Shown here piece by piece: positions 1-64,000 of a DNA stretch of 64,000 nucleotides. Position numbers and translations under genes: made by a program. The notes beneath the pieces were generated by a model. That model had not been told where the DNA came from. It saw only the letters and a program-made list of their open reading frames with translations, and did not search any database. Origin of the DNA: Kofleriaceae bacterium (GTDB taxonomy: Bacteria > Myxococcota_A > Polyangia > Haliangiales > Haliangiaceae); contig JAGPCY010000017.1 of assembly GCA_018057825.1 (NCBI GenBank), positions 1-64,000 on the forward strand, in the 5' to 3' direction. How positions within the stretch are numbered: position 1 is the first letter of the stretch; each line of letters opens with the position of its first letter.

Positions 1-125
1 GGGTCGGGGTCGGGGTCGGGGCTCGGGCTCGGCCTCGGACTCGGTCTCGGTCTCCGCCTCGACCTCGATCTCGGCCTCGGTCTCGGACTCCGCCTCGGCC
101 TCCGCCTCGGCCTCGGCCTCCGCCT
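1..125 (-). repeat. GAGNCC hexamer tract after gene stop (cut by window edge)
   Basis: Degenerate 6-bp repeat. On the minus strand it reads as GAG followed by GCC, ACC, TCC or CGG-type triplets, and it starts directly after the stop codon at 126-128. The first 24 plus-strand bases are four G-runs joined by TC, a G-quadruplex-type pattern. The left end is outside the window. Confidence 0.85.
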
Positions 126-1577
126 CTAGTTCGTACTAGGCCGCAGCCCCGTCGTATTCGGCGGACTGAACGTGCCGTTCAGGATCCGCGGACGATCGAC
201 GTAGCTATTGACCCGGATCCGCCCCGCCGCGCCGCCGCCACCACCGCCACCGTCCACGCCGCCGCGTCCGGCCCCCGGATTCGTCCCGGCGCCCGTGCCG
301 GTGCCACCGGCGCCGCCCGCGCCACCCGAGGTCGTGGTGCCATCGGGCGCCGTACCGCCGGCGGCCGGGGTCGCGTCGTTGCGGCCGTCCTCGCCGGCAT
401 CGGTGGTATTGCCGGCGCCACCGCCGCCGCCGTTGGCGGTGACGATGGCCTCGGCCGCGACCGTGACCGACGGCGCCTCGAGGAGGAGCGCCCCGCCAGC
501 GCCGCCGCCGCCGCCGCCGGTGGTCGGATCGTCGCTCGAGCCATCGCCACCCTCGCCGGCCGCGTCGATGAGGGCGCCGGCGCCCTCGACGGTCAGGGAG
601 GTGAGCGAGACGAGCTGGAAGGCGCCGCCGCCGCCGCCGCCCAGGGCGATCGGGGTCTGGTTGTGGCCGCGGCCACCGCCGCTGCCGCCGATCAGCGGAT
701 CGAGGGTGGCTGGCGCGCAGGTCGCGATGGCGGTCCCGAGCGGACCGCCGCCGCCGGCCCCGCCAGGCACCGACATGCCGCCGCCTGCCCCGCCGGTCTC
801 CTGCGTCGGCCCCGAGCCGCCGGTGCCGTTGCCGCCGGGCGCGCACCCGGTGGCCGCGGTGGTGCCGGTGGCGCCGCGACCGCCGCCGGCGCCCGGACAG
901 ATCTGGCAGCCGCCGCCCATCAGATCGTAGCCGCCGCCGGCGTCGATCCAGCCGCGCACCACGACCGGACCAGCGCTGACGATCGCCGCCGCGCGCGCGC
1001 CGCGCAGATCGACCCACGAGGTCGCGTCGGGCATCGAGAACGAGCGCACGCTCCAGGTGCCGATCACCGGCGCGCCGACCTCGGCCTGGGTGACCCCGCG
1101 GTAGGCGATGCCGTTCATCACGCCGTCACCGCCGGGCCGCACGAGCTGACGATCGGTGTAGCCGCCGGCGCCGTGGGCCCAGCTCAGGATCTCGCCGGTG
1201 TCGCTGTTGAAGACGAAGGCCCGTCCAGCCGGCACCGTCAGATCGGTGGTCGATGCCAGCGCCTCGGCGGTCGGCACGTCGTTCGACGGCTGGAACACCC
1301 GGCACACCAGGGCGGCGCCGTCGCAGCCCGCCGGGCAGTCGGTCGTGACCGGGCCGGTCGGCCCACAGGTGGTGAGGATGAAGCCGCTGCACGACGGGGT
1401 GCAGGTCGGGGCGTCGACGGCGTCGACCGCGGCGTCGGTCAGCGGGCCGTCGATCGCCTGCGGCCCGTCGAGATCGGGGCCGTCGTCGCCCGGCGGCGCG
1501 TCGACGGGGGCCCCAGCCCCGCGCGGATCGAACCCGCAGGCGACCAGGCCGAGGCACAAGGCAGCGGCGGCGCGCAT
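126..1577 (-). CDS. Glycine-rich cysteine-containing surface lipoprotein
   Basis: Predicted lipoprotein of 483 aa. Residues 1-14 form a short signal with lipobox LVAC, so Cys14 would be lipidated. An Asp/Pro-rich linker (about 20-55) and a cysteine-rich stretch (about 56-95) follow. The C-terminal half (about 190-465) is dominated by Gly runs alternating with short hydrophobic strands. ATG at 1577 is chosen because it gives the signal peptide and has a TACGCT element 7 nt upstream. It lies 13 bp after the aminopeptidase gene on the same strand, so it may also be read through from it. Function is unknown; the composition resembles secreted adhesive or wall-like proteins, which is inference. 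The hexamer tract follows its stop directly. Confidence 0.8.
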   Translation of the reverse strand: MRAAAALCLGLVACGFDPRGAGAPVDAPPGDDGPDLDGPQAIDGPLTDAAVDAVDAPTCTPSCSGFILTTCGPTGPVTTDCPAGCDGAALVCRVFQPSNDVPTAEALASTTDLTVPAGRAFVFNSDTGEILSWAHGAGGYTDRQLVRPGGDGVMNGIAYRGVTQAEVGAPVIGTWSVRSFSMPDATSWVDLRGARAAAIVSAGPVVVRGWIDAGGGYDLMGGGCQICPGAGGGRGATGTTAATGCAPGGNGTGGSGPTQETGGAGGGMSVPGGAGGGGPLGTAIATCAPATLDPLIGGSGGGRGHNQTPIALGGGGGGAFQLVSLTSLTVEGAGALIDAAGEGGDGSSDDPTTGGGGGGAGGALLLEAPSVTVAAEAIVTANGGGGGAGNTTDAGEDGRNDATPAAGGTAPDGTTTSGGAGGAGGTGTGAGTNPGAGRGGVDGGGGGGGAAGRIRVNSYVDRPRILNGTFSPPNTTGLRPSTN

Positions 1578-1584
1578 GGGGGTG

Positions 1585-1590
1585 AGCGTA
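1585..1590 (-). promoter_or_regulatory. -10-like TACGCT
   Basis: Seven nt upstream of the ATG at 1577. It sits between that start and the stop codon of the aminopeptidase gene. Confidence 0.5.
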
Positions 1591-4179
1591 TCACGGGGTC
1601 TTGGCGCGTCGCGGCCGAGCTCGAGGTCGGGCCGGGCGTCGCTGCCGGGCCGGCCGACGTGGTCCCGCCGGGGGCTCGACCGGCCGGGCGTCGAGCTTGT
1701 CGAGGCGCTCGCGCAGCCCGGCGGTGGTGGCCTTGAGCGCGGCGACCTCGTCGCGCAGGCGGGCCAGCTCCTCGGTCGCGCCGGCGCCGTCGCGGAGTGC
1801 CCGCACGATCTCCTTGCCGCGCCGCCGCAGCCGCCCATCGAGCTCGCGGTCGATCATCCGCTCGATCGCGCCGACCGCGGCGCGGTCGCCCCAGGTCGCC
1901 AGCGCCTCGAGGGCCGCGGCCTGGACCCGGAAGTCGCGATCGCCGAGCAGCTCCTCGACGCGCTCGCGGGCCCGCACCGCGTCCTTGTCGCGCCGCCCCT
2001 GGCACAGGGTCGCCAGCGCGCCCAGGGCCGCGCGCCGCCCGCCCGACGGCGTGCCCCAGGCCGCGCCCGCCAGGAGCACGTCGAGCGCGCTGTCGTCGCG
2101 GGCCTCGGCCAGGCCGCGGTAGGCGTGCTGGCGGATGACGTCGGTGAACGAGCGCCGGGTCGCGGCCTGGCGCAAGAGCGCCGGCGCCGCCGCGGCCCGG
2201 GTCTTGCCCAGGGCCAGGCAGGCCTCGGCCTCGACGAAGTAGCTGGGGTCGCCGCGCTCGACGAGGTCGGCCAGGACCGCGGCCGCCTTGTGGTCGTCGC
2301 GGAATTCGCCGAGCGCGCGGACGATCGCGCGCCGCGCCCGCGGGTGGGCCTCGACGATCACCGCGCGCACCAGGGCGTCGCGGGCGGCCTCGGTGCGGAG
2401 CGCGCCCAGGCCGGCGGCCGCCGCCCCGCGCACCGCCCAGAAGCTGTCGTCGGCCAGGACCCGGGTGAGGGTCGTGTGGGCCAGCGGCCCGCCGCGCTGC
2501 CCGAGGGCCCGGCACGCGTACCCGCGATCGATCGCCAGCGGCGCGTGGCCCGCCTGATCGGCCCACCACGCCAGGCTCTGCTCGATCGCGAAGGTGGCCA
2601 GGAGGCCGCGACCGGGGTCGACCACGCACCGCCGCGGCTCGGCCTCGGCGGGCAGGTAGAAGACCTGCTCGAGCCGGTCGACCACGACGCCGTGCTCGAC
2701 GGTGGTCTCGCCGATCGTGAGCGCGATCGTGAGCGGCAGGCGGAAGCACGGCGTCGCGCCCTCGATCCGCTGGGTCTGCGCGACCCGGACCTCGAGGAGC
2801 CGGGTCGCGGGGTCCCACGCCAGCCCGATCTTGAGCTCGGGGTGACCGGCGCCGTCCACTACCCATTGCGAGAAGAACCCGTCGAGGACCCGGCCGGTGG
2901 CGTCCTCGATCGCGCGCGCCAGATCGCGGGTCTCGACCGCGCCGTGGCGGTGCTTGGTCAGGTAGTGGCGCAGGCTGGCGAAGAAGCCGTCGTCGCCCAG
3001 CTCGCGCCGCACCATGTGCAGGACCCGCCCGCCCTTCTCGTACAGGTGATGATCGAAGATGTCGATCGGCTCGTCGTAGAGCTTGGTGGCGATGGTCCGG
3101 CGATAACGCCCGCCGTCCTCGCCGAGGTAGCTGTGCAGCCACTCATCGAGCTCGAGATCGGCGGCGTCGCGACCCTCGTGGTGCTCGCGCCACAGATACT
3201 CGGCGTAGGTCGCGAAGCCCTCGTTGAGCCAGCCCTCGCCCCAGTCGCGACAGGTGACCAGATCGCCGAACCACTGGTGGGCCAGCTCGTGGGCGACCAG
3301 CGCGTCGACGTCGTAGTCGACCGCGGCCCGGGCGTCGAGCAGGACGGCGTCGGTCAAGGTCGTCGCGCTGGTGTTCTCCATGCCGCCGAAGATGAAGTCG
3401 GCGGCGAAGACCTGGGCGTAGCGCGGATACGGATAGGCGACGCCGAACTGCCGTGAGAACAGCTCGAGCATCTGCGGAGTCCGGCCCAGGGTGCGCTGGG
3501 CCTCGGCCTCGCGGCCGGGCGCGACGTGGTAGGTGACCGGCAGGTCGCGCCAGCGATCCTCGACGGTGACCAGGGCGCCCGCGACCAGGGTGATCAGGTA
3601 GCAGGCGTGGGGCACGTCGAGCCGCCAGTGCGCGGTGCGGCGCGCGCCGACCACCCGATCGCTGACCAGGACGCCGTTGGACAGCGCGGTCCACGCCGCC
3701 GGCACGGTGGCGATCACCTCGCTGGTCGCCTTCTCGTGGGGGCTGTCGACACACGGGAACCAGTGGCGCGAGTCCTCGTCCTGGCCCTGGGTCCACGCCA
3801 TCGCCGGCTTGTCGGGATAGCCGGGATCGGGCGCGGTGAAGTACAGCCCGCGGCGCGGCTGGGCCGCGTAGTCGACCGCGAGCTCGGCCCGGGCGCCGGC
3901 GGCCAGCGGGGCCTTCGGCGCGACCCGCAGCCGACGGCCGTCGCACGACCACCGCGCCGGGGCGCCGTCGACGCGGACCGCGGCGATGGTCAGCTCGACG
4001 GCGTCGAAGGCGAGCTCGGCGACCGGCGCGGCGAGGGCGCGGACCGCGATCGTGGTGGTCCCGGTCACCGACGCGGTCGCCGGATCGAGGGCCAACGCGA
4101 TCCGGTAGTGCTCGACGTCGAAGGTCCGGTCGGGGGCGTAGCGCGGCCGGGCGCCGGGCAGCGGAAACTCGCGGCTCAT
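1591..4179 (-). CDS. M1-family zinc aminopeptidase with C-terminal helical-repeat extension
   Basis: Metallopeptidase of 862 aa, predicted to remove N-terminal residues from peptides. The M1 core shows the exopeptidase motif GGMEN and, about 40 residues later, the zinc motif HELAHQWFGD with the downstream glutamate in NEGFATYAEY. The N-terminal beta domain matches the M1 family. After the catalytic half, residues from about 540 to 820 are short helix pairs rich in Ala, Leu and Arg that look like HEAT-type repeats, ending in a Lys/Arg/Pro-rich tail. I take ATG 4179 (MSREFPLPG) rather than a start 36 bp further upstream, since the extra residues show no conservation. No signal peptide is evident, so it is probably cytoplasmic. 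Confidence 0.9.
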   Translation of the reverse strand: MSREFPLPGARPRYAPDRTFDVEHYRIALALDPATASVTGTTTIAVRALAAPVAELAFDAVELTIAAVRVDGAPARWSCDGRRLRVAPKAPLAAGARAELAVDYAAQPRRGLYFTAPDPGYPDKPAMAWTQGQDEDSRHWFPCVDSPHEKATSEVIATVPAAWTALSNGVLVSDRVVGARRTAHWRLDVPHACYLITLVAGALVTVEDRWRDLPVTYHVAPGREAEAQRTLGRTPQMLELFSRQFGVAYPYPRYAQVFAADFIFGGMENTSATTLTDAVLLDARAAVDYDVDALVAHELAHQWFGDLVTCRDWGEGWLNEGFATYAEYLWREHHEGRDAADLELDEWLHSYLGEDGGRYRRTIATKLYDEPIDIFDHHLYEKGGRVLHMVRRELGDDGFFASLRHYLTKHRHGAVETRDLARAIEDATGRVLDGFFSQWVVDGAGHPELKIGLAWDPATRLLEVRVAQTQRIEGATPCFRLPLTIALTIGETTVEHGVVVDRLEQVFYLPAEAEPRRCVVDPGRGLLATFAIEQSLAWWADQAGHAPLAIDRGYACRALGQRGGPLAHTTLTRVLADDSFWAVRGAAAAGLGALRTEAARDALVRAVIVEAHPRARRAIVRALGEFRDDHKAAAVLADLVERGDPSYFVEAEACLALGKTRAAAAPALLRQAATRRSFTDVIRQHAYRGLAEARDDSALDVLLAGAAWGTPSGGRRAALGALATLCQGRRDKDAVRARERVEELLGDRDFRVQAAALEALATWGDRAAVGAIERMIDRELDGRLRRRGKEIVRALRDGAGATEELARLRDEVAALKATTAGLRERLDKLDARPVEPPAGPRRPARQRRPARPRARPRRAKTP

Positions 4180-4231
4180 GCCCCGACGGTGGCACGGCGC
4201 CGCGGCGGCCGACAAGCCGGGGCCGCGCCGG

Positions 4232-6853
<2,622 letters not shown>

Positions 6854-6915
6854 GGGCCGAGTATCGCACGGTCCGCGGCCGGGCCGGCGCCCCACCTTCA
6901 CCGGCCGACCTGGGG

Positions 6916-6921
6916 TAGGCT
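6916..6921 (+). promoter_or_regulatory. -10-like TAGGCT
   Basis: Eight nt before the ATG at 6930, in the kinase/activator divergent region. Confidence 0.5.
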
Positions 6922-6929
6922 GCCGGCCG

Positions 6930-8378
6930 ATGCCGGTCGACGACCTGCGCTCCGGAACCTGGGTGACCTACGTCGGCGGCCGCGCCACCGGCCTGCGGCT
7001 GCGGCGCTGCCGGGTCGAGGTCACGGCTGGCCCCGACGCCGGCCTGATCCGCGATCTCGAGGCGCCGGTGATCCGCGTCGGGGCGCGCCGCGGCAACGAC
7101 GTCCAGCTCTCCGACGCCAAGGTCTCGGGCTTGCACTGCGAGATCCGGCTCGATGACCGCGGCTATCGCCTGCGCGATCTCGACTCGACCAACGGCACCT
7201 TCGTCGGCGGCATCCGCATCAACGACGTCTACATCCAGCCCGGGGCCCAGATCGCGGTCGGCTCGACCCGGCTCAAGTTCGAGCCCCTCGGCGAGTCGGT
7301 CGAGCTCGAGATCTCCGAGCGCGATCGCCTGGGCGGCATGCTCGGTCGGTCGGTCAAGATGCGCGAGCTGTTCGCCCGGCTGCAGAAGCTGGCCGCCACC
7401 GACACCACCGTGCTCATCACCGGCGAGACCGGGGTCGGCAAGGAGCTGGCGGCCGAGTGCGTCCACGATCTGTCGCCGCGCGCCAAGGGGCCGTTCGTGG
7501 TCGTCGACTGCGGCTCGATCCCGCCGACCCTGATCGAGAGCGAGCTGTTCGGCCACGAGCGCGGCGCCTTCACCGGCGCCACCGCCAGCTACGCCGGCGC
7601 CTTCGAGCGCGCCCACGGCGGCACGGTCTTTCTCGACGAGCTCGGCGAGCTGCCGCTGGCGATGCAGCCCAAGCTCCTGCGGGTCCTCGAGGCCAAGGAG
7701 GTCCGGCGGGTCGGCGGCCAGCGCACGATCGCGGTCGACCTGCGGATCGTCGCCGCCACCAACCGCGACCTCGGCGTCGAGGTCAACCGCGGCCGGTTCC
7801 GCGAGGACCTGTTCTACCGCCTGGCGGTGGCCCGGGTCGTGGTGCCGCCGCTGCGCGAGCGCAAGGAGGACATCCCGCTCCTGATCGAGGGCATCCTGGC
7901 CACCACCCCGGGCGGCGAAGGCGCGTACATCGCGGCCGAGACGATCGATCTCATGATGAAGCACGACTGGCCGGGCAACGTCCGCGAGCTGCGCAACGTG
8001 ATCGAGCGCGCGGTGCTCCTGGCCGAGCCGCCGGAGAGCGCGGCCCAGCTCCGGCGCGCGCCGATCCCGCAGCCGCCGCCGCGGACCGATCACTCGACGC
8101 CGTCGACCACCGCGTCGTCGCCCGACGCCACGATGACCGTGCCGGTCGACATCGCCACCCCGTTCAAGTCGGCCAAGAGCAACGTCGTCGCCGAGTTCGA
8201 GCGCCGCTACATCTCGAAGCTCCTGGCCCACCACGACGGCAACATCTCGGCGGCCGCGCGCGCCGCCGGGATCGATCGCATGTCGATCCACAAGATGCTG
8301 CATCGCCTCGGCCTGGCCAACCCCGGCCGCGACGACGGCCCGCCGACCTTCGACATCTCGGATCAGACCGAGGACTGA
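6930..8378 (+). CDS. FHA-domain sigma-54-dependent transcription activator
   Basis: Bacterial enhancer-binding protein of 482 aa. An N-terminal FHA domain (about 45-115) carries the phosphothreonine-recognition pattern with [15 protein letters not shown] and DSTNGTFV. The AAA+ domain (about 140-375) has Walker A GETGVGKE, the sigma-54 contact loop GAFTGA, Walker B FLDELGEL and the arginine-finger segment near [10 protein letters not shown]-terminal Fis-type helix-turn-helix ends the protein ([20 protein letters not shown]). FHA activators are switched by phosphorylated partners, so the divergent kinase at 4232-6853 is the obvious candidate. ATG 6930 is chosen over a start 78 bp upstream because the FHA domain begins soon after it and a -10-like hexamer lies just before. 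Its stop overlaps the next start. Confidence 0.92.
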
Positions 8379-9079
8379 TGGTCGACGACGACGACCCGTT
8401 CCGACGACCGGCGCACGCGCGCTCGGTCGCCCTCGAACGCCTGGCCGCCCGCCACCCCGACGCCGAGCTGATCCACGCGGTCGACGCGGTCGACGATCTC
8501 GACGCGATCGGCGCCGCCGTCGGCGATCCACCGCCGGCCGGCTGCCTGATGACCTTCGGCTACGTCGCCACGCTGGCGGTGGCCGCGGCGTGGCTGGTCA
8601 GCTCGCTGTCGTCGCTGTGGCTGGGTGTCGGCGGCGCGGTGATCGTGACGGGACACCTGAGCCTGGCGGTCGGCCGGGCCCGCTGGCGGCGCCGGGTCGC
8701 GCGCGCCCTGGCCTGGCTCGACGGGCTGCCGTTCCCGGTCACCGGGGTCCGCGGCTTCTTCGCCGCCACCGAGCCGATGGTCGACGTGAGCTTCCGCGCC
8801 GCGCCAGCGCTGGCCGACTTCGCGGCCGGGGTCCGGGCCTACGCCCCGACCGCGACCGTGACCGCGATCGGCCCGGCGACCTTCCGCCTGCGCTGGCCGA
8901 TCGCCGATCAGCCCGACGACCGCGAGCCGGCGTCGAAGGCGCCGCGCGACCTGGGCTGGCTGCGGCGCTTCGTCGACGAGGTGATCGTGCCGCTACACGC
9001 CGACCTGGGCGTCGAGCGAGTCGAGCTGGGCGGCACTCGGGCCCTGCCGGCGCCGGTCAAGCCACGACCTGCCACGTGA
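8378..9079 (+). CDS. Membrane protein of unknown function
   Basis: Protein of 233 aa with an acidic N-terminus (VDDDDPF), two adjacent hydrophobic helices at about 54-100 and a soluble C-terminal half. I do not recognise the family. The start overlaps the stop of the FHA activator by one base (TGATG), so it is translationally coupled and probably belongs to the same response. Its 3' end overlaps the convergent transporter gene by 23 bp. Confidence 0.75.
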   Translation: MVDDDDPFRRPAHARSVALERLAARHPDAELIHAVDAVDDLDAIGAAVGDPPPAGCLMTFGYVATLAVAAAWLVSSLSSLWLGVGGAVIVTGHLSLAVGRARWRRRVARALAWLDGLPFPVTGVRGFFAATEPMVDVSFRAAPALADFAAGVRAYAPTATVTAIGPATFRLRWPIADQPDDREPASKAPRDLGWLRRFVDEVIVPLHADLGVERVELGGTRALPAPVKPRPAT

Positions 9080-9806
9080 GCTTTGCGACCAGGGCCAGGG
9101 CCACCGCGACCGCGGCCAGGCGGACCACGCCACCGCCGCGCGTCAGGACGAGCTGGGCCCCGAGGAGGCCACCGACGAACTGCCCGGCCGCCATCGGCAG
9201 CGAGATCGACCACACGATCGCCCCGTGCGCGCCGAACCACACCACGGCCGCCAGGTTGGAGGCGAAGTTCACGACCTTGGCGTTGGCGCTGGCGCCGGCG
9301 GCGTCGTCGCCGACCAGCCACAGGAAGCCGACGATCAAGAGGGTGCCGGTGCCGGGGCCAAAGAACCCGTCGTAGGCGCCGATCACCAGGGCCACCGCGG
9401 TGGCGACGACGAGCGGTCGCCGCGGCGGGGCGGCGGCGGCCGGGCGCGGCAAGAGCACCAGGACCGCGGCCACCACCAAGAGCGCGATGAGCAGCGGCTT
9501 GAGCGCGCTGGGATCGAGCTGCGATACCGCGATCGCTCCCGCCAGCGAGCCCGCGAAGCCCGCGACGAAGGCCGGGCCGCTGCGCCGCGGCCCGAGCTTG
9601 CCGGCGCGCGCGAACCGCGCGGTCGCCGCCGCCGAGCCGAACACCGACTGCCCCTTGTTGGTGCCCAGGGCCAGCGGCGCCGGGACCCCGGCGGTGAGCA
9701 GGGCCGGCAAGGTCAGGAGGCCACCACCGCCGGCGATCGCGTCGACGAAGCCGGCGATCAGCGCGACCGCGGTCAGGACCAGGGTCGTGCCGAGGCCGAC
9801 GTCCAC
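9057..9806 (-). CDS. TSUP (TauE/SafE) family membrane transporter
   Basis: Integral membrane protein of 249 aa, predicted to export sulfite or organosulfur anions or a related solute, as known for the TauE/SafE family. It has about eight hydrophobic helices and the family's two repeated motifs near the start of each half, GFVDAIAGGGGLLTLPALL and GAYDGFFGPGTGTLLI, with the NKGQSVFGS segment after the first. The GTG at 9806 is chosen because it starts just before the first helix and a TACAGT element lies 6 nt upstream. It is divergent from the PLP decarboxylase; the 3' end overlaps the convergent gene. Confidence 0.88.
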   Translation of the reverse strand: MDVGLGTTLVLTAVALIAGFVDAIAGGGGLLTLPALLTAGVPAPLALGTNKGQSVFGSAAATARFARAGKLGPRRSGPAFVAGFAGSLAGAIAVSQLDPSALKPLLIALLVVAAVLVLLPRPAAAAPPRRPLVVATAVALVIGAYDGFFGPGTGTLLIVGFLWLVGDDAAGASANAKVVNFASNLAAVVWFGAHGAIVWSISLPMAAGQFVGGLLGAQLVLTRGGGVVRLAAVAVALALVAKLTWQVVA

Positions 9807-9812
9807 CGCGGC

Positions 9813-9818
9813 ACTGTA
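9813..9818 (-). promoter_or_regulatory. -10-like TACAGT
   Basis: Six nt before the GTG at 9806. Confidence 0.5.
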
Positions 9819-9840
9819 CCGCCGCCCGCGCCCGCCGCGG

Positions 9841-9846
9841 TAGGCT
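9841..9846 (+). promoter_or_regulatory. -10-like TAGGCT
   Basis: Seven nt before the ATG at 9854. The two divergent -10-like elements here are only 22 bp apart. Confidence 0.5.
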
Positions 9847-9853
9847 GGCGGCG

Positions 9854-11311
9854 ATGTCGGTCGCTGCCGTCCCGCCACCGTCGCCGCGCCTGGTCGCCGC
9901 CTACGATCCCGATCGGTTCCGCGCCGACGGCTACCGGGTGATCGACGCGCTGACCGCGCATCTCCGGACCGCGATCGACGGCGACGACCTGCCGGTCCTG
10001 CCGTGGCAGCCGCCGGCCGACGCGGTGGCGGCGTGCCCGGCCGAGTTCTCCGACGAGCCGGTCGCCAGCGTGGTCGACACCGTGACCGAGACCCTGGCCG
10101 GATCGATCCGCCTGCACCACCCGCGCTACCTCGGCCATCAGGTGCCACCGCCGGTGCCGTCGGCGGCCCTGGCCGACGCGATGGCGGCGCTGCTCAACAA
10201 CGGCATGGCGGTCTACGAGATGGGCGGCGCCGCGACGCCCCACGAGCTCGCGGTGATCGGCTGGATGGCCCGCACCCTCGGGCTGCCGGCCGGCGCCGGG
10301 GGCCTGCTCACCTCGGGCGGCTCGCTCGGCAACCTGACCGCCCTGGTGGCGGCGCGCGCGGCCCGGGCCGGCCACGACGTGTGGACCGAGGGCAGTCATG
10401 CCGCGCCGCCGCTGGCGGTGCTGGTGGCGACCACCGCGCACTACTCGATCGATCGCGCGGTCCGCATCCTCGGCTGGGGCGCCGGCGGCGCGATCCCGGT
10501 CGCGGTCGACGCGCAGTTCCGCCTGCGCCCCGACGATCTGCCGCGGGCCGTGGCCGCGGCCCGGGCCGCCGGCCGCACCCCGATCGCGGTGGTGGCCTCG
10601 GCCGGCTCGACCGCCACCGGCGCCTTCGATCCGCTGCCGGCGATCGCCGACGTGTGCGCCGAGGCCGGGCTGTGGCTGCACGTCGACGGCGCCCACGGCG
10701 CGGCCGCGGCCCTGACGCCGGCCCACGCCCACCTGGTGGCCGGGATCGAGCGCGCCGACTCGGTGGTGTGGGACGCCCACAAGCTCCTGGCGATGCCGGC
10801 CCTGTGCACGGCGGTGCTGTATCGCGACGTCGAGCACGCCTACGGCGCCTTCGCCCAGGACGCCAGCTACCTGTTCGCGCGCGAGCGCCAGTGGTGGAAC
10901 CTCGGGCTGCGCACGCTCGAGTGCACCAAGCGCATGATGGGCTCGATCCTCTATGCCAGCCTGCGCGCCCACGGCGTCGGGTTCTTCCGCGACTACGTCC
11001 TGCGGGTCTTCGCCCTGGGGGCGGCGCTGGCCGAGCGGATCGACGCCGCCGCCGACTTCGAGCTGGCGGTCCGGCCCGAGGCCAACATCGTCTGCTTCCG
11101 CTACCGCCCGGCCGGTGGGCCTGCCCCCGGGCCCGCCCTCGACGAGCTGCAGGCGACGATCCGGACCCGCGGGCGCGATCGCGGACGCCTGTACTTCCTC
11201 GACACCCAGCTCGCCGGCGCCCGCTGGCTGCGGACCGCGATCATGAACCCGCTGACCCGCGGCGACGACCTCGACGACCTGCTGTCCGAGATCCGGACAC
11301 TCGGCGGGTGA
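9854..11311 (+). CDS. PLP-dependent group II amino-acid decarboxylase
   Basis: Decarboxylase of 485 aa in the aromatic-amino-acid/glutamate/diaminobutyrate decarboxylase family. The PLP-binding lysine is in VWDAHKLL, preceded by the cofactor aspartate/histidine segment LHVDGAHGAAA; the substrate-side segment LHHPRYLGHQ lies near residue 90. Length and order match the family. The substrate cannot be read from the motifs; tyrosine/DOPA/tryptophan and 2,4-diaminobutyrate remain possible. It is transcribed alone, divergent from the TSUP transporter, and ends 3 bp before a convergent gene. Confidence 0.88.
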   Translation: MSVAAVPPPSPRLVAAYDPDRFRADGYRVIDALTAHLRTAIDGDDLPVLPWQPPADAVAACPAEFSDEPVASVVDTVTETLAGSIRLHHPRYLGHQVPPPVPSAALADAMAALLNNGMAVYEMGGAATPHELAVIGWMARTLGLPAGAGGLLTSGGSLGNLTALVAARAARAGHDVWTEGSHAAPPLAVLVATTAHYSIDRAVRILGWGAGGAIPVAVDAQFRLRPDDLPRAVAAARAAGRTPIAVVASAGSTATGAFDPLPAIADVCAEAGLWLHVDGAHGAAAALTPAHAHLVAGIERADSVVWDAHKLLAMPALCTAVLYRDVEHAYGAFAQDASYLFARERQWWNLGLRTLECTKRMMGSILYASLRAHGVGFFRDYVLRVFALGAALAERIDAAADFELAVRPEANIVCFRYRPAGGPAPGPALDELQATIRTRGRDRGRLYFLDTQLAGARWLRTAIMNPLTRGDDLDDLLSEIRTLGG

Positions 11312-11314
11312 GCC

Positions 11315-12130
11315 TCACCCCGGCGGCGGCACGACCCGACGCAGGCCGGCGCGCTTGAGCTTGTCGAGGAGCCGGGCCCGATCGCTCGAGCGCTCGCCGC
11401 GGTAGTGCAGGTGCGGCCCGCTGGCGACGTCGGCCAGCGGATCGACCGCCTCGAGGCCGTGGCGGGCCAGCCAGGTCGCGACCTGATCGGTCAGGCCGGC
11501 GTCGTCGGACAACCACAAGAGGGTCTTGTGCTGGGTCAGGCGCCAGGTCGAGCGCGGGGTCCGGACGTAGGCGGCGACGTCGACGTGACCGCTGGCCAGG
11601 CAGTCGACCTCGAAGTCGTCGAGGAACCGGATGGCGCGCCGGACGTCGCGCAGCCGCGGGGTCAGCCAGACCTGGCGCAGCCCGGGCGGATCGAGGTGAT
11701 CGGCGACCTCGACCTCGAGGTTGTCGATGGTCGGCAGCCGCTCGACCACGTCGAGGAAGACCTCGCGCACCGCGGCCCCGGCGACCACCGCCTCGATCAC
11801 CTGGGTGTCGCCGTCCTGGTGCCGGCGCAGCCCGGGCGCGATCGCCGCGCGGGCCCGCTCGCCCAGGGTCGGGACCACGCCGGTCGGATACTCGAAGCTC
11901 GGCAGCGTCGGCGGCTCGGCCAAGACGACCACCCCGCGACCGACCGCCTCGCCGAGCGGCGCGGCGCCGCCGTCGACCGCCGCCGCCGCGACCGGCCAGA
12001 CCCGCCGACCGCCGCGCCCCAGGCGCGCCACGACCAGCGCGATCGCGGCGCCCGGGTGCTCGGCCTCGGCCGCGGCCAGGGTGGTGGCGGCGCCGTCGGA
12101 CACCGCCACCCGATACCAGCGGCGGCTCAT
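11315..12130 (-). CDS. Conserved protein of unknown function
   Basis: Protein of 271 aa with no domain I recognise. The C-terminal part is rich in Arg and His. There is no signal peptide or membrane helix. ATG 12130 overlaps the upstream lipoprotein stop in an ATGA junction, so it is the last gene of a three-gene operon with the PEGA protein and the lipoprotein. A role in the same surface or signalling process is inferred from that coupling only. Confidence 0.72.
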   Translation of the reverse strand: MSRRWYRVAVSDGAATTLAAAEAEHPGAAIALVVARLGRGGRRVWPVAAAAVDGGAAPLGEAVGRGVVVLAEPPTLPSFEYPTGVVPTLGERARAAIAPGLRRHQDGDTQVIEAVVAGAAVREVFLDVVERLPTIDNLEVEVADHLDPPGLRQVWLTPRLRDVRRAIRFLDDFEVDCLASGHVDVAAYVRTPRSTWRLTQHKTLLWLSDDAGLTDQVATWLARHGLEAVDPLADVASGPHLHYRGERSSDRARLLDKLKRAGLRRVVPPPG

Positions 12131-13353
12131 GGCGCCGGCTCCATCGGCAAGACCACCGCGGTGACGTGGCGCTTGATCGCGCCGCCGAACGCGCCGGCGT
12201 CGCGCAAGCCCGGCGCCTGGGCGTGCCACACCGCGCTGATCGCCGCGTCGAGGGACACGAAGACGCCGTCGGGGTTGGTGCCGCCGAGCTGCAGCCCGGT
12301 GTAGTCGGCGTTGGGGTAGAGCACGGTGATGGGATCGATCTCCGGCCCGGGGGCCAGGCCGCTCACCTGCGCGCCGGCGACGCCGGCGTTGGCGCGATCG
12401 ACGACGAAGCCGATCACGACGCCGTCGTCGGGCAGCTCGCGCCCGAGCGCGGCCTCGATCTGGTTCAGCAGGCCGGCCTCGAGGAGGTAGGCGGTGAACG
12501 CGACGTCGCCCGACGGCAGCGCCACCGGGTAGCGGCAGGTCGCGGTCGGCGGCACGCCGCCGGTGAGCTGGGCCTGGACGCAGCGCAGGCCATCGAGGGG
12601 CCCGGGCACGGTGCCGGTCCAGTGGATGTCGTCGTCGATCGTGGTCGCGTTCAAGGTGGTCATCCCGGTGGTCGGCAAGGTCGTCGCGCCCTCGCGGGTC
12701 GAGGTGGCGCCGAAGCGGACCGACAGCTCATCGACCAGCGCGGTCGGGGTGCGGAAGCTCGGCGGCGCCGCCAGGGCGACGTCGAGCCGCAGGTTGCGGT
12801 TGCGGCACGACTCGGTGTCGAGCTGACCGACGTCGGAGCAGCCGAGCTCGAGTCGCGCCAGCTCGCGATCCCCGATCGGGAAGTAGACCTCGCGGCCGAT
12901 CGCCGGGGTCGGCACGAAGGGCTGGAGATCGAGGTTGAGCTGCGGGTAGCCGCGCGCGTCGAAGTGTCCGAAGGCCGGACAGGTGGCGCCGCCCAGGTCG
13001 GCGTCGCGGAGCTGATCCTTGGCCCAGATCGCGAGCTGGACCCGGACCATGCGGTTGGGCAAGACGATGTCGGGGGGCAAGGTCAGCTCGCGCAGCCCGC
13101 ACATGTCGCCGGTCGCCGGGACGTCGAAGCACGCGGTGTACAGCACCGCGCCATCCTCGGTGTCGACGACCCGCAGCCGGGCCACCGCGTCACACGACAC
13201 CGGGATGTCGGCGCAGGTCTTGGGCATCTGCCCCAGCATCGGGCACTCCTGGGTCGGCCCCGGGCTCCACGACAGCGACAGCGCGAACTCCTCGGGGCCG
13301 CTGCACCCGAGGACCACCGCCGCGATCGCCGCCGCCGCCCGCCGCGCGCTCAC
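12127..13353 (-). CDS. Lipoprotein of unknown function
   Basis: Exported lipoprotein of 408 aa with signal VSARRAAAAIAAVVLGC, lipobox VLGC and many Cys residues in the first half (for example CPMLGQMPKTCADIPVSC), suggesting disulfides outside the cytoplasm. The middle contains beta-rich segments typical of myxobacterial outer-surface proteins. GTG 13353 overlaps the upstream stop in a GTGA junction, and its own stop overlaps the next ATG. No function is assigned. Confidence 0.75.
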   Translation of the reverse strand: MSARRAAAAIAAVVLGCSGPEEFALSLSWSPGPTQECPMLGQMPKTCADIPVSCDAVARLRVVDTEDGAVLYTACFDVPATGDMCGLRELTLPPDIVLPNRMVRVQLAIWAKDQLRDADLGGATCPAFGHFDARGYPQLNLDLQPFVPTPAIGREVYFPIGDRELARLELGCSDVGQLDTESCRNRNLRLDVALAAPPSFRTPTALVDELSVRFGATSTREGATTLPTTGMTTLNATTIDDDIHWTGTVPGPLDGLRCVQAQLTGGVPPTATCRYPVALPSGDVAFTAYLLEAGLLNQIEAALGRELPDDGVVIGFVVDRANAGVAGAQVSGLAPGPEIDPITVLYPNADYTGLQLGGTNPDGVFVSLDAAISAVWHAQAPGLRDAGAFGGAIKRHVTAVVLPMEPAP

Positions 13354-14519
13354 TGGACCTCGATGGTGCCGGCCAGGCTGGTCTCGCCCTCGCCGCGGGT
13401 CACGATCGCGACCACCACGGCGAGCACGACCAGGCCCCCGACGCTGCCCATGCCGATGCGCGCCCAGCGCCGCTCGTACCACGGCGCCTCGGGGAGCGGC
13501 GGCGGCCGCGGCGGCTCGACCGGTGGCCGCGGCGGCTCGACCGGCGGCAGCGGTCGCAGGGCGCGCAGGACCGCGCCCAGATCGTCGGTGAACGGGGTGG
13601 CCGGGCCCAGGCCGCCGGCCTTGGTGTAGAGCCGAGTCGCCAGGCCGGCACCGCCGTCGACGACCAGGATGGCGTCGTCGGCGCCACCGACGGCCAGGAG
13701 CGCGACCAGCGCCGCGAACCGGGCGCCGTCGTCGGCCGCCGCGCGCAGCCGATCCCGCGCCCGCGCCGCGCGCAAGGTCGGCACCTCGAGCACCGGCACC
13801 AGGTCGACGCGCACGGTCTGGCCGGCGGCCGCGACCACCCGCCGGCCGACCGGGGCGATGTCGTCGCCGCGCGCGGTCACCAGGTGGGGTCCGGGCGCGA
13901 GCTGGGCCACCGCGGGCTCGCGGCCGATCACCGCGCCGTCGATCAGGACCTCGGCGGCGCCGGGGGCCGCGATCATGACCGCGCCGGAGCCGGGCGCCGG
14001 GGTGGCGGCGGCCGCGAAGGCCGCGACCTGCTCCGGCGGATAGCGGGCCGGATCGAGGGTCCGCCCCGGGGCCAGGGCGTGGGCCAGGGTCCAGGCCGGG
14101 CGCGCGGCCGCCAGCTCGCCGTCGGCCAGGGCCAGCCCCTCGACGAAGGCCAGCTCGGCCAGGACGGCGCGCACCTCGGGGTCACCGGCGGCCGCCGCCC
14201 CGGCGTCGATCGCGGCCTGGGCCACCGCCAGGGCCTCGCCGCTGGCGAACCGCGCCATGTGCTCGCGGGCCTGGGCCAGGGCGGCGGTGGCCGCGGCCAG
14301 GGGGCCGGCGTCGGTCGGGGTCGCGACGGCCAGGGCGTCGATCAAGGTCGGCGCGATCGGCGCCAGGTCGGGGGCGGCGCCCAGGGCGGCGTTCAAGCGC
14401 GCCACCACCGGCGCCCCGCGGCCATCGGCGGTGGCGTCGACCACGACGACCGCGCGCTCCTCGGCCCACGCCGCAGACGCAGCGAATGCCAAGGCGGCGA
14501 GCGCAACCGGGGCGCGCAT
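13350..14519 (-). CDS. Exported PEGA-domain protein with C-terminal membrane helix
   Basis: Protein of 389 aa with a cleavable signal peptide (MRAPVALAALAFAASAAWAE), an alpha-helical Ala-rich region, and a PEGA-type beta repeat near 190-240 (VMIAAPGAAEVLIDGAVIG, then APGPHLVTARG). A Pro-rich spacer with two near-identical VEPPRPP units precedes a single helix near the C-terminus (about 358-378). PEGA domains are known as extracytoplasmic binding modules and often occur on kinases; here the divergent kinase at 14562 also carries them, so the two may act together. ATG 14519 has TATAGT 6 nt upstream. First gene of a three-gene overlapping operon. Confidence 0.82.
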   Translation of the reverse strand: MRAPVALAALAFAASAAWAEERAVVVVDATADGRGAPVVARLNAALGAAPDLAPIAPTLIDALAVATPTDAGPLAAATAALAQAREHMARFASGEALAVAQAAIDAGAAAAGDPEVRAVLAELAFVEGLALADGELAAARPAWTLAHALAPGRTLDPARYPPEQVAAFAAAATPAPGSGAVMIAAPGAAEVLIDGAVIGREPAVAQLAPGPHLVTARGDDIAPVGRRVVAAAGQTVRVDLVPVLEVPTLRAARARDRLRAAADDGARFAALVALLAVGGADDAILVVDGGAGLATRLYTKAGGLGPATPFTDDLGAVLRALRPLPPVEPPRPPVEPPRPPPLPEAPWYERRWARIGMGSVGGLVVLAVVVAIVTRGEGETSLAGTIEVQ

Positions 14520-14525
14520 GGCCAT

Positions 14526-14531
14526 ACTATA
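14526..14531 (-). promoter_or_regulatory. -10-like TATAGT
   Basis: Six nt before the ATG at 14519, within the 42-bp divergent region shared with the kinase gene. Confidence 0.55.
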
Positions 14532-14561
14532 GGGCATCCTCCCGGCCTGACCGGCCCCGCC

Positions 14562-16681
<2,120 letters not shown>

Positions 16682-16685
<4 letters not shown>

Positions 16686-17230
16686 TCGGCGCGCGCCTTG
16701 CCCTCTCCATCACGATCGCGCTCGCCGTCGGGCTGGCCTGTGGCGGCCCGGCGCGCCCGGCCCCCGCGAACCCTCCATCGAGCGCCCCGGCCCGAGCCGG
16801 CGCGGCGCTCGCGATCACCCACGGCGTGGCGACCCGGAGCCTCGGGCCGATCACCCCCGAAGGCCTGGCCGAGCTGCTCACCGAGCGGTTCGCGCGCCAG
16901 CACACCGATGGCACCTTCGTGGCCGAGTGGAACGGCACCACCGAGGACGTCCTCGCCGAGCTGGCCGCCATGGGCTGGAGCGATCTGGGCGACATCGCCC
17001 GCGCGATCCCGCCCGACTTCGACACCCGCGCCGCGATCCAGTTCCGCCTCGACGACCCCGCCAACCTGCCGGGCCTCCTGCGCGACTTCATGATCATGAG
17101 CGACCCGCACCGCTACTTCGGCCAGGCCTGGCAAGACCACTGGGGCTCCTTGGCCCGCGGCGATCGCCAGGTCTACGAGGCCTACGGCATCGACCTCGAG
17201 CCGATCCGCGCCGCCGGCGTCATGGACTGA
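16682..17230 (+). CDS. Small lipoprotein co-transcribed with the PEGA kinase
   Basis: Lipoprotein of 182 aa with signal MIGARLALSITIALAVGLAC and lipobox GLAC, then an Ala/Pro spacer and a compact alpha-rich domain (about 50-175). The ATG overlaps the kinase stop by 4 bp, so both are made from one message and the lipoprotein is a candidate partner of the kinase's outer domain. I do not recognise the family. It ends 16 bp before a convergent gene. Confidence 0.78.
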
Positions 17231-17246
17231 CGGGCGGCGCCGCCGG

Positions 17247-20048
17247 TCACCGCTCGGGCGAACGCGGGATCACGTAGCGGGGCAGCGGGTCTTGGCCTGG
17301 GCCTTGTTGCCATCGCGCGTCAGGGGACCACGCCCCATTGACCTCCTCCCGCTTGCGCGTCTCGACGGTGATCGCGTCCGGAGCGATCAAGAGCAGGTTG
17401 TACTGGAGCGGGTAGCCCGGGACCCATTCGCGGGTCGGGGCCCCAAACGTGCCGGCGGCGACCACCTCGAGCTGGCGTCCCCCCGACGGGCTTCGATCGT
17501 ACCGGTAGAGGCTCGCGTCGGCGCGATGGACGTGGCCGTGCAGCACCAGGCGAAACCCGTGGACCGCGAGCTGCTGCAAGAAGCCGACGTCCTTGATCCG
17601 CGACTCCTCGCCGCTGTGGATCGGATGGTGAAAGACCGCGACCCGGAGCTGCTCCGCGCTCGCCGGCCCGAGCTTGATCAGCGCGTCGGCCAGCGCGCCA
17701 CCGTGAATGCTGGCGCGGTCGGGGAAGTGATGATCGTTCTCCCAGGCCGAGTTGAGTCCCAGGACGAGCAGCTTGCCGTCGTCGAGGCTATGGAGCGTCG
17801 CCTGGTCGACGGCGGCGAGCGGATAGGGTTCACCGGTGATCGTCTTGACCAGATCCGCGAAGGGCTGGAAGCGCTGCCCGTAGCGATCGTCGTCGCGCAC
17901 CTCGATCACCGAGGTGCTGTGCTCGACGTAGGAGCCGGGCACGAGCGGGGCGCGGTGCTCGCTCCGCCGGACGAGCTGATACGCGGAGCGGGACAGGTCC
18001 CAGCTCACGTCGTGGTTCCCGGGGACGAGGACGACCTGACGCGACGACAGCCCGAAGCCGTTCATCAGGAGCTCGAGGAAGAACCGCGCCGCGTCGTACT
18101 CCTTGGGGTCGGCGCGGTTGACGAGATCGCCGGACACGACGAGCGCATCGAGCTTCGCGTCGATGTCCTGTTGCCGGAGATCCGCCGCGAGCTGGGCGTA
18201 GGCGACCTTGGACTGGTCGAGGTTGGAGAAGTGCAGGTCGGACAGATGCAGGAGACGGCGCGGCCGCGGTCCCACGGTCGCGTTCCCGTGGGCCTTGACG
18301 TCGGCCAGCAAGACACTCCCGGTGCCCGTTACGATCGAACTCCCGTGCGCCGTGCCGGTCGCCTCGACGCCCCGCGGCCACAGCGGCCCGTCCTCGGCGT
18401 GGAACGCGACCTGGCCGAGCCCACTCGCCTCGGCGAAGGTCACCCAGTCGAGCTCCCGAAGGTAGAACTTGAGCTGCGGATCCTCGAGCGTGAGCGTGGT
18501 CGTCGCTGGGTTGTAGTAGAGGAGGCCGCGCAGGCGCGGGTGGTCGCGGAAGCACTGCGTGAGGTTGCTGGCCAGAAACCAATCGAGCGACCGGGTCAAC
18601 ATCGGGAAGCGGAGCCGCGCCTCCTTGACCGGCACGAAGCCCTCGGGGCTGCGACCGAGGAGCCACAACAGCGACAGCGCCGCGCCGCGGGGCGGCGGCG
18701 ACGCCTGGTCGAAGCCCGCGAAGTCGATGAGCGGCCCGCGAAACCGCGCCGACAGCTCGCCCTGGATGAGACCGATCACGTCGGCCGGGCCGAGGCTCAC
18801 CTCCGCCACTCTCGGCTGCGCGGCTTCGAAGCCGGCCTTGACCGCGGCCCGGTTGCACAGCCACTGCGCCAGGAAGAAGCTGCCGCCGGCGGCATCGACG
18901 AACTCGTCGCGCCGCGTGAAGCGCAGGTTCGCGGCCCGCTCGCCGAGGATGATGAGCTCGGCGACCTTGCTCTTCACCTGCAGGTCGCGGTCGACGAAGA
19001 GGCGGGGCGCGCGGTACCGGCCGGCCAGATCCGGCATCGCCGAGATGAGCGACTCGCCCAGCGGGTTGATGCCGATGAGCGTCACCTTCCCGTGGCGCTG
19101 ATCCTGATCGGCCAGGAGCTTCATGCACACGGCGAGGGAGCGGCGGTAGGCCGGGTCCTCGACGTAGTGGAAGTCGTCGATGAAGAGCCAGGTGTTGGTC
19201 GTCGCGCTGCGGAGCTGGTCGAGGGTGCGCTGGAACTCGACCAGCGGCGGCAGGTCCTGGCCGTGCCACCAGATCTGGGCCTCGGGCGGGACGCCGAGGG
19301 CGGCCATCGCCTTCCGGGTCGCGGTCGACTTCCCGACCTTCGACGGCCCCTCGAGGATGAGGCCCGTCCCCATCGTCCGTAGCTCGAGCTTGAGCTCGCC
19401 GAAGCCCGCTGGCTCGACGAAGGTGTGCGTGGGAGGACCGTCGAGGCGAAAGATGTCGTTGATGGAGGTCGCCAAGAGCTGGGCGTCGAGGGGCTCGACG
19501 CCGTCCAGGGTCGGCGCGCTGGCCGGAGCCACGATGGCGACCGGCGGCGGCGAGCTGTCGCCGAGGGGTAGCGCGCCGAGGTCGCCGGCCGCCGCCGAGC
19601 GGCGCAGGGTGGCGGCGCTCTGCAGGGCGCCTATGACCTCGAGCATCGCGTCGCGTCGATTGGGACGCCCGAGCAGGGGCGCGCCGTCCCGCGGCAGGAC
19701 CGCTCGCGGGCTCAGGCCGAACAGCTCGCCACCGGGACGCACCGCGACCGCGACCACCCGAGTCCGGTGGCTGGCGCTGGCCCCGGCGACCAGCGCCTCG
19801 AGCTGAGGCGGCGGCACCGCGGAGGGGAGCGCCGCGCTGAGCAGCAAGACCAGCACGTCGGCGCTGCGCGCGCGGGCCACGAGGGCGTCGACTGGGGCGT
19901 GCCCCGAGTGGAGGTCGAATCGGCTCCAGTTCTTGAGCAGGCCCTGGAACTCGAGGACGGCCGCGAGGTCGAGGAGCTCGCGGGCGACCGACTCGTCCTC
20001 GGCGGCGAAGATCCAGACCACCTGCGCCGGGGAGAAGGGCTGCGCCAT
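17247..20048 (-). CDS. TIR-like / P-loop NTPase / metallophosphoesterase fusion
   Basis: Single protein of 933 aa with three modules. Residues 1-148 have the pattern of a bacterial TIR domain (VVWIFAAEDESVARELL, WSRFDLHSGH, SADVLVLLLSAALPS, with Glu84 as a possible catalytic residue). Residues about 190-540 are a P-loop NTPase with Walker A GPSKVGKS (234-241) and Walker B WLFIDDF (287-293), resembling STAND/AAA switch ATPases. Residues about 565-592 are a Gly/Val beta-strand linker. Residues about 598-900 are a calcineurin-like phosphoesterase with SDLHFS (603-608), GD (640-641), GNHD (677-680), HH (807-808) and GHVH (838-841). TIR-STAND architectures belong to NAD-depleting or signalling conflict systems; here the phosphoesterase may be a second effector or an off-switch, which is inference. 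It is monocistronic, with TAAGAT 9 nt before the ATG. Codon choice is less GC-extreme than in its neighbours, compatible with transfer. Confidence 0.88.
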   Translation of the reverse strand: MAQPFSPAQVVWIFAAEDESVARELLDLAAVLEFQGLLKNWSRFDLHSGHAPVDALVARARSADVLVLLLSAALPSAVPPPQLEALVAGASASHRTRVVAVAVRPGGELFGLSPRAVLPRDGAPLLGRPNRRDAMLEVIGALQSAATLRRSAAAGDLGALPLGDSSPPPVAIVAPASAPTLDGVEPLDAQLLATSINDIFRLDGPPTHTFVEPAGFGELKLELRTMGTGLILEGPSKVGKSTATRKAMAALGVPPEAQIWWHGQDLPPLVEFQRTLDQLRSATTNTWLFIDDFHYVEDPAYRRSLAVCMKLLADQDQRHGKVTLIGINPLGESLISAMPDLAGRYRAPRLFVDRDLQVKSKVAELIILGERAANLRFTRRDEFVDAAGGSFFLAQWLCNRAAVKAGFEAAQPRVAEVSLGPADVIGLIQGELSARFRGPLIDFAGFDQASPPPRGAALSLLWLLGRSPEGFVPVKEARLRFPMLTRSLDWFLASNLTQCFRDHPRLRGLLYYNPATTTLTLEDPQLKFYLRELDWVTFAEASGLGQVAFHAEDGPLWPRGVEATGTAHGSSIVTGTGSVLLADVKAHGNATVGPRPRRLLHLSDLHFSNLDQSKVAYAQLAADLRQQDIDAKLDALVVSGDLVNRADPKEYDAARFFLELLMNGFGLSSRQVVLVPGNHDVSWDLSRSAYQLVRRSEHRAPLVPGSYVEHSTSVIEVRDDDRYGQRFQPFADLVKTITGEPYPLAAVDQATLHSLDDGKLLVLGLNSAWENDHHFPDRASIHGGALADALIKLGPASAEQLRVAVFHHPIHSGEESRIKDVGFLQQLAVHGFRLVLHGHVHRADASLYRYDRSPSGGRQLEVVAAGTFGAPTREWVPGYPLQYNLLLIAPDAITVETRKREEVNGAWSPDARWQQGPGQDPLPRYVIPRSPER

Positions 20049-20057
20049 TCGAGGGAC

Positions 20058-20063
20058 ATCTTA
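20058..20063 (-). promoter_or_regulatory. -10-like TAAGAT
   Basis: Nine nt before the ATG at 20048 of the TIR-NTPase-phosphoesterase gene. Confidence 0.5.
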
Positions 20064-20134
20064 GCATCGGCCACCGGCCGGGCGTCGCGCCGCCGGCGTC
20101 CTGGACTGACGGGGCGGCGCCGCGCGCGCCGGGC

Positions 20135-20431
20135 TCAGCGCTTGCCCGGCCGGCCGCGGACCTCGACGGTGCAATCGCCGTCGACGCGGGTCCGGCAGGC
20201 CAGGCGGAGCTTGGTGATGCGGTAGAGGTTGCCGAGGTGGCGCTCTTCGTCGTCGGAGTACGGCGACAGCGCGGCCTCGCCGTCGACGACCTTGACCCGG
20301 CACAGGCCGCAGGTGCCCTTGCCGACGCACGCGGTGGCGATGCCGGCGCTGGCCTGGGCCCCGGCGTCGAACAGCGTCGTGCCGGCCGCGACCTCGACGA
20401 CGACGTCGGCCGGCAGGAACCGGACCTTCAC
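20135..20431 (-). CDS. [2Fe-2S] ferredoxin
   Basis: Small electron carrier of 98 aa. The cluster ligands are in ACVGKGTCGLC (C-x5-C-x2-C) with the fourth Cys about 30 residues later in LACRTRV. The x5 spacing is that of ferredoxin domains in corrinoid-reductive-activator-type proteins rather than the x4 of plant-type ferredoxins. GTG 20431 overlaps the glycosylase stop in a GTGA junction and places the first beta strand ([14 protein letters not shown]) at the N-terminus. It is the last gene of the exonuclease-glycosylase-ferredoxin operon; its redox partner is not evident. Confidence 0.87.
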   Translation of the reverse strand: MKVRFLPADVVVEVAAGTTLFDAGAQASAGIATACVGKGTCGLCRVKVVDGEAALSPYSDDEERHLGNLYRITKLRLACRTRVDGDCTVEVRGRPGKR

Positions 20432-21009
20432 CGCGGCCTCGACACCGACGGGTGGCCGGCCAGGTGGAAGCGCAGCGGGCGGCGCGCGCAGGCCCCGGCG
20501 TAGTCGACGCCGATCCGCGGACCGATCGCGATCGCGCCGGCGCGGCGGCGCCGGGCCACGAACAGCGCCTCGCGATCGAGGAGCTGGCCGTGGTGGCGCG
20601 CGTCGAGGGCGAGGGCCCGGGTGACCTTGCCCGGGCCGCGGCCGACCGCCGGATCGTCGGGCAACCCGCCGAGCGGCGCGATGGCCCGGATGAGCACGGC
20701 GCCACCGACGCCGTCGCGATCGGCCACGATGTTGAACATCTGGTGCACTCCGTAGCACAGGTAGACGTAGGTCACGCCGCCGGGGCCGAACATGACCGCG
20801 GTCCGCGCGGTCGGGCCGAAGCGGGCGTGGGACGCCCGGTCCTCGGGCCCGAGGTAGGCCTCGGTCTCGACGATCACGCCGGCCCGCTCGCCGTGGACCA
20901 GGACCGCGCCGACCAGACCGCGCGCGACCGCGGCCGGGTCGCGGCGAAACCACGCCAGCGGCAGCCGTCGCGCCCACAGCGCGCCGCGATCGGACGCGCC
21001 CGCGGTCAC
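20428..21009 (-). CDS. DNA-3-methyladenine glycosylase (AAG/MPG family)
   Basis: Base-excision repair enzyme of 193 aa, predicted to release alkylated or deaminated purines. The catalytic glutamate is in [18 protein letters not shown], followed by [22 protein letters not shown], both diagnostic for the AAG fold. Length is normal for bacterial members. GTG 21009 overlaps the upstream exonuclease stop by 4 bp and its stop overlaps the ferredoxin GTG, so the three genes are translationally coupled. Confidence 0.93.
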
Positions 21010-21764
21010 GATTCGCCGGGCCGGGTCCGGGTCGCGGGATCGGCGCAGGCCAGGAGCTGGCCGCGATCGATCCGCGCGATGACGTCGGCGACCCGCGGCT
21101 CGCCACCGAGAGCCTCGAGGAGCGCGGTGGCGGCGTCGACGTAGGCCGCCGGCGCGAGCACGCCCTGGAGCAGGCGAAACCGCAGGAGCACGAAGGCGGT
21201 CTGGACCACGTCGGCCAGGCAGTAGTCCTGGATGCGCGCGAGCTGGCCGCCGCGGTACAGGCCCTCGACCTGGGAGCCGTCGACGCCGACCTTGCCCGGC
21301 AGGCCGAACAGCCGAGCCACCGCGTCGAGGGAACCCGACCGCGTCGCGCCGTGATCGGCCAGCCAGTCGCACAGATCGATGTGGCCCTCCTCGCTGTACC
21401 GGTAGCGCACCCCGCGCTCGCGGTAGTACCAGGCCAGCGGCACGCCGTGGCACAGCGAGCGGAGCGCGATCACCGGCAGATCGAAGGCCCGGCCGTTGTA
21501 GGTCACGAGCACCGGCTTGGCCCGGCCGACGAACCGCGACAGCTCGACCAGGATGTGCTGCTCGTCGGTCGAGCCCTCGCCGATCACGCCGAGCCGACGC
21601 AGGCGGTAGTCGCGGCCGAGCCACAGGCAGCCGACGACGATGATGCGGTGGGCCCAGGTCGGCGGGAACGGCGCCTCGACGCCGTGGGGCAGCTCCGGGC
21701 GCGACCACCGCGCGGTGTCGGGGACGGTCTCCAGATCGAGGACCAGGTACTCGGGCTCGGCCAT
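21006..21764 (-). CDS. Predicted PolB-like 3'-5' exonuclease
   Basis: RNase-H-fold DEDD exonuclease of 252 aa, like the stand-alone PolB-type exonuclease family. Exo I is [10 protein letters not shown], Exo II is [12 protein letters not shown] and Exo III is [10 protein letters not shown], so all three acidic motifs are present. There is no polymerase domain. The first position of an operon with an alkylbase glycosylase argues for a DNA-repair role. ATG 21764 has TATAGT 10 nt upstream. Confidence 0.9.
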
Positions 21765-21774
21765 CGGCGCGCCG

Positions 21775-21780
21775 ACTATA
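21775..21780 (-). promoter_or_regulatory. -10-like TATAGT
   Basis: Ten nt before the ATG at 21764; it would drive the exonuclease-glycosylase-ferredoxin operon. Confidence 0.5.
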
Positions 21781-21930
21781 CCGCCAGGGCGCCGGCCTCG
21801 CGGGCGGCGCCGGCGACGCGACATCGGTCACGGCCGGGACCGCGGGGACCTGCCTTCGCGCCCTTGCCGCGACGAATCGTCCATCGCCAGCGACGTGACG
21901 ATCGCCTCTTCACTCCGCTGCCGTCGGCGG

Positions 21931-21936
21931 TAATAC
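21931..21936 (+). promoter_or_regulatory. -10-like TAATAC
   Basis: Nine nt before the ATG at 21946. Confidence 0.45.
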
Positions 21937-21945
21937 TCACGGGCG

Positions 21946-23541
21946 ATGCGCCTCGGGACCCTCACCGCCGTCCTCCTCGCCGGCGCCTGCGCCGCCCTCG
22001 TGCCGACCACCCCTGCCGCCCAGGCCCAGTGCCGGGTGATCGAGGTCGACACCCAGCCGTCGCCCCAGGTCCAGGTCGTGGCCTGGCTCGAGGACACCGC
22101 CGGCAACTTCATCGCGACGATGTACATCACCGACGCCGTCGGTCGGCGCGGCATCGGCAACCGCCCGGGCCGGTACGACTTCAACAGCGGCCCGATGTGG
22201 CCCTACGGTCGGCGGATCACCACGTTCCCGATCTGGGCCCATCGCCACGGCCTCGAGTTCCCGCAGCTCATCTTTCAGGATCGCCAGGACAGCAACCTCT
22301 CCCACGGCAGCAACCAGTCGTCGATCGAGTCGTTCTTCTGCCGGCCCATCAAGCGTAACGAGGCGGCGTGGGACACCGCGACCTGCGCCAGCGCGTCGTA
22401 CACCGACAAGGGGATGTTCGACCCGACGGTCAAGAGCAAGTACCCGCCGCGCGAGGACATCACCCGGGTCCCCGGCCTCGATCACGAGGCGGTCGCGATG
22501 TTCGACGACCTGAACCCCTTCGACTCGGTGTCGCAAGCGACGCCGCCGGGCAACGCGCCGCACAGCTTCTCGTGGCCGATGCCGCGCGATCTGCCGCCGG
22601 GTGACTACGTCGTCCACGTCGAGGTGGCCAAGGAGTTCGATCACAACCTGACCTACTCGGAGGAGCGCTACCCGGCGCCCAACGTGTTCTACGGCGACTA
22701 CGGGCTGCCGTATCGCGGTCAGCCCTCGGTGCTGTACCGCCTGCCGGTGCGGATCGGCACCGCCGCCACCGAGGTAGCGATGACCCTCGACTACGCCGGC
22801 TACGGCGATCCCGAGGGCGAGGACGGCCTGGTCAGCCCGCCCGACGCCACGATCACCGCGACCGTGCCCGGCTCGGGCGCCTCGCGCCTCCTGGTCCGGG
22901 TCGATGGCAGCGACATGTTCCGGGTCCGCGTCCGGGCCCGCCCCGAGGAGGACGCGGTCGCGCCCGGGCCCGCCGCCGAGCTGGTCGCCGCCGACATCGA
23001 CGTGACCTCTTCGCTCGTCACGTTCGTCGCGCCCGGCGACGACGGCGCCCTGGGCAAGGTCGCCGGCTACGAGGTCCGCTACCGCGCGCACGACCCGATC
23101 ACCGAGGCCACCTTCGGGGACGCCACGCCCCTGGCCCGGTCCCTCGATCCCGACGACGCCGGCCAGGTGCAGTCCTTCGAGCTGACCGGCCTGTTGCCGC
23201 AGACCACCTACCACGTCGCGATCCGCGCCTTCGACGAGTGCCGCAACTACGGCCCCCTGACCACGACCTCGTTCACGACGCTCGAGCGCACCGCAGGCGA
23301 GGTCGACGCCTGCTTCGTGGCGACCGCCGCCTACGGGACGGCCCTGGCCAACGAGGTGACGATGCTCCGGCAGTTCCGCGACGCCGCGCTGCGGCGGTCG
23401 GTGCTCGGCGAGCTGTTCGTCGGCACGTACTATACGGTCGGCCCGGTGTTCGCGACGATGATCGATCAGTCCGAAGCGCTGCGGGCCGCGGCGCGCGCCG
23501 GTTTGAACCCGGTGGTGGCGGTGGTGGGACGCTGGAAGTAG
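21946..23541 (+). CDS. Secreted fibronectin-III protein with CFI-box C-terminus
   Basis: Exported protein of 531 aa. It has a signal peptide (MRLGTLTAVLLAGACAALV to about AQAQC), a Cys-containing N-terminal domain without a recognised family, a fibronectin type III-like domain at about 345-440 (SLVTFVAPGDDG, YEVRYRA, TGLLPQTTYHVAIRAFD), and a C-terminal tail that starts CFVATAAYGTALANEV and continues LRQFRDAALRRSVLG. That tail is the CFI-box type found in many myxobacterial and other deltaproteobacterial exported proteins and thought to be a sorting or anchoring signal. The TAG stop is followed at once by the longest hexamer tract in the window. Confidence 0.86.
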   Translation: MRLGTLTAVLLAGACAALVPTTPAAQAQCRVIEVDTQPSPQVQVVAWLEDTAGNFIATMYITDAVGRRGIGNRPGRYDFNSGPMWPYGRRITTFPIWAHRHGLEFPQLIFQDRQDSNLSHGSNQSSIESFFCRPIKRNEAAWDTATCASASYTDKGMFDPTVKSKYPPREDITRVPGLDHEAVAMFDDLNPFDSVSQATPPGNAPHSFSWPMPRDLPPGDYVVHVEVAKEFDHNLTYSEERYPAPNVFYGDYGLPYRGQPSVLYRLPVRIGTAATEVAMTLDYAGYGDPEGEDGLVSPPDATITATVPGSGASRLLVRVDGSDMFRVRVRARPEEDAVAPGPAAELVAADIDVTSSLVTFVAPGDDGALGKVAGYEVRYRAHDPITEATFGDATPLARSLDPDDAGQVQSFELTGLLPQTTYHVAIRAFDECRNYGPLTTTSFTTLERTAGEVDACFVATAAYGTALANEVTMLRQFRDAALRRSVLGELFVGTYYTVGPVFATMIDQSEALRAAARAGLNPVVAVVGRWK

Positions 23542-23802
23542 GCGAGGCCGGAGGCGGAGGCGGAGGCCGAGTCCGAGGCGAGACAGAGGCCGAGGCCGAG
23601 GCCGGGTCCGAGTCCGAGTCCGAACCCGAGGCCGAGGCCGAGACCGAGACCGAGGCCGAGACCGAGTCCGACCCCGAACCCGAACCCGAACCCGAACCCG
23701 AACCCGAACCCGAGGCCGAGGCCGAGTCCGAGGCCGAGTCCGAGACCGAGGCCGAGGCGGAGGCGGAGGCGGAGGCCGAGGCGGAGGCGGAGGCCGAGGC
23801 AG
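23542..23802 (+). repeat. GAGNCC hexamer tract, longest copy
   Basis: About 261 bp of degenerate hexamers, beginning at the base after the TAG of the CFI-box gene. It includes a sub-block of six near-identical units near 23672-23712 and a GAGGCG-rich end. The rest of the 336-bp gap to the next gene (23803-23877) holds nothing else but the small -10-like element. Confidence 0.88.
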
Positions 23803-23865
23803 ATAAGGATCGCGGGGCTGCGTGCGAGGCGGGTACCGCGCTTCCGGCCAGCCGGTGGTTCGCGC

Positions 23866-23871
23866 TACCGT
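23866..23871 (+). promoter_or_regulatory. -10-like TACCGT
   Basis: Six nt before the ATG at 23878. Confidence 0.45.
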
Positions 23872-23877
23872 CGGGCG

Positions 23878-24108
23878 ATGCCAACCGTCGTCGCCGCGTT
23901 CCTCCTCGCCGCCGCTGTCACCCTGACCGGCTGCGCCACCAAGGCCAAGCCGGCCACCACCCCCGAGCCCGCCGCCACCGCGGTCCCCGCGGAGGACGAG
24001 GCTGCGGCCGAGACCGAGGAGGCCGCGGCCGACGACGACGGCGGCGCGAGCAAGCGGAGCGCGCCCACCGCGACGATCAGCGCCGATCCGTGCGGCGGCG
24101 GCGAGTAG
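23878..24108 (+). CDS. Small lipoprotein
   Basis: Protein of 76 aa with signal peptide and lipobox LTGC (MPTVVAAFLLAAAVTLTGC), followed by an Ala/Glu/Asp-rich, low-complexity mature part ending in a second Cys (DPCGGGE). The acidic stretch contains short GAGACC-type units like those in the preceding repeat tract. No function is inferred. Confidence 0.72.
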   Translation: MPTVVAAFLLAAAVTLTGCATKAKPATTPEPAATAVPAEDEAAAETEEAAADDDGGASKRSAPTATISADPCGGGE

Positions 24109-24115
24109 GCGCCGG

Positions 24116-24139
24116 GTCGCCGCGGCTCAGTCGCGGACG
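24116..24139. repeat. 24-bp direct repeat, left copy
   Basis: Identical to 25214-25237, which contains the boxB stop codon and last codons. The left copy lies outside any gene, between the small lipoprotein and the cupin gene. Confidence 0.9.
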
Positions 24140-24153
24140 ACTCACAGCACGGG

Positions 24154-25026
24154 TCACAGCACGGTGTGAAAGAAGGACTGCTCGAGCGGGCGCTGCCCCA
24201 GGTCGTAGCGGACCACCGCGCCAGGTCGGACGAAGTAGGCGTCGCCCGGGCGCAAGGTGGCGGTGCGGCCCAGCCGATCGGTGAGCTGGACGCGACCGCG
24301 GGTCACGGCGGCGTGGGCGGCGAAGGCGAAGTCGATTCGCAAGGCGCCCTCGGAGATCACCATCAGGCCGGCGCTGGCGTCGGCGAGGTCGAACCGCGCC
24401 GCGACCTGCGGATCGCCGCCCAAGACGACGCCGCCGAGGGCCTCGGGCGGGCCGAGGTCGACGAGGTCGCCAGCCGGCACCGCGGCATGCGCGCGGTAGA
24501 TGCGCATCGGCCCAGGGCGATCGGCGGCGGCGACGCGGTTGGCGAAGGACTTCTGCACCCGCGGACCGCGGACGTTCCACAGGATGTTCGAGCCCTGGGT
24601 GATGAGGTAGCTATCGCCCGGGCGCAACGTGACGGTGACCCCGGTCGCGTCGGTCAACTCGACCGAGCCTGACAGGATGGTCGCGTGCTCGGTGAACGGG
24701 AAGTGGATGAGCACCTTGCCGCGGGTGGCCTGGAACACCCCAGCGGTGAAGGCGCCGTCGGCGAAGTCGACGCGGGCCGAGATCGCCGGGTCGCCCTCGA
24801 GGACCTGGCCGCCGAGGTCGCCGGGCGGGCCGAGATCGACGAACTGATCCTGCGGCACGACCTCACCGCGGCGATACACGATGAGTTCGCTGACGTCGGT
24901 GACCGCTGGGGAGGGCGGAGGCGCGGTCGAGGCCCACCCGGTGACGGGTGGCGTGACGGCGACCAGGGCGGCGCACGCGACGATGGGGAGCACGGCGAGA
25001 CGGTGACAGAGCGCGAGTGACTTCAC
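24154..25026 (-). CDS. Exported double-cupin protein
   Basis: Protein of 290 aa with a signal peptide (MKSLALCHRLAVLPIVACAA) and two tandem repeats of one cupin-like unit. Each starts with a V/DLGPP motif (FVDLGPPGDLGGQVLEG and LVDLGPPEALGGVVLGG) and ends with VTLRPGDSYLI or ATLRPGDAYFV. The small cupin-3-like fold is known in ureidoglycine-aminohydrolase relatives and in sensors. Metal-ligand histidines are sparse, so catalysis is doubtful. GTG 25026 is supported by GGAGG 9 nt upstream. The gene lies between two copies of a 24-bp repeat that includes the end of boxB, suggesting it was inserted behind the box operon. Confidence 0.8.
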   Translation of the reverse strand: MKSLALCHRLAVLPIVACAALVAVTPPVTGWASTAPPPSPAVTDVSELIVYRRGEVVPQDQFVDLGPPGDLGGQVLEGDPAISARVDFADGAFTAGVFQATRGKVLIHFPFTEHATILSGSVELTDATGVTVTLRPGDSYLITQGSNILWNVRGPRVQKSFANRVAAADRPGPMRIYRAHAAVPAGDLVDLGPPEALGGVVLGGDPQVAARFDLADASAGLMVISEGALRIDFAFAAHAAVTRGRVQLTDRLGRTATLRPGDAYFVRPGAVVRYDLGQRPLEQSFFHTVL

Positions 25027-25213
25027 GGTGATGATCCTCCGCGGCCGTGGCGGGCCGCGCCGGCACCGATTGCGAACCGCGTGCCGCGCCGGCTCGCTTG
25101 GCGCGCGCGGTTGCGCGCCGCCGCGCGATGACACCACCACCCGTGCCAGCTCGTGCCAGCGGCGGTGCCGGAGCGCCGCGCCCGCTAGGCCGTCCCGCCC
25201 CGCCCGGCCGTGT
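25027..25213. other. Intergenic region with hairpin between boxB and cupin gene
   Basis: Non-coding stretch. It has an inverted repeat at 25100-25119 (arms GGCGCGC and GCGCGCC, 6-nt loop) that could end boxCB transcription, although no T-run follows it. It also contains a tandem GTGCCAGC pair near 25141-25158. Confidence 0.5.
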
Positions 25214-25224
25214 GTCGCCGCGGC

Positions 25225-26637
<1,413 letters not shown>

Positions 26638-26671
26638 GGGGCCTCGCGAGGGTTTGGGTGCGGGGACGGGT

Positions 26672-28303
26672 TCAGGTCCGGTTCCACTGGAAGGCCGGGC
26701 GCTCGGGCTGGCCGTACAGGGTCAAGGCGCCGCGCTCGCCGGTCGAGTTGGCGCGGGTGAAGATCCAGTTCTGCCAGGCGGTGAGGCGGCCGAAGATCTT
26801 GGTCTCGACGGTCTCGGGGCCGACGAAGCGCAGCGACGCCTCCATGCCGGTCAGGGCGTCGGGCGACAGCGACGCGCGCTCCTCGACGGCGATGCGCAGC
26901 TCGTCGGCGAAGTCGAGGTCGTCGAGGGCGATCGTCGCCAGGCCCAGGGCCTCGGCCTCCTCGCTGGCGATCGGCCCGTCGGCGCCGCGGGCCAGGACCT
27001 TGCCGACCTGGGCCGGGTCGCCGTAGAAGCGCGCCTGCAGGCGGGTCAGGCCGGTCGCGGTCGGGTGCGCGCCGTCGTTGGCGACCGAGGTCGCGACCGC
27101 GATCGCGCCGGCGCCGTCCTGCAACATGTAGAAGCGATCGGCGGCCAGGGCGGTCTCGAGGAGGACGCCGGCGAAGCAGGTGTCGGCGGCGTCGGCCACC
27201 GCGTAGAGCGACCGCGCGGTGTTGTCGAGGCGCTTGAGGACGCGGCGCTGCAGGAGCCGGATCTCGCGGGCCAGGCCCGAGCCATCCTTGGCCAGGGCGA
27301 GATCGTGAGCCACCACCAGGTCGCGCTCGCCCGCGGTGCGGATCAAGGCGACCGCGACCTCCGGGTAGTCGAAGCGCAGGCGCAGGAGCGCGTCGTCGAG
27401 CTCGCGGAAGGCCCGCAGGCTCCACTGGTCGGCGCCCCCGGCGGCGGCGGTGGCCGGCGGCGGCATGGTCGGCCCGGCGATCCGCAGGGTCGCGGTCCGG
27501 GCCGCGCGATCGATCGCCAGCTCGACGTGGCGATAGGTGTAGCGGTCGGCGCCGATCGTCGGCGCCAGCGCGTCGAGGGCGAGGGCCGGGCCACGCGGCA
27601 CGTCGGTGGCGGCGGCCAGCTTGCTCGCGCGCGCCGCGACCTCGGCGTCCCACTTCGAGCGCGGCACCAGGCCGTCGACCAGCCCCCAGTCCTTGGCCCG
27701 CTTGCCCTTGATGCCCTCGGCGACGGTGCAGAACACGTCGGCGCGATCGCGGCGGACCTTGCGCTTGTCGACCAGGCGGGTCAGGCCGCCAGTGCCGGGC
27801 AAGACCGCCAGGAGCGGCGTCTCGGGGAACGACACCGCCGAGCTGCCGTCGTCGACCAGCACGACCTCGTCGCACGCCAGGGCCAGCTCGTAGCCACCGC
27901 CCGCGGTCGTGCCCTTGCACGCCGCCAGCGAGCGCAGGCCCGACAGCGCGCTGGCCTCCTCGAGGTAGCACCGGGTCTCGTTGGTGTACTTGCAGAAGTT
28001 CACCTTGAACGAGTGCGACGACTGCCCGAGCATGTAGATGTTGGCGCCCGAGCAGAACACCCGGTCGAGGTCGGCGGTGATGACCAGCGCCTTGACCTCG
28101 GGGTGCTCGAAGCGCAGCCGGTTGATCGCGTCGGCCAGCTCGATGTCGACCGACAGGTCGTAGCTGTTGAGCTTGAGCTCGTAGCCCGGTCGATGCGGGT
28201 GCTCGGCGTCGACCGCCATGGTCAAGGTCGCCCGGTCGCCGGCGATCGCCAGCTTCCAGTGGTGGTAGCGGCTGGGGTGGGTCTCGAACGAGGTCGGATC
28301 CAT
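26672..28303 (-). CDS. boxC: 2,3-epoxybenzoyl-CoA dihydrolase
   Basis: Ring-opening enzyme of 543 aa, following BoxB in the box pathway; it hydrolyses 2,3-epoxybenzoyl-CoA to the semialdehyde and formate. It is an enoyl-CoA-hydratase/isomerase-superfamily protein with the signature N-terminus SFETHPSRYHHWKL, the CoA-binding oxyanion segment RVFCSGANIYML and KGTTAGGGYELALACDEV. Length is normal for the family. ATG 28303 faces boxR across an 88-bp gap containing two palindromes, so BoxR control of this operon is likely. Confidence 0.95.
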   Translation of the reverse strand: MDPTSFETHPSRYHHWKLAIAGDRATLTMAVDAEHPHRPGYELKLNSYDLSVDIELADAINRLRFEHPEVKALVITADLDRVFCSGANIYMLGQSSHSFKVNFCKYTNETRCYLEEASALSGLRSLAACKGTTAGGGYELALACDEVVLVDDGSSAVSFPETPLLAVLPGTGGLTRLVDKRKVRRDRADVFCTVAEGIKGKRAKDWGLVDGLVPRSKWDAEVAARASKLAAATDVPRGPALALDALAPTIGADRYTYRHVELAIDRAARTATLRIAGPTMPPPATAAAGGADQWSLRAFRELDDALLRLRFDYPEVAVALIRTAGERDLVVAHDLALAKDGSGLAREIRLLQRRVLKRLDNTARSLYAVADAADTCFAGVLLETALAADRFYMLQDGAGAIAVATSVANDGAHPTATGLTRLQARFYGDPAQVGKVLARGADGPIASEEAEALGLATIALDDLDFADELRIAVEERASLSPDALTGMEASLRFVGPETVETKIFGRLTAWQNWIFTRANSTGERGALTLYGQPERPAFQWNRT

Positions 28304-28337
28304 GGGGCGACGATCTACCGCAGCGCGGCCGGGGGTC

Positions 28338-28357
28338 GCAAGCAGTTTAGTGCTTGC
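28338..28357. promoter_or_regulatory. Inverted repeat in boxC-boxR gap
   Basis: Perfect 7-bp arms GCAAGCA and TGCTTGC separated by 6 bp (GTTTAG). It lies 34 bp from the boxC start and 34 bp from the boxR start, a good position for an operator acting on both. Confidence 0.7.
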
Positions 28358-28372
28358 TCGTCGGCTTTCGAT

Positions 28373-28384
28373 GCAATATATTGC
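28373..28384. promoter_or_regulatory. AT-rich palindrome over boxR -10
   Basis: Perfect 12-bp palindrome GCAATATATTGC in otherwise GC-rich DNA. It includes the hexamer TATATT (28377-28382), 9 nt before the boxR ATG. Binding here would block boxR transcription, consistent with autoregulation. Confidence 0.75.
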
Positions 28385-28391
28385 GTGACCG

Positions 28392-29129
28392 ATGGCCGAC
28401 CCGCTGCTCGCCATGGTCGGGGCCCGCGTCCGGGCCGCCCGCGAGCAGCTCGGGCAGTCGCGGCGCGAGCTGGCCGCCTCGTCGGGGCTGAGCGAGCGGT
28501 TCCTGGCCCAGCTCGAGACCGGCACCGGCAACATCTCGCTGTCCCGGTTCGCGGCGGTGGCCGCGGCCCTGGGCACCTCGCCGGCCGAGCTCCTGGCCGG
28601 GCTGGCCGCCGAGCGCCGCCGGCCGGCGATCGCGCTCCTCGGCGTGCGCGGCGCCGGCAAGTCGACCATCGGGCCGGCCCTGGCGGCCCGGCTCGGCGCG
28701 CGCTTCGTCGAGGTCGACGCCGAGATCGAGGCCGCCGCCGGCCTGCGCCTGCCGCAGCTCTTCGAGCTCCACGGCGAGGCCTACTACCACCGGGTCGCCC
28801 GCGAGGTCCTGCGCCGCCTGCTGGCGCGGCGGACCCGCCTGGTCCTGGCCACCGGCGGCTCGATCGTGGTCGACGACGCCAGCTACCAGCTCCTGCGCGC
28901 GCGCTGCCAGACGGTGTGGCTCAAGGCCCGCGCGATCGATCACTGGGATCGGGTGGTGGCCCAGGGCGATCGTCGGCCGATGGCCGAGAAGCCCCACGCC
29001 TTCGCCGAGCTCGAGGCGCTCTTGGCGGCGCGGGCGCCGCGCTACGCCCTGGCCGACCACGTGATCGACACCAGCGGCCGGCCGGCGACGGCGGTGGTCG
29101 ACGAGCTGGTGGCGCGGACCGCGGCCTGA
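28392..29129 (+). CDS. boxR: BoxR-type regulator: XRE helix-turn-helix fused to shikimate-kinase-like domain
   Basis: Transcription regulator of 245 aa. Residues 8-66 are an XRE-family helix-turn-helix (RRELAASSGLSERFLAQLE). Residues about 78-240 resemble shikimate kinase, with Walker A GVRGAGKST (84-92). This fusion is the hallmark of BoxR/BzdR, where the kinase-like domain senses benzoyl-CoA and releases repression. It is divergent from boxC, matching its role. The intergenic region carries an inverted repeat and an AT-rich palindrome at its -10. Whether the domain keeps kinase activity cannot be told; in the known family it serves as an effector-binding domain. Confidence 0.93.
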   Translation: MADPLLAMVGARVRAAREQLGQSRRELAASSGLSERFLAQLETGTGNISLSRFAAVAAALGTSPAELLAGLAAERRRPAIALLGVRGAGKSTIGPALAARLGARFVEVDAEIEAAAGLRLPQLFELHGEAYYHRVAREVLRRLLARRTRLVLATGGSIVVDDASYQLLRARCQTVWLKARAIDHWDRVVAQGDRRPMAEKPHAFAELEALLAARAPRYALADHVIDTSGRPATAVVDELVARTAA

Positions 29130-29160
29130 CGCGACCGCCGGCGACCGCCGCGCCGCGCGC

Positions 29161-30129
29161 TCACCGCGGCTTGCCGGCCAGGACCTCGGCCAGAAGGCCG
29201 AGCTCGCGCCCGCGCGCCGACGACATCCGCCACACCAGCCCGACGTCGCGCCCCGGCGGGTGGCGCGCGAACCGGGCCAGGCTGACCCCGCTGCCGCGGC
29301 CGGCCAACGACGGCGCCGAGCGCTCGGGGAGGAGCGTGACGCCCAGGCCGCCGGCGACCATCTGGGTCAGGGTCGGCAGGCTGGTCGCCCGCAGCTCGGC
29401 GCTCTCGTGGGCGCCGGCGGCGCTGCACACCGCCAGCGCCTGATCGCGCAGGCAGTGGCCGTCCTCGAGGAGGAGCACGGTCTCGCCGTCGAGATCGGCC
29501 TCGCGCAGATCGGGCTTGGCGGCCAGCGCGTGATCGCGCGGCGCGGCCAGGAGGAAGTCCTCGCGGTACAGGTGGACCGCGGCCAGATCGCCCGGCACCG
29601 GCAGGGCCAGGATGCCGGCGTCGAGGCGGCCGTCGTCGAGGAGCGCCAGCACGGTCGCGGTGCGCTCCTCGCGCAGGATGAGCTGGAGGCGCGGGTAGCG
29701 CGCGCGGACCGCGGGCAAGACCGACGGCAAGAGGTACGGCGCGATCGTCGGGATCACGCCCAGCCGCAGCCGGCTGGTCAGCGGCTCGGCGCTGGCGCGG
29801 GCGCCGTCGAGGACCGCGCTGGCGGCGGCGATCGCGATCCGGGCCCGCGCCACCACCTCGGCGCCGGCGGCGGTGACCAGGACCCGGCGGCGATCGCGCT
29901 CGAAGAGCTGGACGCCCAGGGCGTGCTCGAGGGCGGCGATCTGCGCCGACAGCCCGGGCTGGGTCACCGCGCAGGCCGCGGCAGCGCGGCGGAAGCTGCG
30001 CTCGTCGGCCACCGCCACCGCGTACTCGAGCTGGCGCAAGGACAGCGCGCTCGACGGCGCGACCGGCTTGGCGGCGGTCGGCGCCGGGGTCGGCGGGCGC
30101 AGGCGAGGACGGGGTCGGCGGGCGGCCAT
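29161..30129 (-). CDS. oxyR: OxyR-type LysR regulator of peroxide response
   Basis: LysR-family activator of 322 aa. The DNA-binding domain starts near residue 30 (LRQLEYAVAVADERSFRRAA). The effector domain contains the redox pair in LEDGHCLRDQALAVC (Cys226 and Cys235, the 9-residue spacing of the E. coli sensor cysteines). A 28-residue Pro/Arg/Ala-rich N-terminal extension precedes the helix-turn-helix. It is divergent from ahpC-ahpD, the classical peroxide-defence target. The gap holds an array of four half-sites spaced as in OxyR operators. Confidence 0.93.
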   Translation of the reverse strand: MAARRPRPRLRPPTPAPTAAKPVAPSSALSLRQLEYAVAVADERSFRRAAAACAVTQPGLSAQIAALEHALGVQLFERDRRRVLVTAAGAEVVARARIAIAAASAVLDGARASAEPLTSRLRLGVIPTIAPYLLPSVLPAVRARYPRLQLILREERTATVLALLDDGRLDAGILALPVPGDLAAVHLYREDFLLAAPRDHALAAKPDLREADLDGETVLLLEDGHCLRDQALAVCSAAGAHESAELRATSLPTLTQMVAGGLGVTLLPERSAPSLAGRGSGVSLARFARHPPGRDVGLVWRMSSARGRELGLLAEVLAGKPR

Positions 30130-30130
30130 G

Positions 30131-30167
30131 ATTACCCCAGCCTATCACACGCATCATCTTGGTCGAT
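30131..30167. promoter_or_regulatory. OxyR-operator-like array
   Basis: Tetranucleotides ATTA, CTAT, ATCA and CGAT, each separated by exactly 7 bp, starting 2 bp from the oxyR start. This is the 4-7-4-7-4-7-4 spacing of ATAG/CTAT in the known OxyR site, with several mismatches. A fifth element, ATCG, follows 7 bp further on. Confidence 0.55.
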
Positions 30168-30243
30168 TGGCGTTATCGCCGGCGCGACCGCAAGGTGAGC
30201 CCATCGACGCGGCCCCGGCCGCCCCAACCCCACGAGGACCACG

Positions 30244-30783
30244 ATGCTCACGATCGGCGATCGCTTCCCCTCCTTCACCGCCACCGCGGTGGTCTCCCTC
30301 GACTCCGGCAAGGAGTTCACCCAGCTCACCGAGGCCAGCTTCCCCGGCACGTGGAAGGTCTACTTCTTCTGGCCCAAGGACTTCACCTTCGTGTGCCCGA
30401 CCGAGATCGCCGGCTTCGGCAAGCTCGACGGCGACTTCCGCGACCGCGACGCCCAGCTCCTGGGCGTGTCGACCGACAGCGAGTTCGTCCACCTGGCGTG
30501 GCGCAAGGACCACCCCGATCTGCGCGGCCTGCCGTTCCCGATGATCGCCGATCTGCGGCGCGAGCTGTCCGAGGGCACCGGCGTGCTCGACCGCGCCGCC
30601 GGCGTGGCCCGGCGCGCGACCTTCATCGTCGACCCCGAGGGCGTGATCCGCTTCGTCGAGGTCACCGACATGAGCGTCGGGCGCAACCCGGCCGAGACCC
30701 TGCGCGTCCTCGACGCCCTGCAGACCGACGAGCTGTGCCCGTGCAACTGGAAGAAGGGCGAGGCGACCCTGAGCGCGGCCTGA
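30244..30783 (+). CDS. ahpC: Alkyl hydroperoxide reductase peroxiredoxin
   Basis: 2-Cys peroxiredoxin of 179 aa that reduces hydroperoxides. The peroxidatic Cys51 is in FTFVCPTE and the C-terminal CPCNWKKG holds the resolving Cys. The pairing with AhpD instead of AhpF matches the mycobacterial-type AhpC/AhpD system, where AhpD recycles AhpC. GAGG lies 6 nt before the ATG. The promoter region is shared with oxyR. Confidence 0.94.
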   Translation: MLTIGDRFPSFTATAVVSLDSGKEFTQLTEASFPGTWKVYFFWPKDFTFVCPTEIAGFGKLDGDFRDRDAQLLGVSTDSEFVHLAWRKDHPDLRGLPFPMIADLRRELSEGTGVLDRAAGVARRATFIVDPEGVIRFVEVTDMSVGRNPAETLRVLDALQTDELCPCNWKKGEATLSAA

Positions 30784-30838
30784 GCGCCGTCCCCGCCCGC
30801 CCTGCCGCACCACCCGCGCCATCGACCTGGAGGAGCCG

Positions 30839-31375
30839 ATGACCCTCGACGCGATCAAGGACCGTCTACCCGACTACGCCCGCGATCTGAAGATCAACCT
30901 GGGCATCGTCACCGGCACCACCAGCCTGACACCCCAGCAGCACTGGGGCACCGCGGTGGCGGCGGCGCTGGCGACCCGCCAGCCCGAGGTCATCGCCGCG
31001 ATCACCGCGGCGGCCGCCGGCCACCTCGACGCCGCGGCCCTGCGCGCGGCCCGCGGCGCGTCGTCGGTGATGGCGATGAACAACGTCTACTACCGGTTCC
31101 TGCACTTCGTCGGCGACGGCAGCGACTACCACACCTTGCCGGCGCGGCTGCGCATGCAGCTCATCGGCAACCCCGGGGTCGACGCCCTCGACTTCGAGCT
31201 GTGGTGCCTGGCGGCCTCGGCGGTGACCGGCTGTGGCGCGTGCGTGAAGTCCCACGATCAGGTGGTGCGCACCAAGGGCGCGACCGCGGCGCAGGTGCAA
31301 GACGCGGTGCGGATCGCCGCGGTGGTCCACGCCCTGGCGGTCACGCTCGACGGCCTCACCGCGACCGCGGCGTGA
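30839..31375 (+). CDS. ahpD: AhpD-type alkylhydroperoxidase
   Basis: Carboxymuconolactone-decarboxylase-fold protein of 178 aa. The thiol relay is Glu120, Cys132, Cys135 and His139 (TGCGACVKSHD). In the known system it delivers electrons to oxidised AhpC. A clear GGAGG lies 5 nt before the ATG, and the gene follows ahpC by 55 bp in one operon. Its stop abuts the convergent gene's stop with no spacer. Confidence 0.93.
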   Translation: MTLDAIKDRLPDYARDLKINLGIVTGTTSLTPQQHWGTAVAAALATRQPEVIAAITAAAAGHLDAAALRAARGASSVMAMNNVYYRFLHFVGDGSDYHTLPARLRMQLIGNPGVDALDFELWCLAASAVTGCGACVKSHDQVVRTKGATAAQVQDAVRIAAVVHALAVTLDGLTATAA

Positions 31376-32383
31376 TCAGGTCGGCGGCGCGGCTCGCCGG
31401 ACCAGCCGCAGGCACCAGGTGATCGCGGCGGCGCCGATCGCCAGCGAGACGACGAACGTGACGACGCCACCGGCGGCGGCGACCCGCGCCGCGAGCCGCG
31501 GATCGATCGCGGTCACGCGGCTGGCCTCGCGCGCGACCGCCCACGCCAGCATGGCCCCGGCGGTGGCGCCGACGATCGCGGCGCGCAGGCCACCGCCGCG
31601 GCGCACCGCCCACCACCACAGCGCGACCGCGAGCGTCGCGAGGACGGCCGCGGCGATGAGCCACGGGGTGGCCAGGGTCGAGGCCGCGGTTGGGCCCTCG
31701 ACCGCGCCGGCCCACCACGCGCCACCGGCGATCGCGACCGCGACGCCGACCGTGGCGACCGCGGCCAGGCCGCGCACGGCCGAGGCCGACGGGCGCATGA
31801 CCACCAGGACCCCGGCCGGCCACACCGCCGCCGCCGCGCCCAGCCACAGCACCAGCCGCGGCGCGATCGCCGGGTCGGCGTAGCGCAGGCTCGCGGCCTG
31901 GTACTGCGCGGCCCAGGTGGTCGGCGACGCCAGGGCCAGGGCGTGGTTCTCGATCCACGACCAGCCGACGAAGACGAAGCCGGCCAGGGCGACCAGATCG
32001 AGGGCGGCCCGCCGCCGACGCGACCAGGCGTGGACCCGCGCGGTCTTGCCCAGGTAGAGCGCGTAGAAGCCGACGATCAGCGCCGGAACGATCGCTAGCC
32101 AGCGCACGAACAGCAGCAGGTTGGCGGTGTAGAAGCGCGGCTGGTAGAGGAGCTGCACGAACAGGAGCGGCGCGACCCCGGCGGTGATGCCCAGGCCGAG
32201 CGCGAACGGCAGCCAGTCGCGGGTCGCCGCCGCGATCGGCGCGTCGGCCCGCCCGCGCGCCGCGGCCAGGGCGACGACCGCGGTCCCGGCGACCACGAAG
32301 CCGATCGCCAGGGCGTGGAGCGCGAAGGTGAGGATCGCGAGCGCCAGGTACGGGCCGGCGCCCTCGGGCACCGCGGCGATCAT
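31376..32383 (-). CDS. Multi-spanning membrane protein partner of bd-type oxidase
   Basis: Hydrophobic protein of 335 aa with about nine membrane helices and little soluble sequence. ATG 32383 overlaps the stop of the cytochrome bd-like subunit by 4 bp. By size, topology and position it is the second subunit of that complex, but I see no clear CydB motif, so the role is inferred from coupling alone. Confidence 0.78.
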   Translation of the reverse strand: MIAAVPEGAGPYLALAILTFALHALAIGFVVAGTAVVALAAARGRADAPIAAATRDWLPFALGLGITAGVAPLLFVQLLYQPRFYTANLLLFVRWLAIVPALIVGFYALYLGKTARVHAWSRRRRAALDLVALAGFVFVGWSWIENHALALASPTTWAAQYQAASLRYADPAIAPRLVLWLGAAAAVWPAGVLVVMRPSASAVRGLAAVATVGVAVAIAGGAWWAGAVEGPTAASTLATPWLIAAAVLATLAVALWWWAVRRGGGLRAAIVGATAGAMLAWAVAREASRVTAIDPRLAARVAAAGGVVTFVVSLAIGAAAITWCLRLVRRAAPPT

Positions 32384-33795
32384 GGCGCCCTCCGATCGGC
32401 GGCCTCGGGGCCGGCCTCGTCGAGCCAGGCCTGGATCTGCGCCAGGGTCCGGGGATCGTCGGACACCGGCCACACGACCTCGGCGAGGTCGCCGCCCGCG
32501 CGCTCCCAGCGGACGAGCTGCACCACGGCCTCGACCTCGGCGGCGGTGCCGGCGAAGGGCGGCATGAACCCCTTGGTCCGCTGGAGCTGGGCGACGTTCA
32601 AGCGCTGCTGATCGAGCCCCCAGCCACCCATCAGCTCGACCAGGGCGTTGGCGCCGTGCAGCGTGTGGCAGGCCGAGCACTGGGCGCGATAGACCCGCGC
32701 GCCGAGCGCGACCTGCGGGTTGGGATAGCGCGCGGCGTCGCGCAGCGGGTACGGATCGTCGGCGACCGAGCCGACCCGGCGCAGGCGCGCGACCTCGTCG
32801 GGCGCGATGGCGTTGGAGTACAGGACGCCGCGGATCGTGTACGGCTTGCGCGCGCCCTCGCGCACCAGCTCGCCGGCGGCGGTGGCGGCGAAGGCCAGGG
32901 CCAGGAGCAAGGCCGCGGTGGCGCCGCTGGCGTACAACCCGCGCACGACCAGGCCACCGACGGCGCAGGCGGCGATGAGCGCGGTGGCGCCGCCGGCGAT
33001 CGCCAGGGACATCGACATCGCCACCGAGCCGCCGGTCAACCAGGCGCGGCTGTCGGACGGGATGACCGCGAGGAACCACAGGCCGAAAAGCGGCATCGCC
33101 AGCATCGGCACGAGCAAGCGGGCGATCGTCGAGATCAGGCGATGGCGCTCGTCGCGGGTGAGGTCGAGGCGCCCGACGACCAGGATGCCGACCAGGGCCG
33201 CCAGGGTCATCGCGACGATCAGGCGGTAGCCGAGCGACGGGAAGAACGACGGGTTGAAGAAGCCGGCCCACAGATCGTGGCTGGCGGCCCACGCCCCGGG
33301 CGTGAGCTGCCACGCCAGGATGCCGTTGATCCAGAACAGGCTGCCGATCGCGGCCATGGTGTAGAGCGCGAGCAGGCGCAGGCGCAGCGGATCGGCGAGG
33401 CGATCGCCCAGGCGCAAGAAGGTGTAGCCGGCCACGACCTCGACGGCGAAGCACACCCACTCGGTGGCCCACAGCCAGTGGAAGTGATCGACCATGAGGC
33501 CGATGGTCCGGGCCCCGACCTGGATCGTCATGAGCCACATCGCCACGCCGGTGACCGCGCCGGCGACGAAGCTCGTCAGGACCAGGTAGCGGAAGAACGA
33601 GGCGATGAAGCGGCGGGCAAGCGGATCGCCGCGGCCGGCCCGCCACTGCAAGTAGGTGAGGAGGATCCCGCCGCCGATCGCGAACTGGGCGAGGAAGACG
33701 TGGAGGATCCCGACCGCGCCGATGGCCAGGCCGCGCATGAGCGGCCCGAACTCGTTGACCGGGTAGATCGGCGGCAGGGTCGACGGGTCGAACAC
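32380..33795 (-). CDS. Cytochrome bd-superfamily subunit I fused to cytochrome c
   Basis: Membrane oxidase subunit of 471 aa. The N-terminal about 330 residues form a CydA-like helix bundle with a heme-ligand-like His32 in ILHVFLAQFAIGGG, the segment HFHWLWATEWVCFAVE (104-119) with conserved acids, and RKPYTIRGVL (316-325), a counterpart of the CydA GRQPW motif. The C-terminus adds a cytochrome c domain with CSACH (373-377) and a possible distal Met in KGFMPPF. This resembles the cytochrome-c-containing branch of the bd superfamily rather than the quinol oxidase CydA. The long Q-loop of E. coli CydA is absent. GTG 33795 is chosen for the typical N-terminus. It overlaps the next gene by 4 bp. 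Confidence 0.85.
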   Translation of the reverse strand: MFDPSTLPPIYPVNEFGPLMRGLAIGAVGILHVFLAQFAIGGGILLTYLQWRAGRGDPLARRFIASFFRYLVLTSFVAGAVTGVAMWLMTIQVGARTIGLMVDHFHWLWATEWVCFAVEVVAGYTFLRLGDRLADPLRLRLLALYTMAAIGSLFWINGILAWQLTPGAWAASHDLWAGFFNPSFFPSLGYRLIVAMTLAALVGILVVGRLDLTRDERHRLISTIARLLVPMLAMPLFGLWFLAVIPSDSRAWLTGGSVAMSMSLAIAGGATALIAACAVGGLVVRGLYASGATAALLLALAFAATAAGELVREGARKPYTIRGVLYSNAIAPDEVARLRRVGSVADDPYPLRDAARYPNPQVALGARVYRAQCSACHTLHGANALVELMGGWGLDQQRLNVAQLQRTKGFMPPFAGTAAEVEAVVQLVRWERAGGDLAEVVWPVSDDPRTLAQIQAWLDEAGPEAADRRAP

Positions 33796-33904
33796 GCACC
33801 TTCGATGATGCCAGGGCGGGTCGGCGGCTGCGGTCGGCGGTCGCAGGCGTTTCGCCCCGGAGACCAGGACGATCCCGAGGATCGACCGCGGCGATCGCGC
33901 GCGG

Positions 33905-33910
33905 TACGCT
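33905..33910 (+). promoter_or_regulatory. -10-like TACGCT
   Basis: Eight nt before the ATG at 33919. Confidence 0.5.
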
Positions 33911-33918
33911 GCGGCGCC

Positions 33919-35157
33919 ATGCAGCAGGCGTTCCCCTGGGCCAGCGCCGCACCGCCGCGCGCCGACGCGCCCGCGACCGACGCATCGCGGGTCGAGGCGC
34001 CGCGGGTCGAGGCGCCGCGGGTCGAGGCGCCGCGGGTCGAGGCGTCCGTGACCGAGGCGTCCGTGACCGAGGCGCCGGGGACCGAGGCGCCGCCGCCCCT
34101 GGCCCAGCTCACCGCCGACCTCGAGGCGGCGCTCCTGCGCGAGCTCGCGCGCTGCTTCGACTGGGAGAACCACGCCCGGTTTGGCAAGCGCCTGCGCCCG
34201 CCGACCCTGGCGCTGTCCGACACCGCGACCCGCCTCGGCCAGTGGGTCCGCGCCACGCGCACGCTCGAGCTGTCGCGGCCGCTGGTGGTGGCGCGCCCGT
34301 GGCCCGAGGTGGTGTCGGTGCTGCTCCACGAGATGGCCCACCAGTACGTCGACGAGGTGCTGGCGGTGCGCGGCGAGGACGCCCACGGCCCGACCTTCCA
34401 GCGGGTGTGCGCCGAGCGCGGCATCGACGCCCGCGCCCACGGCGCGCCAGTGCCCGAGGACGGCGACCGCGCGGCCGGCGATCGCGTGCTCGAGCGCATC
34501 CGCAAGCTCCTGGCGCTGGCTGGCAGCGCCAACCAGCACGAGGCCGAGGCGGCGATGCGCACGGCCCACGGGCTGATGCTGCGCTACAACGTCGATGGCG
34601 TCGGCCAGCGCCACGCCTACCAGGTCCGGCACGTCGGCGATCCGACGGCGCGGCGGTCCACCGCCGAGGGGATGATCGCGGTGCTCCTGGCCGAGTTCTT
34701 CTTCGTCCGGGTGATCCAGATCCCGGTCTACCTGCCAGCCCTCGGTCGCCACGGCCAGGTCTTCGAGCTGACCGGCACCGCGGCCAACCTCGACATGGCC
34801 GAGCACGTCTTCGAGTTCCTGCGCGCGACCGCCGAGCGGCTCTGGCACGCCAACCGCGCCGACGCCCGCATCCGCAGCGGCCACGATCGCGCGCGCTACC
34901 AGGCCGGGGTGATCGCCGGCTTCCACGACAAGCTCCGGGCCGAGCGCACCGAGCTGCGCGGCACCGGCCTCATCTGGGTCGGCGACGCCGATCTCGACGA
35001 GCACTACCACCGGCGCAACCCGCGCATCACCCGACGGCGCAAGCGGGTCCGCGCCGACGGCGCCCACGCCGCCGGGCGCGAGGCCGGCCAGCGCGTGGTC
35101 CTGCATCGGCCGCTGACCCGCGGCCCGAGCGGCGGTGGGCCCAAGCTCCTCGGGTGA
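33919..35157 (+). CDS. SprT-like metalloprotease-type protein with DUF2786
   Basis: Protein of 412 aa. Residues 24-62 are a tandem VEAPR/VTEAS repeat, then comes a SprT-like zinc-peptidase domain (about 63-185) with HEMAH at 137-141, then a DUF2786 domain (about 190-230, RVLERIRKLLALAGSANQHEAEAAMRTAHGLML) and a further conserved C-terminal part. SprT relatives in eukaryotes act on DNA-protein crosslinks; DUF2786 is frequent in phage and plasmid contexts. The job here is unproven. The ATG has a TACGCT element 8 nt upstream. The TGA stop is followed directly by a hexamer tract. Confidence 0.85.
   Translation: MQQAFPWASAAPPRADAPATDASRVEAPRVEAPRVEAPRVEASVTEASVTEAPGTEAPPPLAQLTADLEAALLRELARCFDWENHARFGKRLRPPTLALSDTATRLGQWVRATRTLELSRPLVVARPWPEVVSVLLHEMAHQYVDEVLAVRGEDAHGPTFQRVCAERGIDARAHGAPVPEDGDRAAGDRVLERIRKLLALAGSANQHEAEAAMRTAHGLMLRYNVDGVGQRHAYQVRHVGDPTARRSTAEGMIAVLLAEFFFVRVIQIPVYLPALGRHGQVFELTGTAANLDMAEHVFEFLRATAERLWHANRADARIRSGHDRARYQAGVIAGFHDKLRAERTELRGTGLIWVGDADLDEHYHRRNPRITRRRKRVRADGAHAAGREAGQRVVLHRPLTRGPSGGGPKLLG
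33976..34095 (+). repeat. 15-bp in-frame tandem repeat (VEAPR)
   Basis: Eight 15-bp units. The three at 33991-34035 are identical (GTCGAGGCGCCGCGG); the others drift. They encode VEAPR, VEASV, TEASV and TEAPG. The units stay in frame and precede the SprT domain. Confidence 0.93.
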
Positions 35158-35334
35158 GGCGGAGGCCGGGGCAGACCGAGACCGAGGCGGAGACCGAGAC
35201 CGAGGCGGAGACCCGAGGCGGAGACCGAGGCGGAGACCGAGGCGGAGGCCGAGGAGGAGACCGAGACCGAGGCCGAGACCGAGGCGGAGGCAGAGGCCGA
35301 GGCGGAGGCGGAGACGGAGGCGGAGACCGGGAGG
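35158..35334 (+). repeat. GAGNCC hexamer tract filling convergent gap
   Basis: 177 bp from the base after the TGA at 35157 to the base before the opposite-strand stop at 35335. No other sequence is present in the gap. Confidence 0.92.
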
Positions 35335-36828
35335 CTAGCGCTCGAAGCGCGCGACGAAGGCGTCGGACTTGCCGACCTTGGGCTCGCCCGACGGCGTCGC
35401 GGTCAAGGGCGGGCTGGTGAGGTCGAGCTGGTAGCGGAACAGGCCGGCGACCCAGGCGGTGCCATCGGGGGCGACCGCGACCGAGGTGGCGTAGTCGTCG
35501 TCCCAGTCGCCGAACCGGGTGCTCCACAGGTGCTTGCCCTCGACATCGAAGCGGGCGACGAAGCCGTCCTTCTGCCCCTTGCTCTTGCGCGGACCACCGC
35601 CGAAATCGATCGGCGACTGGAAGAACCCGACCACCACCGCGTGGCCGGCATCGTCGACGCCGACCCCGTAGCCGATGTCCTCGCGGGTGGCGCCGAAGCG
35701 CTTGACCCAGACCAGCGCGCCGTCGCCGGTCAGGCGAGCGACGAACACGTCGGACTCACCGCCGGCCACCAGCGGCGTACCGAGGAAGTCGACGTCGCGG
35801 TCGAACGAGCCGGTGATCACCAGCCCGCCGGCGCGATCGACGGCAATGCCGCCGGCGACCTCGTTCCACGGATTGCCGACCCGCTTGCTCCAGACGTGGC
35901 GACCGCTGGCGTCGAAGCGCGCGATCAGCAGATCCATGGCGCCGGCCGAGGTCAACGGCCCGCCGCCCAGGTCGAGGGTCTGCTGGAACCCGCCGAGGGC
36001 GTAGATCGTGCCGTTGCGATCGACCGCCAGGCGCTTGATCGCCTCGCTGCCGTCGCCTTGCACGGGCGTGAACCACTCGACCTGACCGGTGGCCGACAGC
36101 TTGACCAGGCCGGCGTCGTCGTAGCCGCGCGCGACCGCGGTGGTGATGCCGAAGTCGACCTTGCCGCCCCACGAAAGGGCGGCGACGAAGCCGCCGTCGG
36201 GGGTGGCGACCAGCGCGGTCAGCTCGTCGGAGTCGAGGCCGCCGGCGGTCCACAGCCAGCGCGGGGTGCCGTCGGCGCCGACCGCGGCGACGTAGAGATC
36301 GTCGGAGCCAACCGCGGTCGCCTTGGTGGCGCCGAACGCGACGGTTTTCGAGAACAAACCGCCGAAGGCGATCGTGCCGTCGGGGCTGACCGCGACCGCG
36401 TTGCCGGTGTCGTCGTTGGGGCCTCCCAGCGTCGCGACCCAGGCCACCGCGCCGTCCTTGCTGAGCCGCGCGACGAAGGCGTCGCTGCGCCCGGCCGACG
36501 TGACCTGGTACGGCGTGAGCATGGCGTCGCCCTCGAAGAAGCCGGTGACCACCGCGCCATCGCCGGCGACCGCGACCGCGCGGATCGTGTCGGTGGCCGG
36601 GCCGCCCAGGGCGACCGCCCGCGCGACCGCGCCGGTGGCGCCACCGGGATCGGCGGCCAGCGGCGGCAACGGTTGGGGCGGCGGCGGCGGCGGCCGCGGC
36701 ACGTCGGCCTCGGCGGTCCCCGGGCCCGGGGCCGAGCCACCAGAGGTGGCCGAGCCTTTCGGTTCGGACTTGCCGCAGGCGGCGACCGCCGCGATCAGGA
36801 GCGACGCGAGGCAGGCACGTTGGATCAT
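35335..36828 (-). CDS. Beta-propeller (SBBP-like repeat) lipoprotein
   Basis: Exported lipoprotein of 497 aa: signal MIQRACLASLLIAAVAAC with lipobox VAAC, a Pro-rich spacer, then about eight repeats of roughly 50 residues with the pattern DAFVARL/W...GG...D, as in SBBP beta-propeller proteins of myxobacteria. The propeller probably forms a binding surface outside the cell. ATG 36828 is fixed by a GAGGAG ribosome-binding site 4 nt upstream, one of few strong ones here. The 3' end touches a hexamer tract. Confidence 0.88.
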   Translation of the reverse strand: MIQRACLASLLIAAVAACGKSEPKGSATSGGSAPGPGTAEADVPRPPPPPPQPLPPLAADPGGATGAVARAVALGGPATDTIRAVAVAGDGAVVTGFFEGDAMLTPYQVTSAGRSDAFVARLSKDGAVAWVATLGGPNDDTGNAVAVSPDGTIAFGGLFSKTVAFGATKATAVGSDDLYVAAVGADGTPRWLWTAGGLDSDELTALVATPDGGFVAALSWGGKVDFGITTAVARGYDDAGLVKLSATGQVEWFTPVQGDGSEAIKRLAVDRNGTIYALGGFQQTLDLGGGPLTSAGAMDLLIARFDASGRHVWSKRVGNPWNEVAGGIAVDRAGGLVITGSFDRDVDFLGTPLVAGGESDVFVARLTGDGALVWVKRFGATREDIGYGVGVDDAGHAVVVGFFQSPIDFGGGPRKSKGQKDGFVARFDVEGKHLWSTRFGDWDDDYATSVAVAPDGTAWVAGLFRYQLDLTSPPLTATPSGEPKVGKSDAFVARFER

Positions 36829-36988
36829 CGATCTCCTCGACACGGCGACGCGGCCGCGCTTGCACGATCGCACGGATGCGCGCGCGCGAGCAACGCGACG
36901 ATCGGAGGGAACCCGCGCGCGCAGGCGGTGTCGAAGCCCGCCGCGTCGGGGATGGACCGCGCGCGCCCGGGTGCGCTACCACTTCGCC

Positions 36989-38041
36989 ATGTCTGCGCGC
37001 GCCCGCCTCGTCCAGCTCGCCAAGTCGTCTGCGGTCCAACGCGCGCTCTATCACTCGGGGGCCCTCGACGCCTTCCATCGGCGGCGCAACCGCGATCGCC
37101 TGACCGTCGTGATGTTCCATCGGGTCCTGGCGCCGAGCGATCCGCGCTGGCCGACCGCCGATCCCGAGTACAGCCTGCGCGACGACCTGTTCGCCGACTG
37201 CCTGGCGTTCTTCAAGCGCCACTACCAGGTGGTCACCCTCGACGACGTCCTCATGGCCCGGGCCGGGGGACCGCGCCTGCCGGAGCGGCCGCTGCTCATC
37301 ACCTTCGACGACGGCTGGGCCGACAACGAGGAGTTCGCCCTCGGCCACCTGCGGCGGGCCGGCCTGCCGGCGGTGCTGTTCGTGGTCGCCGACGCCGTCG
37401 ATCGCGCGGCGCCGTTCTTCCAGGAGCGGCTGATCGGCGCCTGGCTGGCCGGTCGGCTCGACGCCGCGGCGGCGACCCGGCTGTGGGCGGCGACCGGCGG
37501 CGATCCGGCGGCGGCGCCGCGGTTCGGCGCGCGGGCCGACCTCGAGCCGCTGCGGCGCGTGATCGCGCGGCTCGAGGAGCTGGCGCCGCCGGCCCGCGAG
37601 CGCGCGCTGGGCGAGCTCGGCGCGGCGCTGGCCGACGACACGCGCTACATGGTGACCGCGGATCAGCTCCGCAACCTGGCCGGCCACTTCATCGCGATCG
37701 GCGCTCACGGCAAGAGCCACACGCCGCTGACCCGGGCCGCCGATCTCGACGGCGAGCTGACCGGCGCGCGCAAGGCCCTGGCCGGCCTGGTCGGGCTGCC
37801 GCCGGCCTCGATGTCGTGCCCCCACGGCGCCCACGACGCCCGGGTGATCGCCGCCGCTCACGCCGCCGGTTACCAGCTCATCTTCACCAGCGTGCCCGAG
37901 CTGCCGGCCGCCCACGGCCGCGGCCCCGGCGTGCTGGGCCGGGTCGGCTTCACCGGCGAGACCATCACCGATCACCGCGGTCGGTTCGCGCCCGAGCGCC
38001 TGGCGCTGCACCTGTTCCGCAAGCCCCACGCCCGCGACTAG
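36989..38041 (+). CDS. Polysaccharide deacetylase (NodB domain)
   Basis: Carbohydrate esterase of 350 aa. The NodB domain shows the catalytic pair in LLITFDDGWAD and the zinc histidines in IGAHGKSH, with a late SCPHGAHD segment. It is expected to deacetylate a glycan or peptidoglycan-type polymer. There is no signal peptide, so the site of action is uncertain. ATG 36989 gives the shortest N-terminus before the domain. The 3' end overlaps the TraB/GumN gene by 4 bp in opposite orientation. Confidence 0.88.
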   Translation: MSARARLVQLAKSSAVQRALYHSGALDAFHRRRNRDRLTVVMFHRVLAPSDPRWPTADPEYSLRDDLFADCLAFFKRHYQVVTLDDVLMARAGGPRLPERPLLITFDDGWADNEEFALGHLRRAGLPAVLFVVADAVDRAAPFFQERLIGAWLAGRLDAAAATRLWAATGGDPAAAPRFGARADLEPLRRVIARLEELAPPARERALGELGAALADDTRYMVTADQLRNLAGHFIAIGAHGKSHTPLTRAADLDGELTGARKALAGLVGLPPASMSCPHGAHDARVIAAAHAAGYQLIFTSVPELPAAHGRGPGVLGRVGFTGETITDHRGRFAPERLALHLFRKPHARD

Positions 38042-38904
38042 CGCGCGACGCGGGTGAGCGTGAAGCCGCGGGCGGTCAGGAGCGCCGGCAGGCTGTCGGC
38101 GCCCAGGAGGTGCCCGACGCCGACCGCGATCACGCCGCCGCCACCGTCGGCCAGGGCCTCGATCGCCGGCAGCCAGCGGCGGTTGCGGTCGGTCAGGAGC
38201 GCGCCGGTCCCGGCGACGTTCAGGCGGATCGCCAGCTCGCCGTCGTCGCCGGCCCGGTAGGCGGCGGCGATCGCGGCGGCGTCGCATCGCATCGTGGCGC
38301 GGGCGTGGAGCGCCTCGCGCAGATCGGCGATCGAGATCGCGCGATCGACGGCGGTGAGCTGCTCGCGCCACGACTCGAGCGCATCGACCGCGACCCCGGC
38401 GGCCACCGCCCGCGCGGCGATCGCCTCGTCCATCGACGGCGACGGGCCGGGGGCCGCCCGGCGCGTGACCATCGACAGCGCGTACCACGGTCGGGCCCGT
38501 CGCAGCTCGGCCGAGCGGATGACCTCGGACAGGTACAGCTCGAGGTCGTACCAGTCGTCGGCCGGCAGGAGCGTGTCGAGGCCAGGCCCCCGCGGTAGGC
38601 GGGCCAGCTCGGCCAGGACCTCGGGGTCGGGCCCGCCGGCGCCCAGCTCGGTGGCGACCCTCGGACCGCGCGCGACCGCGGCCCACGCGACCTCCGGAAC
38701 CTCGTCGGCGCCGAGATGGTGCAGCGTGCCGACCAGCCACACGGTCGCGGCGCCGCGCTGGGCCGTCCACACCAGGGGCGCGCCGGCCGGCCGGACCGGC
38801 AGCGTCGGACACGCCGGGCGGCCGGCGCAGCCGACGGCGACCACGACCAGCGCGATCGCGAGGACCGCGAACCCGCGCAGCGGGCGACGAGCGACGAGCG
38901 CCAT
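38038..38904 (-). CDS. TraB/GumN-family lipoprotein
   Basis: Exported protein of 288 aa with signal and lipobox VVAVGC. The TraB/PrgY/GumN domain shows GTLHHLGADEVPEV near the start, DRNRRWLPAIEAL in the middle and VIAVGVGHLLGADS near the end, the three conserved blocks of this EreA/ChaN-like fold, which is thought to be a metal-dependent hydrolase. ATG 38904 has TACCGT 6 nt upstream. The substrate is unknown. Confidence 0.88.
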   Translation of the reverse strand: MALVARRPLRGFAVLAIALVVVAVGCAGRPACPTLPVRPAGAPLVWTAQRGAATVWLVGTLHHLGADEVPEVAWAAVARGPRVATELGAGGPDPEVLAELARLPRGPGLDTLLPADDWYDLELYLSEVIRSAELRRARPWYALSMVTRRAAPGPSPSMDEAIAARAVAAGVAVDALESWREQLTAVDRAISIADLREALHARATMRCDAAAIAAAYRAGDDGELAIRLNVAGTGALLTDRNRRWLPAIEALADGGGGVIAVGVGHLLGADSLPALLTARGFTLTRVAR

Positions 38905-38910
38905 ACGCCG

Positions 38911-38916
38911 ACGGTA
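38911..38916 (-). promoter_or_regulatory. -10-like TACCGT
   Basis: Six nt before the ATG at 38904. Confidence 0.45.
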
Positions 38917-38984
38917 CGGCGGGTCGCCGGCGCGTGCCACCGCGATCGGCTTGCGTCGCCGGCCGCGGTCCCCGACGATGCGGC

Positions 38985-40046
38985 ATGCGTTGCGCGGTGA
39001 TCCTCGCCGGCGGCAGCGGCACCCGGCTGTGGCCGGCCAGCCGCCGCGCTCGGCCCAAGCAGTTCCTAACGCTAGGCGGCGCCGAGTCGCTCCTCGCCGC
39101 CACCGTGGCCCGGGCCCGCGCGGTCGCCGGGCGGATCACGATCGTCACCGCGGCCGACCAGGTCGAGCTGGTGGAGGCCGCGGTGACCGAGGTCGCGATC
39201 GTCGGCGAGCCGGCGGCGCGCAACACCGCCGCCGCGCTCGGCCTGGCCGCGGCCCACGCCTGGGCCGCCGATCCCGCCGCGGTGCTCGGCGCGTTCCCGG
39301 CCGACCACCACATCGGCGATCCGGTCGGGTTCGGGGTCGCGATCGAGCGCGCCTTCGCGATCGCCGAGACCCGCGACGTGATCGCGACCGTCGGGATCGC
39401 GCCGACCCGCCCCGACACCGGCTTCGGCTACCTCGAGCTGGGCGACGGCGAGGTCGCGCCCGGGGTGCGACCGGTGGTGCGCTTCGTCGAGAAGCCCGAC
39501 CGCGCGACCGCCGAGGGCTACCTGGCCGGCGGCCGCCACCTGTGGAACGGCGGCATGTTCTTCGTCCGCGCCGCGCGACTCCTGGCCGACCTCGAGCGCC
39601 TGGTGCCGGCGACCGGCGCGGCGATGCGGGCGATCGCGACCGCCCTGGCCGCGGGGGATCGCGAGGCCGCGGCCGCGCTGACCGCGGCCCGATACCCGAC
39701 CTTGCCGTCGGTGTCGATCGACGTCGGCGTGATGGAGCGGACCACCGGCGTGGTCGCGGTGCCCGGGCAGTTCGGCTGGAGCGACGTCGGCTCGTGGACC
39801 ACGGTCGGTGAGCTGGCGGGCCACGACCCCGCCGGCAACGCCCGCCTGGGCGATGCCGTGATCCTCGACGGTCGCGACAACCTGATCGTGACCGACCCCG
39901 GGACCGTGGTGGCCGCGGTCGGGGTGTCGGGCCTGGCGATCATCCGGGCCGGCGACGCGGTCCTGGTGACGCCGGTCGAGCGAGCCCAGGACGTTCGGGC
40001 CGCGGTCGAGGCGCTGGGCCCGGCCGGCCTCGACCGCTTCCGGTAA
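38985..40046 (+). CDS. Mannose-1-phosphate guanylyltransferase
   Basis: Nucleotidyltransferase of 353 aa that makes GDP-mannose from GTP and mannose 1-phosphate. Motifs are LAGGSGTRLWPASRRARPKQ at the N-terminus, FPADHHI, VRFVEKPD and WNGGMFF. It lacks the C-terminal isomerase domain of bifunctional ManC. It is followed after 16 bp by a phosphohexomutase and then a sugar kinase, so the operon can convert hexose through hexose 6- and 1-phosphate to GDP-mannose for glycan synthesis. Confidence 0.93.
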   Translation: MRCAVILAGGSGTRLWPASRRARPKQFLTLGGAESLLAATVARARAVAGRITIVTAADQVELVEAAVTEVAIVGEPAARNTAAALGLAAAHAWAADPAAVLGAFPADHHIGDPVGFGVAIERAFAIAETRDVIATVGIAPTRPDTGFGYLELGDGEVAPGVRPVVRFVEKPDRATAEGYLAGGRHLWNGGMFFVRAARLLADLERLVPATGAAMRAIATALAAGDREAAAALTAARYPTLPSVSIDVGVMERTTGVVAVPGQFGWSDVGSWTTVGELAGHDPAGNARLGDAVILDGRDNLIVTDPGTVVAAVGVSGLAIIRAGDAVLVTPVERAQDVRAAVEALGPAGLDRFR

Positions 40047-40050
40047 CGGG

Positions 40051-40056
40051 TAGAAT
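40051..40056 (+). promoter_or_regulatory. -10-like TAGAAT
   Basis: Six nt before the GTG at 40063; suggests a second promoter inside the sugar-nucleotide operon. Confidence 0.45.
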
Positions 40057-40062
40057 GCCGCG

Positions 40063-41436
40063 GTGAACCCGCGCATCTTCCGCGAGTACGACATCCGCGG
40101 CGTCGCCGACCGCGACCTCGACGACGTCACCGCCGCCGCGATCGGGCGCGCGATCGCCGCCCGCGTCGCCACCACCACCGGCGCTCGCCGGCCGCGGATC
40201 GCGCTCGGCCGCGATTGCCGACTCAGCTCGCCGCGCCTCCACGCCGCGGTGATCGCCGGGCTGACCACCGCCGCCGACGTCACCGACGTCGGGCTAGTGC
40301 CGACCCCGGTCCTGTACTTCGCCGCCCACACCCTGCCGGTCGACGGCGCGGTCATGATCACCGGCAGCCACAACCCGGCCGAGGACAACGGCCTCAAGAT
40401 CCTGTGCGGGCGCGACTCGCTGCACGGCGACGACATCACCGCCCTGGCGCGGTGGATCGCGACCGCGCCCGCCGCCGGCCCGAGCGTCGGCGCGGTGACC
40501 GACCACGACGTCGTCCCGGCCTACCTGGACGCGGCGGCCGCGGCGATCCACCTCGGCCCACGCCGCCCCCGGCTGGTGCTCGACGCCGGCAACGGCGCCG
40601 GCGGCCCCACCGCGCTGGCGCTGTACCGTCGCCTGGGCTTCCCGGTCGAGCCGCTGTACTGCGACTACGACGGCCGGTTCCCGCACCACCACCCCGATCC
40701 GACCGTGCCCGCCAACCTGGCCGCGCTGATCGCCACCGTGGCCGCGACCGGCGCCGAGCTCGGCCTGGCCCTCGACGGTGACGCCGATCGCCTGGGCGCG
40801 GTCACCGCCACCGGCCGCATCCTGTGGGGCGATCAGCTCATGATCCTCCTCGGGCGCGCGGTCCTGGCCGAGGTGCCGGGCGCCGGGTTCGTCGGCGAGG
40901 TCAAGTGCTCGCAGGTGATGTTCGACGAGCTGCGCCGCGCTGGCGGCCAGGCCGAGATGTGGAAGGTCGGCCACTCGCTCATCAAGGCGCGCATGAAGGC
41001 CACCGGCGCCGCGCTGGCCGGTGAGATGAGCGGCCATCTGTTCTTCGCCCATCGCTGGTACGGCTTCGACGACGCGATCTACGCCGGGGCCCGCTTGCTC
41101 GAGCTGGTGACCGCGGCCGACGCGCCGTCCCTCGAGGACCAGGCCGCGGCGCTGCCGACCACGGTCGCGACCCCCGAGATCCGCATCGACTGCGCCGACG
41201 ACCGCAAGGTCGCGGTGGTGGCGGCGGTGACCGCGGCGCTGCGAGCCCGGCCCGACGTGGTCGAGGTCATCGATCTGGACGGCGTGCGCGCGCGGTTCGC
41301 CGGCGGCTGGGGCCTGTGCCGGGCGTCCAACACCCAGCCGGCCCTGGTCATGCGCTGCGAGGGCGCCGACCCGGCTCGCCTGTCCGAGATCCGGACCATC
41401 CTCGAAGGCGCGATCGCCGGCGCGGGGGCGGCGTGA
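40063..41436 (+). CDS. Phosphomannomutase/phosphoglucomutase
   Basis: Alpha-D-phosphohexomutase of 457 aa. Domain 1 has REYDIRG and the phosphoserine loop TGSHNPAEDNG; domain 2 the metal loop ALDGDADR; domain 3 GEMSGHLFF; domain 4 the phosphate site CRASNTQPALVMR. It interconverts hexose 6- and 1-phosphates and supplies the neighbouring guanylyltransferase. The GTG start gives the normal N-terminus. The stop overlaps the sugar kinase start by 4 bp. Confidence 0.95.
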   Translation: MNPRIFREYDIRGVADRDLDDVTAAAIGRAIAARVATTTGARRPRIALGRDCRLSSPRLHAAVIAGLTTAADVTDVGLVPTPVLYFAAHTLPVDGAVMITGSHNPAEDNGLKILCGRDSLHGDDITALARWIATAPAAGPSVGAVTDHDVVPAYLDAAAAAIHLGPRRPRLVLDAGNGAGGPTALALYRRLGFPVEPLYCDYDGRFPHHHPDPTVPANLAALIATVAATGAELGLALDGDADRLGAVTATGRILWGDQLMILLGRAVLAEVPGAGFVGEVKCSQVMFDELRRAGGQAEMWKVGHSLIKARMKATGAALAGEMSGHLFFAHRWYGFDDAIYAGARLLELVTAADAPSLEDQAAALPTTVATPEIRIDCADDRKVAVVAAVTAALRARPDVVEVIDLDGVRARFAGGWGLCRASNTQPALVMRCEGADPARLSEIRTILEGAIAGAGAA

Positions 41437-42395
41437 CCTGGGTCGTCGGGGTCGACATCGGCGGCACCAACCTGCGGGTGGCGGCCCTGGTCGATGGCGC
41501 CCGGGCCGGCGCGGTCCGTCGGCCCCTGGCCGGCGCCCGCACGGTCGAGGCGGTGGTCGAGCTTGCGGCCGCCGCGGTCGCTGAGGTCACCGCCGGGGCG
41601 CCGGCCGACGCGGCGATCCCGGTCGGGGTCGGGGTCGCGGCGATGCTGGCCGATCGCCGCGGCACGATCGCGGTCGCGCCCAACCTCGGCTGGCGCGACG
41701 TCGCCTTCGGCCCGGCCCTGGCGGCCCGCCTCGGCGACCGCCACCGGGTCGGCGTCTACAACGACGTCAACGCGATCGCCTTCGGCGAGTTCGTCGCCGG
41801 CGCCGGCCGCGGCGCCCGCGATGTCCTGACGGTGTTCGTCGGCACCGGGATCGGCGGCGGCATCGTCGCCGACGGCGCGCTGATCGAGGGCGCGACCAAC
41901 TGCGCCGGCGAGATCGGCCACCTGAAGATCGCGCGCGGCCCCGACGCCGCGCGCTGCGGGTGTGGCGGCCGCGGCTGCGTCGAGGCCTACGTCGGCGGCG
42001 CCGCGCTCCTGGCGCGGATCCACCGCGAGCTGGCCGCTGGCGCCTGCCCGGCGGTGGTGGCCGCGGCCGGCGGGGTCGCCGCGGCGCATCCCGGTCACGT
42101 CGACGACGCCGCCGCCGTCGAGCCGTGGGCCGACGCGCTGTGGACCGCGTGCGCCGACGATCTGGCCCTGGCCCTGGGCCACGCGATCACGCTCCTCAAC
42201 CCGGACCGCCTGGTCCTCGGCGGCGGCGTCCTGGCCGGCGCGCCCCGGCTGCGCGCGCGCACCGTCGCCGCCCTGGACGCGATCGTCCCCGAGGCCCACC
42301 GCCGGCCCTTGACCATCACCGCCGCCGAGCTCGGCGACGACGCCGGCTGGATCGGCGCCGCTCACCTCGCGGCCCGCGGCGTGTCGCTGGTGTAG
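41433..42395 (+). CDS. ROK-family sugar kinase, probable glucokinase
   Basis: Kinase of 320 aa with the ATP loop VVGVDIGGTNLR, the ROK zinc motif in CGCGGRGCVEAY, and NCAGEIGH providing the metal and sugar-binding Glu/His. Glucokinase specificity is suggested by the sugar-phosphate operon context but mannose or N-acetyl sugars are possible. The GTG is fused to the mutase stop (GTGA), so the three enzymes form one operon ending 20 bp before the convergent thioredoxin gene. Confidence 0.92.
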   Translation: MTWVVGVDIGGTNLRVAALVDGARAGAVRRPLAGARTVEAVVELAAAAVAEVTAGAPADAAIPVGVGVAAMLADRRGTIAVAPNLGWRDVAFGPALAARLGDRHRVGVYNDVNAIAFGEFVAGAGRGARDVLTVFVGTGIGGGIVADGALIEGATNCAGEIGHLKIARGPDAARCGCGGRGCVEAYVGGAALLARIHRELAAGACPAVVAAAGGVAAAHPGHVDDAAAVEPWADALWTACADDLALALGHAITLLNPDRLVLGGGVLAGAPRLRARTVAALDAIVPEAHRRPLTITAAELGDDAGWIGAAHLAARGVSLV

Positions 42396-42415
42396 CCGCG
42401 CCCAGGCGCCGGCGA

Positions 42416-42847
42416 TCAGGGCTCGTCGGCGAGCGCGCGCGCGACCTCGCCGGCGGTGAGCGCGTCGTTGCCGACCAGGCGGTGGCGCAGCGCGCCCGCG
42501 CGATCGAGCACCAGGACGTGGGGCAGGCCGCGGATGCGATAAGCCGCGGCGACCGGGGTCGCGCCGTCGCCGACGTCGACGATCCGGACCACGATCCGCG
42601 GGTCGCCGGTGATCGCGGCGCGGATCCGAGCGTCGACCACCTCGCAGGCGCCGCACCAGTCGGCGCGGAAGTCGATGATCGTGACGTGGCCCGGCACCAC
42701 CGCGGCCTCGACGTCGACCAGCTCGCCGGGGCGGTTGAGGGCCAGGAACTGCGGCGGCGCCGGGGCCGGACGAGGACCGCAGGCGCCGACCGCGATCGCC
42801 GCGAACATCGCCCACGCCACGACCACCGCGACCGCGCGGCGGCTCAC
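42416..42847 (-). CDS. Thioredoxin-like lipoprotein
   Basis: Membrane-anchored thioredoxin-fold protein of 143 aa: signal with lipobox VGAC, then the active site FRADWCGACEV (C-x2-C) and the cis-Pro region in RGLPHVLVLD. This resembles the thioredoxin part of DsbD-like or TlpA-like proteins working in the cell envelope. GTG 42847 overlaps the upstream stop (GTGA). It is the last gene of the operon with the pseudokinase, PilZ-J and Hsp70-like proteins. Confidence 0.88.
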   Translation of the reverse strand: MSRRAVAVVVAWAMFAAIAVGACGPRPAPAPPQFLALNRPGELVDVEAAVVPGHVTIIDFRADWCGACEVVDARIRAAITGDPRIVVRIVDVGDGATPVAAAYRIRGLPHVLVLDRAGALRHRLVGNDALTAGEVARALADEP

Positions 42848-44067
42848 GGCTCCCACTCCAGCACGGCGGCGCGCAGGGCCGCGACCGCGTCGGGATGAAG
42901 GCCAACCTCGACCACCGGCGCCACCGCCAGGGCGCCGCCGTTGACCATGTCGCTGGCCTCGATGCGCGGGATCAGATCGGCGTCGATCGTCACCTCGCAG
43001 GCCGCGATCGCGCCGGCGCCCGGCGGCAGGCCGGTGACGTGGTAGCGCCCGTAGGGTCGCGGCGGCGCGCTGTCCTCCCACAGCTCGACGTCGATGGCCG
43101 CGCGGTTGGCCTGATCGCGCGCGATCAACCGGACCTCGCGCGTCGGCGCGATCGCGCCGCGCACCACGGTCGCGGCCAGGGCGCTGCCGGCCCCGAGGAG
43201 CCAGCCCGGCTCGACGGCGTCGATCGCGATCGCCGCCGGCTCGGCGACGAACATGCGGGCGAAGCGCGCCGCGCCGCGAGCGACCGCGCCGGCCGGATCG
43301 GGGACGGCCCGGGCCACCGGACCGAGCCAGGCCGCCAGGTGGGCGGCGACCGCGGCGGCGTGGACGCCGCTGCCGACCACCACCGCGTCGGACAGCGCGG
43401 CGGTCGACAGGCTGGCCGCCGCCAGCACGCGCTCGCAGGCGGCGGTGACCGCCGCTGGCACCAGGTCCGCGGGCGCGGGATCATCGACCGCCACCTCGAC
43501 CGTGTAGCCGAGCTGATCGATCACGCCGTCGACCAGCTCGACCACCGCCACCCGCAGGGCGTCGCGATCGACCTCGAGGGTCAGGGCGCGCACCGCGGCC
43601 GCGCCGTCGAGGGCCAGGACCAGCGCCGACGGCGCCGCGACCAGGCGGACCGCCGGCGCGCCGGCCGCCAGCCCAGCGTCGCGCACGACCCGGCGGGCCA
43701 GGCCGCTCAGCTCGGCCGGCACGGCGATCGCGAGCCCGGCGATCGGGCCGACCCGCCGCTCGACCTGGCGCAGCGCGGCCGCGAAGAGCCAGGCCAGGAG
43801 CTCGACCGGCGGGCGCGCCACCCCGTCGACCACCGGCCACGCCACGCCGGCGACGCCGCGCGGATCGGCGACCGCCAGGTGCCGTCGGAGCCGGGCCAGG
43901 CGCGCGTCGGCCGCGCACGCGGCGGCGGCGCCGCCGACCACCGCCCGCCCGGCCACGTAGCCGACGGTGGCCGGGATCGCGCCGGTCCACGCCAGCTCGT
44001 CCTCGACCGCGGCCGCGAGCTGCAAGACGTCATCGCCCAGGGCCAGGCCGACCACCGCCGCGGTCAT
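42844..44067 (-). CDS. Divergent Hsp70/actin-fold protein
   Basis: Protein of 407 aa that looks like a heavily diverged DnaK-type nucleotide-binding fold. It begins VVGLALGDDVLQLAA in place of the phosphate-1 loop, has a second lobe with LALDGAAAVRALTLEVDRDALRVAVVELVDG and a late adenosine-type loop VVVGSGVHAAAVAAHL, then a shorter beta-rich tail. The usual DLGTT loop is not conserved, so ATP hydrolysis is doubtful. Assignment rests on overall pattern and on the next gene being a J-domain protein. ATGA junction with that gene. Confidence 0.65.
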   Translation of the reverse strand: MTAAVVGLALGDDVLQLAAAVEDELAWTGAIPATVGYVAGRAVVGGAAAACAADARLARLRRHLAVADPRGVAGVAWPVVDGVARPPVELLAWLFAAALRQVERRVGPIAGLAIAVPAELSGLARRVVRDAGLAAGAPAVRLVAAPSALVLALDGAAAVRALTLEVDRDALRVAVVELVDGVIDQLGYTVEVAVDDPAPADLVPAAVTAACERVLAAASLSTAALSDAVVVGSGVHAAAVAAHLAAWLGPVARAVPDPAGAVARGAARFARMFVAEPAAIAIDAVEPGWLLGAGSALAATVVRGAIAPTREVRLIARDQANRAAIDVELWEDSAPPRPYGRYHVTGLPPGAGAIAACEVTIDADLIPRIEASDMVNGGALAVAPVVEVGLHPDAVAALRAAVLEWEP

Positions 44068-45374
44068 CGGTAGGCCTCGCCGATCAGGCCCGACTCGAGA
44101 GCCGCGCCCTGCTCGAGGGCGGCGAGCACCCGCCGGGCCTCGTCGCCGTCGGGGTCGGCCGCGATCGCCGCGCGGGTCGCCGCGATCGCCGCGGCGCGAT
44201 CGCCGCGCGTCACCGCGGCCTGGGCCGCGGCGATCTCGCACAGCGCGGCCAGCCGACGGTCGCGCGGGTAGACCTGGGCCGCGGCGGTGGCCAGCGACGC
44301 GGCGCCGGCGGCGTCGTCGTCGACCAGGCGCTCGCGGATCGCGCGGACGAAGCGATCGCCCGGACCCGAGCGGGCCAGCCGCAGCGACTGCTCGACGGTC
44401 GTCACCGGCGGCGCGGGCGGACGCGCGGTGATCGGGCGCGGCCGGGGCGGCGGCGACGGCAGATCGAGCTCGAGCCCGATCGGCGGCGCCGGCGGGGGTC
44501 CGGCCGGCGGCCCGACGGGCAGGTCGTCGAGCTCGAGGGCCAGGGCCGGCGGCACGCTGGCGGCGCCGCGCCGGCCGGTGACCGAGGTCAGATCCGGCGG
44601 CGCCGGCGGCGTCGAGCCGCGCACCGCCCGCGGCGGCCCGGTCACCGCGGTCGCCTCGTCGGCCACCTCGACGCTCGTGACCACGGTGGACTCGACGGTG
44701 TCGGCGACCGGCGGGGTCAGGGGCACGACGTCGAAGCCGTCCTGGGCGCCGACATCGACCACCAGGGCGCCGGCGGTCCGCACGCTGGTGCCGGCGATCA
44801 CCGCGCCGTGATCGGCGACCACCGTCGCGCGCAGGCGCTCGTAGGCGCGGGCGACGTGGATGACGGTCTCCTCGGCGGTCAGGCGCAGGGCCGCGCTGTG
44901 GAAGCGCGCCACCGCGTCGGGGTGCTCGGCCCGGACCCGCGCCCGCCACGCTGTGCGCAGCTCGTCGACGGTCGGCCGGCGCGCGCAGCCGAGCACCTCG
45001 TGAGCGGCCTGCTGGCGTCGACGCCGCAACGCGGCCTCGCGCTCGGCGAGCATCGCGCCGAGATCGGCGCCGGCGCCGCTGGCCCGGGCGTCGGCCAGCA
45101 TGGCCTCGAGTCGCTCGATCGCGGCCCGCGCGCCGGTGAGCTGGACCACCGCGGCGTCGGCGCGGTCCCCCGCGGCTGGCGCAGCGACCACGCCGTCGAG
45201 GGCGATCACGAGCTGGTTGGGCAGCTCGATCGCCACCGTCACCGGCGCGCCCAGGCCGTCGGCGAACGGCACCTTCATCGACAGCCGGCCATCGCCGCGC
45301 AGCTTCTTGCGCAGGAACGCCTCGACTTGATCCCAGCGCGGGCACCGGACGCGGAGGAGGCGGGGCGCGCTCAT
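44064..45374 (-). CDS. PilZ-like / J-domain / TPR-like protein
   Basis: Protein of 436 aa. Residues 1-80 resemble the myxobacterial PilZ-like domain (LLRVRCPRWDQVEAFL, later a hydrophobic beta strand pattern). Residues about 125-185 form a J-domain with HPD at 151-153 between two helices (ELRTAWRARVRAE and the following RAYERLR). A Pro/Thr-rich linker comes next, then a helical tail (about 340-436) with a TPR-like pattern. J-domains stimulate Hsp70 ATPases, and an Hsp70-like protein is encoded directly downstream with a 4-bp overlap. Two strings (ADEATAVTG, TTVEQSL) look like phosphothreonine sites. Confidence 0.78.
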   Translation of the reverse strand: MSAPRLLRVRCPRWDQVEAFLRKKLRGDGRLSMKVPFADGLGAPVTVAIELPNQLVIALDGVVAAPAAGDRADAAVVQLTGARAAIERLEAMLADARASGAGADLGAMLAEREAALRRRRQQAAHEVLGCARRPTVDELRTAWRARVRAEHPDAVARFHSAALRLTAEETVIHVARAYERLRATVVADHGAVIAGTSVRTAGALVVDVGAQDGFDVVPLTPPVADTVESTVVTSVEVADEATAVTGPPRAVRGSTPPAPPDLTSVTGRRGAASVPPALALELDDLPVGPPAGPPPAPPIGLELDLPSPPPRPRPITARPPAPPVTTVEQSLRLARSGPGDRFVRAIRERLVDDDAAGAASLATAAAQVYPRDRRLAALCEIAAAQAAVTRGDRAAAIAATRAAIAADPDGDEARRVLAALEQGAALESGLIGEAYR

Positions 45375-45387
45375 CCGGTCGGTCGGG

Positions 45388-47541
45388 CTAGCGACCGCCC
45401 GCTCCCTTGACTGGCGGCGCCGGGGTCAACTCGACCGCGCGATCGATCGACGTGCGCAGCTTGGCCACCGCCCCCGGCAGGTTGGGATCGGTGGGCTCGC
45501 GCCAGTCCTCGGCGGCGATGCGGACGAACCCGGGCAGCGAACCGTCGCGGGTCAGCTTGAACTCGTAGTCGCGCCCGGCCTCGAGGCCGTCGAACTCCAT
45601 GCGGTTGGTCTGACCGACCAGGAGGTACACCGCCGCGCCCGGCGGATCGGTCACCACCTTGAGCCGACCGCGGCCGTCCACTGGACCGCCGGTCTCGGTC
45701 GCCGCCGGGGCCTTGGGCATGGCCGGCGGCTTCGGGCTGGTGGCGGTGGCCGGCGTGAGCTTGACCTCGACGGTCGCGCTCAACGCCTCCTTGGTGCCGG
45801 TCCACTGGCTGCCGACGACGTGCAGGTCCTGGGTCTGGTAGCCCTCGAGCTCGACCCGCAGCTCCCAGACGTTGGCGGTGCTGATCGACACCGACTCGAA
45901 CGGTCCACGCCCGAGCAGGAGCCACACCGCCGCTAGATCCGGCGACGACGTGATGCGGACCTTGCCCGACTTGGCCTTGCGATCGGCGAGCGCCTGCTCG
46001 AGCTCGGCCCGCTTCTTGTCGCGCTCGAGCTTGGCCTTTTCGGCCGCGCGCTCCTTCGCCGACCGCTCCTTGCCCTGGTCGAGCAGGCCCGTGACCAGGA
46101 AGTACCCGCCGACCACGAACACCAACCCGGCGACGATCGACACCCAGGTCTTGCCGCGACCCAGCTTGGGCGGGTCGACCTCGGGCGGCAGCTCGACCAA
46201 GGGCGGAGCCCGGCGCGGCGTGACCGCCGCGGCCGACGACGGCGACGACGCGGGCGCGGGCGCGACCGCCACCTCGACCGCCGGGCTCGGCGCCGGCGCG
46301 ACGATCTCGCCGGTCGGCTCGGGGGCCTGAAGCGGCGCGCGCCGCGGCCGCGCCTCGGGCTCGCTCGGCGGCGGCGTCGGGCTGGGCGTCAGCGCGATCA
46401 GCTCGGAGATCGGATCGCGCCCGGCCTGGCCGCGCGGATCCTCGACCACGGTGTGGGCGTCGTCGCTGGCGTCGTCGAGATCGTCGAGGACCGCGTCGAG
46501 CGCGCCGGTGGCGCGCTTGCCGCGCCCCGGGAGCCCAGAGAGCCCCGGGAGCCCAGAGAGCCCCGGGAGCCCAGAGAGCCCAGAGGCGGGGGCCGCGATC
46601 GGGGCCGCGACCGGTGGCGACGCCGCGCCGGCCGCCGTCGGCTTGGTGACCTCGACCGCGCCCGACAGGCTGGCCAGAAGATCCTCGATGCCGTCGTCGC
46701 CGCTGGCCGCCGGCGGCGCCAGCTCGGCCAGGGCCCGGGCCACCTCGGCCGGGCTGGCGCTGTCCCAGCGATCGTCCTCGAGGGCCTCGATGAAGTTCTC
46801 TTGCAGCTCGATCGCGGTGGCGAACCGCCGATGTAGATCGGTGTCGAGGGCACGCTGGACCAGGCGCTCGACCGCCGGCGTGGTGTTGAGCGTCCCCGGC
46901 GGGGTCGTCCCCGACAAGAGCGAGAACACCAGCGCGCCGAGGGCGTAGACGTCGCCGCCCGGCGTCGGCGGGTCGCCCAGCGCGATCTCCGGCGCGAGGT
47001 AGCCGCCCAGGCCGCGCAGCGACACCGCGGTCGAGCCCGCCGCCGCCGCCATCATCGCCGCGTGGCCGACCGCGAAGTCGGTGACGCGCACGGCGCCGTC
47101 GTCGTCGACCACGACGCTGCGCGGGTGGATCGCGCCGTGGGTGATGCCGGCGGCGTGGGCGGTCGCGATCCCGTCGATCACCGAGCGAGCGATCGCGGCC
47201 GCGATCCGCGGCGGCAGGGGCCGACCGCCGGCCACGAGGTCCTCGAGGCTCTTGCCGCCGCGCACCGCCTCGGTGACGATCACCAGGTCCTTGCCGTCGC
47301 GGGCCACCACCAGGGTGCCGACCACCGCCCGGTGCTGGAAGGCGCCGAGCAGGGCCGCCGTCCCCGACGACAGCGCCTCGGCGAACGCCGGCTCGGCGAC
47401 CAGCGCCGGATCGACGATCAACAGGCGCGCGTCGCGCCGGCCATCGCCGGTCGCGCGATACAGATCGCCGTACACCTGGCGCGCGAGGTGCTCGCCGAGA
47501 GTGAAACCGGCCAGGGAGCGTTGCCCGGCGGGACGAACCAC
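45388..47541 (-). CDS. Transmembrane Ser/Thr pseudokinase with PEGA-like tail
   Basis: Kinase-fold protein of 717 aa that lacks catalytic residues. The glycine loop is degraded ([11 protein letters not shown]), the VAIK lysine is absent (RLLIVD), the catalytic loop reads HGAIHPRS in place of HRDxxxxN, and DFG reads DFAVG. The rest of the fold is intact, including LGGYLAPE and GDVYALG. A Pro/Ala linker with a threefold LSGLPG repeat and VVEDP motif leads to one membrane helix (about 485-507), a charged coiled coil and two PEGA-like domains outside. It is likely a regulatory or scaffold receptor. GTG 47541 has TATAGT 7 nt upstream and heads a four-gene operon. Confidence 0.88.
46525..46578 (-). 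repeat. 18-bp in-frame tandem repeat (LSGLPG)
   Basis: Three identical 18-bp copies, encoding LSGLPG three times in the linker of the pseudokinase, plus a partial fourth. Confidence 0.93.
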
Positions 47542-47548
47542 GGGGGCG

Positions 47549-47554
47549 ACTATA
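47549..47554 (-). promoter_or_regulatory. -10-like TATAGT
   Basis: Seven nt before the GTG at 47541; head of the pseudokinase operon. Confidence 0.55.
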
Positions 47555-47612
47555 CCGAGGTGGCCGACGGGGCGCGCGCCCGCGCGACCGAGAAACGCGG
47601 CCGCAATCGTGG

Positions 47613-47618
47613 TATCAG
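47613..47618 (+). promoter_or_regulatory. -10-like TATCAG
   Basis: Nine nt before the asnS ATG. Confidence 0.4.
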
Positions 47619-47627
47619 CCCGGGCCC

Positions 47628-49193
<1,566 letters not shown>

Positions 49194-49730
49194 CTACCCG
49201 CCCGCCCTCGCGGCCCGACGCGCCGCCGCCAAGATCGGCGCCAGCGGCGGATGATCGCCGGCCTCCGACGACGCGTAGCGATACGCCAGCTCACCGTCGG
49301 TGCCGACCACCAGCACCCCGCCCTGCTGGAGCGGATCGCCCTGGGTCCGCCCCTGGCGAAACCCGCCACGCATGGCCCGCACCGCGTGGCCGACGACCGA
49401 CGGCCGCGCCACCGTGGTCAGGCCGCGCCGGAGCCGGAACGCGCGATACACCGCCAGATCCGGATCGGTGTAGAGCCGCCCGGGGTAGCCGGTGGTCTCG
49501 CGAAAGCCGGCGAGGAACATCGGCGCGCCGTTGCCGATCACCGCGAGCTCGGCGCCGGCGGCGGCGAGCTGGTCCTCGGCCCGGTGCAACTGCACCACCT
49601 GCTCGCGGCAGAACAGTCAACCGAAGTGGCGGACCAGCGCGATCACCGCCGGACGGTCGCGCCACAAGGCCGCCAGCGGCACCGGCGCGCCATCCTCGCC
49701 GAGCACGCGCAGGCCGGGATCGATCGCCAC
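49194..49730 (-). CDS. Probable selenoprotein: peroxiredoxin-like thioredoxin-fold protein (UxxC)
   Basis: Read through an in-frame TGA at 49617-49619, the gene encodes 178 aa of a SelU/AhpC-TSA-like (Prx-like) family, with Sec38 in HFG-U-LFC-REQ. A UxxC pair exactly replaces the CxxC redox motif, and conserved sequence continues on both sides (PAVIALVRHFG before, EDQLAAAGAELAVIGNG after). Without readthrough neither half makes sense: the N-terminal part is 37 codons and the C-terminal part would need an internal GTG. A SECIS-like hairpin follows the TGA. GTG 49730 has TACCGT 6 nt upstream. The enzyme would reduce peroxides or disulfides. The hexamer tract abuts its true stop. Confidence 0.82.
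49583..49596 (-). promoter_or_regulatory. Candidate bacterial SECIS hairpin
   Basis: On the minus strand GGTGCAGTTGCACC folds into a 5-bp stem with loop AGUU. The loop G is about 27 nt after the UGA, inside the usual 16-37 nt window, and is the second loop base, as in known bacterial SECIS elements. It overlaps the coding sequence, as expected. Confidence 0.7.
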
Positions 49731-49736
49731 GAGGCC

Positions 49737-49742
49737 ACGGTA
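49737..49742 (-). promoter_or_regulatory. -10-like TACCGT
   Basis: Six nt before the GTG at 49730; supports the selenoprotein start. Confidence 0.45.
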
Positions 49743-49805
49743 GCGACTGGCCGGGCCGACGCGCAAGACCGCGGATGGCGATTGTCCTGGGCACCGCCCA
49801 CCCCC

Positions 49806-49811
49806 TATGCT
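49806..49811 (+). promoter_or_regulatory. -10-like TATGCT with TTGTCC -35
   Basis: Six nt before the GTG at 49818. TTGTCC at 49782-49787, 18 bp upstream, is one of the better -35 matches in the window. Confidence 0.55.
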
Positions 49812-49817
49812 GGACGG

Positions 49818-52475
49818 GTGTCCTGGGTCGTCCCCCTGAGCTTGGGCGGACTCGCCATCGCCGTGATGGCGCTGTTCACCATGCTCGGCGCGCGCAAGGC
49901 CCGGCTGGCCGCGGTCGCCCGCCCGGTCGCCGGCCCGCGGATCCTGGTCCACGACATCAACGATGATCGCTGCACCGGCTGCGACGCCTGCGTCGCGGTG
50001 TGCCCGACCAACGTCCTCGATCTGGTCGACAACAAGAGCCGGGTGCTCCGGTTCCACGACTGCATCCAGTGCGAGGCCTGCATGTGGGCCTGCCCGACCG
50101 AGGCCCTGGTGATGTTCCCCGAGGGCGCCGAGCCACCGCCGCTCAAGGTCCCCGAGCTCGACGACACCTACCAGACCGGCGTGCCCGGCCAGTACCTGAT
50201 CGGCGAGGTCGCCGGCAAGCCTCTGGTCAAGAACGCCGCCAACCTCGGGCGCGCGGTGATCGAGCAGATGCTGCGGACCGGCCTGGCGCCGGCCGGGCGC
50301 GGGCCGACCACCGTCGACGTCGCGATCATCGGCTCGGGCCCCGGCGGGCTGTCGGCGGCGCTCACCTGCATCCAGCGCGGGTTGTCCTACGTGCTCCTCG
50401 AGAAGGAGCAGCAGATCGCGTCGACGATCGCGCGCTACCCCAAGGGCAAGCTGGTCATGGCCGAGCCCTACGACACCCAGAACCTGTCGCTCCTGCCGGT
50501 GTTCGACTCGAGCAAGGAGCAGCTCGTCGCGATCTGGCGCGAGCTGATCGAGCGCACCGGCGTGCGCATCAACCTGGGCGAGGCGGTCGAGGCGGTGCAG
50601 CGCGCGGGCGACGGCTGGTTCGACGTCCGCACCACGGTCGCGGCCTACCGCGCCCAGCGCGTGGTCCTGGCCACCGGCACCCGCGGCAAGCCGCGCACGC
50701 TCCAGGTCCCGGGCGAGAACCTGCCCAAGGTCGCCAGTCTCCTCGACGATCCCGACGAGTGGCGCGGCCGGGACGTGCTGGTGGTCGGCGGCGGCGACTC
50801 CGCGGTCGAGGCCGCGGTGGCGCTGGCCGACGCCGGGGCCCGGGTGATGATCAGCTACCGCGGCAAGTCGTTCAATCGCGCCGCGCCCAAGAACCGGCAG
50901 ACCATCGAGGGCTACGCCGCGCAGCAACGGCTCAAGGCCAAGTACGGCTCCCAGGTCGTCGCCTTCGAGGCCGAGGCCGTGATCCTCCAGCTCGACGACG
51001 GCTCGCAGAAGCGCTACCCGAACCACGCCGCCTTCGTCTTGATCGGCGCCGATCCGCCGGTGACCTGGCTCGAGAAGCTCGGGGTCCGGTTCGTGCTGCG
51101 CCCGCATCAGTACTCGCTCGGCAAGACCGACGGGTTCGTGCGCCGGCTGGTGCCGAGCGCCGCGCCGTGCCCCGAGGACGCCGCCCGCGCCGCCGAGCTC
51201 ATCACCGGCCGGCCGCAGGCGCCCGTCGCGACCAGCCGCGATCGCGATCGGCTGCCGTCCGACGTCGAGCGGGCCCTGGCCACCGTCGGGCTCGACGATC
51301 CCAGCGCGGAGTCGGGCTCGACCGGGGCCAAGAAGTGGCTGCGGGCCGCCACCGGCCTGTTCACCCAGAGCGGCAAGAAGGTCGAACAGCCGATCCCGCT
51401 GTCGGAGTTCGCCAAGCGTCAGCGCTCGAGCGTCGGCAAGCGCGACGCCCTGTCGGCCGGCGAGCGGACCCGCGTGCTGCGCATGCTCCGCGACGAGGGC
51501 GGCCGCCTCGCCGACGAGGAGTCCCGGGTGTCGTTCGTCGACCTGGCGGCCCTGCGCGCGGCCGGGCCGGCGCCCGAGCCGACCCCGGCGCCGTACACCT
51601 CGGCCCCGCCGCGCCATCTCGCGCCGGGCCACCGCGCCGCGGTCGGTCCGGCGCCCGCGGCCCCCGCGCCGGCGCCCAGCCGCGCCCATCGCACCAGCCA
51701 GGCGCCGCCGGCCTCGGGCGACATCGTCGCCAAGCCAGCGGTGATCGTCGGGCTGGCCAAGGCCACCGCGGCCGGGCCGCGCACCCGATCGGGCAAGGCC
51801 GACGAGATCGAGCTCGGGCCGGGCGTGCGGATGAAGCCGGGCAAGGCCCAGCGCGCCGCCGCCGAGGCCGAGCGTCGCCCACCGGCGTCGCGACCGCCGC
51901 CGCCGTTCGTCGAGGAGCCGACCCGCCAGGTCGACCCGCCGGCCGGGCGCGCGCTCAAGCGACCGGCGCCGCGGGCCGAGTTCCGCGAGGAGCCGACCCG
52001 CGCGGTCGGCGTCGATCCGCGCCTCCTGGCCGAGAGCGCCGACGAGGCGACTCGGATGGCGTCCTTCGATCCGCGGGCGATCATGCAGCACGAGGACGCC
52101 ACCCGGCTCCACGCGGTCGACGCGCGAGCCCTCATGGCGCACGGCGAGGCGACCCGGCTCCACGCGGTCGATCCGCTGTCCTTGTTCGACGAGGAGGCCA
52201 CCCGCGCCGACGACGGGCTGTACTCCGGCGACAGCGCCACCGGCTCGATCGATCTCGGCCCGCGCGATCAGTCGCGCCGCTACGCCCGCCTGCCCGAGGA
52301 GGACGCGACCAAGCTGGGAGATCTCGGCGCGATCCTCGCGGGCGAGCGCGATCGCGCGCGGCCAGCGGCCCGACCGGCAGCCCGACCGCCGGCCTCGGTC
52401 CACGACGACGCGACCCGCGCGGTCGACCTGGGGCGGGCCAACAGCATGAGCGACGTCGACTGGGATCTCGATTGA
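49818..52475 (+). CDS. Membrane-anchored ferredoxin/thioredoxin-reductase-like flavoprotein with phosphothreonine-motif tail
   Basis: Redox protein of 885 aa. An N-terminal helix (about 4-24) is followed by two [4Fe-4S] motifs (Cys52/55/58/62 and Cys82/85/88/92), an FAD Rossmann motif GSGPGG (172-177), a central NAD(P)H motif GGGDSA (324-329), and ATGTRGKPR. This is the two-dinucleotide flavoprotein fold of thioredoxin-reductase relatives. From about residue 500 the chain is disordered and Ala/Pro-rich, and from about 695 it carries eight motifs of the form E/D-x-x-T-R/K (EEPTR, DEATR, EDATR, GEATR, DATK and DDATR among them) at regular intervals. Such motifs are typical phosphothreonine sites for FHA readers. 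The GTG has a -10-like element 6 nt upstream. Confidence 0.88.
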   Translation: MSWVVPLSLGGLAIAVMALFTMLGARKARLAAVARPVAGPRILVHDINDDRCTGCDACVAVCPTNVLDLVDNKSRVLRFHDCIQCEACMWACPTEALVMFPEGAEPPPLKVPELDDTYQTGVPGQYLIGEVAGKPLVKNAANLGRAVIEQMLRTGLAPAGRGPTTVDVAIIGSGPGGLSAALTCIQRGLSYVLLEKEQQIASTIARYPKGKLVMAEPYDTQNLSLLPVFDSSKEQLVAIWRELIERTGVRINLGEAVEAVQRAGDGWFDVRTTVAAYRAQRVVLATGTRGKPRTLQVPGENLPKVASLLDDPDEWRGRDVLVVGGGDSAVEAAVALADAGARVMISYRGKSFNRAAPKNRQTIEGYAAQQRLKAKYGSQVVAFEAEAVILQLDDGSQKRYPNHAAFVLIGADPPVTWLEKLGVRFVLRPHQYSLGKTDGFVRRLVPSAAPCPEDAARAAELITGRPQAPVATSRDRDRLPSDVERALATVGLDDPSAESGSTGAKKWLRAATGLFTQSGKKVEQPIPLSEFAKRQRSSVGKRDALSAGERTRVLRMLRDEGGRLADEESRVSFVDLAALRAAGPAPEPTPAPYTSAPPRHLAPGHRAAVGPAPAAPAPAPSRAHRTSQAPPASGDIVAKPAVIVGLAKATAAGPRTRSGKADEIELGPGVRMKPGKAQRAAAEAERRPPASRPPPPFVEEPTRQVDPPAGRALKRPAPRAEFREEPTRAVGVDPRLLAESADEATRMASFDPRAIMQHEDATRLHAVDARALMAHGEATRLHAVDPLSLFDEEATRADDGLYSGDSATGSIDLGPRDQSRRYARLPEEDATKLGDLGAILAGERDRARPAARPAARPPASVHDDATRAVDLGRANSMSDVDWDLD

Positions 52476-52523
52476 GGCCGTGATCACCGGTAGGCTCCGT
52501 CCACCCGCCGGGGCCCTCGACCC

Positions 52524-52739
52524 ATGCTGTTCCCGCTGACCGCCCGCCTGATCGACGAGGCCCGCCGCTTCGAGCTGCGCTCGGCCTGCCGCGACTGCGC
52601 GTTCTGGCTGGCCGGCCGCGACGCCTGCCTGCACGACTGGCCCGACGAAGGACAGCGGCGCTGGCCCCTCGACGCCGCCGGCCCCGACGGCGAGCCCCCG
52701 ACCACCGCGGCGTTCTGCAAGGAGTTCGAGCTGCGGTGA
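52524..52739 (+). CDS. Small cysteine-rich protein, putative metal site
   Basis: Protein of 71 aa with CRDC, a third Cys ten residues after it (RDACLHDW) and a fourth near the C-terminus (FCKEFEL). This C-x2-C...C...C pattern is compatible with a zinc or iron-sulfur site. I do not recognise the family. It lies 48 bp after the flavoprotein gene and may be co-transcribed. Confidence 0.6.
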   Translation: MLFPLTARLIDEARRFELRSACRDCAFWLAGRDACLHDWPDEGQRRWPLDAAGPDGEPPTTAAFCKEFELR

Positions 52740-52887
52740 CGGGCGGCCGCGCCGGCGCGGTCGCCGTCCGACGAATCCGGGGTTGGCGGGCAGCTCTCGG
52801 GCGGTGGTCAGGCCACGCCCGTCGACGATCGCGCGCCGGTTTGCAACATCGGCGCGTGCGCGCGTCGCGACCGCGCATCGCGGCTGA

Positions 52888-52893
52888 TACGAT
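52888..52893 (+). promoter_or_regulatory. -10-like TACGAT
   Basis: Ten nt before the ATG at 52904. An alternative in-frame ATG at 52892 overlaps the hexamer. Confidence 0.45.
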
Positions 52894-52903
52894 GGCGAGA
52901 CGA

Positions 52904-54046
52904 ATGCACGTCCTGCTGTCGAGCGAGCTGCACTATCTGCGCGGCCCCGACGGACACGTCTACACCGACAGCCTCCACCCGTACCGCTTCTGGACCCGGT
53001 ACCACCGGGTGTTCGAGCAGGTCGCGGTGGTGGCGCGGGTAGCGTCCCGGCCGTTGCCGTCGACGGCGGTCCGGGCCGACGGCCCGGGGGTCGAGTTCGT
53101 GGCGCTGCCCGACTTCCTCGGCCCCGGCCAGCTCCCGCGGGTCGCGCGCGGCCTGCTCGCGCCGCTGGCGGCGGTCGCCCGACGCCCCGGCGCGGCGATC
53201 CTGCGCCTGCCCGGCTTCGTCGGCACGCTGGCGTGGTCGGCGCTGGTGGCGCGCCGACGTCGCTTCGGCGCGCAGGTGGTCGGCGATCCGGCGCTGGCCT
53301 TGGCCGGCACCGCCAGCCAGCGACGGTTCCGCCGCCTGGTGATCGCCTTGACCGCCCGTCAGGTCCGGACCGCGACCGCGCTCACCTACGTCACCACCAG
53401 CGCGCTCCAGGCCGCCTATCCGCCGGGCCGCCAGCCGGTGGTCGAGGTGGTGTCCGACGTCGACCTGCCCGACGCGCTGTTCGCCGCGCCGGCGATCGAG
53501 ATCGTCGAGCGCCCGCGGCTGCGCGCGGTGTTCGTCGGCTCGCTCGATCAACCGTACAAGGGCCTCGACCTCTTGCTCCGCGCGCTGGCGCTGACCACGC
53601 GCGCGATCGAGCTGACCGTGATCGGCGACGGCCACCTGCGCGGCGAGCTCGAGGCCTTGGCCGGCCAGCTCGGGGTCGCCGACCGCGTCGCCTTCCGCGG
53701 CCGGCTGCCGTCGTCGGCTGCGGTCCAGGCCGCGCTGCCGGGCCACGACGTCTTGGTCCTGCCGTCGCGCACCGAGGGCATGCCGCGGGCGCTCCTCGAG
53801 GCGATGGCGCTCGGCCTGCCGGCGATCGGCGCGTCGGTCGGCGGCGTGCCCGAGGTGCTGAGCGCCGAGGATCGCTTCCCGCCCGAGGATCCGCCGGCCC
53901 TGGCGGCGCTGCTCGATCACCTCGATCGCCCGCGGCGGGAGGCGATGGCGACCCGGCAGCGCGCCACCGCCCATCGGTTCCGCGAGAGCGAGCGCGATCG
54001 CCGCCTCGAGCGCTTCTACCGCGCGGTCGCCGAGGCCAACCGATGA
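52904..54046 (+). CDS. Group 1 (GT4-type) glycosyltransferase
   Basis: GT-B fold enzyme of 380 aa that transfers a sugar from a nucleotide donor. The C-terminal domain has FVGSLDQPYKGLDLLLRAL, GDGHLRGELE and the EX7E-type donor site RTEGMPRALLEAMALGLPAI. The N-terminal acceptor domain (MHVLLSSELHY) is typical. ATG 52904 is preferred over 52892 because of the -10-like hexamer. First gene of an operon of four overlapping genes; the acceptor is unknown. Confidence 0.9.
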   Translation: MHVLLSSELHYLRGPDGHVYTDSLHPYRFWTRYHRVFEQVAVVARVASRPLPSTAVRADGPGVEFVALPDFLGPGQLPRVARGLLAPLAAVARRPGAAILRLPGFVGTLAWSALVARRRRFGAQVVGDPALALAGTASQRRFRRLVIALTARQVRTATALTYVTTSALQAAYPPGRQPVVEVVSDVDLPDALFAAPAIEIVERPRLRAVFVGSLDQPYKGLDLLLRALALTTRAIELTVIGDGHLRGELEALAGQLGVADRVAFRGRLPSSAAVQAALPGHDVLVLPSRTEGMPRALLEAMALGLPAIGASVGGVPEVLSAEDRFPPEDPPALAALLDHLDRPRREAMATRQRATAHRFRESERDRRLERFYRAVAEANR

Positions 54047-55212
54047 CCCGCCCGCGCATCGTCGTGGCGGTCACCGACGCGGTCAGCGCCGCCCTGGTCA
54101 CTGGCCAGCTCGCCGATCTGCGCGCCCGCGGCGCCGATCCGTACTTCATCGCCAACCCCGGGCCGGCGGCCGACGCGCTGTGCGCGCGCGAGGGCGCGAC
54201 CATGGTCCCGGTGGCGATGGCCCGGGCGCCGGCGCCGGCGGCCGACACCCGCGCGCTCGCCGATCTGGTGGTGGCGCTGCGCCGGATCCGACCGCACCTG
54301 GTGAACGCCGGCACGCCGAAGGCGGCGATGCTGGTCGGCACCGCCGCGACCATCGCCCGGGTGCCGTGCCGGATCCACACGCTGCACGGCCTGCGCTTCG
54401 CGACCATGACCGGCGCGCGCGGCGAGCTGGTGCGGCGCTCGCAGCAGGCGGCCTGCGCCAGCGCCCACCTGACCCTGTGCGTGAGCGCCAGCCTGCGGGC
54501 CCGCGCGATCGAGCACGGCCTGGCGCCGGCGTCGCGCCTGGTGGTGCTGGGCGACGGCAGCGCCAACGGGGTCGACGTCGAGTGGCTCGCGCCCGGCCCG
54601 GCGCCGACCGCGGCGGCGGCGGCGATCCGCGCGGCCTGTGGCATCGCCGCGACCGCCCAGGTGATCGGCTTCGTCGGCCGGATCGCCAGCGACAAGGGCC
54701 TGGCCGAGCTAGCTGAGGCCTGGCGTCAGCTCCGGCGCGCCGATCGCCACCTGGTCATCGTCGGCGGCGACGACGCCACCGACCCGGTCGACGGCGCGGT
54801 GCTGACGTTCCTACGCGACGATCCGCAGGTCCACTTCCTCGGCGTGCGCCGCGATCTCCCGGCGGTGTTCGCGACCATGGACGTCCTGGCGCTGCCGACC
54901 AAGCGCGAGGGCTTCGGCAACGTGCTCATCGAGGCCGGGGCGATGGCGGTGCCGGTGGTGGCGTCGCGCGTCGACGGCTGCGTCGACGCGGTCGCCGACG
55001 GCGAGACCGGCGCGCTGGTCCCGGCCGGCGACGCCAGCGCGCTGGCCGCGGCGCTGGCGCGCTACCTCGACGATCCCGAGCTGCGCGCGCGCCACGGCGC
55101 GGCCGGTCGGGCCCGGGCGGTCGCCCGCTTCGATCACCGCCTGGTGATCGCGCGCCTCGCCGAGCAGTACCGGACGATGTTGCGCAGCCGCGGGCTGCCG
55201 GTGCTGGGATGA
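54043..55212 (+). CDS. Group 1 (GT4-type) glycosyltransferase
   Basis: Second GT-B enzyme of the operon, 389 aa. The C-terminal domain has IGFVGRIASDKGLAELAEAW and the donor motif TKREGFGNVLIEAGAMAVP. The N-terminal half resembles polysaccharide or cell-surface glycosyltransferases that bind lipid-linked acceptors. ATGA overlaps the previous stop, so both enzymes are coupled and may add consecutive sugars. Confidence 0.9.
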   Translation: MTRPRIVVAVTDAVSAALVTGQLADLRARGADPYFIANPGPAADALCAREGATMVPVAMARAPAPAADTRALADLVVALRRIRPHLVNAGTPKAAMLVGTAATIARVPCRIHTLHGLRFATMTGARGELVRRSQQAACASAHLTLCVSASLRARAIEHGLAPASRLVVLGDGSANGVDVEWLAPGPAPTAAAAAIRAACGIAATAQVIGFVGRIASDKGLAELAEAWRQLRRADRHLVIVGGDDATDPVDGAVLTFLRDDPQVHFLGVRRDLPAVFATMDVLALPTKREGFGNVLIEAGAMAVPVVASRVDGCVDAVADGETGALVPAGDASALAAALARYLDDPELRARHGAAGRARAVARFDHRLVIARLAEQYRTMLRSRGLPVLG

Positions 55213-56069
55213 CCGCCGACGCGCGCGTCGCGCTCTACGGCGCGCCGCTCGCGCAGTTCGTCGCCGTGCGCAAGGAGCTGGCGGCGGCGGCCAAGGCCGC
55301 CGGCGACAAGGCCGGCGCGGCGGCGATCGCCAAGCTGGCCCGCCCGACCCCGGCGGCCTGGGCGGTCAATCAGCTCTGGCGCCACGCCGGCGACGCCTGG
55401 GCCGAGCTTGCGCGGGCCACCGCCGCGATCGCCGCCGGCGACCTGACCGCGACCGGCCGGCAACGCGCGGCCCTGGCCACCCTGCGGGCGCGCGCGGTCG
55501 AGCTCGCCCGGGCCTGCGACCAGCCGGCCAGCGAGGCGATGCTGGCCCGCCTGGACACCAACCTGCGGGCCCTGACCGCGGCTGGCTGGGGCGAGGTCCC
55601 GCCCGGGCAGCTCGTCGAAGATCTCGAACCTCCCGGCTTCGAAGCGATGGCCGCTTTCGCAGGTTCCCTCGTCGACAGCGGAAGCCCCACGTCGCGGGCC
55701 GCGGCCGGGACCGCGGCCGCGGCCGGGACCGAGGCCGCGGCCGAGACCGAGGCCGAGACCGAGACGGAGACCGGGACCGAGGCCGAGGCCGAGACTGAGG
55801 CCGAGTCCGAGGCGGAGGCCGCCCGCGCCGCCGCCGAGGCTGCCCTGGCCGCCGCCGCCGAGGCCGCTCGCGCCGCCGCCGCGGCGGCCCGTCGGGCCCG
55901 CATCGCCACCGCCCGCGCCGAGGCCGCCGCCGCCCGGACCCGCCTGGCCGAGGCCACCGCGGCGCTGACGCTGGCCCGCGCCGCCGCCGATCGCGCCGAG
56001 CTGGTGGTCGCCGAGGCCCGCGCCGCCGCCGCCGCCGCCGAGCGCGCCCTGGCCGCCGCCGAGGCGTGA
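55209..56069 (+). CDS. Alanine-rich coiled-coil protein with hexamer-derived acidic repeat
   Basis: Protein of 286 aa. The N-terminal half (about 1-150) is a helical domain with the pattern AVRKELAAAAKAAGDK and PTPAAWAVNQLWRHA, a recurrent feature of uncharacterised bacterial proteins. Residues 175-204 are an E-A/E-T repeat encoded in frame by the same GAGNCC hexamers that fill intergenic gaps, and a long Ala-rich coiled coil follows to the end. The ATGA junction couples it to the glycosyltransferases. No function can be assigned. Confidence 0.75.
   Translation: MTADARVALYGAPLAQFVAVRKELAAAAKAAGDKAGAAAIAKLARPTPAAWAVNQLWRHAGDAWAELARATAAIAAGDLTATGRQRAALATLRARAVELARACDQPASEAMLARLDTNLRALTAAGWGEVPPGQLVEDLEPPGFEAMAAFAGSLVDSGSPTSRAAAGTAAAAGTEAAAETEAETETETGTEAEAETEAESEAEAARAAAEAALAAAAEAARAAAAAARRARIATARAEAAAARTRLAEATAALTLARAAADRAELVVAEARAAAAAAERALAAAEA
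55731..55820 (+). repeat. GAGNCC hexamer tract inside a coding region
   Basis: Fifteen hexamers kept in frame, encoding alternating Glu and Ala/Thr/Ser residues within the alanine-rich protein. Confidence 0.88.
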
Positions 56070-56659
56070 GGCGTGACAAGCCGACGCCGCCGCGCGACAC
56101 TGGCGTCATGTCGCTGGCGCTCAGACCGAGCTGGGCCGTCGATCTGCCGTGCGCGAGCCGCGAGGTGGTGGCGCGGCTGGCCGCTGATCTCGGCGACGGC
56201 CGCCTGACCTTCAAGCGGTCGCGCATCCCGGGCGGCGGGGTCGAGCACGCCGAGCGCGACGACGATCACTTCCTGCTGAGCGTGCCGGCCGGCGAACAGC
56301 GCGTGTGGTCGCCGTGGCTGGCCATCGACGTCAGCGCCCGCGATGGCGGCGCCCACGTCTTCGCCCGGTTCGGTCCCCACCCGTCGGTGTGGACCGGCTT
56401 CGCCTTCGGCTACCTGACCCTGACCGTCGGGCTGGTGGTCGCCCTGGTGGTCGCGGCCTCGGGCGCGGCGGTCAAGGGCGGCGACCAGACCTGGGCGCTG
56501 TGGCTGGCCGCCGGTCTGGCCCTGGCCGGCGCCGGGCTGTGGGGCCTGTCGCAGCTCGGCCAGCGCCTCGGCGCGGCCCAGATGGAGTCGCTGCGCAGCG
56601 CCTTCGATCGCGCGCTGTCGGACTGTCGCGCGGCGGCCGCGGCCGCGGCGCCCGGGTGA
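56066..56659 (+). CDS. Membrane protein of unknown function
   Basis: Protein of 197 aa with two adjacent membrane helices near its middle (FAFGYLTLTVGLVVALVVAA, then LWLAAGLALAGAGLWGL) and soluble ends. The GTG at 56066 fits the 4-bp overlap seen at the other junctions of this operon; an ATG at 56108 (MSLALRPSW) would also work. I do not recognise the family. Confidence 0.7.
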   Translation: MRRDKPTPPRDTGVMSLALRPSWAVDLPCASREVVARLAADLGDGRLTFKRSRIPGGGVEHAERDDDHFLLSVPAGEQRVWSPWLAIDVSARDGGAHVFARFGPHPSVWTGFAFGYLTLTVGLVVALVVAASGAAVKGGDQTWALWLAAGLALAGAGLWGLSQLGQRLGAAQMESLRSAFDRALSDCRAAAAAAAPG

Positions 56660-56680
56660 TCGGCGCCGGCGTGCTTCGGC

Positions 56681-56710
56681 GCCCGCGTGATCGCCGCCCG
56701 CGTGATCGCC
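56681..56710. repeat. 15-bp direct tandem repeat
   Basis: GCCCGCGTGATCGCC occurs twice in tandem between the membrane protein and the methyltransferase genes; a third partial copy follows. Confidence 0.85.
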
Positions 56711-56760
56711 GCCACCATCGGCCGGCTTGACAGCGCCCGAGGCGCGCGCGACAAGGCCCC

Positions 56761-57617
56761 ATGTTCGACGGCTTCGTCCGCCACGGCGAGCTCTGGCATC
56801 CGGCCGGTCAGGTCGACGAGGCCGACCCCTACCGCGCGATCTGGAACCGCGAAGCCGACGAGGACGCGGTCTACTCGGCGACCGGCATCGTGTCCCACGG
56901 CCGCGAGGACTACGCGACCCTGACCGCGACCCGGCAGCGGCTGTGGCGCGAGTTCCCGCGCCGCCACCTGGGCACGGTGCTCGAGGTCGGCTGCGGCTAC
57001 GGCCGGGTCGCGATGCTCCTGTCACGCGAGCGCGGCGTCACCTGCGAGCGCTACATCGGCGTCGACATCGCCCGCCAGATGCTGGCGCGGTTCGCCCGCT
57101 ACCGCCGCGAGTTCGACCTGTTCCCGGGGGCCGGGTTCGACCTGGTGTGCGCGTCGATCGACGACGTCCCCCTCGAGGACGACTCGATCGACGTCGTCGT
57201 CTCGTCGGGCGTGTTCCTGCACATGGGCAAGCAGTACGTCGAGCGGGCCTTCGCGCACCTGGCCCGCGCGCTCCGGCCCGGCGGCGCGATCGTCTTCGAC
57301 ACGTCGTTCCCCAACGCCCGGGCGATCGGCGGCCTGCCGGCGCGCCTGTACGGTCGCCTGGCGCCGCCCAAGGCCAACCGGGTCAAGCACTGGACCCGCG
57401 GTGAGCTCGAGCGCCTCATGCGCGACTCGGGCCTCGAGGCCAAGGTCGGGCGCTACACCATCGAGCCGACGGTGTTCGCGGTCCTGCCGAACCGGTTCCG
57501 CCGCCGCACGATCCCGCTGGCGGCGACGATCAATCGCCTCCTCGATCCACCGCCGCGCGCCCTCGAGGACGTGGTCGCGACGATGTACAGCGTGCACTCG
57601 CCGATCGCGCCGGTGCC

Positions 57618-57621
<4 letters not shown>
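56761..57621 (+). CDS. Class I SAM-dependent methyltransferase
   Basis: Methyltransferase of 286 aa. The SAM loop EVGCGYGR, the acidic residue after the second strand (IGVDIA) and the post-motif VVVSSGVFLHMG fit a Rossmann-fold small-molecule or protein methyltransferase. The acceptor is unknown. The stop overlaps the psuG GTG by 4 bp. Confidence 0.86.
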
Positions 57622-58532
<911 letters not shown>

Positions 58533-58585
58533 GCCGACCTCGACGAAGTTGCCGGGCGGCGCCGGGCGTGGCACACGACGGACTC

Positions 58586-59779
58586 ATGCGCTCGCGCCTG
58601 TGGTCGTGTCTCGCTGCCGCGGTGCTCCTGACCGCGCTGGCTCCGCTGTCCGTCGCCAAGCCCCGCCCCCCCAAGGTCGTGAAGGATCCGCCGCCGCCGC
58701 CGCTGGTCGGCCTGACCCGGGTCGGCGAGCTGCGGCCCAGCAACGGCTTCCTCGACGACGGCGTGGCCACGGTCGCCGGCGGTGTGGTCGCGATCGTACG
58801 CGAGGCCGGCGGCGCCACCGTGACCGCGACGACCGTGGCCGCCACCGACGGCGCGGTGTCCGCCACCGTCGACCTCAGCAAGCTGGCCCCGGCCGCGAGC
58901 CGGCTGGTGCCACTGCCCGACGGCGCCCTGGTGGTGATCGAAGCGGTCGACGGCGGCGAGCGCGCGATCGTCGTCGATCGCACAGGAAAGAAGCTGCGGG
59001 CCCACAAGCCCGGCACTCGGATCGGCGTCCTCACCGTCGGCGGCAAGCCGGCGCTCGTGACCTACGTCGTCGATCCCAAGGCCAAGGGCGGCGAGGCCCA
59101 CGCGGTCGCGGTGGTCGATCCCCGCACCGGCAAGAAGCTCGGCGGCAAGCCGGCCCGCCTGGTCCTGGCCGGCGCCGAGCGCCGCGACCTCCGCCTCGAC
59201 TTCCGCCCGATCTACTTCGTCGACGAGATGACGGTCGCGGTCGGGGTCCGCGGCGGGGTCTGGCGCAAGGCCGACGACCAGCGCGGCCCCGACACCTGGG
59301 CGGCCTACGACCTCGGCACCGGGCGCTGGGTCAGCGACCAGTCGATCGCCGACCCGATGGGCCTGGCGCGCCGCATCCCGATCCTCGCGGCCCACGACAA
59401 CCAGCGGGTCTTCGCCCGCATCGCCGATGACCTGACCGCCCTCGAGCTGTGGCGCGATGGCCAGCCGACCGAGCTGACCCTCGACCAGCCCGTCGACGTC
59501 TACGATCCGCTGTCGGTGCAGTACGCGCAGAAGGGCGCGACCACCTGGCTGTCCATGGTGGTCGACCCCACCAACCCGTCGGCGGTGCGCCGCCAGAAGG
59601 CCGACCCGCGCTACCTCGATCTGTTCGAGGTGGTCGGCGACCGCGCGGTCCGACGCGCCCGCCTCCTGGTCGACAAGGTCGCGCCGCGCTGGGGCTTCGC
59701 CGGCGACACGCTGTGGGTCCTCGAGCGCCACCCGGTCTTGCCCCGCGGCGGCGCGGCGCTGACGCTGTACAGGTTGTAG
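58586..59779 (+). CDS. Exported protein of unknown function
   Basis: Protein of 397 aa with a cleavable signal peptide (MRSRLWSCLAAAVLLTALA to about SVAKP), a Lys/Pro-rich spacer and a beta-rich repetitive body with several 30-50-residue strand groups (VVVDRTGKKL, VVDPRTGKKL are similar), suggesting a small propeller. The TAG stop is followed directly by a hexamer tract. Confidence 0.78.
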   Translation: MRSRLWSCLAAAVLLTALAPLSVAKPRPPKVVKDPPPPPLVGLTRVGELRPSNGFLDDGVATVAGGVVAIVREAGGATVTATTVAATDGAVSATVDLSKLAPAASRLVPLPDGALVVIEAVDGGERAIVVDRTGKKLRAHKPGTRIGVLTVGGKPALVTYVVDPKAKGGEAHAVAVVDPRTGKKLGGKPARLVLAGAERRDLRLDFRPIYFVDEMTVAVGVRGGVWRKADDQRGPDTWAAYDLGTGRWVSDQSIADPMGLARRIPILAAHDNQRVFARIADDLTALELWRDGQPTELTLDQPVDVYDPLSVQYAQKGATTWLSMVVDPTNPSAVRRQKADPRYLDLFEVVGDRAVRRARLLVDKVAPRWGFAGDTLWVLERHPVLPRGGAALTLYRL

Positions 59780-59950
59780 GCGGAGGCGGAGACCCGAGGC
59801 CGAGACCGAGGCCGAGGCCGAGACCGAGGCCGGGTCCGAGTCCGAGACCGAGGCCGAGGCAGAGACCGAGTCCGAGGCCGAGACCGAGACCGAGGCCGAG
59901 ACCGAGTCGAGACCGAGGCCGAGGCCGAGACCGAGACCGAGACCGAGGCG
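59780..59950 (+). repeat. GAGNCC hexamer tract nearly filling convergent gap
   Basis: About 171 bp directly after the TAG stop at 59779, ending 6 bp before the opposite-strand stop codon. Confidence 0.9.
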
Positions 59951-59956
59951 CTCAGA

Positions 59957-60580
59957 TCACGGCGACGGGCCGATCGGCGGAACCATGGGCGCGGCGGCGT
60001 CGAGCTCGACCGGCGGCGCGGCATCGATCGGTGGCGGCGGCGCGGCATCGACGGGCGGCGGCGGCACCGGAGCCGGGCGCGGGCGCTCGGGCGGCGGCGC
60101 ACCGACCGGCAGCTCCGGCGGGAGCACCGGATCGCTCGTCACCCGGTTGAGCCGCGCGTGGACCACGCCGGCCGACACGACGATGAACTTGTAGCGAGCC
60201 ACGGCGTGGCCGGGCAGCCCGAAGGTGAACTCGTGGGCCGCCCCCGGCTCGCCCAGCCACAGGACCGGCGTCGAGCCGACCCGCACCCCATCGGCCAGGA
60301 CCACCGCGCCTGGCGGCGTCGAGCGCAGGAGGAGCTGGACCCCGGCGCGATCGCGATCGCGGACGCGCCCGCTCGGCCGCGGCACCGGATCGGGATCGAG
60401 GGCGAAGGCCCCGGTCGGATCGTGGCCGGGCAACTCGGTGATCCCGGCGTCGACCGGCGGCGCCCCGGCGTCGACCGCGGTCAGCGCGGTGCGCGGGGCC
60501 GGCGGGGCCTTGGGGTCGGAGCCGCCGTCGCTCCCGCAGGCGAGCGCGGCCAGGGCGGCGAGCGCCGCGACGGACTTCAT
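59957..60580 (-). CDS. PEGA-like lipoprotein
   Basis: Lipoprotein of 207 aa: signal and lipobox ALAC (MKSVAALAALAALAC), an Ala/Pro/Asp-rich spacer, one PEGA-like beta domain (about 88-145, STPPGAVVLADGVRVGSTPV), and a long Pro/Ala-rich C-terminal tail. It resembles the exterior domains of the kinases and may be an independent binding module. ATG 60580 has TAGCGT 8 nt upstream. Confidence 0.78.
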   Translation of the reverse strand: MKSVAALAALAALACGSDGGSDPKAPPAPRTALTAVDAGAPPVDAGITELPGHDPTGAFALDPDPVPRPSGRVRDRDRAGVQLLLRSTPPGAVVLADGVRVGSTPVLWLGEPGAAHEFTFGLPGHAVARYKFIVVSAGVVHARLNRVTSDPVLPPELPVGAPPPERPRPAPVPPPPVDAAPPPPIDAAPPVELDAAAPMVPPIGPSP

Positions 60581-60588
60581 CGGCGGCG

Positions 60589-60594
60589 ACGCTA
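60589..60594 (-). promoter_or_regulatory. -10-like TAGCGT
   Basis: Eight nt before the ATG at 60580. Confidence 0.45.
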
Positions 60595-60614
60595 CCGCGG
60601 TCGCCGGCGCCACG

Positions 60615-61784
<1,170 letters not shown>

Positions 61785-61791
61785 CGCGACG

Positions 61792-61797
61792 ACCGTA
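61792..61797 (-). promoter_or_regulatory. -10-like TACGGT
   Basis: Seven nt before the ATG at 61784. Confidence 0.45.
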
Positions 61798-61862
61798 CAC
61801 GCGGCGCGCCCGCCCGGCCACCGGCCGGTGCTTTCTTGCGCCTTACACCCGGCCGACCGCCG

Positions 61863-61868
61863 TATGCT
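61863..61868 (+). promoter_or_regulatory. -10-like TATGCT with CTTACA -35
   Basis: Ten nt before the ATG at 61879; CTTACA at 61842-61847 lies 15 bp upstream. Confidence 0.5.
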
Positions 61869-61878
61869 GGCGGCCCCG

Positions 61879-62121
61879 ATGGCGACCACGCAGCCGCGCA
61901 ACCCGCTCCACGGCATCACCCTCGAGCACCTGCTGACCGAGCTGGTCGCCCACTACGGCTGGCCCGAGCTGGCCCGCCAGATCCGCATCAACTGCTTCGC
62001 GCAAGATCCGTCGATCGCGTCGAGCTTGAAGTTCCTGCGCCGGACCCCGTGGGCGCGCGACAAGGTCGAGGGCCTGTACCTGTTCATGCTGCGCGAGCGC
62101 GCCCGCGCGGCGCGGCGTTGA
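61879..62121 (+). CDS. VF530-family small DNA-binding-type protein
   Basis: Protein of 80 aa matching the VF530/DUF2132 family almost over its full length ([20 protein letters not shown], then [20 protein letters not shown]). Members are single-domain proteins proposed to bind DNA. It is transcribed alone and ends 15 bp before the convergent activator gene. Confidence 0.9.
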
Positions 62122-62136
62122 TCGTCGGCGCCGCGG

Positions 62137-63447
62137 TCACAGCCCGTAGCGCTTGAGCTTCTCGTACAAGGTCGACTGCGCGATGCCCAGGGCCTTGGCG
62201 GCCCGGGTCCGGTTGCCGCCCTCGCGGGCCAGGGTCTGGGCGATCGCGGCGCGCTCGATCGCCGCCAGCGACTGCCCGGCCAGCGGCAGCTCGGCCAGGT
62301 CGGCGGGGTCGCGGTCGGGGTCGCGGTCGAGCTCGCGCGCGCGATCGCGGCGCGGCGCCGCCGCCGGAAACATCAGGTGGCGAACGTCGAGGACCGGGCC
62401 GTCGAGCATGGCCAGCGCGGTGGTCACGACGTTGCGCAGCTCGCGGACGTTGCCCGGCCAGTCGTAGGCCGCCAGGGCCGCCATCGCCGCCGGCGTGGCG
62501 TGGGCTCGCCCCTCGAGGAGGGCGTCGACCAGGAGCGGCAGATCCTCGGGCCGGGCGCGCAGCGGTGGCACCTCGACCACCGCGGCCGTGACCCGGAAGT
62601 ACAGATCGTGACGGAACCGGCCGGCCGCGACCTCGGCCGCCAGATCGCGGTTGGTCGCCGCGATCACTCGGACGTCGACCGCCAGCTCGACCGAGCCGCC
62701 GACCCGCCGGACCTCGCGCTGCTCGAGGGCGCGCAGGAGGCGCGGCTGCAGCTCGAGAGGCAGCTCGCCCAGCTCGTCGAGGAACAGGGTGCCACCGGCG
62801 GCCCGCTCGAAGGCCCCGGCCCGCTCGGCGACCGCGCCGGTGAACGCGCCCTTCTCGTGGCCGAACAGCTCGCTCTCGATGAGCGAGGCGGTGACCGCGC
62901 CGCAGTCGAACACCACCAGCGGCCCACCGGCGCGCGGGCTGGCCTCGTGGACCGCGTGGGCCAAGAGGTCCTTGCCGGTGCCGGTCTCGCCGGCGAGGAG
63001 GATCGTGACCTCCGAGCCCGCCAGCTTGTCGAGCATCGCGAACACCGCGACCATCGCCGGCGCCGCCGAGGTCGCGCCGCCGAAGCGCAGCGGCGCCGGG
63101 GCCGGGGCGTCGGACTCGACGAACAACCGGCTGCCGCCGATCACCGCGACCACGCCGGGCGCCAGCAGGGCCTCGCGGATCGCGGCGCCGCCGACCAGCG
63201 TGCCGTTGGTCGAGCCGAGGTCGCGCAGCACCACGCCGCTCGCGGTCGGCTCGAGCTCGCAATGCAGTCGCGACACGTGGGGATCGGCGACCACCAGATC
63301 GGCGTCGCTGCCGCTGCCGACCCGCAGTCGACGCCGGCTGAGCGGCTGCCGCACCAGGGTGCCGTCAGCGCCGATCAGGCTGACCCAGCGCGGCGCGGGG
63401 GCGGCGATCGGCGCGAGCTGTTGCGTCGGGGCGCGAGAGCGGGCCAT
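62137..63447 (-). CDS. FHA-domain sigma-54-dependent transcription activator
   Basis: Enhancer-binding protein of 436 aa built as FHA (about 35-105, VSRLHCEL, GSTNGTLV), AAA+ (about 128-350: [33 protein letters not shown]) and Fis-type helix-turn-helix (GNRTRAAKALGIAQSTLYEKLKR). It is similar in plan to the activator at 6930 and, like it, should respond to a phosphothreonine partner. The start region contains two copies of CCGGATTYCGG exactly 21 bp apart, which overlap the likely promoter. Confidence 0.93.
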   Translation of the reverse strand: MARSRAPTQQLAPIAAPAPRWVSLIGADGTLVRQPLSRRRLRVGSGSDADLVVADPHVSRLHCELEPTASGVVLRDLGSTNGTLVGGAAIREALLAPGVVAVIGGSRLFVESDAPAPAPLRFGGATSAAPAMVAVFAMLDKLAGSEVTILLAGETGTGKDLLAHAVHEASPRAGGPLVVFDCGAVTASLIESELFGHEKGAFTGAVAERAGAFERAAGGTLFLDELGELPLELQPRLLRALEQREVRRVGGSVELAVDVRVIAATNRDLAAEVAAGRFRHDLYFRVTAAVVEVPPLRARPEDLPLLVDALLEGRAHATPAAMAALAAYDWPGNVRELRNVVTTALAMLDGPVLDVRHLMFPAAAPRRDRARELDRDPDRDPADLAELPLAGQSLAAIERAAIAQTLAREGGNRTRAAKALGIAQSTLYEKLKRYGL

Positions 63448-63449
63448 GA

Positions 63450-63481
63450 CCGGATTCCGGTGACCACCCTCCGGATTTCGG
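63450..63481. promoter_or_regulatory. Twin palindromes CCGGATTYCGG, 21 bp apart
   Basis: CCGGATTCCGG (63450-63460) and CCGGATTTCGG (63471-63481) lie two helical turns apart just upstream of the activator ATG at 63447. Each is a near-perfect palindrome. The outer one extends to 10-bp arms with one mismatch (63464-63488). Confidence 0.75.
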
Positions 63482-63604
63482 AGAGTGGTGCCATTGTGTC
63501 ACCGCGCCAGGCTGCGGCCAGCGAATAAGTCGCCGAGATCGTGCGGGCCCGAGGAGACCGCGGCGGCGGCGCTCATGGCACGCCCCTTGATGTAGCTCCG
63601 GTCC

Positions 63605-64000
63605 ATGTCTGGTCTCGCGTTCCTGCCTCTCGTCGCGGTCGGGTGGTTCGCCCAGCCGGCGGCGCTGCCAGGCTCGGTCGTCGACGCCACCACCGCGGCC
63701 CTCGAACGCGCCGCCGAGGTGCTGGCGGCCGACCGGGTCGAGGTCACGATCTTCGACGTCAACCACCCGTCGAGCCACACCTTCACGATCGGCAAGGACG
63801 GCGACGTCGACGCCGACACGATGAAGCGCCTGCGCGCGCTGTTTCAGTGCAAGCGCACCCACCGCCAGCACGCGGTCGACCGCGGGCTCTTGCGCATGAT
63901 CGCCGACGTCGGCGCCCGCTGGCCCGGCCAGACCATCGAGTACGTGTCGGCCTTCCGCGCCACCGACGCTCGGTCGTCGCGCCACCGCCAGGGCCGGGCC
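63605..64000 (+). CDS. DUF882/YcbK-type peptidase-fold protein, truncated by window end
   Basis: First 132 codons of a gene open to the window edge. After a short hydrophobic N-terminus, the segment HTFTIGKDGDVDADTMKRL and the later RALFQCKRTHRQHAVDRGLL followed by IEYVSAFR match the DUF882 (M15-like) fold found in YcbK and murein endopeptidase-related proteins. The C-terminal metal-site part lies outside the window. The 157 bp between it and the activator gene hold the twin palindromes. Confidence 0.72.
   Translation, partial: MSGLAFLPLVAVGWFAQPAALPGSVVDATTAALERAAEVLAADRVEVTIFDVNHPSSHTFTIGKDGDVDADTMKRLRALFQCKRTHRQHAVDRGLLRMIADVGARWPGQTIEYVSAFRATDARSSRHRQGRA

Follow-up and report, generated by a model that had tools for sequence, protein, structure and literature searches.

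Does the TGA codon that lies in frame within positions 49194 to 49730 of this DNA terminate translation, or does it encode selenocysteine (Sec) in the active site of a peroxiredoxin-like enzyme? The stretch analysed, here called the window, spans 64,000 nucleotides of the genome of a Kofleriaceae bacterium. The original prediction proposed a new selenoprotein with a UxxC motif followed by a SECIS hairpin. We privilege the hypothesis that the TGA is almost certainly a Sec codon in a peroxiredoxin-like enzyme, on the grounds of the sequence comparisons presented below.

Gene organization

On the minus strand, the frame that opens at GTG 49730 and closes at TAG 49196-49194 has the predicted TGA as its sole interruption (Table 1). 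Its reading as Sec gives a protein of 178 residues with the motif RHFG-U-LF-C, in which U38 and C41, the latter encoded by TGC, are the only Cys or Sec residues. The mechanical list of open reading frames treats the halves separately, the second as 49194..49598 and the first as the last part of a frame of 1005 residues that stops at 49617; such splitting or truncation is expected of standard gene callers. The alignment with the NCBIfam profile for SelL-related redox proteins (residues 7-169) covers both sides of the TGA and the two halves are therefore read as one protein. This agrees with the earlier proposal of a single gene with peroxiredoxin-like sequence on either side of the codon, and coding conservation is indeed found on both sides. 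We estimate at about 93% the probability that 49194-49730 is one gene for a peroxiredoxin-like selenoprotein, whose UGA would be decoded as Sec in a manner dependent on SelB and on the downstream hairpin. If the TGA were instead a true stop between two proteins, GTG at 49598 could open the second half, but the first half alone, of 37 residues, would be without most of the fold.

Table 1. Coordinates of the selenoprotein locus and its divergent neighbour in the window
Feature	Position	Strand	Remarks
Predicted selenoprotein gene	49194..49730	minus	178 codons + TAG; peroxiredoxin-like (AhpC-TSA_2), UxxC active site
In-frame TGA, codon 38, putative U of UxxC	49617..49619	minus	C41 codon at 49608-49610
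Predicted bSECIS hairpin	49582..49597	minus	stem 49597-49592 with 49587-49582, loop AGUU 49591-49588
TTG Leu codon within hairpin	49587..49589	minus	codon-use comparison
-10-like TACCGT	49737..49742	minus	6 nt before GTG 49730
-10-like TATGCT	49806..49811	plus	6 nt before GTG 49818 of divergent neighbour
Divergent neighbour	49818..52475	plus	two 4Fe-4S clusters + pyridine nucleotide-disulphide (YpdA/TrxR-like) flavin domain

The gap between the stop codon of the gene and a convergent gene ending at 49025, by eye a putative asparaginyl-tRNA synthetase, is filled by an array of about 20 copies of the hexamer CGGTCT and its variants (49046-49209).

Conservation of the TGA codon

A search of 35 genomes of the order (E <= 1e-10) gave 25 loci in 22 genomes. 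The TGA is found exactly at the active-site position (HFG-U-xx-C) in 23 of these loci, from 21 genomes including that of the window. The two others, one in genome G017 and one a second gene (paralogue) in the window's own genome, are Cys forms and carry Cys at the codon corresponding to codon 38. The TGA stands in the place of the first Cys of a CxxC motif, and G017 has no detected Sec machinery (see below). Two partial matches without TGA that the class search gave within the order (G024 C603 and G011 C330) were left unread. The window's own genome also keeps relatives that lack the TGA, L044 (G000 C27:111729-112241), which is placed in an all-Cys clade of the class, and L047 (G000 C61:188580-189008). 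L047, a paralogue whose active-site motif was unmatched by the pattern, was left out of the hairpin counts, the scan and the tree.

A single base separates TGA from TGC or TGT and the window comes from a draft assembly (8.89 Mb in 84 contigs), features that would suit a sequencing error in an intact Cys gene or a mutation in a decaying pseudogene. Yet 20 other genomes of the order share the TGA, at 22 loci in all. The proteins of these loci are 47-73% identical to that of the window over the match, and the hairpin is kept at synonymous sites. Conservation of the TGA in these loci rules out a sequencing error, and we consider error or gene decay together to be extremely improbable.

UxxC forms extend beyond the order. 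They occur in four further loci (L054-L057) on contigs titled Proteobacteria, Deltaproteobacteria, Acidobacteria and Nitrospiraceae. In the class as a whole a match is present in 78 of 317 genomes, and 23 of the 64 matches outside the order contain TGA. Forty-one of these 64 were fetched, namely 20 of the 23 with TGA and 21 of the 41 without. The 20 TGA loci read outside the order comprise 19 UxxC forms and one UxxU form, L140 (G139 C191:29603-30085), a distant class member whose motif RULAU has the double-Sec pattern of SelL and which adjoins its UxxC sister L142 on the tree. This quick tree has 70 rows, 47 Sec and 23 Cys; in the protein alignment L055, whose frame continues further, was trimmed to 160 codons, and L056 stops at the contig end. 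On this tree 8 changes account for the Sec/Cys label, against an average of 19.5 for shuffled labels, and at least 3 of the 8 are forced by well-supported (starred) branches. The five rows nearest to the window protein are all Sec forms, and the Cys form of G017 shares a starred set with two Sec forms.

Selenocysteine machinery

The four components selA, selB, tRNA-Sec and selD, whose absence would have counted against Sec, are all present in the window's genome. SelA scores 524 bits and SelB is over its cut-off with 276 bits, the profile matching at 2-338 of 581 in a frame that runs for about 627 residues in all. The tRNA-Sec scores 75.4 bits (gathering score 47) and ARAGORN assigns it the anticodon TCA. 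SelD scores 305 bits and has an in-frame TGA that needs Sec reading in the motif GGGUAAKL; this gene (L010:248-1306, contig C18) is a second selenoprotein gene of the genome.

The 21 Sec-form genomes of the order were searched with thresholds of 1e-30 for selA, 1e-8 for tRNA-Sec and 1e-60 for selB, which were found in 20, 18 and 18 of them, respectively, the selA of G020, a fragment under the cut-off, being counted. At least one of the three is present in 21 of 21 and at least two in 20 of 21; G003, a genome 73% complete, has selB alone. None of the three was found at these thresholds in G017, which has the Cys form, nor in G022, which has no match to the window protein in the order or class search. 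Some genomes, such as G001, have Sec machinery and no match to the window protein in the order search.

The predicted SECIS hairpin

The original prediction placed a hairpin with loop AGUU downstream of the TGA. It is found with 25 nt between TGA and loop and with six pairs, five Watson-Crick and one G-U. According to PMC13188914, bacterial SECIS elements have a loop of 3-9 nt with G in its first two bases, an upper stem of 4-16 bp, a loop 16-37 nt after the UGA and a minimum free energy of at most -7.5. The window hairpin lies within all of these limits, that of energy narrowly (-7.8 kcal/mol for the hairpin alone, -9.6 for a 24-nt segment). Its 16-base core occurs once in the window at up to 2 mismatches, with 0.02 occurrences expected. 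Taken alone the hairpin is unexceptional: when this stretch is re-coded synonymously, about 6-7% of the versions match it. The comparative evidence is decisive. In Rfam the region has three matches, all under the gathering score.

In 27 aligned Sec forms a 7-bp hairpin has 95.8% of its cells paired, and four of its seven pairs have changed on both sides. Its covariation is 0.280 against 0.152 +/- 0.019 after shuffling. This value was equalled in 0 of 500 shuffles, although kinship can beat such a control. When the hairpin is displaced by 1-3 columns, the covariation is 0.117 at most. RNAalifold proposes the same hairpin unaided, with six pairs. Class members included, at least six of the seven pairs form at the common place in 35 of 47 Sec forms and in 0 of 23 Cys forms; as the aligned and class rows are related, this and all other counts overstate independence. 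The two groups also differ in folding relative to synonymous re-coding (Mann-Whitney p ~1e-6). A scan with the published rules and an unbroken stem detects a hairpin in 42 of the 47 Sec forms, where synonymous re-coding would give 6.0, whereas the 4 hits among the 23 Cys forms (2.7 expected) are hardly above chance. The minus-strand hairpin thus conforms to the bacterial rules, shows covariation and is associated with the TGA forms. Where Leu stands at the hairpin codon, it is encoded by TTG in 33 of 35 Sec forms but in 0 of 16 Cys forms; elsewhere in these Sec-form genes, TTG accounts for 56 of 781 Leu codons.

Fewer than six of the seven pairs form in 12 of the 47 Sec forms (L043, L054, L128, L130, L131, L134, L137-L140, L142 and L143). 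Eleven of the 12 have a hairpin that conforms to the rules, differs in sequence and lies 16-26 nt from the TGA; L043 fails. The five Sec forms without a hit in the scan are L043 plus L032, L034, L127 and L129 (strict energy or stem rule). Most Sec-form loops begin 25-26 nt after the TGA, with sequences such as AGUU, AGGU and GGUC. Those of L054, L128, L130 and L137 lie at 16-17 nt and those of L140, L142 and L143 at 20-21 nt, with other stem and loop sequences. The idea that these seven loci are devoid of a strong hairpin was rejected, the rule scan giving one at 16-21 nt in each. Judging by the differing distances between TGA and loop, the SECIS-like element has apparently changed its position in the course of the evolution of a single protein family.

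The association of the hairpin with the TGA forms also bears on the idea that the TGA is a true stop, is read as Trp or undergoes plain readthrough. Apart from the GTG available to the second half, these readings have to accommodate a TGA that replaces the first Cys of CxxC, with Cys in that place in a relative without detected Sec machinery, and several relatives, such as L021 and L022, in which a further TGA appears to serve as stop codon of the gene. We regard them as very unlikely and retain the assignment of the TGA to Sec.

Protein family, fold and predicted function

Up to E 1, NF040769 alone among the NCBIfam profiles matches the window protein. The match extends over residues 7-169 (6-172 of the 173 profile positions) with 115.5 bits, short of the curated cut-off, which is 120. 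This profile matches every one of the 28 members of alignment A2, including the window protein; of the relatives, L026 (127.9) and L037 (125.5) pass the cut-off, and L021 (117.1) and L022 (115.5) are under it. Pfam assigns residues 47-152 to AhpC-TSA_2 (PF13911; 69.9 bits, cut-off 27) and residues 10-112 to AhpC-TSA (29.9 bits, cut-off 26). From the NF040769/PF13911 family the window protein differs by Sec in place of the first Cys and by its NF040769 score under 120. The term "probable new selenoprotein" was accordingly correct as to the selenoprotein gene but not as to the family, which already stands in NCBIfam. The protein family is known; the window gene and its myxobacterial clade are new.

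The AlphaFold model has a mean pLDDT of 95.4 and a pTM of 0.91. Its top fold match is a mutant of human prostaglandin F (PGF) synthase (PDB 9usa; Z 21.6 over 158 residues, 27% identity) with the mutated pair Cys44/Cys47. Human prostamide/PGF synthase is also the top PDB sequence match (E 1e-14, residues 14-168). The human enzyme (PDB 9us9, 9usa) shares the fold and has CxxC in the aligned place, its first Cys standing where the window protein has Sec38. The peroxiredoxins Bcp, PrxQ and AhpE come next with Z scores of 16-19, and the thiol-disulfide oxidoreductase ResA is also among the fold matches. The UxxC motif in a predicted peroxiredoxin/thioredoxin fold suggests an enzyme that reduces peroxides or disulfides, in which Sec would attack and Cys41 would resolve.

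Rather than a general hydroperoxidase, the selenoprotein could serve as a thiol-disulfide oxidoreductase, or it could reduce endoperoxides or lipid peroxides. This assignment, which draws on prostamide/PGF synthase as the closest solved relative and on the presence of ResA among the fold matches, is to be balanced against Bcp, PrxQ and AhpE close behind in the fold ranking; we hold it to be a serious possibility, at somewhat less than even odds.

Comparison with known selenoproteins

SelL is a Prx-like selenoprotein that occurs in prokaryotes and eukaryotes (PMC2398784) and has two Sec residues two residues apart (PMC3316567). The window protein resembles it in being Prx-like with Sec in a four-residue redox motif. 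SelL has UxxU, whereas the window protein has one Sec and one Cys (UxxC) and is thus not SelL proper. Two other prokaryotic selenoproteins have been listed: a Prx-like thiol:disulfide oxidoreductase with UxxC/UxxU under PF00578 (PMC13188914), and an AhpC/TSA family protein with UxxS under pfam13911 AhpC-TSA_2 (PMC9312934). The former has the UxxC of the window protein in a different Pfam family; the latter belongs to the same Pfam family with a different motif (UxxS vs UxxC).

The literature search found no paper for "SelL-related" together with "selenoprotein", and the main text of the deep-Sep paper (PMC12013277) had no match to the terms looked up. No selenoprotein study of myxobacteria was among the matches listed, in a search whose coverage leaves out most subscription journals.

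Start codon and putative promoter

The -10-like hexamer predicted 6 nt before GTG 49730 is TACCGT, and a hexamer of this type recurs in relatives. TANNNT is found 11-14 nt before the start codon in 14 of 22 Sec-form loci of the order, and before 36 of the 2892 start-like triplets of these sequences; the naive p of this enrichment, 6e-22, ignores kinship. The 23rd Sec-form locus has no start in the expected stretch and was left out of this count. The distance from start to TGA is 41 codons in 15 of the 22 loci and 37 in the window. In the window itself 5 of 23 coding-like frames show the TANNNT pattern, against 0, 0, 0, 0 and 2 at five shifted distances. Besides 49731-49742 and 49806-49817, further window starts with TANNNT are 47541, 61784, 40063 and 9854.

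Leaderless transcripts look common in the host organism. With a -10 hexamer recurring shortly before the start codon, the mRNA of the selenoprotein gene is most likely leaderless, like those of some other genes in this DNA. No paper on a leaderless bacterial selenoprotein mRNA was recognised by its title or the start of its abstract among the matches listed.

The divergent Fe-S/flavin reductase

The divergent gene codes for a putative reductase with an N-terminal hydrophobic stretch, seen by eye, and a long C-terminal half without Pfam match. In eight relatives checked, copies of this gene have TANNNT at 12 nt in three, at 13 nt in one and none in four. The reductase gene adjoins the selenoprotein gene in 8 of 22 Sec-form relatives, from two families, and lies about 3.6 kb off in one more, the flanks of some loci in this count ending early. 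It is found in 32 of the 35 genomes of the order, including G017 and G022, and therefore cannot be specific to the selenoprotein; a role as its dedicated partner was rejected on this ground. Eight of its Cys residues belong to the two Fe-S motifs and only two others are present, with no further CxxC, so a direct disulfide relay is not evident. It is possible that the reductase acts as electron donor of the selenoprotein.

Proposed mechanism and significance

The RNA would begin at GTG 49730 or within a base or two of it, as the recurring -10 hexamer suggests for a leaderless message. The ribosome would meet the UGA at codon 38, and SelB with Sec-tRNA would bind the AGUU hairpin 25 nt downstream to insert Sec, as the conserved parts of this system indicate. 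The product is predicted to have a peroxiredoxin/thioredoxin fold with Sec38 and Cys41 as UxxC redox pair. From fold and motif, the selenolate most likely attacks a peroxide or disulfide, Cys41 would resolve the intermediate by forming a selenenyl-sulfide bond, and the enzyme could then be re-reduced by a thioredoxin or flavoprotein system. The divergent Fe-S/flavin reductase is a candidate electron donor, yet one unspecific to the selenoprotein gene.

A more extended scenario would combine an old Sec peroxidase, widely kept in the order and class, with leaderless mRNAs, in which the UGA follows the 5' end by about 40 codons, and with a SECIS element that has changed both place and sequence within the family, the peroxidase being paired in part of the lineage with a divergent membrane-anchored 4Fe-4S/flavin reductase as donor, in a reductase system undescribed before. 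As a whole we consider this scenario doubtful.

The locus adds a well-supported selenoprotein clade to the myxobacteria, and it shows that standard annotation would cut some genes in these genomes at the catalytic residue. The mixture of UxxC, UxxU and CxxC on one tree, together with the differences between hairpins, makes the family a good case for studying Sec/Cys exchange and the gain and loss of SECIS elements. With its likely leaderless start, the gene also allows Sec insertion to be tested on a message of this kind.
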